Origin: an uncultured Eubacteriales bacterium
Lineage (GTDB): Bacteria > Bacillota > Clostridia > Lachnospirales > Lachnospiraceae
Direction: 5' to 3'
DNA length: 36,403 nt
Assembly (NCBI GenBank): GCA_949289145.1
Contig: CASEML010000078.1
Span: 1 to 36,403, forward strand
Shown here: positions 1-36,403 of the stretch, piece by piece
Position numbering within the stretch: the first letter of the stretch is position 1
Layout: each line of letters begins with the position of its first letter
Made by a program: the position numbers and the translations under genes
Notes under the pieces: model-generated
The model's input: the letters and a program-made list of their open reading frames with translations, nothing else
Database searches by the model: none
What the model was told of the DNA's origin: nothing

Positions 1-260
1 TTCGCAGGGAGGCTATGGAGTTAGTTGATGAAGCACAAAGGCTTCTGGCAAAAACAAATCAGGCTGTGAAAGCGATGGGAAAGCAGATAGACAAGGCAGA
101 AAAGAAAAAAATAAAAGGGGAGTGTAATGCATTGCAAAAACTTTTGATGAAATTTCGGCTGGATAAAGTTTCCGAAGATGAAGTAGAAAAAATCCGTCAG
201 GCAAAACTAAATTTGGAAAGTTCCAGTGAAAAAATACGTAGCTTTTCCGGTGAAAAGTAA
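1..260 (+). CDS. Hsp70/DnaK-like chaperone, C-terminal end (partial)
   Basis: The reading frame is open from the left edge, beginning in frame 3 with residues R-R-E-A-M-E-L-V-D-E-A, so the ATG at 15 is probably internal and the gene starts outside the window. The visible 86 residues are charged and helical. They resemble the C-terminal helical lid of Hsp70 proteins, where a run like 'EA..L...T...L..MG.......K..I...L..L' precedes a short tail. There is no nucleotide-binding domain in view, so the family call rests only on this lid-like pattern. It could belong to a divergent Hsp70-family protein rather than the main DnaK. The next gene starts 21 nt downstream on the same strand, which suggests co-transcription. 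Confidence 0.55.
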   Translation, partial: RREAMELVDEAQRLLAKTNQAVKAMGKQIDKAEKKKIKGECNALQKLLMKFRLDKVSEDEVEKIRQAKLNLESSSEKIRSFSGEK

Positions 261-281
261 AGAAAAGGATAGGTGAGAGAA

Positions 282-665
282 ATGGAAAAGTGGAAATGGA
301 AATTTCAAAATTTTATGAGAGGAAGAAATGGTTTAGATGAGCTAGCGAGAGATGTGACCATTGCTGCTGTTATAGTATATGTGCTGTCAGTTTTGTTAAA
401 AGGCATGCTTTTGTACCTGATATCTTTGGGTGGAATTGTATACGGAATATTTAGAATGTTTTCATCTAATGTTACGAAACGACAGCAAGAGAATCAAATA
501 TATATTGACCGAAAAAAAATGTATAAATTCAGATTTGAGCAGCATAAAAGTTACCGAATTTTTAAATGTAAAGGCTGTGGAAGAAAAGTAAGAGTGCCAA
601 GAGGAAAAGGTAAGGTGGAAATCACTTGCCCTTTATGTGGCAGAAAGATAATCCGACGGACATAA
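282..665 (+). CDS. Small membrane protein with C-terminal zinc ribbon, unknown function
   Basis: This 127-aa protein has no function I recognise. A basic N-terminus is followed by a hydrophobic stretch at about residues 25-60 that could form two membrane segments, then a basic linker. The C-terminal ribbon has CxxC knuckles (CKGCGRK and CPLCGRK) about 18 residues apart, which should bind one zinc, and the tail is very basic. The start was placed at ATG 282 because AGGTGA (271-276) lies 5 nt before it; a GTG at 273 in the same frame is possible but badly spaced. It follows the Hsp70-like gene closely and is probably in the same transcript. Ribbon plus membrane anchor would fit a sensor or an adaptor, but that is inference. 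Confidence 0.7.
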   Translation: MEKWKWKFQNFMRGRNGLDELARDVTIAAVIVYVLSVLLKGMLLYLISLGGIVYGIFRMFSSNVTKRQQENQIYIDRKKMYKFRFEQHKSYRIFKCKGCGRKVRVPRGKGKVEITCPLCGRKIIRRT

Positions 666-695
666 ACTAACTTAATTTGATAAGCTATAAAAATC

Positions 696-746
696 CCATA
701 CCCCAAGCAGAGCGTAACAGTATTTGTTACTCAGCCTGGGGTATGG
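696..746 (-). terminator. Shared hairpin terminator between convergent genes
   Basis: A 10-bp perfect stem (CCATACCCCA at 696-705 with TGGGGTATGG at 737-746) continues inward imperfectly to GTAAC/GTTAC. On the minus strand the hairpin is followed by a T-rich run (GGGATTTTTATAG), which makes it a good intrinsic terminator for the DAHP synthase gene. On the plus strand the T-tract is weak, so termination of the upstream plus-strand genes here is less sure. Confidence 0.75.
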
Positions 747-804
747 TGTTGTAAATGGATTGGAAACCCGTTGTATCTGTTATCTGTGTCTGATAAATTT
801 ATTC

Positions 805-1833
805 TTATACTAAATCTGCAATATTATAAAGAAGATGTTCGGAATCTTCCCATCCAAGACATGGATCCGTAATGGATTTTCCATAAACATGGTCACAAAT
901 TTTCTGTGTACCTTCTTCAATATAACTTTCGATCATAACACCTTTTACAAGTTTTTCTACGGCAGAGTCATGTTTGCGGCTGTGAAGAACTTCTTTTACA
1001 ATACGAATCTGCTCGCGGAATTTCTTATTGGAGTTGGAGTGGTTTGCATCCACAATAGTTGCAGGATTTTTTAAATCACGTTTTTCATACATTTCTACTA
1101 CCTGGATCAGATCTTCATAATGATAGTTTGGATGGCAGCAGCCGTGTGGATCCACAGCACCACGCAGAATCGTGTGAGCTAATGGGTTGCCATCCGTTTT
1201 TACTTCCCATCCACGGTAAATAAATTCATGAGAGGCCTGTGCTGCCACAACAGAATTCATCATTACAGATAAATCTCCGCCAGTTGGGTTTTTCATTCCA
1301 GCGGGTACATCCATTCCGCTGACAGTTAAACGATGCTGCTGGTCTTCTACAGAACGTGCTCCGATGGCAACGTAAGAGAGAATATCAGACAGATAGCGGT
1401 AATTTTCCGGATATAACATCTCATCTGCGCAAGTAAGACCGGATTCTTCTACTGCACGGATGTGCATCTTGCGCATTGCAATAAGACCAGCTAGTAAGTC
1501 AGGTGCTTTTTCAGGATCCGGCTGATGAACAATACCTTTGTAACCTTCACCGGTAGTACGAGGCTTGTTGGTGTAGATTCTGGGAATAATAATTAATTTA
1601 TCTTTTACTTTTTCCTGAACCTTAGCTAGTCTGTTAGTGTAATCGCAGACAGAATCTTCGTTATCGGCAGAACATGGTCCGATAATAACCAAGAATTTGT
1701 CTGATTCTCCAGTGATTACTTTCTGGATTTCTGCATCACGTGCTTCCTTTAAGGCAGCTAAATTTGCCGGAAGTGAATATTCTTCACGAATTTCTGCAGG
1801 AGTTGGTAATTTTTTTATGAATTCAAAGCTCAT
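805..1833 (-). CDS. aroF: 3-deoxy-7-phosphoheptulonate (DAHP) synthase, AroFGH type
   Basis: This enzyme condenses phosphoenolpyruvate and erythrose 4-phosphate, the first step of the shikimate pathway to aromatic amino acids. The 342-aa protein is close to the usual length of the type I-alpha (E. coli AroF/G/H) family. Family signatures include IIGPCSADN near residue 50, PRIYTNKPRTTGEGYKG, the GARSVEDQQHR segment, MKNPTGG, and the metal-binding VDANHSNSNKK. No fused chorismate mutase or extra regulatory domain is present. AAAGGAGA lies 7 nt before the ATG. It is a single-gene unit with its own promoter (1880-1908) and terminator. Which aromatic amino acid, if any, inhibits this isozyme cannot be told from sequence, so the letter F is only conventional. 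Confidence 0.93.
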   Translation of the reverse strand: MSFEFIKKLPTPAEIREEYSLPANLAALKEARDAEIQKVITGESDKFLVIIGPCSADNEDSVCDYTNRLAKVQEKVKDKLIIIPRIYTNKPRTTGEGYKGIVHQPDPEKAPDLLAGLIAMRKMHIRAVEESGLTCADEMLYPENYRYLSDILSYVAIGARSVEDQQHRLTVSGMDVPAGMKNPTGGDLSVMMNSVVAAQASHEFIYRGWEVKTDGNPLAHTILRGAVDPHGCCHPNYHYEDLIQVVEMYEKRDLKNPATIVDANHSNSNKKFREQIRIVKEVLHSRKHDSAVEKLVKGVMIESYIEEGTQKICDHVYGKSITDPCLGWEDSEHLLYNIADLV

Positions 1834-1879
1834 GTTGATTCTCCTTTGTTGATATGTCGCTTGTGTTTAAAACATAACT

Positions 1880-1908
1880 ATTATAATACAGATTATCAAG
1901 ATTGTCGA
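1880..1908 (-). promoter_or_regulatory. Promoter of the DAHP synthase gene
   Basis: On the minus strand TCGACA (1908-1903) and TATAAT (1885-1880) are separated by exactly 17 nt, a near-consensus sigma-A promoter. The start codon is about 45 nt downstream of the -10 box, leaving a short leader without an obvious attenuator or T-box. Confidence 0.75.
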
Positions 1909-1970
1909 TTACTTTTTTCGATTTTGCAGATTATTTGTATTATAATTCAGGCTATCGTTAAACCTTTCGC

Positions 1971-2001
1971 TCATAAGTGGTACCAATGCTTCCACTTATG
2001 A
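1971..2001. repeat. Perfect 10-bp inverted repeat with 11-nt loop
   Basis: TCATAAGTGG (1971-1980) and CCACTTATGA (1992-2001) are exact reverse complements. No T-run follows on either strand, so it is not a standard intrinsic terminator. It could be a protein-binding site or part of a small transcript. Confidence 0.55.
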
Positions 2002-2100
2002 ACTGTTTGTGTAAGCAGGTAAGTCAGAATGTAACACTTCATCCTTTTGCCATTACCATGCACAGTCCATGATAGGCACAGTATAAGAAAAGGGCAGTTG

Positions 2101-2129
2101 TGGACTTAACTGATAAATTCTGATATAAT
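2101..2129 (+). promoter_or_regulatory. Promoter of the 123-aa gene / trkA / trkH operon
   Basis: TGGACT (2101-2106) and TATAAT (2124-2129) are 17 nt apart, and the -10 is extended (TGA directly before TATAAT). The first start codon is 33 nt downstream of the -10 box. Confidence 0.75.
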
Positions 2130-2161
2130 TAGAACAAAAATTTAAAATAGAGGTGAACAAA

Positions 2162-2533
2162 ATGGAAAAGAAAGCTTATCTATGGGCGAGGACTCTATGC
2201 CATTATGCCGGAGAGTCTGAAGAATTTCTTGCGGATTTTTGGGAGAGGCTGCAGGCTTCGCAGGGGGTATACGGCGAATTTTTATACTTTTTGGAACATC
2301 AGAATTTTTCGGGCGCTTATAATATAGATGGTTGTACTGTAATTGACATTATGATATGGCAGATGGACCGTTTTAAGGTAGAAATGGATATGGGGAAGAC
2401 AGATATGCGCTGTAATCACCATAAAATGTTGCTGCTGGCATTTAATACAATGTTAAAAATGGAAAAAGAACCGGAAAAATACTTAAATCAAATGCGTGAA
2501 GATACTGGATCTGACTATCCGGATAAATTTTAA
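2162..2533 (+). CDS. Conserved-looking hypothetical protein upstream of trkA
   Basis: A 123-aa soluble acidic protein that I do not recognise. It is predicted mostly helical, rich in Met and aromatic residues, without signal peptide or membrane segment. Its middle has an N-I-D-G-C-T-V-I-D-I segment followed by a helix ending in a CNHH run. Start ATG 2162 was chosen because GAGGTGA ends 5 nt before it; the in-frame GTG at 2153 overlaps that ribosome binding site. It is the first gene after the promoter at 2101-2129, and its stop is only 17 nt before trkA, so it is very probably co-transcribed with the potassium uptake genes. No function can be assigned from this. Confidence 0.75.
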   Translation: MEKKAYLWARTLCHYAGESEEFLADFWERLQASQGVYGEFLYFLEHQNFSGAYNIDGCTVIDIMIWQMDRFKVEMDMGKTDMRCNHHKMLLLAFNTMLKMEKEPEKYLNQMREDTGSDYPDKF

Positions 2534-2550
2534 TATTTTTGGAGGAACCC

Positions 2551-3909
2551 ATGAAAATTATTATTGCAGGCTGTGGCAAAGTAGGACAGGCATTGACAGA
2601 GCAGTTGACAAAAGAAGGAAATGAAATTACAGTTATTGATTTAAGAGCTAAAATTGTAAATGAATTGGCAAACAGATATGATGTTATGGGGATTGTAGGG
2701 AATGGTGCCAGCCATTTGACACAGGCAGAGGCAGGAATTGAAAAAGCAGATTTATTCATTGCAGTGACTGGGGCGGATGAGCTTAATCTGCTGTGCTGTC
2801 TGCTAGCAAAGAAAGCCGGAGACTGTCAGACCATTGCCAGAGTTCGTAATCCGGAATACAGCCGTGAGGCAAATTTTATAAAAGAAGAATTAGGGCTTGC
2901 TATGGTAATCAACCCGGAATATGCTGCCGCTCTGGAAATAGCCAGAGTACTGCGTTTTCCTTCTGCCATAAAAATCGATACTTTTGCAAAAGGAAGAATC
3001 GAATTATTGAAATTTCGCATTCATGAAAATTCTGTATTAGGAAATATGAAAGTTATGGATATTTCACTGAAGCTTCGCTGCGATGTTTTGGTGTGTGCAG
3101 TGGAGCGGGGAGATGAAGTGTTTATTCCCAGAGGAGATTTTATACTGCAGGAAAAAGATATTGTAGATATTATTGCGGCCCCCAAAAATGCCAGTAGATT
3201 TTTCAAAAAAATCGGCGTTGAAACAAATCAGGTAAAAGACACTATGATTGTAGGAGGCGGCGATATTGCTTTCTATTTAGCAGAGATACTGCTTCAAATG
3301 GGAATCAGGGTAAAAATTATTGATAAAAATATGGAACGATGCCAGCGTCTTTGTGAGGTTTTGCCGAAAGCAGAGATCGTACATGGAGATGCGGCGGATC
3401 AGAGTATGCTGACAGAGGAGGGAATGGAGCGCGCAGAATCTTTTGTAGCGGTTACCAATATGGATGAAGAAAATATTTTATTATCCATGCTTGTAAAGAA
3501 AAAATCCAGTGCCAAAGTAGTAACTAAAATCAATAATATTGCTTTTAACGAAGTGATTGGGGGATTGGATTTAGATACTATTATGTGTCCTAAGAATGTA
3601 ACAGCAGAATATATTGTCCGCTTTGTGCGTGCTATGAAAAATTCTATTGGAAGCAATGTAGAAACGCTTTACCGGATTATTGAGAATAAGGCAGAAGCGT
3701 TAGAATTTATTATTCGTGAACGTTCCGATGTTGTGGATAAACCCTTAGAACAATTAAAAATCAAAAAAAATATTGTAGTGGCCTGTATTTATAGAAATAG
3801 AAAAGTGATTATTCCAAGAGGTTATGATACAATGCAGGTAGGAGATTCTGTAATTGTTGTTACTACAATTACGGGATTAAATGATATAGATGATATTATC
3901 AGCAGATAG
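2551..3909 (+). CDS. trkA: Trk potassium uptake system regulatory subunit TrkA
   Basis: TrkA is the cytoplasmic, nucleotide-binding gating ring of Trk potassium channels. It binds NAD(H) or ATP and controls opening of the TrkH pore. The 452-aa protein has the classic duplicated layout: RCK_N with GCGKVG at residues 7-12, RCK_C, then a second RCK_N with GGGDIAFYLAE near residue 233 and a second RCK_C. The acidic residue ending the second strand (VID near 30) fits NAD binding. ATG 2551 was chosen because GGAGG sits just before it; an upstream in-frame TTG at 2539 lies before that site. The trkH gene follows 9 nt after the stop, confirming a TrkA/TrkH pair. Confidence 0.93.
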   Translation: MKIIIAGCGKVGQALTEQLTKEGNEITVIDLRAKIVNELANRYDVMGIVGNGASHLTQAEAGIEKADLFIAVTGADELNLLCCLLAKKAGDCQTIARVRNPEYSREANFIKEELGLAMVINPEYAAALEIARVLRFPSAIKIDTFAKGRIELLKFRIHENSVLGNMKVMDISLKLRCDVLVCAVERGDEVFIPRGDFILQEKDIVDIIAAPKNASRFFKKIGVETNQVKDTMIVGGGDIAFYLAEILLQMGIRVKIIDKNMERCQRLCEVLPKAEIVHGDAADQSMLTEEGMERAESFVAVTNMDEENILLSMLVKKKSSAKVVTKINNIAFNEVIGGLDLDTIMCPKNVTAEYIVRFVRAMKNSIGSNVETLYRIIENKAEALEFIIRERSDVVDKPLEQLKIKKNIVVACIYRNRKVIIPRGYDTMQVGDSVIVVTTITGLNDIDDIISR

Positions 3910-3918
3910 GGGTAAAAC

Positions 3919-5355
3919 ATGAATTATAAATTAATGAGATATGTAATCGGGTGGCTGATTATCTTTGAATCAGTGTTTATGTGTCTTCCTGCGCTTGTGG
4001 CAGTGGCATATCGGGAAAAAGCTTTTTTTTCCTTTATGGTATCTATAGGCTTGGGAATGCTCTCAGGTGGACTATTGGTATTAAAAAAACCTGAAAATAA
4101 AGAAATGTATGCAAAAGAGGGCTTTGTGATTGTCAGTGTCAGCTGGATGATCTTAAGTATCTTCGGGGCACTTCCCTTTGTGCTTTCTGGCTGTATCCCT
4201 AACGTGGTTGATGCGCTATTTGAAAGTGTTTCTGGATTTACTACTACAGGTGCCACTGTTTTAGGAGATATTGAAAATTTGGAAAAATCTATACTTTTTT
4301 GGCGAAGTTTTACTCACTGGATTGGCGGAATGGGAGTGCTGGTATTTATCATGGCAATCCTTCCTCTTTCAGGGGGAAATAACATTTATTTAATGAAAGC
4401 CGAAAGTACAGGACCAAGTATTAGTAAACTGGTGCCCAAAATGAAAACAACTGCATTGATTTTGTATGGCATGTATTTTGCCATGACATTAATTGAAATG
4501 CTGATTCTTTTAATGGCAGATGTACCCTTGTATGATGCAATTAATATTGCTATTTCTACAGCCGGGACAGGGGGATTTGGCGTGAGAAATGATAGTCTTG
4601 CCAGCTATTCCTCTGCAGTACAGAATATAGTTACTGTGTTCATGATTTTGTTTGGCGTGAATTTTAATATATATTATATGATTCTGTGTAGAAAAATCAT
4701 GAATGTGATTAAGACCACAGAGTGGAAAGTATACTTTGGGATTTTGTTTGCAGCCACACTTTTAGTAACAATTAACTTAAATGGAATGTATGGCGGTTTC
4801 AAAGGAACTATGCAGCAGGCGGCATTTCAAGTGGCCTCTGTTATGACCAGTACTGGCTTTGCAACCACCGATTACAACTTATGGCCGGAATTTTCCAAAG
4901 CAGTGCTTGTGGCAGTGATGATGATAGGTGCCTGTGCAGGAAGCACCGGTGGAGGTATTAAAGTGGCAAGAGTCATTATTCTTGCAAAAACACTAATCAA
5001 AGAATTGGATATCAGTGTGCATCCAAGAAATGTTAAAAAGATAAAGTTAAATGGCAGATTTATAGAACATGAAGTGATCAGAACGGTAAATGTCTACATG
5101 GTGGCATATATTGCCATTTATTTTGTGTCTATGCTAATGGTTAGTCTGGACAATTTTGACTTTACAACGAATTTCACCGCAGTAACTGCTATGATAAATA
5201 ATACCGGCCCGGGCTTAGCGGCAGCGGGACCCATAGAAAATTTTGCAAGATTCTCGGCGCTGACTAAGTTTGTGTTTATATTTGATATGCTGGCAGGAAG
5301 ACTGGAGATATTTCCAATGTTAGTATTATTTGCACCGTCAACATGGAAAAAATAA
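3919..5355 (+). CDS. trkH: Trk potassium uptake system pore protein TrkH
   Basis: This is the membrane potassium-conducting subunit of the Trk system. The 478-aa protein is strongly hydrophobic, with many membrane helices, and matches TrkH family length. The four selectivity-filter-like pore loops are visible: SGFTTTGATVL near residue 105, STAGTGGFGVRN near 215, TSTGFATTDYN near 315 and the NNTGPGLAA segment near 425. The GACAGSTGGGIKVAR motif near residue 337 is also typical of the family. It is paired with trkA 9 nt upstream. No separate terminator follows, and the 76-aa gene begins 22 nt later. Confidence 0.93.
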   Translation: MNYKLMRYVIGWLIIFESVFMCLPALVAVAYREKAFFSFMVSIGLGMLSGGLLVLKKPENKEMYAKEGFVIVSVSWMILSIFGALPFVLSGCIPNVVDALFESVSGFTTTGATVLGDIENLEKSILFWRSFTHWIGGMGVLVFIMAILPLSGGNNIYLMKAESTGPSISKLVPKMKTTALILYGMYFAMTLIEMLILLMADVPLYDAINIAISTAGTGGFGVRNDSLASYSSAVQNIVTVFMILFGVNFNIYYMILCRKIMNVIKTTEWKVYFGILFAATLLVTINLNGMYGGFKGTMQQAAFQVASVMTSTGFATTDYNLWPEFSKAVLVAVMMIGACAGSTGGGIKVARVIILAKTLIKELDISVHPRNVKKIKLNGRFIEHEVIRTVNVYMVAYIAIYFVSMLMVSLDNFDFTTNFTAVTAMINNTGPGLAAAGPIENFARFSALTKFVFIFDMLAGRLEIFPMLVLFAPSTWKK

Positions 5356-5377
5356 GAAATAGGAAAGGAGAAGAAAC

Positions 5378-5608
5378 ATGCGAAGTATGGTATTTAAGAT
5401 GGAGCGGGAAGGTTTGGTAAAAGTAGGTGATACTGTGGAAGTGACAGAGGGTGTACTGCCCACCTCTTATTACTATACAATTAAGCCAGCGGTAGCAATG
5501 TCGGCAAATTTTAAATTCAACGAAAGACTGAAGGCAACCACAGGAATAGTGACAGAGGTAGAAACATTGAGCAGTGGTTACAATGTTACCGTAGAATTTG
5601 ACGAATAA
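5378..5608 (+). CDS. Small protein of unknown function downstream of trkH
   Basis: A 76-aa protein with a strong AAAGGAGA ribosome binding site before ATG 5378. It has alternating hydrophobic residues consistent with a small all-beta fold ([12 protein letters not shown], then TTGIVTEVE and YNVTVEFDE), perhaps SH3-like or OB-like. It has no cysteines, signal peptide or membrane segment. It is 22 nt after trkH and is likely the last gene of that operon, since a new promoter starts at 5626. I do not recognise the family. Confidence 0.7.
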
Positions 5609-5625
5609 TATGGGAAAAAGCACTA

Positions 5626-5654
5626 TTGCAATCTAACGATAACTATGGTATATT
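5626..5654 (+). promoter_or_regulatory. Promoter of the pantothenate/CoA operon
   Basis: TTGCAA (5626-5631) and TATATT (5649-5654) are separated by 17 nt, with an extended TG one base before the -10. It lies directly after the 76-aa gene and about 70 nt before the first operon gene. Confidence 0.7.
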
Positions 5655-5693
5655 GCTCGTTGAGCGGTATCGATAAGAACTGCATCAATGAGC
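5655..5693 (+). repeat. Hairpin in the leader of the pantothenate operon
   Basis: GCTCGTTGA (5655-5663) pairs with TCAATGAGC (5685-5693) through 9 bp including one G-U. It starts right after the -10 box, so it would form at or near the 5' end of the transcript and could stabilise the mRNA or bind a regulator. No T-run follows. Confidence 0.45.
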
Positions 5694-5724
5694 ATGAGCT
5701 GTCACTAACAACGGAGGTGATAGC

Positions 5725-6567
5725 ATGAAAATAGGAATTATAGGTGCTGGTAAAGTAGGTACGACTCTGGGACAATATTTAAAACTCAGAGGAATGGAAC
5801 TGTCAGGCATTTACAGCAAAACGCTGGAACATGCCATAGACTCTGCCGAATTTATTGGCACATCATATTATGAGAAGCTTGAAGATTTGGTAAATGTAAG
5901 TGATACCTTATTTATTACCACGCCGGACGACATGATTACAGGCGTGTGGGATTACATTACAGCATTTGATTTGAAAGGCAAAATAATTTGCCATTTCAGC
6001 GGCTCATTATCATCTGATGTTTTCTGGTCGAAGGAAGAAACAGGCGCAGCGGTTTGTTCTATCCATCCGATTTATGCGTTCAGCAATAAATATTCCGCTT
6101 ATCAACAATTTCACAAGGTTAGGTTCACCATGGAAGGTGATGATTTGGCAGTAGGAAAGATGAAAGCTTGCTGGGAATCTATGGGACATAAAGTGAGGAT
6201 CATCCATAAACAGGACAAAGCAAAATACCATGCAGGCATGAGTATGGCAAGCAACCATGTACTGGCGTTGGTCGCCACTTCGGTAAAGCTGCTTAAAGAC
6301 TGCGGATTTACCGAGGAGGAGGCTTATGAATCTTTGGAAACTTTGGTATGTGAAAATACAGTAAATTGTATGAAACATGGTGTGGTACAGGCTCTTACAG
6401 GCCCTATCGAACGAAATGATACTGCTACAGTGGAAAAGCATTTATCTGTACTTTCAAAAGAAGATAAGTGCATCTATCAGAACCTTGGGAAGAAATTGAT
6501 TGCGATTTCAAAATTGAAAAATCCGGACAGGGATTATAAAAAAATGGAAGAAATTATTGGAGGATGA
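5725..6567 (+). CDS. panG: NAD(P)-binding reductase, PanG-type ketopantoate reductase candidate
   Basis: The 280-aa protein has an N-terminal Rossmann fold ([17 protein letters not shown], residues 3-19) and a helical C-terminal domain of the DUF2520/Rossmann-like dehydrogenase type. Mid-protein features are [11 protein letters not shown] near residue 90, SIHPIYAF near 112 and the [13 protein letters not shown] segment near 172. It opens a cluster whose other members are panB, panC, panD and coaBC, and the only enzyme missing is ketopantoate reductase (normally PanE or IlvC). A non-PanE ketopantoate reductase of this fold has been described as PanG in Francisella, with homologues in clostridia and enterococci. 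The role here is therefore inferred from fold plus context. A near-perfect GGAGGTGAT precedes the ATG. Confidence 0.78.
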
Positions 6568-6571
6568 TGAA

Positions 6572-7399
6572 GTGAAGACAACAGTAAACACATTTAGGAA
6601 CGCAAAGGAAAAAAAAGAAAAAATAACGATGCTTACCGCATACGATTATTCTACAGCAAAGCTGGTAGATGAGTCCGGTGTAGAATCCATTTTGGTGGGA
6701 GATTCTTTAGGTATGGTTTGTCTTGGGTATGAAGATACCTTATCAGTTACTATGGAGGATATGATTCACCATTCAGCGGCTGTGGCAAGAGGGGCAAAAA
6801 ATGCTATGGTAATTACCGATATGCCATTTATGTCTTACCAGACTTCTGTTTATGATGCGGTAGTCAATGCAGGCAGACTGATGAAGGAGGGTAGGGCACA
6901 GGCAGTGAAATTAGAAGGCGGTTTAGAAGTGTGTCCGCAGATTGAAGCAATAGTAAAAGCCTCCATTCCGGTGTGTGCCCATATTGGTCTGACACCACAG
7001 TCGGTAAATGCCTTTGGCGGATTTAAGGTGCAGGGAAAAGAGGAAGCGGCAGCAAAACGTCTGTTAGAGGAAGCCAAAGCCATTGAAGAGGCAGGTGCCT
7101 TTGCGGTAGTGTTGGAGTGCGTACCTGAAAAGCTGGCCACCTTTATTACAGAGCAGATTGGAATTCCAACCATCGGGATTGGAGCCGGAGCAGGCTGCGA
7201 TGGTCAGGTATTGGTTTATCAGGATATGCTTGCAATGTACTCGGACATGGCACCAAAGTTTGTAAAGCAGTTTAGAAATGTGGGAGAGCAGATGTGTGCA
7301 GGTTTCCGCGATTATGTAAAAGAAGTAAAGGAAGGAACCTTCCCGGCACAGGAGCATACATTTAAAATTGATGACTCAGTAATCGAAAAACTTTATTAA
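6572..7399 (+). CDS. panB: 3-methyl-2-oxobutanoate hydroxymethyltransferase (PanB)
   Basis: PanB transfers a hydroxymethyl group from methylene-tetrahydrofolate to 2-oxoisovalerate, giving ketopantoate. The 275-aa protein shows the family motifs LTAYDYS (residues 21-27), VGDSLGM with the metal-binding Asp44, the TDMPFMSY segment, [13 protein letters not shown] with the catalytic-type Glu182, and IGIGAG. GTG 6572 was chosen: GGAGG at 6559-6563 is 8 nt upstream and the protein then begins MKTTVNTF like other PanB proteins. A TTG at 6557 would overlap both panG and the ribosome binding site. The gap to panG is 4 nt, so translation is probably coupled. Confidence 0.95.
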
Positions 7400-7446
7400 T
7401 ATATATTTTACCCGACGAAAAAAAGCAATAGTAAGGAGAGAGAAAA

Positions 7447-8292
7447 ATGCAGATTGTTAAGACCATTGGTGAAGTAAGAAGCGTCGTAAAGCAATGGAAA
7501 AAGGAAGGGCTAAGCGTAGGGCTGGTGCCTACCATGGGATTTTTACATGAAGGACATAAGAGTCTGATTGAACGTGCCGTAAAGGAAAATGACAGAGTAG
7601 TAGTCAGCGATTTTGTAAATCCCACCCAGTTTGGACCAAACGAAGATTTGGCAAGCTATCCCAGAGATTTAGACAGGGATGCAAAGCTTTGTGAAGAGGC
7701 AGGAGCCGCACTTTTATTCAATCCGGAACCGGAAGAAATGTATTATGAGGATAGAACCACCTCTGTAAATATGGAGGGACTTACCAAGGAATTATGCGGA
7801 AAGTCACGTCCGATTCATTTTTCCGGGGTATGTACCGTAGTATCTAAGTTATTTCATATTGTAACACCGGACAGAGCGTATTTTGGGCAAAAGGATGCGC
7901 AGCAGTTAGCGGTCATTAAAAGAATGGTAAGAGATCTGAATTTTGATATAGAAATCGTAGGCTGCCCGATCATAAGGGAAGAGGATGGACTTGCCAAAAG
8001 CTCCAGAAATACCTATTTAAGTGAGGAAGAACGGAAAGCAGCAGTGATTTTAAACCAGTCTCTAAAAATCGGAAAAGAAATGATAGAAAAGGGAGAGAAG
8101 GATGCTGCAAAGGTAAAAGAAGCGATTGTGAAGAATTTAACAACAGAGCCTTTGGCAAAAATTGATTATGTGGAGATAGTCGATTTTAATACCATTGAAC
8201 CAATTACAACCATAAAGGGGTCTGTATTAACCGCTATTGCGGTTTATATCGGAAAAACCCGTCTGATCGATAATTTTATTGTAAACATTTAG
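7447..8292 (+). CDS. panC: Pantothenate synthetase (PanC)
   Basis: PanC joins pantoate and beta-alanine in an ATP-dependent reaction through a pantoyl-adenylate. The 281-aa protein has full family length. Visible motifs are VPTMGFLHEGH (HEGH at residues 34-37, equivalent to the HIGH nucleotide-binding motif), FVNPTQFGPNED, the pantoate-binding FSGVCTVV, YFGQKDAQQ, and the KSSRN loop that acts like the KMSKS motif. GGAGAG lies shortly before the ATG. It sits 47 nt after panB and just before panD, completing the de novo route to pantothenate. Confidence 0.96.
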   Translation: MQIVKTIGEVRSVVKQWKKEGLSVGLVPTMGFLHEGHKSLIERAVKENDRVVVSDFVNPTQFGPNEDLASYPRDLDRDAKLCEEAGAALLFNPEPEEMYYEDRTTSVNMEGLTKELCGKSRPIHFSGVCTVVSKLFHIVTPDRAYFGQKDAQQLAVIKRMVRDLNFDIEIVGCPIIREEDGLAKSSRNTYLSEEERKAAVILNQSLKIGKEMIEKGEKDAAKVKEAIVKNLTTEPLAKIDYVEIVDFNTIEPITTIKGSVLTAIAVYIGKTRLIDNFIVNI

Positions 8293-8358
8293 GACTGCAG
8301 ATAAAAACAAGCTGTGCAGTCCGTAGCAGATTATATAGAGAGAAATAAGGAGAAAGCT

Positions 8359-8751
8359 ATGACAATTACCATGTTAAAAGGAAAGATTCACAGAGCAGTT
8401 GTAAAACAGGCAGAATTAAATTATGTGGGAAGCATTACTGTGGACCCGGAACTAATGGAAGCAGCCAATATTTATGAATACGAAAAGGTACAGATTGTGG
8501 ATGTGGAAAATGGAAATCGTTTTGAAACTTACACCATTGCAGGAGAGCCGGGAAGCGGTATGATCTGCTTAAATGGGGCGGCGGCAAGACAGGTACAGGT
8601 AGATGACCATGTTATTATTATGTCTTACTGTGAAATGACTCCGGAAGAAGCAAAGACACATAAGCCCCATGTGGTATTTGTGGACGGGGAGAATAAAATT
8701 GTAAAGACTTCACGCTATGAAAAATACGGAGAACTTTCGCCGGTTCTTTAA
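8359..8751 (+). CDS. panD: Aspartate 1-decarboxylase (PanD)
   Basis: PanD makes beta-alanine from aspartate for pantothenate synthesis, using a pyruvoyl group formed by self-cleavage. The 130-aa protein starts [13 protein letters not shown], as in the family. The processing site Gly24-Ser25 (YVGSIT) is intact, as are the downstream NGAAA and the YCEMT segments. ATG 8359 was preferred over an upstream in-frame start at 8314 because AAGGAG sits just before it and the N-terminus then matches known PanD proteins. Firmicutes PanD commonly matures without a separate PanM factor; nothing here suggests one. Confidence 0.95.
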
Positions 8752-8788
8752 GTAGAAGGAAAGACAGAAACGAAAGGAAGAAATCAAT

Positions 8789-9982
8789 ATGTTACAGGGG
8801 AAGACAGTAGTGCTGGGCGTTACCGGAAGCATTGCTGCATACAAAATTGCCAATTTAGCAAGTATGTTAGTAAAGCTTCATGCAGACGTTCATGTGCTAA
8901 TGACAGAAAATGCCACTAATTTTATTAATCCAATTACCTTTGAAACACTTACGAACCATAAATGTCTGGTGGACACCTTTGACCGGAACTTTAATTATAA
9001 TGTGGAACATGTGTCACTGGCAAAGAAGGCAGATGTGTTGCTGATTGCTCCTGCCTCAGCCAATGTGATCGGAAAGTTAGCCAATGGCATTGCAGATGAT
9101 ATGCTGACCACTACAGCACTGGCCTGCAGATGTAAAAAGATTATTTCACCTGCCATGAATACCAATATGTTTGAAAATCCTATTGTGCAGGATAATATTG
9201 AGAAATTGAAACGTTTTGGTATGGAAGTGATAGAGCCGGATGTAGGGTATCTGGCATGCGGTGACACCGGAGCAGGGAAAATGCCTTCTGAGACAGTACT
9301 GTTGGATTATATTTTAAAGGAAATTCATTTTTCAAAGGATATGAAAGGATTAAAGGTATTAGTGACCGCAGGTGCCACGAAAGAAGCCATTGATCCGGTA
9401 CGCTTTATTTCCAACCATTCCACCGGAAAAATGGGAATTGCCATTGCAAGAACTGCCATGGAGCGTGGGGCAGAGGTGACTTTGGTTGCTGGAAGTGTAT
9501 CGGTGGAGCTGCCGCCTTTTGTGAAAGTGATTTCTGTGGTAAGTGCCAAAGATATGTTTGAGGCAGTAGCTGCAGAGGCAGACAAGCAGGATATTATTAT
9601 CAAAGTAGCTGCTGTGGCAGACTTTACTCCGGTGCATGTGGCAGAAGAGAAGATAAAAAAGAAAGGTCAAGGGGCGGTTTTAGAATTAACCAATACCACA
9701 GATATATTAAAATATTTAGGCGAACACAGAAAAGAACATCAGTTTCTGTGTGGATTTTCCATGGAAACAGAAAATATGTTAGAAAATTCCAGAAGAAAGC
9801 TGGAGCAAAAAAATATTGATATGATTGTGGCAAATAATTTGAAAACCAAAGGGGCCGGTTTTGGAACCGACACCAATGTGGTTACAATGATTACGCAAGA
9901 TCAAGTAAAAGAGTTGGAACGGATGGATAAATTCAAAGTGGCACAGGAAATTTTAACTTATATTTTAGAACAAAGAGGATAA
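8789..9982 (+). CDS. coaBC: Bifunctional phosphopantothenoylcysteine decarboxylase / phosphopantothenate-cysteine ligase (CoaBC)
   Basis: CoaBC adds cysteine to 4'-phosphopantothenate and decarboxylates the product to 4'-phosphopantetheine, two steps on the way to CoA. The 397-aa protein carries both halves. The FMN-binding CoaC part (about 1-180) has GVTGSIAAYK, His74, PAMNTNMF at 121-128 and the active-site Cys157 in GYLACGD. The CoaB part (from about 187) has VTAGATKEAIDPVRFISN, STGKMG and the lysine-rich EEKIKKKG after AAVADF. Placement right after panD gives a near-complete vitamin B5 to CoA operon; pantothenate kinase, coaD and coaE are elsewhere. Confidence 0.95.
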   Translation: MLQGKTVVLGVTGSIAAYKIANLASMLVKLHADVHVLMTENATNFINPITFETLTNHKCLVDTFDRNFNYNVEHVSLAKKADVLLIAPASANVIGKLANGIADDMLTTTALACRCKKIISPAMNTNMFENPIVQDNIEKLKRFGMEVIEPDVGYLACGDTGAGKMPSETVLLDYILKEIHFSKDMKGLKVLVTAGATKEAIDPVRFISNHSTGKMGIAIARTAMERGAEVTLVAGSVSVELPPFVKVISVVSAKDMFEAVAAEADKQDIIIKVAAVADFTPVHVAEEKIKKKGQGAVLELTNTTDILKYLGEHRKEHQFLCGFSMETENMLENSRRKLEQKNIDMIVANNLKTKGAGFGTDTNVVTMITQDQVKELERMDKFKVAQEILTYILEQRG

Positions 9983-9986
9983 AGAT

Positions 9987-11786
9987 ATGAACTTACTGAC
10001 TGCTTCAAAAATTACAAAGGCATATACAGACAAAGTGCTTCTGGATCACGTGGATTTTTCTATAGATGATAGGGAAAAGATTGGCGTTATCGGCATCAAC
10101 GGAACAGGAAAATCCAGCCTTCTTAAGCTGCTGGCAGGAAGGGATCAAGTGGATGAAGGAGAATTGATTTTAGGTAATCATGTAGTGGTTAATTATCTGC
10201 CTCAGAATCCGGTGTTTCCCCAAGGTGTCACCATATATGATTATGTAGCAGACAATAATGGGGCAGGCGGCACATGGGAAATTGAGGGAGAAAGTAAGCG
10301 AATTTTGAATATGTTAGGATTTGACAAATACGATATTCCCTTGGAGATTCTCTCGGGAGGCCAGAAAAAGAAGGTTGCTTTGGCAGCATCACTGTTAAAG
10401 CCTTGTGATATTTTAATTTTAGATGAGCCTACTAACCATTTAAATAACACCATGGTATTGTGGCTGGAAAATTATTTAAAGGCAAGACGGGGAGCACTTG
10501 TTATGGTAACTCATGACCGGTATTTTCTTGACCGGGTATGTAATAAGATCGTGGAGATTGACAAGGGAAAACTTTACAGCTATCAGACCAATTTTGAAGG
10601 TTTTCTGGAGTTAAAATCTCAAAGAGAGGACATGGAACTGGCTACCTATAAAAAGAATAAAAATATTCTCCGAACAGAATTAGAATGGATCCGCCGTGGC
10701 GCTCAGGCTCGTTCCACCAAGCAGAAAGCAAGAATTGAAAGATTCGAAGCCTTGAAGAATATCAAAGCACCGGAAAAAGCAGAAAGTGTAGAGTTATCTT
10801 CCGTGTCTTCCAGATTAGGAAAGAAGACAGTAGAACTCTCCGGCATTTGTAAATCTTATGGAGAGCGCACACTGATTCGGGATTTTTCTTATATATTTTT
10901 GCGCAATGACCGTATCGGAATTGTGGGTGAAAACGGCTGCGGAAAAAGTACTTTAATGAAAATTATCGTAGGAGAAATAGAAGCGGATGCAGGCTATGTG
11001 GAAATGGGGCCTACGGTTAAGATTGGCTACTTTTCTCAGGAAAATGAGAAGTTAGATGAAACTATGCGTGTCATTGACTATATTAAGGAAACGGCTGAAT
11101 TTGTTAGAACCGAGGAGGGCTTGATTTCTGCCTCTAAGATGTTAGAACGGTTTCTTTTTGACGGCACACTGCAATATTCTAAGATAGAGAAGCTTTCCGG
11201 TGGGGAAAAGCGAAGACTTTACCTGTTAAAAATTCTTATGGAGGCACCGAACGTTCTCATATTAGACGAGCCTACCAATGATTTGGATATTCAAACTCTG
11301 GGAATTTTAGAGGAATATTTAGAACATTTCGACGGTATTGTGATTACGGTTTCCCATGACAGGTATTTTCTGGATAAAATAGTTGACCGAATCTTTGCTT
11401 TTGAAAATGGCGTACTTAAACAGTACGAAGGTGGTTACAGCGATTATTTGGAAAAGGCGGGAAGCCCTTATGAAGAAATTAACCCAAAGAAATCCTCCAA
11501 AAAGGCAGCTGCCGCATACAAGGAACGCCCGAGAGAAAAGAAGCTGAAATTTACTTATGCAGAGCAGAAAGAATATGAAACTATTGAGGAAGATATAGAA
11601 AAGCTGGAGGAACAAGTAAGTAATCTAGAGAATGAAATTTTACATGCTGCAACGGATTTTGTAAAGCTGAATGAGCTTTCTAAGGAAAAAGAGGAAAGGG
11701 AAAAGGCTTTGGAAGAAAAAATGGAACGGTATGTGTACCTTATGGAACTGGCAGAGAAAATAGAAGCAGCAGGGGGAAAAGTTTAA
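9987..11786 (+). CDS. ABC-F family ATPase (Uup-like)
   Basis: ABC-F proteins are soluble twin ATPases that act on the ribosome and do not transport. The 599-aa protein has two ABC cassettes: Walker A GINGTGKSS at residues 36-44 with LSGGQKKK and LDEPTNHLN, and in the second half GENGCGKST, LSGGEKRR and LDEPTNDLD. Between them is the basic linker characteristic of the family (RTELEWIRRGAQARSTKQKAR). After about residue 520 there is a charged coiled-coil tail, as in Uup. The long C-terminal coiled coil favours a Uup-like housekeeping factor over an antibiotic-resistance ABC-F, but sequence alone does not settle this. It lies 4 nt after coaBC and appears to be co-transcribed. Confidence 0.9.
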   Translation: MNLLTASKITKAYTDKVLLDHVDFSIDDREKIGVIGINGTGKSSLLKLLAGRDQVDEGELILGNHVVVNYLPQNPVFPQGVTIYDYVADNNGAGGTWEIEGESKRILNMLGFDKYDIPLEILSGGQKKKVALAASLLKPCDILILDEPTNHLNNTMVLWLENYLKARRGALVMVTHDRYFLDRVCNKIVEIDKGKLYSYQTNFEGFLELKSQREDMELATYKKNKNILRTELEWIRRGAQARSTKQKARIERFEALKNIKAPEKAESVELSSVSSRLGKKTVELSGICKSYGERTLIRDFSYIFLRNDRIGIVGENGCGKSTLMKIIVGEIEADAGYVEMGPTVKIGYFSQENEKLDETMRVIDYIKETAEFVRTEEGLISASKMLERFLFDGTLQYSKIEKLSGGEKRRLYLLKILMEAPNVLILDEPTNDLDIQTLGILEEYLEHFDGIVITVSHDRYFLDKIVDRIFAFENGVLKQYEGGYSDYLEKAGSPYEEINPKKSSKKAAAAYKERPREKKLKFTYAEQKEYETIEEDIEKLEEQVSNLENEILHAATDFVKLNELSKEKEEREKALEEKMERYVYLMELAEKIEAAGGKV

Positions 11787-11877
11787 CTTATAGCTGTTCT
11801 TAAAAACCGATAGGTTTGAAGGATTTATATTTAAAAATTTGTGCAGCACAACGACTTAAACATGTAAAATGATCACA

Positions 11878-11914
11878 TTCAGTCTTATCGTTTTCCAAGA
11901 ACGGTAAGGCTGAA
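11878..11914. repeat. 15-bp hairpin downstream of the ABC-F gene
   Basis: TTCAGTCTTATCGTT (11878-11892) pairs with AACGGTAAGGCTGAA (11900-11914) with two G-U pairs and a 7-nt loop. It could end the pantothenate/ABC-F transcript, but it lacks a T-run on the plus strand, so the terminator role is uncertain. Confidence 0.45.
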
Positions 11915-11949
11915 CTGTTACAATCTATACGAAAGAATTAGAAAGATAG

Positions 11950-11978
11950 TTGTAATTTTATATTGGTTATGATATAAT
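11950..11978 (+). promoter_or_regulatory. Promoter of the riboswitch-controlled operon
   Basis: TTGTAA (11950-11955) and TATAAT (11973-11978) are 17 nt apart, and TGA directly before the -10 makes it an extended -10 promoter. The riboswitch begins roughly 20-25 nt downstream. Confidence 0.8.
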
Positions 11979-12000
11979 GTCCGAAAATCGAATGGAAATA

Positions 12001-12170
12001 ATTGGTGCCTTTATTTATGTAGAGATAAAGGGTAAAAGGGAAACCGGTGAAAGTCCGGTACGAACTCGTCACTGTAAGTAAGGAGTGCAGAACTTTTGTG
12101 AAAACAGCCACTGAGAGATTGGGAAGGCAGTTCTGTATGTGGATTTACAAGTCAGGAAACCTGCCAGTTA
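12001..12170 (+). promoter_or_regulatory. Cobalamin riboswitch
   Basis: The conserved elements of the cobalamin riboswitch appear in the right order: GGTGCC at 12004, the AAAGGGAAACCGGTGAAAGTC-like core, CCGGTACGAACTCGTCACTGTA-like segment, GCCACTGAGA followed by GGGAAGGC, and the B12 box AAGTCAGGAAACCTGCC ending at 12165. Such RNAs bind adenosyl- or other cobalamins and switch off downstream genes when the cofactor is plentiful. The element is followed by terminator hairpins and then by a tetrapyrrole-chelatase/transport operon, so premature termination is the likely mechanism. The exact ends are approximate. Confidence 0.93.
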
Positions 12171-12172
12171 TT

Positions 12173-12216
12173 GGTACAGGAATATACATTCCAGACCACG
12201 AGTTCTTGGTCGTACC
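12173..12216 (+). promoter_or_regulatory. Nested three-helix element in the riboswitch expression platform
   Basis: GGTAC (12173-12177) can pair with GTACC (12212-12216), enclosing two further hairpins: GGAAT/ATTCC (12179-12192) and GACCA/TGGTC (12194-12211). A second GTACC copy at 12250-12254 offers an alternative partner for GGTAC that would disturb the two downstream terminators, so this may be the switching helix. Confidence 0.5.
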
Positions 12217-12218
12217 GT

Positions 12219-12249
12219 AGCACAGTATATTTATGCTGTAAGCTTTTTT
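12219..12249 (+). terminator. Riboswitch-controlled terminator 1
   Basis: ACAGTAT (12222-12228) pairs with ATGCTGT (12233-12239), extended by AGC/GCT across a small bulge, and is followed by six T residues (12244-12249). It lies between the cobalamin riboswitch and the start codon. Confidence 0.65.
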
Positions 12250-12251
12250 GT

Positions 12252-12280
12252 ACCACAGTACGTAGTGCTGGGGTGTTTTT
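12252..12280 (+). terminator. Riboswitch-controlled terminator 2
   Basis: CAGTAC (12256-12261) pairs with GTGCTG (12265-12270), extended by ACC/GGT across a mismatch, and is followed by five T residues (12276-12280). A second terminator directly after the first suggests tight shut-off, or that one hairpin is an alternative form. Confidence 0.55.
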
Positions 12281-12359
12281 CTGTATGTCTTTTTCGATTT
12301 CAAATACTAACACATAGTAATTGTGGAGAATTCCACACCATTGAAGGAGGGAAAGTAAC

Positions 12360-13433
12360 ATGAAAAAGAAAAACGTAACAAAATTGCTTGCAGCTTTTGC
12401 AATGTCAGCGCTTGTATTGGCGGGCTGTAGTTCTAATGGGGCTGCTGACACAAGTACTACAGAAGATAATCAGACAGTAGAAGATGGGGCAGAGGACACA
12501 GAACAGGAAGCTGATGCTCAGGAAAACAATGAAGAAGTTTCAGACGAAGAAAGTACGGAGGAGACTTCTGAAGAAGCGGAAGAAGAAAATTACAACACAG
12601 GGGATGCTTCTTTGGATAATACCAGAAATCAGGATGAAATTGGTGAAAATGAAATTTTGGTCGTAAGTTTTGGTACCAGCTATAATGACAGCAGACGTCT
12701 CACCATCGGTGCTATTGAAAATAAAATAGAATCATCATTTAACGATTATTCTGTAAGACGCGGATTTACCAGTCAAATTATCATTGACCATGTAAAGAAC
12801 AGAGATAATGTGACCATTGACAATGTGGCAGAAGCATTAGGACGAGCAGTCAATAACGGTGTTAAGAACTTAGTGATCCAACCGACTCATTTAATGAATG
12901 GGTTAGAATACAATGAGTTGGTGGAAGAAGTAGCAAATTATTCCGATGCTTTCGAAAAAGTTGCTATTGGTGAGCCATTATTAAGCAGTGATGAAGATTT
13001 TCAGGCGGTTATGAAAGCTATTACAGAAGCAACAGCAGAATATGATGATGGCGACACAGCAATTTGCTTTATGGGACATGGTACCGAAGCAGATTCCAAC
13101 AGCGTATATACAAAAATGCAGGATATGCTTACGGAAGCAGGATATGCAAATTATTATGTGGGCACGGTAGAAGCAGCTCCGTCTTTAGATGATGTACTGA
13201 CACAAGTTCAGGCTGGCGAATATAAGAAGGTGGTATTACAGCCTTTGATGATTGTGGCAGGAGATCATGCAAGCAATGACATGGCGGGAGATGAAGATGG
13301 TTCCTGGAAGAAAATATTTGAAGATGCAGGTTACGAAGTAGAATGTGTAGTACGCGGTCTAGGTGAATTAGAAGCGATTCAGGATATTTTTGTAGAGCAT
13401 ACGCAGGCAGCAGTGGATAGTCTGGCAGAATAA
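12360..13433 (+). CDS. cbiK: Membrane-anchored CbiK-like sirohydrochlorin cobaltochelatase lipoprotein
   Basis: CbiK chelatases insert Co2+ (or Fe2+) into sirohydrochlorin in anaerobic B12 synthesis and are normally cytoplasmic. This 357-aa protein begins with a lipoprotein signal (LVLAGC, Cys23), followed by a very acidic linker (about 25-95) and then a CbiK domain from about residue 97 (ENEILVVSFGTSY). Candidate metal-binding residues are His240 in FMGHGTEA, Glu271 in GTVEAAP and His303 in VAGDHASND; the spacing of about 31 and 32 residues matches the His/Glu/His triad known for CbiK. It is first after a cobalamin riboswitch and upstream of an uptake ABC transporter. Activity outside the membrane is inference; it could chelate cobalt, remove a metal from heme, or only bind a tetrapyrrole. 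Confidence 0.87.
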   Translation: MKKKNVTKLLAAFAMSALVLAGCSSNGAADTSTTEDNQTVEDGAEDTEQEADAQENNEEVSDEESTEETSEEAEEENYNTGDASLDNTRNQDEIGENEILVVSFGTSYNDSRRLTIGAIENKIESSFNDYSVRRGFTSQIIIDHVKNRDNVTIDNVAEALGRAVNNGVKNLVIQPTHLMNGLEYNELVEEVANYSDAFEKVAIGEPLLSSDEDFQAVMKAITEATAEYDDGDTAICFMGHGTEADSNSVYTKMQDMLTEAGYANYYVGTVEAAPSLDDVLTQVQAGEYKKVVLQPLMIVAGDHASNDMAGDEDGSWKKIFEDAGYEVECVVRGLGELEAIQDIFVEHTQAAVDSLAE

Positions 13434-13441
13434 TTCATGAT

Positions 13442-13472
13442 AATAGAAAACTTCTTAAAGGGATTTTCTATT
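13442..13472 (+). terminator. AT-rich hairpin between the two lipoprotein genes
   Basis: AATAGAAAA (13442-13450) pairs exactly with TTTTCTATT (13464-13472). It directly follows the chelatase stop codon and is followed by a short T-rich stretch, so it may cause partial termination or protect the 3' end of the first cistron. Confidence 0.4.
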
Positions 13473-13494
13473 GTTTCGCAAAGGAATGGGTGAA

Positions 13495-14466
13495 ATGAAA
13501 AAAACAAAAGTAATTTTATTAGTGACAGTCCTTACTATGGGACAGCTATTGGTGGGCTGCGAAGCCAGTAAAACCAATACGGCGAGTAACGGAGAAACTG
13601 TAGCGAACGTATCTGTGAATGATACAGAAACAGAGAGTGCCGCATCTGATACTGCAGAGGCGGAAGAAACCACAGAAGAAAACAGTCAGGTGGCATCTGC
13701 AGATGAGATGGCGGACGTAGCAGATGTGGTAGAAGAAGATATGACGCCTGTATATGCCACAGAATTGAAAGACGGTGTATATCCGGTAACTGTGGATTCC
13801 AGCTCATCTATGTTCAGCATCACCAGCTGCGAACTGACTGTGGAAAACGGCACCATGTCGGCGGTGATGACTATGGGGGGAACCGGTTATCTCAAGGTGT
13901 TTATGGGAACTGGAGAAGAAGCTGTAACAGCCGGAGAGGATGCCTGTATTCCATATGTGGAAAATGAAAATGGAGAACATACTTTTACCGTTCCAGTGGA
14001 AGCATTGGATATGGGAATTGATTGTTCTGCTTTCAGCAAGCGGAAAGAAAAATGGTATGACAGAGTGCTGGTTTTCCGTGCAGATTCTCTGCCTCAGGAG
14101 GCTTTTGTAAATCAGACAATGGTTACAGTGGAATCTCTTTCTTTAGAGGATGGAACTTACACAGTAGAAGTACAGTTAGAAGGTGGTTCCGGCAAAGCCA
14201 CTGTGGAATCACCGGCAACTTTTAAAGTGGAAAAGGGTCAGGCATATGCTACTATTACCTGGAGCAGTTCAAACTACGATTATATGGTGGTAGATGAAGA
14301 AAAATATGAACCAATCAATACAGAGGGAAATTCCACCTTTGAAATCCCGCTGGCAAGCTTTGACAGAAAGCTTTCTATAGCAGCTAATACTACGGCAATG
14401 AGTACACCTCATGAGATAGAATACACGTTATATTTTGATTCAAATTCAATTACAAAGGTGCCATAA
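13495..14466 (+). CDS. Two-domain surface lipoprotein, NEAT-like, putative tetrapyrrole binding
   Basis: A 323-aa lipoprotein: signal peptide with LLVGC (Cys22), acidic Thr/Glu-rich linker (about 25-85), then two beta-rich domains. Domain 1 (about 88-205) includes DGVYPV, MTMGGTGYLKVFMG and the conserved-looking CSAFSKRKEKWYDR. Domain 2 (about 218-318) includes DGTYTVEV, YATITWSSSNYDYMVV, STFEIPL and TTAMSTPHEIEYTLYF. The second domain recalls NEAT heme-binding domains in strand order, but the canonical YxxxY motif is not clear, so the fold call is tentative. ATG 13495 was chosen for AAAGGA 9 nt upstream and a normal signal peptide. The stop overlaps the next ATG by one base (TAATG), so it is coupled to the binding protein. 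Likely a ligand-capturing surface receptor. Confidence 0.68.
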   Translation: MKKTKVILLVTVLTMGQLLVGCEASKTNTASNGETVANVSVNDTETESAASDTAEAEETTEENSQVASADEMADVADVVEEDMTPVYATELKDGVYPVTVDSSSSMFSITSCELTVENGTMSAVMTMGGTGYLKVFMGTGEEAVTAGEDACIPYVENENGEHTFTVPVEALDMGIDCSAFSKRKEKWYDRVLVFRADSLPQEAFVNQTMVTVESLSLEDGTYTVEVQLEGGSGKATVESPATFKVEKGQAYATITWSSSNYDYMVVDEEKYEPINTEGNSTFEIPLASFDRKLSIAANTTAMSTPHEIEYTLYFDSNSITKVP

Positions 14467-15635
14467 TGAAAAACATAAGAGTGAAGATATTCGGAATTCT
14501 TTTAGGACTTTGTACAATCCTCTTCTGTGCATGCAGTGTGCAGGAGGGGGGAGAAGAAGCAGGAGATCCCAAAACGCAGGCAGAACAATTAGAATGGAAA
14601 CAAATGGATATAGAGTACAGTATGGAGCTGCAATATGCGGATCAATTTACGGTGGATTATTATAAAGACGGTTATGCATTGATTACAATCAAGGATGGCG
14701 GTCGCTTTTTTGTTGTACCGGAAAATGCGGTGGTTCCTTCTGAATTGGAGGGAGATATTGTGGTTTTACAGCAGCCTTTAGACAATATCTATCTGGTGGC
14801 AACTTCTGCCATGGATTTGTTCCGGGCAATAGATGGACTTGACTGTATTCGATTATCGGGAACTGATAGCAAAGGCTGGTATATTGAAGAGGCAAAACAG
14901 GCAATGGAAGAAGGAATAATTCTGTATGCAGGAAAATACAGCGCACCCGATTATGAACTGATTTTAGCGGAAGGGTGCGATTTGGCAGTGGAATCCACCA
15001 TGATCTATCATACACCGGAAGTGAAGGAACAGTTAGAAAGCTTTGGTATACCGGTGCTGGTGGAACGTTCCAGCTATGAAAGCAATCCGCTAGGCAGAAT
15101 GGAGTGGCTGAAATTATACGGTGTGCTTTTGGGAAAAGAACAAGAGGCGGAACAATATTTTCAGCAACAGATAGAACAGTTGAAGGGAATGGAGAAAAAA
15201 AATACAGGAAAAACAGTTGCATTCTTTTACATTAATTCCAACGGTTCTGTCAATGTGAGAAAGCCCGGTGATTATGTGGCAAAAATGATTGAAATGGCGG
15301 GTGGGAATTATGTGCCATCCAATGTGGCGCAAGAGAATGCGCTGTCTACCATGAATATGCAGATGGAATCATTTTACGCAGAAGCAAAAGATGCAGATTA
15401 TCTGATTTACAACAGCACCATTGACGGGGAAATCAAGACGATAGATGAACTGTTGGAAAAAAGCAATCTTTTAAAAGATTTTAAGGCAGTAAATGAAGGA
15501 AATGTGTGGTGTGTTCAAAAGAATATGTTTCAACAAACAACGGGAATTGGTGATATGATTGCTGATATTCATAAAATTATAACTGGAGAGACGGCAGAAG
15601 GAGAAGAACTAAAATTCGTGAGAAAGGTAAAGTAA
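14466..15635 (+). CDS. ABC transporter substrate-binding lipoprotein (FecB/BtuF type)
   Basis: The 389-aa protein has a lipoprotein signal peptide (lipobox ending at Cys23 in LFCAC) and a class III periplasmic-binding-protein body. Typical features are two lobes around a long central helix (KEQEAEQYFQQQIEQLKGM), a middle 'GCDLAVESTMIY' strand with the following PEVKEQLESFGIPVLVE, and a C-terminal GNVWCVQ strand. Such proteins deliver siderophores, heme or cobalamin to FecCD permeases. The gene overlaps its upstream neighbour by one base and the permease starts 4 nt after it. Regulation by cobalamin makes a corrinoid, a corrinoid precursor or a tetrapyrrole the likeliest ligand, but the sequence does not identify it. 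Confidence 0.85.
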   Translation: MKNIRVKIFGILLGLCTILFCACSVQEGGEEAGDPKTQAEQLEWKQMDIEYSMELQYADQFTVDYYKDGYALITIKDGGRFFVVPENAVVPSELEGDIVVLQQPLDNIYLVATSAMDLFRAIDGLDCIRLSGTDSKGWYIEEAKQAMEEGIILYAGKYSAPDYELILAEGCDLAVESTMIYHTPEVKEQLESFGIPVLVERSSYESNPLGRMEWLKLYGVLLGKEQEAEQYFQQQIEQLKGMEKKNTGKTVAFFYINSNGSVNVRKPGDYVAKMIEMAGGNYVPSNVAQENALSTMNMQMESFYAEAKDADYLIYNSTIDGEIKTIDELLEKSNLLKDFKAVNEGNVWCVQKNMFQQTTGIGDMIADIHKIITGETAEGEELKFVRKVK

Positions 15636-15639
15636 AGGC

Positions 15640-16668
15640 ATGGAAGTGAGGAAAAATCATACAGCAAACATTCGCTATGGAATAGCTTTCCTTATATTGA
15701 TTGCACTTTTAGGAATATTGTTTGTATGGAATGTAAATTCCGGCAGTGTAGACTTAACTATAAAAGAAATCTATAAAATTCTGATTCACAAAAAAGGAGA
15801 AGAAACTTCCTTTCATATTGTATGGGATATAAGAATGCCGAGAATTTTGGCTGCTATTATTTTAGGCGGTGCTTTGTCCGTATCCGGCTTTTTGTTACAG
15901 ACATTCTTTGGAAATCCTATTGCAGGCCCTTTTGTGCTGGGAATTTCTTCGGGAGCAAAGTTGATGGTGTCCATTGTAATTGTAGTTTTATTGGAAAAAA
16001 GGATACTTGTAAATTCATTCCTTATGATCACTGCTGCTTTTGCAGGGGCCATGATATCTATGGGATTTGTTCTGGCAGTGTCAAAAAAGGTAGAAAAAAT
16101 GTCCATGTTGGTAATCTGTGGTGTTATGATTGGATATATTTGCTCTGCAATTACGGAATTTATTGTGACTTTTGCAGACGATTCAAATATTGTAAATCTG
16201 CATAATTGGTCTATGGGAAGTTTTTCTGGTATGAACTGGGATAAGATTTTGGTAATGGCGGTGGTGATTTTTTTCGTAATGGTCACAACTTTTTGCATGT
16301 CAAAGCCCATCAGTGCATACCAGATGGGGGAAGCCTATGCAAAAAATGTGGGAGTGAATGTGAGTTTGTTACGGATAATGCTAATTCTTCTGTCCAGTAT
16401 ATTAGCGGCTTGTGTCACCGCTTTTGCAGGTCCTATTTCTTTTGTGGGAATTGCAGTTCCCCATTTGGTCAAGAGCCTGTTTAAAACAGCGAAACCTATT
16501 CTGGTGATTCCGGGCTGCTTTTTGGGCGGAGCCGTGTTCTGTCTGTTTTGTGACCTGATAGCCAGAACCTTGTTTGCACCTACAGAACTTAGTATTAGTT
16601 CTGTAACGGCTGTATTTGGAGCGCCGATTGTGATTTATGTAATGATTCGGAGACAGACGAAAGTATAA
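15640..16668 (+). CDS. FecCD-family ABC transporter permease
   Basis: The 342-aa protein is a polytopic membrane protein of the BtuC/FecCD/FhuB family, which takes up large iron or cobalt complexes. Family landmarks include WDIRMPRILAAIILGGALSVSG near residue 65, the NPIAGPFVLGISSGA segment near 92, GEAYAKNVGVNV near 232 (the region that contacts the ATPase), and AFAGPISFVGIAVPHLVK near 264. Length and predicted helices fit a single subunit that works as a homodimer. It lies between the binding protein and the ATPase genes in one operon. Confidence 0.92.
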   Translation: MEVRKNHTANIRYGIAFLILIALLGILFVWNVNSGSVDLTIKEIYKILIHKKGEETSFHIVWDIRMPRILAAIILGGALSVSGFLLQTFFGNPIAGPFVLGISSGAKLMVSIVIVVLLEKRILVNSFLMITAAFAGAMISMGFVLAVSKKVEKMSMLVICGVMIGYICSAITEFIVTFADDSNIVNLHNWSMGSFSGMNWDKILVMAVVIFFVMVTTFCMSKPISAYQMGEAYAKNVGVNVSLLRIMLILLSSILAACVTAFAGPISFVGIAVPHLVKSLFKTAKPILVIPGCFLGGAVFCLFCDLIARTLFAPTELSISSVTAVFGAPIVIYVMIRRQTKV

Positions 16669-16678
16669 GGGAGGAAAC

Positions 16679-17773
16679 ATGAAAGAGTATTTTCTTTATA
16701 CAGACCATATGACAGTGGGATATCAGGGCAGACCATTGATCAGCGATATAGAATTAAAAGTGAAAAAGGGAGAGATTTTGACCTTAATTGGCCCAAATGG
16801 TGCAGGAAAATCTACTATATTAAAAAGTCTTACCAGACAGATGAATCTTTTAGGAGGAACGGTGTATATTGAACAGCGGCCCATGAATAAGATGACAGAT
16901 AAGGAAGTGGCAAGAAAACAGTCTATGGTTATGACAGAGCGGATACGACCGGAATTGATGACTTGTGAAGATGTGGTAAGTATGGGAAGATATCCTTACA
17001 CTGGCAGTCTTGGCATTTTAAGTAAAGAGGATAAAGATAAGGTAAAGGAGGCCTTGGAGCTGGTACATGCTACAGACCTTGCAGGTCAGGACTTTTTGAA
17101 AATCAGTGACGGACAGCGGCAAAGGATTCTTCTTGCCAGAGCAATCTGCCAAGAACCGGAGCTGATCGTGTTAGACGAGCCTACCTCTTTTCTTGATATT
17201 CGTCATAAACTGGAATTGCTGGCAATTTTAAAAAAAATGGTAAGGGAAAAACAGATTGCAGTGCTTATGTCATTACACGAACTGGAACTGGCGCAAAAAA
17301 TATCAGATTTTGTGGTCTGTGTACAGGGCAATACCATTGCAAACTATGGTACTCCGGAAGAAATCTTTCAATCTTCTTATATCAAGGAACTTTATGGTAT
17401 CACTAAGGGGACTTATAATACAGAATTTGGAACTGTGGAAATGGCAGCAGTAGAGGGAACGCCAGAAATTTTTGTGATCGGTGGAAATGGCAGTGGAATT
17501 ACTATATATCGTAAGCTGCAAAGAGAGGGAGTCCCCTTTGCAACCGGAGTGCTTCATGCTAACGATGTAGATTATTTTTTAGCAAAAGAGCTGTCAAATT
17601 GCGTTATAGTAGAAAAGGCCTTTGAAGCAATAAGAACTGAAAATTATGAGAAAGCATTAAAACAGATGAATCAGTGTAAAAAAGTATATTGTAATCTGCA
17701 AGAATTTGGTTTTTTGAATCATAAAAATCAAAAATTGTTGGAAATTGCAAAGCGGGAAGGGAAATTATTATAA
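16679..17773 (+). CDS. ABC transporter ATP-binding protein with unusual C-terminal extension
   Basis: The first ~240 residues are a FecE/BtuD-type ATPase: Walker A GPNGAGKST near 38-46, Q-loop region (RKQSMVMTE), Walker B LIVLDEPTS, D-loop FLD and switch His in SLHELELA. The signature reads ISDGQRQR where the usual form is LSGGQ, a conservative departure seen in some FecE-like proteins. Residues from about 255 to 364 form an extra domain not needed for a standard ATPase. It starts with a glycine-rich, Rossmann-like EIFVIGGNGSG and continues with alternating strands and helices. It may bind a nucleotide or a corrinoid, but this is speculation. It is the last gene of the operon; no terminator is visible before the rpsB promoter 5 nt further on. 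Confidence 0.88.
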   Translation: MKEYFLYTDHMTVGYQGRPLISDIELKVKKGEILTLIGPNGAGKSTILKSLTRQMNLLGGTVYIEQRPMNKMTDKEVARKQSMVMTERIRPELMTCEDVVSMGRYPYTGSLGILSKEDKDKVKEALELVHATDLAGQDFLKISDGQRQRILLARAICQEPELIVLDEPTSFLDIRHKLELLAILKKMVREKQIAVLMSLHELELAQKISDFVVCVQGNTIANYGTPEEIFQSSYIKELYGITKGTYNTEFGTVEMAAVEGTPEIFVIGGNGSGITIYRKLQREGVPFATGVLHANDVDYFLAKELSNCVIVEKAFEAIRTENYEKALKQMNQCKKVYCNLQEFGFLNHKNQKLLEIAKREGKLL

Positions 17774-17778
17774 TTTTG

Positions 17779-17807
17779 TTGCATTCGTAAAAATCTTATG
17801 ATATAAT
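17779..17807 (+). promoter_or_regulatory. Promoter of the rpsB-tsf operon
   Basis: TTGCAT (17779-17784) and TATAAT (17802-17807) are 17 nt apart with TGA directly before the -10 (extended -10). It begins only 5 nt after the preceding stop codon. Confidence 0.8.
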
Positions 17808-17824
17808 ATCGGAGGCAAAAAACA

Positions 17825-17886
17825 CATGTGTGGATTTCAGGCTGGTGCCTGCATGCAGGTGGTCTGTTGGTAATCGGAAGCACATG
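17825..17886 (+). promoter_or_regulatory. Structured leader of rpsB, possible S2 autoregulatory element
   Basis: CATGTG (17825-17830) pairs with CACATG (17881-17886), enclosing a CAGGC-TGGT-GCCTG hairpin (17838-17851) and a 12-nt palindrome CCTGCATGCAGG (17848-17859). A closed structure of this kind just before a ribosomal protein gene is typical of r-protein feedback leaders. I cannot match it to a named family, so function is inferred. Confidence 0.45.
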
Positions 17887-17915
17887 AACGAAAACAACCA
17901 AATGGAGGAAAAAAA

Positions 17916-18644
17916 ATGAGCGTTATTTCAATGAAACAATTACTGGAAGCAGGTGTACATTTTGGACATCAGACAAGAAGATGGAACCCTAAAATGGCAG
18001 AATACATCTACACAGAAAGAAATGGTATTTATATTATCGATTTACAGAAATCTGTAGGTAAAGTAGATGAAGCATATAAAGCTATCGCTGATATTGCAGC
18101 AGATGGCGGTACAATTCTTTTTGTTGGTACAAAGAAGCAGGCTCAGGATGCAATCAAGACAGAAGCAGAGCGTTGTGGAATGTACTATGTAAATGAGAGA
18201 TGGTTAGGAGGTATGTTAACAAACTTCAAGACTATCCAGCAGAGATGTGCAAAATTAAAAGAGATTGAGACAATGATGGAAGATGGAACAGCAGATGTTC
18301 TTCCAAAGAAAGAAGTTATCGAATTAAAGAAAGAACTTGCTAAGCTGGAAAAGAACCTTGGCGGTATTAAGGATATGAAGAAACTTCCAGATGCTATCTT
18401 TGTGGTAGATCCTAAGAAGGAAAGAATCTGCATTCAGGAAGCACATACATTAGGTATTCCTTTGATCGGTATTGCTGATACAAACTGTGATCCGGAAGAA
18501 TTAGACTATGTAATTCCGGGCAATGATGATGCAATTCGTGCAGTTAAGTTAATCGTTTCTAAGATGGCAGATGCTGTTATCGAAGCAAACCAGGGTGAAC
18601 AGTTTGTGGAAGAGGAAGCTGTAGAAGAAGCAGTGGCAGAATAA
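17916..18644 (+). CDS. rpsB: 30S ribosomal protein S2
   Basis: S2 is a structural protein of the small ribosomal subunit, needed for S1 binding and late 30S assembly. The 242-aa protein starts [26 protein letters not shown], a textbook S2 N-terminus, and contains the conserved [12 protein letters not shown] segment and the [12 protein letters not shown] motif. TGGAGG precedes the ATG. It is followed by tsf 30 nt later, the common bacterial arrangement. The C-terminal tail is acidic ([11 protein letters not shown]). Confidence 0.98.
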
Positions 18645-18674
18645 TTACATTATTATAAAACGGAGGAATATAAA

Positions 18675-19604
18675 ATGGCTATCACAGCAGCAATGGTAAA
18701 AGAATTAAGAGAAATGACTGGTGCAGGCATGATGGATTGTAAGAAAGCTTTGAATGCCACAGACGGTGATGTGGAAAAAGCAGTCGAGTTCTTACGTGAA
18801 AAAGGTCTTGCTACAGCACAGAAAAAGGCAGGAAGAGTAGCAGCAGAAGGTCTTGTTGCAACAACTCTTACAGCAGATGAAAAGAAAGCAGTTGTAGTAG
18901 AAGTAAATGCAGAAACAGACTTCGTAGCTAAGAATGAAAAATTCCAGAATTATGTGGCAGAAGTGGCAGCACAGGCTTTAAATACAACAGCAGCAGATGT
19001 AGAAGCTTTCTTAGCTGAGCCATGGGCAGCAGATCCAAGCAAAACTGTAAATGAAGTATTAGCTTCACAGATTGCTGTTATTGGTGAAAACATGAATATC
19101 AGAAGATTTGAGCAGGTTACAGAGGAGAACGGATTTGTTGCTTCTTATATCCATGCAGGCGGAAAGATTGGCGTTTTAGTAGATGTGGAAACAGATGTTA
19201 TAAATGATGCAATAAAAGAGATGGCTAGAAACGTAGCTATGCAGGCAGCAGCGTTAAAACCGCTTTATACCAGCAGAGATGAAGTAGATGCTGACTACAT
19301 TGAAAAAGAAAAAGAAATCTTAAGAGCTCAGGCTAAAAATGAAAAACCAGATGCTAATGACAAGATTATTGATGGTATGGTAATGGGACGTATCAATAAA
19401 GAATTGAAAGAAATCTGTCTTTTGGATCAGGTATACGTTAAGGCTGAAGATGGAAAACAGGTTGTCAGCAAGTATGTAGAAGAAGTTGCTAAGGCTAATA
19501 ATGCCAAGATTACGATTAAGAAATTTGTTCGCTTTGAAACAGGTGAAGGAATCGAAAAAGTTGAAACTGATTTTGCAGCAGAAGTAGCAGCACAGCTTCA
19601 ATAA
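18675..19604 (+). CDS. tsf: Elongation factor Ts
   Basis: EF-Ts recycles EF-Tu by catalysing GDP/GTP exchange. The 309-aa protein has the N-terminal UBA-like domain with MVKELREMTGAGMMDCKKAL, the TDFVAKNEKF motif near residue 80 that inserts next to the EF-Tu nucleotide site, the YIHAGGKIGVLV segment and a C-terminal dimerisation part. GGAGG lies just before the ATG. It is co-transcribed with rpsB and followed by a strong terminator. Confidence 0.98.
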   Translation: MAITAAMVKELREMTGAGMMDCKKALNATDGDVEKAVEFLREKGLATAQKKAGRVAAEGLVATTLTADEKKAVVVEVNAETDFVAKNEKFQNYVAEVAAQALNTTAADVEAFLAEPWAADPSKTVNEVLASQIAVIGENMNIRRFEQVTEENGFVASYIHAGGKIGVLVDVETDVINDAIKEMARNVAMQAAALKPLYTSRDEVDADYIEKEKEILRAQAKNEKPDANDKIIDGMVMGRINKELKEICLLDQVYVKAEDGKQVVSKYVEEVAKANNAKITIKKFVRFETGEGIEKVETDFAAEVAAQLQ

Positions 19605-19638
19605 TTTGTGAATAATCATTTAAAGATTTGAATCAATG

Positions 19639-19685
19639 AAAATCAGACATTTTGTGTGGCATATAACACAAGATGTCTGATTTTT
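19639..19685 (+). terminator. Terminator of the rpsB-tsf operon
   Basis: AAAATCAGACAT (19639-19650) pairs with ATGTCTGATTTT (19673-19684), and the stem extends inward through TTGTGT/ACACAA. A run of five T residues (19681-19685) ends it. This is a clear intrinsic terminator. Confidence 0.93.
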
Positions 19686-19721
19686 CTTAGAAAAAATGAG
19701 ATAAGTAAACTGAAAAAATAC

Positions 19722-19750
19722 TGTACGAATAGTCAAAAATATGTTATCAT
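19722..19750 (+). promoter_or_regulatory. Promoter of the polysaccharide deacetylase/bactofilin genes
   Basis: TGTACG (19722-19727) and TATCAT (19745-19750) are 17 nt apart, with TGT before the -10 giving an extended -10 element. The -35 is weak. The likely transcription start lies near 19757, just before the chosen ATG at 19787. Confidence 0.55.
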
Positions 19751-19786
19751 ATAACTTAGTACTTCGTGTTTAGAAGGGTAATCAGA

Positions 19787-20800
19787 ATGCGGTTATCCTT
19801 ATCTTTGAGAGGTCAGAAAGAAAAGTCTATGGCGGAGAGTAGGATGGAACAGAACAATGGCAAAAATGAAGAATTAGAAAGAAAAAAAAAGCGTGTAAAA
19901 AAATTGAAGCATGCAATTATAATTACATTAATATGTGCAATACTAATTCCTATCATCATGTGTGTTTGCCTGCTGGTTAAAGTGGGTACTATGCAAAAGC
20001 AGATTGACCAGTTATATGAAATGCGGCAAAACAAGCAAAAAGAAGAACAACTGGCACAAGAAGAAACACTGAAAAAAGAGCAGGAACAAGCGGAGATTCT
20101 CGCCAGTAAACTTCCCGAAACTACGGAAACAGATGAAATATCTGCCCAGAAGGAGGACGGAAGGAAAAAGGTATACTTGACATTTGATGATGGCCCCAGT
20201 ACTGGAACAGAAGAAATTCTCACGATTTTGAACGAGTACGATGTGAAGGCAACCTTCTTTGTGGTTGGAAAAGAAGATGAATATTCTATGGAGATGTATA
20301 AGAAGATTGTAGATCAAGGACATACTTTGGGAATGCATTCTTATTCTCATCAGTACAGTACGATTTATCAGTCTGTGGAAGCTTTCGCTCAGGATATTAA
20401 ACGTCAGAAAGACTTATTAAAGGAAGCCACAGGAGAAGATATAAGACTGTTTCGGTTTCCGGGAGGAAGCAGTAATTTGGTAAGTAATATTGGCATGGAG
20501 GAATTTATTAAATATTTAAATGAAGAAGGAATTACATACTTTGACTGGAATGTTTCTAGTGGAGATGCCACAAGTAAATCTTTAGAGCCGGAAGCTTTGG
20601 TGCAGAATGTAATACGGGATGTGGGGATATATAATAATTCTGTAGTTTTGATGCATGATGCGGCAGATAAGCCAAATACGGTAAAAGCACTTCCGATGCT
20701 GATTGAACAGCTGCAGGAAATGGATGTGGATATTCTTCCTATTACAGAGGATGTAAAACCAATACAGCATATCAAAGCAAATGAGGTAGAAAATAATTAA
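19787..20800 (+). CDS. Membrane-anchored polysaccharide deacetylase (NodB domain)
   Basis: This enzyme probably removes acetyl groups from peptidoglycan or a cell-wall polysaccharide outside the membrane. The 337-aa protein has a basic N-terminus, one membrane helix (about residues 45-67), a coiled-coil linker rich in Gln/Glu/Lys, and a C-terminal NodB domain. Catalytic motifs are TFDDGPS with Asp134-Asp135, the zinc-binding HSYSH, RFPGG, and the FDWN and VLMHD segments. ATG 19787 follows AGAAGGG by 8 nt; ATG 19844, with GGAG upstream, is a credible alternative. It is placed between tsf and pyrH and 23 nt before a bactofilin gene. Confidence 0.85.
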   Translation: MRLSLSLRGQKEKSMAESRMEQNNGKNEELERKKKRVKKLKHAIIITLICAILIPIIMCVCLLVKVGTMQKQIDQLYEMRQNKQKEEQLAQEETLKKEQEQAEILASKLPETTETDEISAQKEDGRKKVYLTFDDGPSTGTEEILTILNEYDVKATFFVVGKEDEYSMEMYKKIVDQGHTLGMHSYSHQYSTIYQSVEAFAQDIKRQKDLLKEATGEDIRLFRFPGGSSNLVSNIGMEEFIKYLNEEGITYFDWNVSSGDATSKSLEPEALVQNVIRDVGIYNNSVVLMHDAADKPNTVKALPMLIEQLQEMDVDILPITEDVKPIQHIKANEVENN

Positions 20801-20823
20801 AGGGAGAGAATGGAGGAATACAG

Positions 20824-22041
20824 ATGAGTTTTTTTAAGGATTTTAAAGAGGATTTATCTCAGGCCGTCAGTGAATTAATGCCTTCAGAGGAGGAAATGCT
20901 GGGGAAACTTGAGGAAAAGGAAAATAAAGAAAAACCGACAGATATTACGGAAGAATTTATTATTCCGGAAGAAGAACCAGCTGAGGTTACGGAAGATATG
21001 ATATCAAATGAAACTTCAGCTCAGGAGGAATTTATTATTCCTGAGGAAGAAGAAATAACGTTTTCTCCAGAGGAAGAACCGGCAACAGTTCAGGAGGAGA
21101 AAAATGCAGAAATGCCGGAAGAAATAGAAAAGGTATCTGAGGATATAGAAGAAACAGAGGAAGATACATTTTTGGATAGTGAATTGTCAGAAGACGAGTT
21201 TGAAGAACAAACGGAAATACATGGGGAAACAGTGGAACCGGAAGATGACAATGGTACAGATGCTATGTTCGGTGAATTTGTAAAAGGGATGCTGGAGAAA
21301 CTTGAGGAAGAGAAAGAAACAGAGGAACTCACAGCGGTTACGGAGGAATCTGTTATTCCTGAGGAAGAAAATAAAACTGATTCTGCAGAAGAAGATTTGT
21401 TTGCTGAACTTCATACCGAAAAAATTAAGCTAGAGGCGGAAGATTTAACATTAGAAGATTTCATGAAAGAGAATGGAATTATAGAAGAAACAATTAATCA
21501 GGAGGAAAATATTATGGCAATGGAAACGAATGAAATGGAAAGTTTAGTAGAGGAAGAAACAACCATTATGGATGACGACACACCAACAAGCGAAGATGTG
21601 GCAGTAATAACGAAAGGAATGAGAATTAAAGGTGATGTGGAATCTGACGGTTCTATTGAAGTAGTGGGAGATATTACTGGCAATATTACATGTAAGGGAA
21701 AACTTACTATTTCAGGTAAAGTAAACGGTAATTCAAGAGCGGCTGAAATCTTTGTGAATCAGGCAAGGATTGAGGGTGAAATTACAAGTAATGAAACAGT
21801 AAAGGTTGGAAACGGAACTGTTATTATCGGTAATATTTCAGCCACTTCTGCTGTAATTGCCGGAGCAGTAAAAGGTGATATTGATGTAAACGGTCCCGTT
21901 GTAGTAGATGCATCAGCAGTTGTTATGGGAAATATCAAGTCTCGTTCTGTGCAGATTAACAGTGGTGCAGTAATCGAAGGAACCTTCTCACAGTGTTACA
22001 ACAGCGAAATTGATGTACAGGGAATCTTTGAAGAAAAATAA
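20824..22041 (+). CDS. Bactofilin-type polymer-forming protein with long acidic N-terminal region
   Basis: Bactofilins are cytoskeletal beta-helical polymers that localise cell-envelope enzymes. The bactofilin (polymer-forming) domain occupies about residues 260-395: short repeated strands such as IKGDVESDGSIEVVGDITGNI, GKLTISGKVNG and AVIAGAVKGDIDVNG. Ahead of it is an unusual, extremely acidic ~230-residue region with recurring segments EEFIIPEEE (two copies) and EESVIPEEE. The protein is 405 aa, while typical bactofilins are near 120-180 aa. A ribosome binding site and ATG inside the gene (21500-21516) could yield a standard-size 175-aa form. Adjacency to the deacetylase gene fits a wall-localising role. 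Confidence 0.87.
   Translation: MSFFKDFKEDLSQAVSELMPSEEEMLGKLEEKENKEKPTDITEEFIIPEEEPAEVTEDMISNETSAQEEFIIPEEEEITFSPEEEPATVQEEKNAEMPEEIEKVSEDIEETEEDTFLDSELSEDEFEEQTEIHGETVEPEDDNGTDAMFGEFVKGMLEKLEEEKETEELTAVTEESVIPEEENKTDSAEEDLFAELHTEKIKLEAEDLTLEDFMKENGIIEETINQEENIMAMETNEMESLVEEETTIMDDDTPTSEDVAVITKGMRIKGDVESDGSIEVVGDITGNITCKGKLTISGKVNGNSRAAEIFVNQARIEGEITSNETVKVGNGTVIIGNISATSAVIAGAVKGDIDVNGPVVVDASAVVMGNIKSRSVQINSGAVIEGTFSQCYNSEIDVQGIFEEK
21500..21516 (+). promoter_or_regulatory. Internal ribosome binding site and start codon in the bactofilin gene
   Basis: AGGAGG (21500-21505) is followed after 8 nt by ATG at 21514, in frame with the full gene (codon 231). Initiation here would give MAMETNEMESLV..., a 175-aa protein consisting of a short tail plus the whole bactofilin domain. 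Confidence 0.6.
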
Positions 22042-22053
22042 GAGGAAGAACGA

Positions 22054-22749
22054 ATGAAGCGAGTATTATTGAAATTAAGCGGTGAAGCTCTTGCGGGAGA
22101 TAAAAAAACCGGATTTGATGAACCCACCGTGACTCAGGTGGCAAATCAGGTCAAACAATTGGTGGATTCAGGGATTCAGGTGGGAATCGTAATCGGCGGC
22201 GGCAATTTCTGGAGAGGAAGAACTAGTGAAACCATAGAACGCACGAAGGCTGATCAGATTGGAATGTTAGCTACGGTTATGAATTGTATTTATGTTTCCG
22301 AAATATTCCGTTCTGTGGGCATGATGACACAGGTGCTGACTCCTTTTGAGTGCGGCAATTTTTCAAAACTCTACTCCAAGGACAGAGTAGAGAAATATTT
22401 TTCTAAGAATATGGTGGTATTTTTTGCAGGGGGCACAGGACATCCGTATTTTTCAACGGATACTGCAACGGTGCTGCGGGCTGTAGAAATAGAAGCAGAT
22501 GTGATTCTGTTGGCAAAAGCCATTGACGGTGTATATGACAGCGATCCAAAGGTAAATAAGGATGCCAAGAAATACGATGAAATTTCCATTAATGATGTGG
22601 TTGCGAATAAGCTGGCGGTTGTGGATTTAACAGCATCTATTATGTGTATGGAAAACAAAATGCCTATGATGGTATTTGGTTTAAATGAAAAAAATAGTAT
22701 CGTAAATACTGTAAATGGTAATTTTACCGGTACAAAAGTAACTGTTTAG
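22054..22749 (+). CDS. pyrH: UMP kinase
   Basis: PyrH phosphorylates UMP to UDP with ATP and is allosterically controlled by GTP and UTP. The 231-aa protein has the amino-acid-kinase fold: RVLLKLSGEALAG at the N-terminus, VIGGGNFWRG near residue 45, FAGGTGHPYFSTDTA near 125 (the UMP/catalytic loop) and LAKAIDGVYDSDPK near 153. It begins 12 nt after the bactofilin stop and precedes frr, the usual partner. Confidence 0.97.
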   Translation: MKRVLLKLSGEALAGDKKTGFDEPTVTQVANQVKQLVDSGIQVGIVIGGGNFWRGRTSETIERTKADQIGMLATVMNCIYVSEIFRSVGMMTQVLTPFECGNFSKLYSKDRVEKYFSKNMVVFFAGGTGHPYFSTDTATVLRAVEIEADVILLAKAIDGVYDSDPKVNKDAKKYDEISINDVVANKLAVVDLTASIMCMENKMPMMVFGLNEKNSIVNTVNGNFTGTKVTV

Positions 22750-22764
22750 GAGGAAATCAGAACA

Positions 22765-23316
22765 ATGGATGAAAGATTAACACAGTATGATGAAAAAATG
22801 CAGAAATCATATGAAAATTTAATCAGTGAGTTTGGAACCATCAGAGCAGGTAGAGCCAATCCTCATGTATTAGATAAAATCAGAGTAGATTATTATGGTA
22901 CACCGTCAAATTTACAACAGGTTGCCAATGTAACTGTTCCGGAACCAAGAATGATTCAAATTCAGCCTTGGGAAGCATCTTTGGTTAAAGAAATTGAAAA
23001 GGCAATTCTTTGCTCAGATTTAGGAATCAACCCTACAAACGACGGCAAAGTAATACGTTTGATTTTCCCGGAATTGACAGAGGAACGAAGAAAAGAACTG
23101 GCAAAAGATGTTAAGAAAAAAGGTGAACAGGCAAAGGTAGCCATTCGCAACATTAGACGGGACGGAAACGATGCTTTGAAGAAACTTGGTAAAACAGAAA
23201 TATCAGAAGACGAAATTAAAGATTTGGAAAATCAGTTACAGAAATTAACAGATAAATATATTGCAGAAGTCGATAAGGCGATTGATGAAAAATCAAAAGA
23301 AATACTTACTGTATAA
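22765..23316 (+). CDS. frr: Ribosome recycling factor
   Basis: RRF splits the post-termination ribosome together with EF-G. The 183-aa protein matches the family closely: RAGRANPHVLDKIRVDYYGTP in the first helix-loop, INPTNDGKVIRL, and the long C-terminal helix with RRDGNDALKKL. A good GGAGG precedes the ATG. It is 15 nt after pyrH. Confidence 0.98.
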   Translation: MDERLTQYDEKMQKSYENLISEFGTIRAGRANPHVLDKIRVDYYGTPSNLQQVANVTVPEPRMIQIQPWEASLVKEIEKAILCSDLGINPTNDGKVIRLIFPELTEERRKELAKDVKKKGEQAKVAIRNIRRDGNDALKKLGKTEISEDEIKDLENQLQKLTDKYIAEVDKAIDEKSKEILTV

Positions 23317-23320
23317 GTTT

Positions 23321-23352
23321 TATGGGGCATAGTAGACTTACTGTGCCCTATA
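23321..23352 (+). terminator. Hairpin after frr, possible partial terminator
   Basis: A stem of about 14 bp with G-U pairs forms between TATGGGGCATAGTA (23321-23334) and TACTGTGCCCTATA (23339-23352), with only a 4-nt loop. The T-run after it is short (AAGTTTACA), so it may only reduce read-through into uppS. Confidence 0.45.
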
Positions 23353-23410
23353 AGTTTACATAGAACATGGCGGCACCGTCATAATAATGATAGAATTTGG
23401 AGGATTTAGG

Positions 23411-24118
23411 ATGAATATACCTAATCATGTAGCAATCATATTGGATGGAAACGGACGCTGGGCAAAGTCAAAAGGAATGCCTAGAAATTACGGTCATGCA
23501 CAGGGCAGCAAAAATGTGGAGACAATCTGTGAAGAAGCTTATAAAATGGGTATTCAGTATCTTACTGTTTATGCCTTTTCTACAGAAAACTGGAAACGTT
23601 CTAAAGAGGAAGTGGACGCATTGATGAAGCTTTTGAGAAATTATATGAAAACATGTATAAAAACAGCTCAAAAGAATAGAATGTGTGTAAAAGTAATTGG
23701 AGACATTACCAGGCTGGATGAGGATATAAGAAGCAGAATCTTAGAATTGGAAGAAGCCACAAAAAACAACGATGGACTGCATTTTCAGATTGCCATTAAC
23801 TACGGAAGCCGTGATGAGATAAAGCGAGCTGTGGAGAAGCTTGCAGAGGATGTGAAACAAGGAAACTTAGAGCCGGAAGCAGTTACGGAGGAATGTATTG
23901 CAGGGTATCTGGATACCAAGGGGATTCCGGATCCGGATTTACTAATCCGCACCAGTGGAGAGCTTCGCCTGTCGAATTTTTTATTGTGGCAGCTTGCTTA
24001 TGCAGAATTTTATTTTACAGATGTACATTGGCCTGATTTTAGTAAAAAAGAATTAGAAAAAGCGATTGTTCATTATAACAAAAGAGAGCGTAGATATGGA
24101 GGCGTGAAGGAGGAGTAG
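23411..24118 (+). CDS. uppS: Isoprenyl transferase (undecaprenyl diphosphate synthase)
   Basis: UppS extends farnesyl diphosphate with isopentenyl units in cis to make the lipid carrier for peptidoglycan. The 235-aa protein shows VAIILDGNGRWAK with the catalytic Asp12, the YAFSTENWKR motif, the QIAINYGSRDEI segment, LLIRTSGELRLSNFLLWQ and the ending VHWPDF. ATG 23411 has GGAGG 7 nt upstream; an upstream in-frame ATG at 23387 lies before that site and was not used. It directly precedes cdsA. Confidence 0.96.
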   Translation: MNIPNHVAIILDGNGRWAKSKGMPRNYGHAQGSKNVETICEEAYKMGIQYLTVYAFSTENWKRSKEEVDALMKLLRNYMKTCIKTAQKNRMCVKVIGDITRLDEDIRSRILELEEATKNNDGLHFQIAINYGSRDEIKRAVEKLAEDVKQGNLEPEAVTEECIAGYLDTKGIPDPDLLIRTSGELRLSNFLLWQLAYAEFYFTDVHWPDFSKKELEKAIVHYNKRERRYGGVKEE

Positions 24119-24119
24119 T

Positions 24120-24950
24120 ATGTTTAAAACAAGGTTGATCAGTGGAATCGTTCTAGTAATTATTCTAGCTGTTTTCCTTATTTTAGGTGGAAATATCTTG
24201 TGGAGTCTTACTCTTTTCATTTCGCTGGTGGGATTAGTTGAGTTAAATCGAGTTTTAAAAAATCAAAAAAACACCCTTGGAATTCTTTCTTATGTTTTAT
24301 GCATCATATTTTATATATGTCTGTTGTTAGGAGAGAATAGGCTTTGCGATGTAATCGCTGAAAATAATTATTTTGAAATTATAGCGTTGATGTATCTTAT
24401 TCTTTTGATGGCAGTTTATGTGTTTACTTTTCCTAAATATAAGGCATGTGATATATGGCTTTCCTATTTCGGATTCTTTTATGTAGGTGTTATGCTCTCT
24501 TTTATTTATAAGATAAGAATGGTAGAGGAATATGGACAGTATTTAGTATGGCTTGTATTTATCTGTTCCTGGGTGTGTGATACTTCAGCCTATTGCGTGG
24601 GTATGTTATTGGGAAAACATAAACTGGCTCCCAAATTAAGTCCTAAAAAATCCATAGAAGGCTCTGTAGGAGGTATTTTAGGTTCCGCCCTTGTAGGGGC
24701 TGTTTACGGATATACATTGCGAAATATTATGTTGACAGATATTAGCCCAATCCTGTTGTTTGCAATTATTGGAGCGGTAGGAGCCATGCTTTCACAGATT
24801 GGTGATCTGGCGGCTTCTGCCATCAAACGTAATTATGAAATCAAAGATTATGGAAAATTGATACCGGGTCATGGCGGAATTCTGGATCGTTTTGACAGTG
24901 TGATTTTCACTGCACCGGTGATTTATTTTCTATTTGTAGTTTTAGCATAA
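24120..24950 (+). CDS. cdsA: Phosphatidate cytidylyltransferase
   Basis: CdsA makes CDP-diacylglycerol from CTP and phosphatidate, the branch point for membrane phospholipids. The 276-aa protein is strongly hydrophobic with about eight membrane segments. The C-terminal family signature is clear: KLSPKKSIEGSVGG near residue 180, SQIGDLAASAIKRNYEIKD near 225 and LIPGHGGILDRFDS near 245. The ATG lies 1 nt after the uppS stop (TAGT-ATG), so translation is coupled. Confidence 0.95.
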   Translation: MFKTRLISGIVLVIILAVFLILGGNILWSLTLFISLVGLVELNRVLKNQKNTLGILSYVLCIIFYICLLLGENRLCDVIAENNYFEIIALMYLILLMAVYVFTFPKYKACDIWLSYFGFFYVGVMLSFIYKIRMVEEYGQYLVWLVFICSWVCDTSAYCVGMLLGKHKLAPKLSPKKSIEGSVGGILGSALVGAVYGYTLRNIMLTDISPILLFAIIGAVGAMLSQIGDLAASAIKRNYEIKDYGKLIPGHGGILDRFDSVIFTAPVIYFLFVVLA

Positions 24951-24986
24951 AGCACGAAAGGAAGAAAAGAGGTTAAAGGAAACGAT

Positions 24987-26129
24987 ATGAAAAACATAGC
25001 TATCATTGGTTCCACAGGCTCTATAGGGACGCAGACATTAGATGTAGTTCGGGCGAACAGCGACGTAGCAGTAATTGCTCTGGCAGCAGGAAATAATGTG
25101 GACTTACTGGAAAAGCAGGTACGGGAATTTAAGCCTGCCTATGCTTGTATAGGCAGTGAAGATAAAGCAAAAGAACTGAGAGAAAGGCTGGCAGATATTC
25201 CGGTAAAAGTACTATATGGCATGGAAGGATTATTGGAAATTGCAGTAATTCCTAAAGTGGAAGTTTTGGTGACTGCCATTATGGGGATGATTGGAATTCG
25301 TCCAACCATTGCTGCTATTGAAGCAGGAAAGGACATTGCACTGGCAAATAAGGAAACACTGGTAACGGCAGGGCACATTATTATGCCTTTAGCAAAGAAA
25401 AAGAAGGTACAGATTCTTCCGGTGGACAGCGAACACAGTGCTATTTTTCAGTGCTTGCAGGGTGGGAAAAAGGAGCAGGTCAATAAACTTTTGTTAACTG
25501 CTTCCGGTGGTCCTTTCCGAGGAAGAAAGAGGGAAGAACTGGCGGATATTCAAGTAGAGGATGCTTTAAAACATCCCAACTGGGCAATGGGAAGAAAAAT
25601 TACCATTGATTCCTCTACACTGGTAAATAAAGGGTTAGAAGTTATGGAGGCTAAGTGGCTGTTTGATGTTAAGCTGGATCAAATTGAAGTGGTAGTACAT
25701 CCCCAAAGTGTGATTCATTCTATGGTGGAATATGAGGATGGTGCTGTGATAGCACAGCTTGGTACACCAGATATGAAGCTGCCTATTCAATATGCCTTGT
25801 ATTATCCGGACAGAAAGTTTCTGGCAGGAGAACGGTTGGATTTTGCAAAATTAAGTTCTATGACCTTTGAAAAGCCGGATATAGAAACTTTTCGAGGTTT
25901 AAAGCTGGCATTGGAAGCAGCTAAAATGGGCGGCTCTATGCCCACTGTTTATAATGCTGCCAATGAGCTGGCAGTGGCCAAGTTTTTGAACCGAAGGATA
26001 AAGTACTTGCAGATTGCAGAAATTATCGAGGCATGTATGAAGGAACACAAGATAAAAGAAAATCCGTCGGTAGATGAGATTTTGGAAGTGGAAAAATCTG
26101 TATATGAAATGATTGAGAGCAGGTGGTAG
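24987..26129 (+). CDS. dxr: 1-deoxy-D-xylulose 5-phosphate reductoisomerase
   Basis: Dxr converts DXP to MEP, the committed step of the non-mevalonate isoprenoid pathway, feeding UppS next door. The 380-aa protein has the NADPH motif IGSTGSIGTQTLDV at residues 6-19, ALANKETLV, PVDSEHSAIFQ with metal/substrate residues, LTASGGPFR, HPNWAMGRKITIDSSTL and the catalytic-loop NKGLEVMEA. It ends just before the rseP start. Confidence 0.97.
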   Translation: MKNIAIIGSTGSIGTQTLDVVRANSDVAVIALAAGNNVDLLEKQVREFKPAYACIGSEDKAKELRERLADIPVKVLYGMEGLLEIAVIPKVEVLVTAIMGMIGIRPTIAAIEAGKDIALANKETLVTAGHIIMPLAKKKKVQILPVDSEHSAIFQCLQGGKKEQVNKLLLTASGGPFRGRKREELADIQVEDALKHPNWAMGRKITIDSSTLVNKGLEVMEAKWLFDVKLDQIEVVVHPQSVIHSMVEYEDGAVIAQLGTPDMKLPIQYALYYPDRKFLAGERLDFAKLSSMTFEKPDIETFRGLKLALEAAKMGGSMPTVYNAANELAVAKFLNRRIKYLQIAEIIEACMKEHKIKENPSVDEILEVEKSVYEMIESRW

Positions 26130-26130
26130 A

Positions 26131-27174
26131 GTGAAGATAGTTTGGTCGTTAATTATATTTAGTGTTGTAGTTATTATACATGAATTGGGACATTTTCTTC
26201 TGGCAAAGAAGAATGGCATTTGTGTAACTCAGTTTTCTATAGGAATGGGACCGAGAATTGTACATTTCCAAAAAGGAGAAACGGAATACTGTATTAAATT
26301 ATTGCCTTTTGGCGGTTCTTGCATGATGCTTGGGGAAGATGGTATGGCAACAGAGGAAGATTACGATAAATCCCGTTCTTTTCAGGAAAAATCCGTGTGG
26401 GCGAGAATCTCTGTGATTGCAGCAGGGCCAATTTTCAATTTTATTCTTGCCTTTGTTTTTTCCGTTATCTTAATTGGCTGTATCGGATATGATGCTCCCA
26501 TCGTAGGTGAAGTCATAGAAGGCTATCCAATGGAGGAAGCTGGCTTACAGGCGGGAGATAAAATTGTAAAGTTAAATAACGAATCCGTAAAGATTTACCG
26601 AGAAGTAAGTATGTTTATGCAGCTTAATGGCGGTGATGAAATCCAACTTACCTATGAGAGAAATGGTGAAAAGCATACAGTAAGCATTACACCAAGGTAT
26701 GATGAGGATGCCGGCTATTATCTGATGGGAATGCGTTCTGATGGCAGGATTAAAGGCAACGCGTTCAACACATTAAAATACAGCGTATATGAAGTTCGCT
26801 GGTGGATTAAATATGTATTTAAAAGCCTTGGTATGCTTGTGACCGGTCAGGTAAAAGCTACCGAATTGCAGGGACCGGTAGGCATCGTAAATGTGATCAG
26901 TGATACTTATGAAGAAAGCAGCAAATATGGAACTTTTACGGTGGTGATGAGTATGTTGAATTTCTCCATTCTTTTAAGTGCAAACTTAGGCGTAATGAAT
27001 TTACTTCCATTGCCGGCATTGGATGGGGGAAGATTAGTATTTCTTATTATCGAGGCCATCCGGGGGAAGAAAATACCTCCCGAAAAAGAAGGCATGGTGC
27101 ATTTTGTGGGCATCGTACTATTGATGGCACTAATGGTTTTTGTTATGATTAATGATATCAAAAGGATTTTGTAG
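26131..27174 (+). CDS. rseP: RIP (site-2 type) zinc metalloprotease RseP/RasP
   Basis: This membrane protease cuts transmembrane helices of anti-sigma factors and leftover signal peptides. The 347-aa protein has the active-site HELGH at residues 17-21 in the first membrane helix, a central PDZ domain (about 125-200, with GYPMEEAGLQAGDKIVKLN), and the second catalytic motif NLLPLPALDGGRLVF near 290. GTG 26131 was chosen: AGGTGG precedes it closely and the dxr stop ends 1 nt before it. A TTG at 26113 would overlap dxr. Confidence 0.94.
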   Translation: MKIVWSLIIFSVVVIIHELGHFLLAKKNGICVTQFSIGMGPRIVHFQKGETEYCIKLLPFGGSCMMLGEDGMATEEDYDKSRSFQEKSVWARISVIAAGPIFNFILAFVFSVILIGCIGYDAPIVGEVIEGYPMEEAGLQAGDKIVKLNNESVKIYREVSMFMQLNGGDEIQLTYERNGEKHTVSITPRYDEDAGYYLMGMRSDGRIKGNAFNTLKYSVYEVRWWIKYVFKSLGMLVTGQVKATELQGPVGIVNVISDTYEESSKYGTFTVVMSMLNFSILLSANLGVMNLLPLPALDGGRLVFLIIEAIRGKKIPPEKEGMVHFVGIVLLMALMVFVMINDIKRIL

Positions 27175-27185
27175 AGGTTGATAGA

Positions 27186-28241
27186 ATGCATAGAGAGAGC
27201 ACAAAAGTAATTCAGATCGGAAACCGGAAAATAGGCGGTGGAAATCCTATCTTAATTCAATCCATGACAAATACGAAAACGGAGGATGTGGAAGCAACCG
27301 CAGCTCAAATACAGGAATTGACTAAGGCAGGTTGTGAAATTATTCGCTGTGCAGTTCCTACCATGGAGGCAGCAAAAGCAATTAAAGAGATTAAGAAGAA
27401 GATTTCCATTCCGTTGGTTGCCGATATCCATTTTGATTATCGTCTTGCTATTGCGGCAATAGAGCATGGTGCGGACAAAATCAGGATTAATCCGGGAAAC
27501 ATTGGTTCGAAAGAGAACATTCGGGCAGTGGTGGAAAAAGCAAAAGAGAAAAATATTCCGATCCGGGTGGGAGTAAATAGTGGTTCTTTGGAAAAGGAAT
27601 ATCTGGAAAAATACGGAAAAGTGACAGCGAAAGGCATTGTGGAAAGTGCCATGGCAAAAGTGAAGATGATTGAGGAATTTGATTATGATAATTTAGTGAT
27701 CAGTATCAAGTCCTCTAATGTGCCAATGTGTGTAGAGGCCCATCAGGAGCTTGCCAAAGTAACAAACTATCCGCTACATATTGGAATTACGGAATCAGGT
27801 ACCTTGTTTTCCGGAAATATAAAATCCTCTGTTGGACTTGGAATTTTATTATATCAGGGCATTGGCGATACCATGCGTGTGTCATTGACCGGTAATCCGG
27901 TGGAGGAGATTAAGACGGCAAAGATGATTCTGAAGTCTTTGGGGCTTAGAAAGGGCGGTATAGAGATTGTGTCCTGTCCCACCTGCGGCAGAACTCAGAT
28001 TGATCTGATTGGTCTTGCCAATGCGGTGGAGGCTATGACAGCTGATTTTGATTTAGATATTAAGGTGGCGGTTATGGGCTGTGTAGTAAATGGACCGGGC
28101 GAAGCGAAGGAAGCGGATATTGGTATAGCGGGCGGAAAAGGCGAAGGCCTGATTATAAAAAAAGGAGAAATTATCCGCAAGGTAAAAGAAGAAGAATTAC
28201 TGGACGCATTACGATTGGAATTAGAAAACTGGGGGAAATAG
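27186..28241 (+). CDS. ispG: 4-hydroxy-3-methylbut-2-en-1-yl diphosphate synthase
   Basis: IspG (GcpE) is a [4Fe-4S] enzyme that reduces MEcPP to HMBPP, the second last MEP-pathway step. The 351-aa protein has the N-terminal TIM-barrel sequence QSMTNTKTEDVEAT, PLVADIHFDYRLA, KIRINPGNIG, and a C-terminal cluster domain with Cys264, Cys267 (SCPTCGR) and Cys299 (MGCVVNGPGE). The single-chain short form is typical of bacteria. It sits 11 nt after rseP and 2 nt before polC. Confidence 0.97.
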   Translation: MHRESTKVIQIGNRKIGGGNPILIQSMTNTKTEDVEATAAQIQELTKAGCEIIRCAVPTMEAAKAIKEIKKKISIPLVADIHFDYRLAIAAIEHGADKIRINPGNIGSKENIRAVVEKAKEKNIPIRVGVNSGSLEKEYLEKYGKVTAKGIVESAMAKVKMIEEFDYDNLVISIKSSNVPMCVEAHQELAKVTNYPLHIGITESGTLFSGNIKSSVGLGILLYQGIGDTMRVSLTGNPVEEIKTAKMILKSLGLRKGGIEIVSCPTCGRTQIDLIGLANAVEAMTADFDLDIKVAVMGCVVNGPGEAKEADIGIAGGKGEGLIIKKGEIIRKVKEEELLDALRLELENWGK

Positions 28242-28243
28242 CG

Positions 28244-31200
28244 ATGGCAAGTGCATTTTATGAAGTATTTCCAAAATTAAAAATTTCTCAGGAATTACAG
28301 GATATTTTTGCAGAGGTGGTTGTGACTAAGGTTACGACCACCTCTGCCCGTGATTTTATCCGTGTATATATAGAAAGCGGGCGCTTAATCGAAAAGAAGT
28401 ATGTTTTTATGATGGAAGAAACTATAAAAAACCAACTGTTTCGCAGAGGAAATGTTCGGATTAAAATATATGAAAAATTTCATCTTTCCAGTCAGTATAC
28501 ACCGGAAAATTTGTTAGAGGCATATAGTGACAGCATTTTAGAAGAGTTAAAGGCATACAGCCGTATAGAATATCAGCTGTTTAAAAATGCCGCTTACCGG
28601 ATGCGGGAGGAAAATATACTGGAATTTCAGGTGGAAGCTACCGAAATAACCAGAGAAAAGGTGCCGGAACTGGAGCGTATTCTTGATAAAGTGTTAAATG
28701 AGCGGTGCGGGCTTCAAACGGAGATTCATATGCAGATAACGGAGAAAGATATTTCTTTGGTCACTAAGGAAGATGATTTGCGTATTTCTATGGAAATACA
28801 GAGGATTATTGATAATTCTTCTTTGGGCGGACAAGCAAAAGGGGAGGCGGCAGAGAAGAAAGCAGGAATACCAACAGATAACATTAAAAATGCGATACCG
28901 GAGAAAAAAGCCCAATCTGTTTCAGTGAAAAAAGAACCGGAAGGAGAGGGAAAAAAGTCTTTTGTGCGAAAAAGCAGTTCTTATGGTGGTTATGGCAAAA
29001 AAGAAGAGGATCCAGATGTGATTTATGGAAGAAATATCCTTGATGAGGAATGTGTGGAAATTCGTTCTATTGACGGAGAAATCGGAGAGGTGGTTATCCG
29101 GGGAAAGGTTCTGGAGATCACGGAACGTCCTATTCGTAATGAAAAAACAATACTTTGCTTTAGTATTACAGATTTTACCGATACCATTGTGGTAAAAATG
29201 TTTTGCCGTAATGAACAGTTGGCGGCAATTAAGGAAGGTGTCAGTAAAGGTGCCTTTTTAAAGGTAAAAGGTGTTACCACGATTGACCGATTTGACAGTG
29301 AACTTACCATTGCGTCTGTAGTCGGAATTAAAAAAATTGGAGATTTTACCGTATCCAGAGAAGATAATTCGCTGGAAAAGAGAGTGGAGCTGCACTGCCA
29401 TACTAAGATGAGCGATATGGACGGGGTATCTGATGTGAAAGATATTATCAGACGCGCTATGAAATGGGGGCATAAGGCCATTGCAATTACCGATCATGGT
29501 GTGGTGCAGGCATTTCCGGATGCAAATCATGCAGTGCCTCATGACAGTGATTTTAAAGTAATCTACGGTGTGGAAGCTTATTTAGTGGATGATTTAAAAG
29601 AGATTGTAGAGCACTCTAAAAATCAGGATCTGCATGGCAGATTTGTGGTATTTGATTTGGAAACTACAGGTTTTTCTCCAGAGAAAAATAAAATTATTGA
29701 AATTGGTGCGGTGCTGGTGGAAAATGGAATCATTACGGATCGATTCAGTACCTTTGTAAATCCCAAGGAACCGATACCGTTTAAAATAGAAAAATTAACG
29801 GGAATCAGTGACAATATGGTAATTGATGCACCGGAAATTAAGGAAGTCCTTCCTAAATTTTTGGAATTTTGTGGAGATGCCGTACTGGTTGCCCACAATG
29901 CCTCCTTTGACATGAGTTTTATTAAAAAGAACTGTGAAAATTTAGGAATAGAGAGAACATTTACCAGTATGGATACGGTTGCACTGGCAAGAATGCTGCT
30001 GCCGGCACTTAATAAACATACATTGGATGCAGTGGCAAAGGTGTTAGGTGTATCATTAGAAAATCACCACAGAGCTGTGGATGACGCAGAGGCAACTGCC
30101 CATATTTTTGTAAAGTTCATCCCAATGTTAGAGGAACGAGATGTAAGCACATTAGACGATGTAAATAAAATCTCTATTCTTTCCGAAAAAAAAGTAAAAA
30201 AGCTGCCATACTACCATGCCATCATCCTTGCACAAAATGAAGTGGGACGTGTGAATTTATATCGTTTAATTTCCTATTCTCACTTAAATTACTTTAACCG
30301 AAAGCCAAGAATTCCAAAGTCGGTGTACATGAAGTATTCGGAAGGTTTACTGATCGGTTCTGCCTGTGAAGCGGGAGAACTATATCAGGCAATTTTGTCG
30401 GGAAGACCTCAGGAGGAGATTACAAGGCTGGTGGAATTTTATGATTATCTGGAGATTCAGCCATTGGGAAACAATATGTTCATGCTGGAAAGTGATAAAG
30501 CTCCGGTGGATACGGTGGAAGAATTAATCGAAATAAACAAAAAAATCGTAAAACTTGGTGAAGAATTTAACAAACTTGTGGTGGCTACCTGCGATGTACA
30601 TTTCTTAGACCCGGAAGATGAAGTATACCGTCGTATTATTATGGCAGGAAACGGATTTAAGGATGCAGACAATCAGGCACCTTTATTCTTGCGGACCACA
30701 GAGGAAATGCTCAATGAATTTATGTATCTTGGAGAAGAAAAAGCAAAGGAAGTTGTAATCACCAACACCAACAAAATTGCAGATATGATCGATAAGATTT
30801 CACCGGTACGTCCTGATAAATGTCCTCCTGTGATACCTGACTCAGATAAAATGCTTCGTAATATTTGCTATGATAAGGCTACAGAGATTTACGGTGAAAA
30901 TTTGCCGGAAATCGTTAAGGAGCGTTTGGAGAGAGAACTAAATTCTATTATCAGCAATGGATTTGCGGTGATGTATATTATTGCTCAAAAGTTGGTGTGG
31001 AAGTCAAATGAGGACGGCTATTTGGTAGGCTCCCGTGGTTCGGTGGGTTCCTCTTTTGTTGCAACCATGTCAGGTATTACAGAGGTAAATCCACTGCCGC
31101 CTCATTACATCTGCAAGAAATGTCATTATAGTGATTTTGATTCTGAGGAAGTAAAAAAGTATGCCGGAGCAGCCGGATGTGATATGCCGGATAGAAATTG

Positions 31201-32716
31201 CCCGGTGTGTGGAGAGCCTTTGATCAAAGAAGGATTTGATATTCCCTTTGAAACTTTCTTGGGATTTAAAGGAAACAAGGAGCCGGATATTGACCTTAAC
31301 TTTTCTGGAGATTATCAGGGAAAGGCACACCGTTATACAGAAGTAATTTTCGGTGAGGGACAGACGTTCCGGGCGGGAACCATTGGTACCCTGGCGGATA
31401 AGACAGCCTTTGGTTATGTGAAGAATTATTATGAAGAGAGGGGACAGCGGAAAAGAAATTGCGAGATATCCAGAATTGTGGAAGGGTGTACGGGAATACG
31501 AAGGACTACCGGCCAGCATCCGGGCGGTATTATTGTATTGCCTTTAGGAGAAGAAATTTATTCCTTTACACCGGTGCAGCATCCGGCAAATGATATGACA
31601 ACAGACATTGTCACCACCCATTTTGATTACCATTCCATTGACCATAATCTGTTGAAGCTGGATATATTGGGACACGACGATCCAACCATGATTCGAATGT
31701 TGGAAGATTTGACCGGAATTGATGCTAAAAAGATTCCGTTGGATGATCCCAATGTCATGTCTCTGTTCCAAAGCACCAAGGCGCTGAATATTCAACCTGA
31801 GGATATTGGTGGCTGCCCGCTGGGGTCTCTTGGAATACCGGAATTTGGCACAGATTTCGTTATACAGATGCTTGTGGATACTAAGCCAAAGAGTTTTTCC
31901 GATTTAGTACGTATCTCGGGACTTTCCCACGGAACGGATGTGTGGCTGGGAAATGCTCAGACACTGATTGAAGAGGGAAAAGCAACCATTTCCACTGCGA
32001 TTTGTACTCGTGATGACATTATGACCTATTTGATTTATCAGGGCGTAGAAAGTGAATTATCCTTTACCATTATGGAAAGTGTACGTAAAGGAAAAGGACT
32101 GAAACCGGAATGGGAAGCCGTTATGAAAGAAAATGGAGTGCCTGACTGGTATATCTGGTCCTGTAAGAAGATTAAGTATATGTTTCCAAAGGCGCATGCG
32201 GTGGCATATGTTACCATGGCATGGAGAATCGCCTACTGTAAAATCTTCTATCCCTTGGCATATTACGCGGCATTTTTCAGTATTCGTGCTACAGCTTTTA
32301 GTTATGAATTAATGTGTCAGGGAAAAGAAAAATTAAATTATTTTATTGAAGATTACAATAAGCGGAAGGATACCTTGTCCAAAAAAGAACAGGATACGCT
32401 GAAAGATATGAAAATTGTGCAGGAAATGTATGCCAGAGGTCTGGAATTTCACCCCTTGGATATTTATAAGGCAAAAGCCAGAGAGTTCCAAATCATTGAT
32501 GGAAAGCTAATGCCAGCCCTTAGTACCGTGGAAGGGCTGGGAGATAAGGCGGCCGATGCGGTGGAAGAAGCGGCAAAACAGGGAGCTTTCTTGTCAAAAG
32601 ATGATTTTAGACAGCGTACTAAGGTCAGTAAAACAGTGATAGATTTAATGTCAGACCTTGGCATTTTGGATGATCTGCCGGAAAGCAACCAGCTTTCATT
32701 ATTTGATGTGATTTAA
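28244..32716 (+). CDS. polC: DNA polymerase III, PolC type (alpha subunit)
   Basis: PolC is the replicative DNA polymerase of low-GC Gram-positive bacteria, with polymerase and 3'-5' proofreading activity in one chain. The 1490-aa protein has an N-terminal region, an OB-fold (about 275-370), a PHP domain beginning HCHTKMSDMDG near residue 384, and a DEDDh exonuclease inserted in it (VFDLETTGF near 470, later HRAVDDAEAT). Next are the polymerase palm with KEPDIDLNFSGDYQG, a zinc-binding CKKC...CPVCG and C-terminal helix-hairpin-helix parts. It is the last gene of the cluster. A hairpin that could end the transcript lies downstream inside the convergent gene. Confidence 0.98.
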   Translation: MASAFYEVFPKLKISQELQDIFAEVVVTKVTTTSARDFIRVYIESGRLIEKKYVFMMEETIKNQLFRRGNVRIKIYEKFHLSSQYTPENLLEAYSDSILEELKAYSRIEYQLFKNAAYRMREENILEFQVEATEITREKVPELERILDKVLNERCGLQTEIHMQITEKDISLVTKEDDLRISMEIQRIIDNSSLGGQAKGEAAEKKAGIPTDNIKNAIPEKKAQSVSVKKEPEGEGKKSFVRKSSSYGGYGKKEEDPDVIYGRNILDEECVEIRSIDGEIGEVVIRGKVLEITERPIRNEKTILCFSITDFTDTIVVKMFCRNEQLAAIKEGVSKGAFLKVKGVTTIDRFDSELTIASVVGIKKIGDFTVSREDNSLEKRVELHCHTKMSDMDGVSDVKDIIRRAMKWGHKAIAITDHGVVQAFPDANHAVPHDSDFKVIYGVEAYLVDDLKEIVEHSKNQDLHGRFVVFDLETTGFSPEKNKIIEIGAVLVENGIITDRFSTFVNPKEPIPFKIEKLTGISDNMVIDAPEIKEVLPKFLEFCGDAVLVAHNASFDMSFIKKNCENLGIERTFTSMDTVALARMLLPALNKHTLDAVAKVLGVSLENHHRAVDDAEATAHIFVKFIPMLEERDVSTLDDVNKISILSEKKVKKLPYYHAIILAQNEVGRVNLYRLISYSHLNYFNRKPRIPKSVYMKYSEGLLIGSACEAGELYQAILSGRPQEEITRLVEFYDYLEIQPLGNNMFMLESDKAPVDTVEELIEINKKIVKLGEEFNKLVVATCDVHFLDPEDEVYRRIIMAGNGFKDADNQAPLFLRTTEEMLNEFMYLGEEKAKEVVITNTNKIADMIDKISPVRPDKCPPVIPDSDKMLRNICYDKATEIYGENLPEIVKERLERELNSIISNGFAVMYIIAQKLVWKSNEDGYLVGSRGSVGSSFVATMSGITEVNPLPPHYICKKCHYSDFDSEEVKKYAGAAGCDMPDRNCPVCGEPLIKEGFDIPFETFLGFKGNKEPDIDLNFSGDYQGKAHRYTEVIFGEGQTFRAGTIGTLADKTAFGYVKNYYEERGQRKRNCEISRIVEGCTGIRRTTGQHPGGIIVLPLGEEIYSFTPVQHPANDMTTDIVTTHFDYHSIDHNLLKLDILGHDDPTMIRMLEDLTGIDAKKIPLDDPNVMSLFQSTKALNIQPEDIGGCPLGSLGIPEFGTDFVIQMLVDTKPKSFSDLVRISGLSHGTDVWLGNAQTLIEEGKATISTAICTRDDIMTYLIYQGVESELSFTIMESVRKGKGLKPEWEAVMKENGVPDWYIWSCKKIKYMFPKAHAVAYVTMAWRIAYCKIFYPLAYYAAFFSIRATAFSYELMCQGKEKLNYFIEDYNKRKDTLSKKEQDTLKDMKIVQEMYARGLEFHPLDIYKAKAREFQIIDGKLMPALSTVEGLGDKAADAVEEAAKQGAFLSKDDFRQRTKVSKTVIDLMSDLGILDDLPESNQLSLFDVI

Positions 32717-33889
32717 ATAACATAGGGCACTCATGGCATAGATGCCGGCACCTAAGCATAAGGTGTCGGTGTCTATTTTAAATTTGGGACTGTGCAGCGG
32801 ATAAATGGTGTCCTTTTTCTCATTGTAGTTGCCCAGCCAAAAGAAATAGGAGGGCGCATAGTCAGCAAAAGTGCTGAAATCATCCCCAGCGGTGGAAGGA
32901 AGTGGTTCTGTATAAGGGATGGATAATAATTCGGCAGCTTTTACAGCATAGAGGTACAAATTTTCATCATTAATCACTGCACTGTGTAAAGGAATGTAAT
33001 CGATTTCAGCTTGAACCTGATAGGCGCCTGCAATCTGAGTTACAATGTCTTTAAAACGTTTTTCGATGAACTGTTCCATCTCTTTGCTGTAACAGCGGCA
33101 GGTGCCAGCCATCTCCACAACTTCAGGATTAACATTAAAGGTCATACCTTCTCCGCCATGAATACTGCATACAGAAACTACACATGCCTGAGTTGGGGGC
33201 ACGTTTCTGCTGGTAATGGTCTGCAATCCCTGAATAATGGCAGAAGCAGCAACAATGCTGTCAATGTTAGATTCTGGGATGGCACCATGCCCACCTTTGC
33301 CGGTAAGGGTAATCTTAAATTTGTGGACCGCTGCCATAATACCATGGGTTTTTAAACCCAGAACACCGCTTTTTACAGTGGGTGCATTGTGGAGACCGAA
33401 GATGGCATCTACATGGGGAAATTCCATACAGCCTTTTTGAATAAAATATTCTGCACCGCCGGCACCTTCTTCCGCTGGTTGAAAAATGAATTTGATGTCA
33501 CCAGAAAAGCAGTCTGTCATTCCACTTAAAATAGAAGCAGCGCCTAACAGACAAGAAATATGACCATCGTGGCCGCAGGCATGGGAAATTCCGTCGGTCA
33601 GGGAAGGGAAGCTGCAGCTGCTTTGTTCTTGAATAGGCAGTGCGTCAATATCTGCACGCAAAGCTACACATTTTCCGCTGCCGGTGCCATGCAGCAGTCC
33701 CACAACACCTGTAGGGCTGGTGATATCTGTAATTTCAATTCCCAAACCAGTAAGTATAGTTTTAATATATTCTGTGGTGTTCAATTCCTGAAAACTTAAT
33801 TCTGGATGCTGATGCAGAAAGGTATAATGTTTGAATAGCTCATTTTGAATTGCCTGCATTTTTTGCTTAACCATTATAGTATCAACCAT
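32699..33889 (-). CDS. M20-family amidohydrolase (N-acyl-amino-acid or peptide deacylase type)
   Basis: M20D metallopeptidases remove acyl groups from amino acids or related amides. The 396-aa protein has the N-terminal LHQHPELSFQE, the metal-binding HACGHDGH, the FQPAEEGAGGAEYFIQKG segment with its catalytic Glu, a dimerisation domain in the middle and the C-terminal STAGDDFSTFA followed by LGNYNE. ATG 33889 has GGAGG 9 nt upstream; a longer frame reaching back to 33937 would add a hydrophobic stretch not typical of the family and lying before the ribosome binding site. The substrate is not predictable. The 3' end overlaps polC by 18 nt tail to tail. It is divergent from a tetR-type gene, a common arrangement for a regulator and its target. 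Confidence 0.9.
   Translation of the reverse strand: MVDTIMVKQKMQAIQNELFKHYTFLHQHPELSFQELNTTEYIKTILTGLGIEITDITSPTGVVGLLHGTGSGKCVALRADIDALPIQEQSSCSFPSLTDGISHACGHDGHISCLLGAASILSGMTDCFSGDIKFIFQPAEEGAGGAEYFIQKGCMEFPHVDAIFGLHNAPTVKSGVLGLKTHGIMAAVHKFKITLTGKGGHGAIPESNIDSIVAASAIIQGLQTITSRNVPPTQACVVSVCSIHGGEGMTFNVNPEVVEMAGTCRCYSKEMEQFIEKRFKDIVTQIAGAYQVQAEIDYIPLHSAVINDENLYLYAVKAAELLSIPYTEPLPSTAGDDFSTFADYAPSYFFWLGNYNEKKDTIYPLHSPKFKIDTDTLCLGAGIYAMSALCYLNHIK
32741..32779 (+). terminator. Terminator of the polC operon, inside the convergent gene
   Basis: GATGCCGGCACCT (32741-32753) pairs with AGGTGTCGGTGTC (32761-32773), 13 bp with three G-U pairs and a 7-nt loop, followed by TATTTT. It is located 25 nt after the polC stop, yet within the 3' coding part of the minus-strand gene. 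Confidence 0.65.
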
Positions 33890-33939
33890 AACCAATATCC
33901 TCCATAAAAAAATATATAGAAAAATTAAGAAAAACAATG

Positions 33940-33954
33940 TAATATAGTATATTA
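33940..33954. promoter_or_regulatory. Perfect 15-bp palindrome, candidate TetR operator
   Basis: TAATATA-G-TATATTA is an exact inverted repeat in the 90-bp gap between the divergent amidohydrolase and TetR genes. It covers -10-like sequences on both strands (TATATT on plus, TATACT/TATATT on minus), so a bound repressor could block both genes. Confidence 0.45.
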
Positions 33955-33979
33955 TATCACAAAGCTGGGAGATAAGAAG

Positions 33980-34540
33980 ATGAATTTAGGAGAGCAGATA
34001 ATTAACACCACAATAGACTTGTTTAATGAAAAGGGATACAGATTCCGATTAGATGATATTGCAGAACAGCTACTTATCAGTAAAAAAACTATTTATACTC
34101 AGTTTAAGGACAAAGAAACTTTGTTTATGGAGGTGATCCGTTATTGCGGTAGAGAGGCAGCAAATACACAGCGCAAGATATTGGAGAATAAAAAGGAAAG
34201 TTATACGGAAAAAGTCAGACAATTACTTGCAGTATGGCCGGAGCAGTATCGAAGGCTGAATCAAAAGAAGATGATAGGACTGAGAGTTCAAAATCCGAAA
34301 ATTGCTAAAAAGGCAAAAGAGTATTATGACGAAGAATGGGCATTAATTGAGGGGGCTTTAAAAGAAGCGGTGCTCCATGGAGAAGTGATTCATATCTCGA
34401 GCCATCTAATCCGCACCATGTTGGAGGCTACCTTAGAAAGAAGTGTTACAGAGGCAGTATTGCAAGGGCAGGAAAAAATGGACGAAAATATAAGAAAAGA
34501 TGTTGTCCGCATACTGATGAATGGTATCGAAATTGTGTAA
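33980..34540 (+). CDS. TetR/AcrR family transcriptional regulator
   Basis: The 186-aa protein has the N-terminal TetR helix-turn-helix (about residues 8-54): LGEQIINTTIDLFNEKG, then DDIAEQLLISKKTIYTQFKDKETLF. The rest is the helical ligand-binding and dimerisation domain, with no recognisable ligand signature. GGGAGATAAGAAG precedes the ATG. It is divergent from the M20 amidohydrolase gene with a palindrome between them, so it probably represses itself and that gene. The ligand is unknown. Confidence 0.9.
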   Translation: MNLGEQIINTTIDLFNEKGYRFRLDDIAEQLLISKKTIYTQFKDKETLFMEVIRYCGREAANTQRKILENKKESYTEKVRQLLAVWPEQYRRLNQKKMIGLRVQNPKIAKKAKEYYDEEWALIEGALKEAVLHGEVIHISSHLIRTMLEATLERSVTEAVLQGQEKMDENIRKDVVRILMNGIEIV

Positions 34541-34543
34541 ATA

Positions 34544-34581
34544 ATAGGATTCCGGAGTCAAAAGTCATACCGGAATCCTAT
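34544..34581. terminator. Bidirectional hairpin between TetR and lytic transglycosylase genes
   Basis: ATAGGATTCCGG (34544-34555) and CCGGAATCCTAT (34570-34581) form a perfect 12-bp stem with a 14-nt loop, positioned between the convergent stop codons. T-runs on either side are weak, but position and stem strength support a terminator. Confidence 0.65.
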
Positions 34582-34617
34582 AGGATAAGAAAAGGGAAAA
34601 AGCGGCTTTTCTATGTG

Positions 34618-35370
34618 TTATAAGTCTAACATCTGTGCCAAAGTGAAAGAAGGCAATCTGGAAGTCTCGTATAAATCATAGACAGAATCCCACTGTTGTG
34701 TCTGCTCTTTGGCATCTTCATTTTCTTTTGTTTGGGAAGAAAGAATTTTTTCAAATAATAAAAGAAATTCTAAATAATCCTCATAGGTAAATGAAAAGGT
34801 TGCAGCATTGTCTATAGGATCACCAGCCTGCTTTGGCAACTGTACGGTGTTTGATGACTGTGTAGCTGCTGGCAGCGCGGTGTTTGGAACCTCCACGCCC
34901 TGATTCATATAATTTATTACCTTTACCACATAATTTTGGGTTTCTTCAAAAGGCGGAATTCCACCGTATTTTTTCACATTATTGCTTCCGGCATTGTAAG
35001 CCGCCAGTGCATAGGATATATTGCCGTTATATTGGTCTAAAAGTTCCGCAATATATTTGGCGCCGCCCATAATGTTTTGTTCCGCATCGAAGGAATCCGT
35101 TACACCTAAAGAAGCGGCAGTTGCGGGCATTAGCTGCATAATCCCCTGGGCACCGCATTTAGAAACTGCATTAGCATTAAAATTTGATTCTTGTTTGCCG
35201 ATGGCTTTTAATAAATTTACTGGAACCTGATAGGTATCGGCAGCTTTTTGGAAGATACTGTCTAAAGACTGATTTTCTCCAAGAAAGGATGAAAAGTCAG
35301 AAACAGTGGATGTGGACTGGACTGCGGTATTTGCTGTATCACTGGTAATTGCATTTACTGCGTATATCAT
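34618..35370 (-). CDS. Lytic transglycosylase (SLT domain) without a signal peptide
   Basis: SLT enzymes cleave the glycan strands of peptidoglycan. The 250-aa protein has an SLT domain at about residues 35-150: catalytic Glu61 in KQESNF, the GIMQLMP motif at 76-82, and AAYNAG near 123-128. The C-terminal ~80 residues are acidic and helical. The N-terminus (MIYAVNAITSDTANT) is polar, with no signal peptide or membrane helix, so the export route is unclear. It might leave through a flagellar or other dedicated system, or the enzyme might act only at lysis. AGGGGGA precedes the ATG, and its promoter is at 35417-35445. It is convergent with tetR. Confidence 0.88.
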   Translation of the reverse strand: MIYAVNAITSDTANTAVQSTSTVSDFSSFLGENQSLDSIFQKAADTYQVPVNLLKAIGKQESNFNANAVSKCGAQGIMQLMPATAASLGVTDSFDAEQNIMGGAKYIAELLDQYNGNISYALAAYNAGSNNVKKYGGIPPFEETQNYVVKVINYMNQGVEVPNTALPAATQSSNTVQLPKQAGDPIDNAATFSFTYEDYLEFLLLFEKILSSQTKENEDAKEQTQQWDSVYDLYETSRLPSFTLAQMLDL

Positions 35371-35416
35371 AATATTTCCCCCTAAGTATTCTATAGTTCA
35401 GTTCATTGCTTCTAAT

Positions 35417-35445
35417 AGTATACCATAAGAAAAAAGTGCTTACAA
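35417..35445 (-). promoter_or_regulatory. Promoter of the lytic transglycosylase gene
   Basis: On the minus strand TTGTAA (35445-35440) and TATACT (35422-35417) are 17 nt apart, with TGG before the -10 (extended -10). The start codon is about 47 nt downstream. Confidence 0.75.
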
Positions 35446-35452
35446 CTATTTA

Positions 35453-35481
35453 TTGCACCGTTATTTTAAGTGTGTTAAAAT
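35453..35481 (+). promoter_or_regulatory. Promoter of aroD
   Basis: TTGCAC (35453-35458) and TAAAAT (35476-35481) are 17 nt apart, with TGT before the -10. The start codon is about 32 nt downstream. It is divergent from, and only 8 nt away from, the transglycosylase promoter. Confidence 0.65.
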
Positions 35482-35512
35482 TTTGAAAGACTAGAAAGAA
35501 AAGAGGATGATT

Positions 35513-36307
35513 ATGATAAAGGCAGTGAAAGTAAAGGATGTTGTTATCGGAGAGGGAGTACCGAAAATCTGTGTTCCCATTGTAGCCTTTGATGAACAAA
35601 ATATACTGGAAGAAGCCCAAAAAGCAGAAAAATCTATGGCAGATATGGTGGAGTGGAGAGCGGATTTCTGGGAATTTTGTAAAAGTTCTCAAGCAACAGA
35701 GCAGCTTCTTGGAAAATTACAGGAAATTCTTAAAACGAAGCCGCTGCTTTTTACCATTCGTACTCATGGGGAAGGCGGTGAATTTGCAGGCACTTTGGAG
35801 GAATATGAGAAACTTGTCTGTATTGCAGCCAAAACAGTTGATTTGGTAGATATAGAAGTGTTCATGGAAGGACTTTCGGCAAAAGAGCTGATTGCGCGAT
35901 GTCAGAAAGAGGGTTGTAAGGTAGTTGCATCTAACCACGAATTTCATAAGACGCCCAAACAGGAAGAAATTGTAATGCGTTTGCGGCATATGCAGGAGAT
36001 AGGAGCGGATATTTTGAAAATTGCCGTGATGCCGGAGTGTAGAAAAGATGTGCTGACGCTTCTTTCTGCCACAGAAGAGATGGTGAGTGAATACGCAGTA
36101 AAGCCGGTAATAACCATGTCTATGGCAGGCTTAGGGGCAATCAGCCGTATGTCAGGTGAAATTTTTGGCTCTGCTGTTACCTTTGGAAGCATGGAAGCGG
36201 CATCGGCACCGGGGCAGCTGCAGTTGGCAGACTTAAGAAACGTGTTGGAAATTATACATAACAGTAAGGAGCATTCCTGTAATTCAGAAATAATGCCAAT
36301 TGAATAA
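35513..36307 (+). CDS. aroD: Type I 3-dehydroquinate dehydratase
   Basis: AroD dehydrates 3-dehydroquinate to 3-dehydroshikimate through a Schiff base, step three of the shikimate pathway. The 264-aa protein has VEWRADFW near residue 47, the catalytic His142 in ASNHEFHKTP, the Schiff-base Lys169 in ADILKIAVMP, and a C-terminal ITMSMAGLGAISRM...FGSAVTFG segment, all typical of type I (TIM-barrel) enzymes. ATG 35513 was chosen because AGAGG is 6 nt before it; an ATG at 35507 touches that site. It has its own promoter and no shikimate-pathway neighbour in the immediate vicinity. Confidence 0.94.
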   Translation: MIKAVKVKDVVIGEGVPKICVPIVAFDEQNILEEAQKAEKSMADMVEWRADFWEFCKSSQATEQLLGKLQEILKTKPLLFTIRTHGEGGEFAGTLEEYEKLVCIAAKTVDLVDIEVFMEGLSAKELIARCQKEGCKVVASNHEFHKTPKQEEIVMRLRHMQEIGADILKIAVMPECRKDVLTLLSATEEMVSEYAVKPVITMSMAGLGAISRMSGEIFGSAVTFGSMEAASAPGQLQLADLRNVLEIIHNSKEHSCNSEIMPIE

Positions 36308-36309
36308 AA

Positions 36310-36382
36310 GAAAACCTCGAAGTACAATTAAGGTGTTCATCTTGGCGGATGAAAAAACACTTTAACAATACTGGAGGTTTTC
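36310..36382 (+). repeat. Long hairpin masking the ribosome binding site of the next gene
   Basis: Outer arms GAAAACCTC (36310-36318) and GAGGTTTTC (36374-36382) pair perfectly. Inner helices AGTA/TACT, TTAAGGTGTT/AACACTTTAA and CATC/GATG continue the structure to a 6-nt loop, about 27 bp in all. The GGAGG at 36373-36377 that would start the following gene lies in the 3' arm. It could act as the aroD terminator on the plus strand, as an end structure of a mobile element, or as a translation block. Confidence 0.6.
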
Positions 36383-36386
36383 AATA

Positions 36387-36403
36387 ATGAATTTAACACA
36401 GAA
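36387..36403 (+). CDS. Start of a truncated gene at the window edge
   Basis: ATG at 36387 follows GGAGG (36373-36377) by 9 nt, and the first residues read M-N-L-T-Q before the window ends. Five residues are too few to identify the product. The preceding hairpin that covers the ribosome binding site is reminiscent of transposase genes, which is only a hint. Confidence 0.4.

Follow-up and report, generated by a model that had tools for sequence, protein, structure and literature searches.

An operon for an exported CbiK-type chelatase, a NEAT-domain lipoprotein and a BtuFCD-like importer behind a cobalamin riboswitch, and its link to loss of HemC

Genes and control elements of the locus

The DNA analysed here (the window) is a stretch of 36,403 nt from contig CASEML010000078.1 of an uncultured Eubacteriales bacterium (Lachnospiraceae; assembly GCA_949289145.1). 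It carries a run of five genes, encoding three predicted lipoproteins, a permease and an ATPase, preceded by a full-length cobalamin riboswitch aptamer (Table 1). Promoter-like sites were no commoner in this region than in shuffles by the consensus scan, and the two hairpins of the candidate expression platform, within which a terminator-like match lies at nt 12256–12270, fold no more strongly than in shuffles.

Table 1. Features of the operon and its upstream region (nt of the window)
Feature	Position	Strand	Evidence
Promoter-like site, TTGTAA-17-TATAAT, TG before second hexamer	11950..11978	+	consensus scan only
Cobalamin riboswitch aptamer	11986..12182	+	RF00174 covariance model, 103.7 bits (gathering 31.5), model 1-189/189
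Pair of candidate hairpins, a U-run after each; possible expression platform	12219..12278	+	fold
Exported CbiK-type cobaltochelatase lipoprotein, 357 aa	12360..13433	+	PF06180, 290 bits (cut-off 26.2), 2e-86
Two-NEAT-domain lipoprotein receptor (NEATL), 331 aa from TTG	13471..14466	+	PF05031 1.3e-7, AF2, structure searches
N-terminal NEAT domain, residues ~100-211	13768..14103	+	
C-terminal NEAT domain, residues 223-328	14137..14454	+	
BtuF/FecB-type substrate-binding lipoprotein, 389 aa	14466..15635	+	PF01497 8.7e-27
BtuC/FecCD-type permease, 342 aa	15640..16668	+	PF01032 1.4e-84
BtuD-type ATPase with C-terminal extension, 364 aa	16679..17773	+	PF00005 1.7e-29

The first protein consists of a lipoprotein signal, an acidic linker and a chelatase domain that begins near residue 98. 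It scores 248.6 bits against the NCBIfam equivalog SiroCoChCbiK, below the cut-off of 400, and by this measure is a relative of that family, not an equivalog. Its PDB matches are CbiK (1qgo, 7e-45), in second place FetB (9b86, 2e-42), which we take to be one protein with IhtB of P. gingivalis, and a chelatase (2xvx, 3.5e-36) that is presumably the periplasmic, heme-binding form of Desulfovibrio. Both catalytic histidines, 145 and 207 in Salmonella CbiK (PMC7689651), are present. In the CbiK alignment all 142 rows counted as exported and all 47 cytosolic rows retain them; for these counts and for the tree, ten CbiK-ABC ATPase fusions and L055 were reclassed by hand as cytosolic, and L201 and L160 were taken as exported. 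An export signal was found in 66 of the 68 rows of the clade containing the window's CbiK (L201 is ambiguous, and a contig end truncates L160). Among the CbiKs from further loci, 73 of 74 have one (the exception, L235, is cut). The consistency of these signals, together with a CbiK tree on which a single change explains the exported forms, led us to reject the idea of a misplaced biosynthetic CbiK; the predicted location of the window's protein is not cytosolic, unlike that of the CbiK of de novo B12 synthesis.

For the second gene, NEATL, an ATG at nt 13495 is a likelier start than the TTG at nt 13471. The Pfam NEAT model falls just below its cut-off (32.5 against 32.8 bits) and matches only the C-terminal domain. 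The NEATL alignment profile had no match up to E 10 against PDB sequences, and the best phmmer match of the protein reached an E of only 0.043 ('ancillary protein 1'). The AF2 model has a pLDDT of 85.4 (92.6 for the N-terminal domain modelled alone), and structure searches with the models indicate a NEAT fold in both domains, the closest relatives being NEATs solved with heme. Extrapolation from the end ranges of these matches, rather than a residue-level structural alignment, places the YxxxY positions at K192/Y196 and T312/I316, with the conserved H314 and Y318 nearby.

Among NCBIfam models the vitamin B12 permease BtuC fits the permease best (221.7 bits, below the cut-off of 334), and the nearest solved chain is the hemin permease HmuU, ahead of BtuC. 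FecE is the best model for the ATPase, slightly ahead of the corrinoid ABC ATPase NF007082 (residues 10–335, below cut-off), and phmmer found no solved relative of the binding protein among PDB sequences at 1e-3. The preliminary description had proposed a B12-riboswitch-controlled operon for an exported chelatase, a NEAT-type receptor and a Btu/Fec-type importer. The Rfam and Pfam matches, the lipoprotein signal of CbiK and, for both NEAT domains, the predicted structures and structure searches bear this out, as does the recurrence of the riboswitch described below.

Recurrence of the unit and its link to loss of HemC

Of the 35 first-round loci with an exported CbiK, 29 have BtuF and BtuC downstream of it, and the window's BtuF had no match in any of 45 loci with a cytosolic CbiK; the loci examined were among the CbiK matches listed with coordinates, the first-round regions being picked mostly down the score list and, for the last 20, partly by the length of their open frames. 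Of 35 assessable carriers, 34 have a cobalamin riboswitch 5' of their exported CbiK (coordinates compared by hand), in a survey that covered genomes other than those with only cytosolic CbiK and scored 50 candidates per genome, so that its counts are lower bounds and more riboswitches may exist. An Rfam test on another collection found it in all 11 exported-CbiK loci tested, and its 3' motif is present in the upstream region of 67 of 68 loci, compared with 12 of 1360 control windows. A cytosolic CbiK, that of genome G136, also has a cobalamin riboswitch. A chance cluster was rejected on the recurrent gene order and the riboswitch and motif counts. The preliminary description had allowed that the five genes might rarely occur together elsewhere; among the genomes searched this was not so, and by sequence the unit is real, widespread and recurrent in many gut bacteria. 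Exported systems include CbiK-NEATL and NEATL-BtuF fusions, the cytosolic CbiKs being fused instead to an ABC ATPase, and there are also NEATL-BtuFCD operons without CbiK, each behind its own riboswitch. A literature search that covered few subscription papers found, among the papers listed, no title or opening of an abstract describing the operon, no title or abstract linking a NEAT domain with cobalamin, and no paper with both CbiK and a NEAT domain.

The absence of cbi/cob genes nearby had been taken to set the chelatase apart from B12 synthesis. This does not hold, as corrin-pathway genes are present on other contigs of the same genome, which has no CbiK or CbiX match besides the surface CbiK, and in several relatives this five-gene run continues directly into cbi/cob genes, forming the head of a cobalamin operon. 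HemA, HemL, HemB, HemC and CobA-HemD are all present in the window's genome, so by gene content its species is not a tetrapyrrole precursor salvager. That pattern, with early genes lost and the corrin pathway kept, was found in other carriers of the system, in which early-gene loss was judged on HemC and, in 15 genomes, CobA.

Porphobilinogen deaminase (HemC) is missing in 56 of 171 genomes of the family with CbiC (the CbiC matches of G016 and G052 among the 171 are weak or fragmentary, and the HemC match of G008 is weak at 28.4 bits). Genomes with CbiC but no HemC apparently cannot make uroporphyrinogen III. CbiK was seen in 45 of the 56, 16 of these CbiKs having been found via NEATL, which biases the count towards the system; 43 are exported, one is cytosolic (G149) and one, L201, was kept as ambiguous. 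As for the other 11, seven have no CbiK match and the CbiKs of G062, G170, G186 and G224 were not among the loci examined. By sequence the unit is carried by nearly all examined corrin-pathway genomes with CbiK but without HemC, and this link with HemC loss is new here. In the first round, whose loci were fetched before any HemC search, HemC was missing from 14 of 35 exported against none of 41 cytosolic CbiC-bearing genomes (Fisher p 3e-6, ignoring kinship; some of the 41 have further CbiK matches outside the loci examined, and the CbiC matches of two of them, G166 and G205, are weak or fragmentary). NEATL (at least 80 bits) likewise occurs in 45 of the 56 genomes without HemC against 50 of 115 with it (Fisher p 4e-6, ignoring kinship). 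The latter, together with the intact early pathway of the window's genome, indicate that its use is not confined to auxotrophs. On the CbiK tree the HemC state changes at least nine times among exported rows, and the starred branches force at least five changes for the exported group without HemC.

CobA (at least 185 bits) is absent from 14 of the 15 genomes without HemC that were searched for it. CbiL (at least 160 bits) is missing in eight of 15 genomes without HemC, and also in G003 and G053, which have HemC; cobalt-sirohydrochlorin alone would not serve such genomes. Four of the seven HemC-lacking genomes without CbiK keep NEATL beside BtuF and/or BtuD (L184–L187), showing that external CbiK is not always needed.

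Proposed function and alternatives

These data best support a reading in which the ligand would be captured, and loaded with metal, outside the cell. Whether the operon is a B12-repressed surface system providing the cobalt-bearing tetrapyrrole precursor of the corrin ring we regard as evenly balanced. From sequence comparison we infer the substrate, catalysis and transport as follows. Neighbours would release a metal-free isobacteriochlorin, either sirohydrochlorin or, where CbiL is missing, its C20-methylated form, and the NEAT protein would capture it. The exported CbiK would insert cobalt at the cell surface, and the binding lipoprotein and ABC transporter would import the cobalt complex for CbiL/CbiH and the remaining pathway, until plentiful cobamide turned the system off through the riboswitch. 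In species that make the precursor, including that of the window, it may be a supplementary supply or the only route for CbiK-type cobalt insertion.

An ordinary B12 uptake operon was rejected, as it accounts neither for the export of a chelatase whose active site is intact nor for the link to HemC. Another reading is that CbiK and the NEAT protein bind finished corrinoids (cobamides, cobinamide) for BtuFCD, the chelatase fold being a scaffold that inserts no metal outside. The riboswitch control, the BtuC model of the permease and the NEATL-BtuFCD operons lacking CbiK all agree with this, but the catalytic residues are invariant in the exported rows, and genomes that lack HemC or CobA keep their corrin-ring genes, in the same operon. 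Those genes depend on a substrate that precedes the corrin ring in the pathway, and importing corrinoids does not provide one. Such scavenging seems unlikely.

The heme-bound relatives of the NEAT folds, the second rank of FetB, a named heme-binding protein, and the hemin permease as nearest solved chain could instead suggest that exported CbiK works in reverse on heme or siroheme, the metal-free ring or the iron being imported, as proposed for IhtB, which is credited with removing the iron of heme (PMC10913741, in the part accessible). This is improbable given the cobalamin riboswitch and the cobalamin-synthesis context, and K192 and T312 seem, by the extrapolation above, to occupy the tyrosine positions for iron binding. 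The corrin pathway has no entry point for protoporphyrin, though siroheme could yield sirohydrochlorin.

CbiM above 150 bits was found in nine of 37 genomes with an exported CbiK and in 14 of 20 with a cytosolic one (Fisher p 0.0015, ignoring kinship); seven of the nine have long frames of 341–387 aa, presumably nickel types. That the system sequesters Co(II) in place of CbiMNQO-type import, the tetrapyrrole being only a carrier, is suggested by these counts and by a parallel with cbiK-bearing delta-proteobacteria, described in the accessible text as having no known cobalt transporter and a predicted new one, cbtX (Rodionov 2004, PMC545781), but is very improbable, since long CbiM frames occur in some cytosolic genomes too, CbiM was the sole importer type compared and the link to HemC loss is left unexplained.

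To return to capture and cobalt loading at the surface, the operon could explain B12 assembly in species unable to make the building block themselves. If so, gut bacteria trade in tetrapyrroles that are a single step short of cobalt insertion, predictions of B12 synthesis from genomes need revising where they treat exported CbiK as an ordinary chelatase, and NEAT domains acquire a role beyond heme-iron capture. A fuller picture, put forward tentatively, is of B12 ring synthesis split across the membrane: metal-free isobacteriochlorins (sirohydrochlorin, and factor III where CbiL is lost) would be harvested from neighbours by a NEAT receptor that has given up metal ligation, loaded with cobalt at the outer face by exported CbiK and imported as the cobalt complex. 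Salvagers of tetrapyrrole precursors would then have the uptake route that has been missing for them, and P. gingivalis IhtB/FetB would be reread as part of the same strategy.

Related systems

In the Isd scheme of Gram-positive heme uptake, surface NEAT domains pass a tetrapyrrole to an ABC importer, and the window's operon similarly has a NEAT-fold surface protein beside such an importer; it differs in its riboswitch control, its chelatase and the possible loss of the tyrosine iron ligands. BtuFCD importers are alike in permease (BtuC) and ATPase (corrinoid model), but the window's proteins all fall below equivalog cut-offs and are coupled to an exported chelatase and a NEAT receptor.

The closest systems, already known, are Desulfovibrio CbiK/btuCDF and P. 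gingivalis Iht. In Desulfovibrio a single B12 element controls cbiK-cbiL and btuCDF, with no NEAT protein mentioned in the accessible text (PMC545781). Iht (IhtA-E) combines a CbiK-like lipoprotein with a binding protein, permease and ATPase, but is Gram-negative and has the TonB receptor IhtA, with no NEAT protein among the parts listed in the accessible account (PMC10913741); the window's five genes include no TonB-dependent receptor, the NEAT protein standing in its place. The role proposed for Iht concerns iron or heme (PMC10913741) and that for FetB MnPPIX (PMC13402209), each according to the portion available.

The precursor salvagers of Shelton et al., mostly Firmicutes, likewise keep the corrin pathway and have lost early tetrapyrrole steps; the accessible part of that paper notes little further work on them and does not name any system for taking up late precursors, for which the window's operon is a concrete candidate (PMC6461909). 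According to the same source, the steps leading to precorrin-2 are missing from P. gingivalis as well.

Conservation of the operon and its riboswitch

The only cobalamin riboswitch detected in the window's genome (G000, 88% complete) is followed by five ORFs on its own strand, encoding an exported CbiK lipoprotein, a two-domain NEAT-like receptor (NEATL) and the importer components BtuF, BtuC and BtuD (see table; G numbers denote genomes of a 299-genome family collection, L numbers fetched loci). By NCBIfam ranking the permease matches vitamin-B12 BtuC best, under the equivalog cut-off, and among PDB sequences it is closest to the hemin permease HmuU (1.2e-50), followed by FhuB and then BtuC (1.2e-45). 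For the ATPase, FecE is the top-scoring model, followed by the corrinoid ATPase model (residues 10–335), both under the equivalog cut-offs. Given these mixed affinities, the transporter alone leaves the substrate undecided. The C-terminal extension of the ATPase is about 120 aa long and is partly covered by the corrinoid ATPase model NF007082; the BtuD homologues of some relatives are shorter (e.g. 248–267 aa).

Features of the window operon and of selected NEATL and CbiK loci in other genomes
Feature	Location	Strand	Description
Cobalamin riboswitch	window 11986–12182	+	full-length, 103.7 bits
Gene 1	window	+	CbiK (PF06180, 2e-86), preceded by an N-terminal lipoprotein signal and acidic linker
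Gene 2	window	+	lipoprotein, NEAT match below threshold
Gene 3	window	+	Peripla_BP_2 lipoprotein
Gene 4	window	+	FecCD permease
Gene 5	window 16679–17773	+	ABC ATPase with C-terminal extension
Giant NEATL surface protein	L207 (G291) 6286–9261		991 aa
Giant NEATL surface protein	L208 (G102) 4826–10264	minus	1812 aa
Giant NEATL surface protein	L186 7050–10286		1078 aa
Tandem exported CbiK lipoproteins	L066 (G102) 12808–14088, 14745–16412		each with its own cobalamin riboswitch

CbiK is present in 171 and NEATL in 133 of the 299 family genomes. A first round of 80 CbiK regions, taken prior to any HemC search and mostly by descending score (for the final 20, long open frames also guided the choice), comprised 35 with exported CbiK and 45 with cytosolic CbiK only. 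BtuF and BtuC lie downstream of exported CbiK in 29 of the 35, and none of the 45 cytosolic regions has a match to the window BtuF. In a second collection, searched with the NEATL alignment, the gene order that the preliminary description had treated as a single system recurs in full (CbiK-NEATL-BtuF-BtuC-BtuD) at 59 of the best 80 of 296 relatives. Fourteen further loci have CbiK and NEATL with fewer of the remaining genes (in one, the sole gap is a recognised BtuF) and six have no CbiK on the locus, counts that may include cuts at contig or flank ends; one more locus has no BtuD and an additional ATPase upstream. The 74 CbiKs at these loci show a lipobox pattern (60), a signal-like N-terminus (13) or a start at a contig end (1). 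Named relatives from the protein search belong to Lachnospiraceae, Oscillospiraceae and other Clostridia. The region of G102 with the tandem CbiK pair also holds a cytosolic CbiK.

Among the assessable family genomes, the supposition that the operon always stands behind a cobalamin riboswitch was borne out with a single exception, G053. Thirty-seven genomes carrying the system were searched with RF00174 (50 candidates scored per genome), and after G003 (NEATL contig without CbiK) and G066 (contig end) were dropped, 34 of the 35 assessable genomes had a riboswitch within about 1 kb upstream of exported CbiK. In 20 of these 34 it was the only one found among the candidates scored. In the second collection, a riboswitch precedes CbiK in all 11 loci tested with Rfam. 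Sixty-eight loci have 600 or more upstream bases, and the riboswitch 3' motif lies there in 67 of them; among 900-base control windows it occurs in 12 of 1360. The cytosolic CbiK of G136 also has a cobalamin riboswitch.

Relation to cobalamin synthesis and to loss of early tetrapyrrole steps

The preliminary description, with no other cbi/cob genes nearby, had placed the chelatase outside any local B12 synthesis cluster; relatives of the operon speak against separating it from B12 synthesis. In seven genomes (G034, G066, G043, G297, G156, G177, G174) the five genes, of which some are fused, continue on the same strand into cbi/cob genes, comprising most of CbiP, CbiC, CbiD, CbiF, CbiG, CbiH, CbiJ, CbiE/T, CbiA, CobT/U/S and CbiB, and the same arrangement is found in many loci fetched later. 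The listed order is BtuD-CbiD-CbiL-CbiF in the cultured carrier Evtepia gabavorous (L241) and BtuD-CbiL in [Clostridium] clostridioforme. Corrin genes also occur elsewhere in the window genome, with matches to CbiL, F, H, E/T, A, CbiB and CbiP, to CobU and CobS under cut-offs, and to CbiC, CbiG, CbiJ, CobT and the CysG N-domain; no CbiD match was located in that genome. The window lipoprotein is its only CbiK match and its only match to the CbiX model. Judged by sequence and gene order, the five-gene system is assigned to cobalamin synthesis. Several genomes have CbiK+NEATL or NEATL+BtuF fusions. Ten cytosolic CbiKs (L040, L042, L051, L054, L058, L060, L063, L065, L080, L081) were read from an N-terminal motif as fusions to a CbiO-like ABC ATPase lying ahead of CbiK in the same frame, confirmed by Pfam in both loci tested (L042, L058).

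CbiC was found in 171 and HemC, an early tetrapyrrole enzyme, in 130 of the 299 genomes; 56 have CbiC without HemC. Of these 56, 45 have NEATL (at least 80 bits); among the 115 genomes with both genes the number is 50 (odds ratio 5.3, p 4e-6, kinship ignored). CbiK is present in 49 of the 56, and among the 45 examined (G062, G170, G186 and G224 excluded), 43 have an export signal, that of G149 is cytosolic and that of G267 fell in neither class, a count biased in that 16 of the 45 loci were reached via NEATL. Within the first round, window genome included, HemC is absent from 14 of 35 exported-CbiK but 0 of 41 cytosolic-CbiK CbiC-positive genomes (p 3e-6); in 57 genomes searched together it is absent from 15 of the 37 that carry the system and from none of the 20 with cytosolic CbiK. 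CobA (at least 185 bits) was not found in 14, nor CbiL (at least 160 bits) in 8, of the 15 HemC-lacking carriers. Neither HemC nor CobA is present in G232, a single-contig genome given as 100% complete, which has CbiC, exported CbiK and a CbiL of 162 bits, slightly below the curated cut-off. Eight genomes that retain CbiC (G174, G135, G066, G079, G156, G292, G043, G297), and also G003 and G053, gave no TIGR01467 (CbiL, C20 methylation) match near the cut-off. In a quick CbiK gene tree (115 rows, many weak forks) one change suffices for the exported form, and the exported rows require at least nine changes of HemC state, the starred branches forcing at least five for the exported HemC-lacking group.

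Proposed extracellular cobalt loading

Retention of corrin-ring enzymes without HemC and CobA means that an imported ring is needed. The operon heading the corrin genes combines a tetrapyrrole-receptor fold, a chelatase with intact catalytic histidines (142 of 142 CbiK rows counted as exported; catalytic role described in PMC7689651) and an importer. The simplest account is that cobalt would be inserted outside the cell and the Co-complex then imported. CbiM (above 150 bits) is found in 9 of 37 exported-CbiK versus 14 of 20 cytosolic-CbiK genomes (p 0.0015), as expected if cobalt comes in within the ring, CbiM being the one cobalt importer compared. In carriers without CbiL, the ring might enter at the factor III stage, or an unrecognised substitute for CbiL might act. 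Where the early pathway is whole, as in the window's genome, the system may be supplementary, or a CysG-like protein could insert cobalt in the cytosol.

Counting against cobalt loading are the numerous carriers with HemC, the importer's sequence ties to hemin and iron transporters, and seven CbiC-positive, HemC-lacking genomes without a CbiK match, four of which have NEATL and importer genes. The giant surface proteins of L207, L208 and L186 contain several NEATL domains and are followed by BtuF-BtuC-BtuD, with CbiK not adjacent; in G291 and G102 a separate cobalamin riboswitch lies immediately upstream of the giant gene. Such CbiK-less operons fit a simple receptor for corrinoids or tetrapyrroles.

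The titles and abstracts listed by the literature search gave no description of a riboswitch-CbiK-NEATL-BtuFCD operon. Porphyromonas gingivalis Iht, as presented in PMC10913741, is built of matching parts, except for the TonB receptor of Iht and the NEAT protein of the operon; MnPPIX production is attributed to FetB in a review (PMC13402209). Precorrin-2 synthesis is given as absent from P. gingivalis in PMC6461909, where the class of tetrapyrrole precursor salvagers, chiefly Firmicutes, is defined by Shelton et al., who tested three species with ALA. Desulfovibrio is described as having cbiK-cbiL and btuCDF under one B12 element (PMC545781). In two HemC-lacking genomes, G094 (L185) and G224 (L188), NEATL-BtuF-BtuC-BtuD heads cob/cbi genes with CbiK not adjacent, and G094 has no CbiK match anywhere in its genome.
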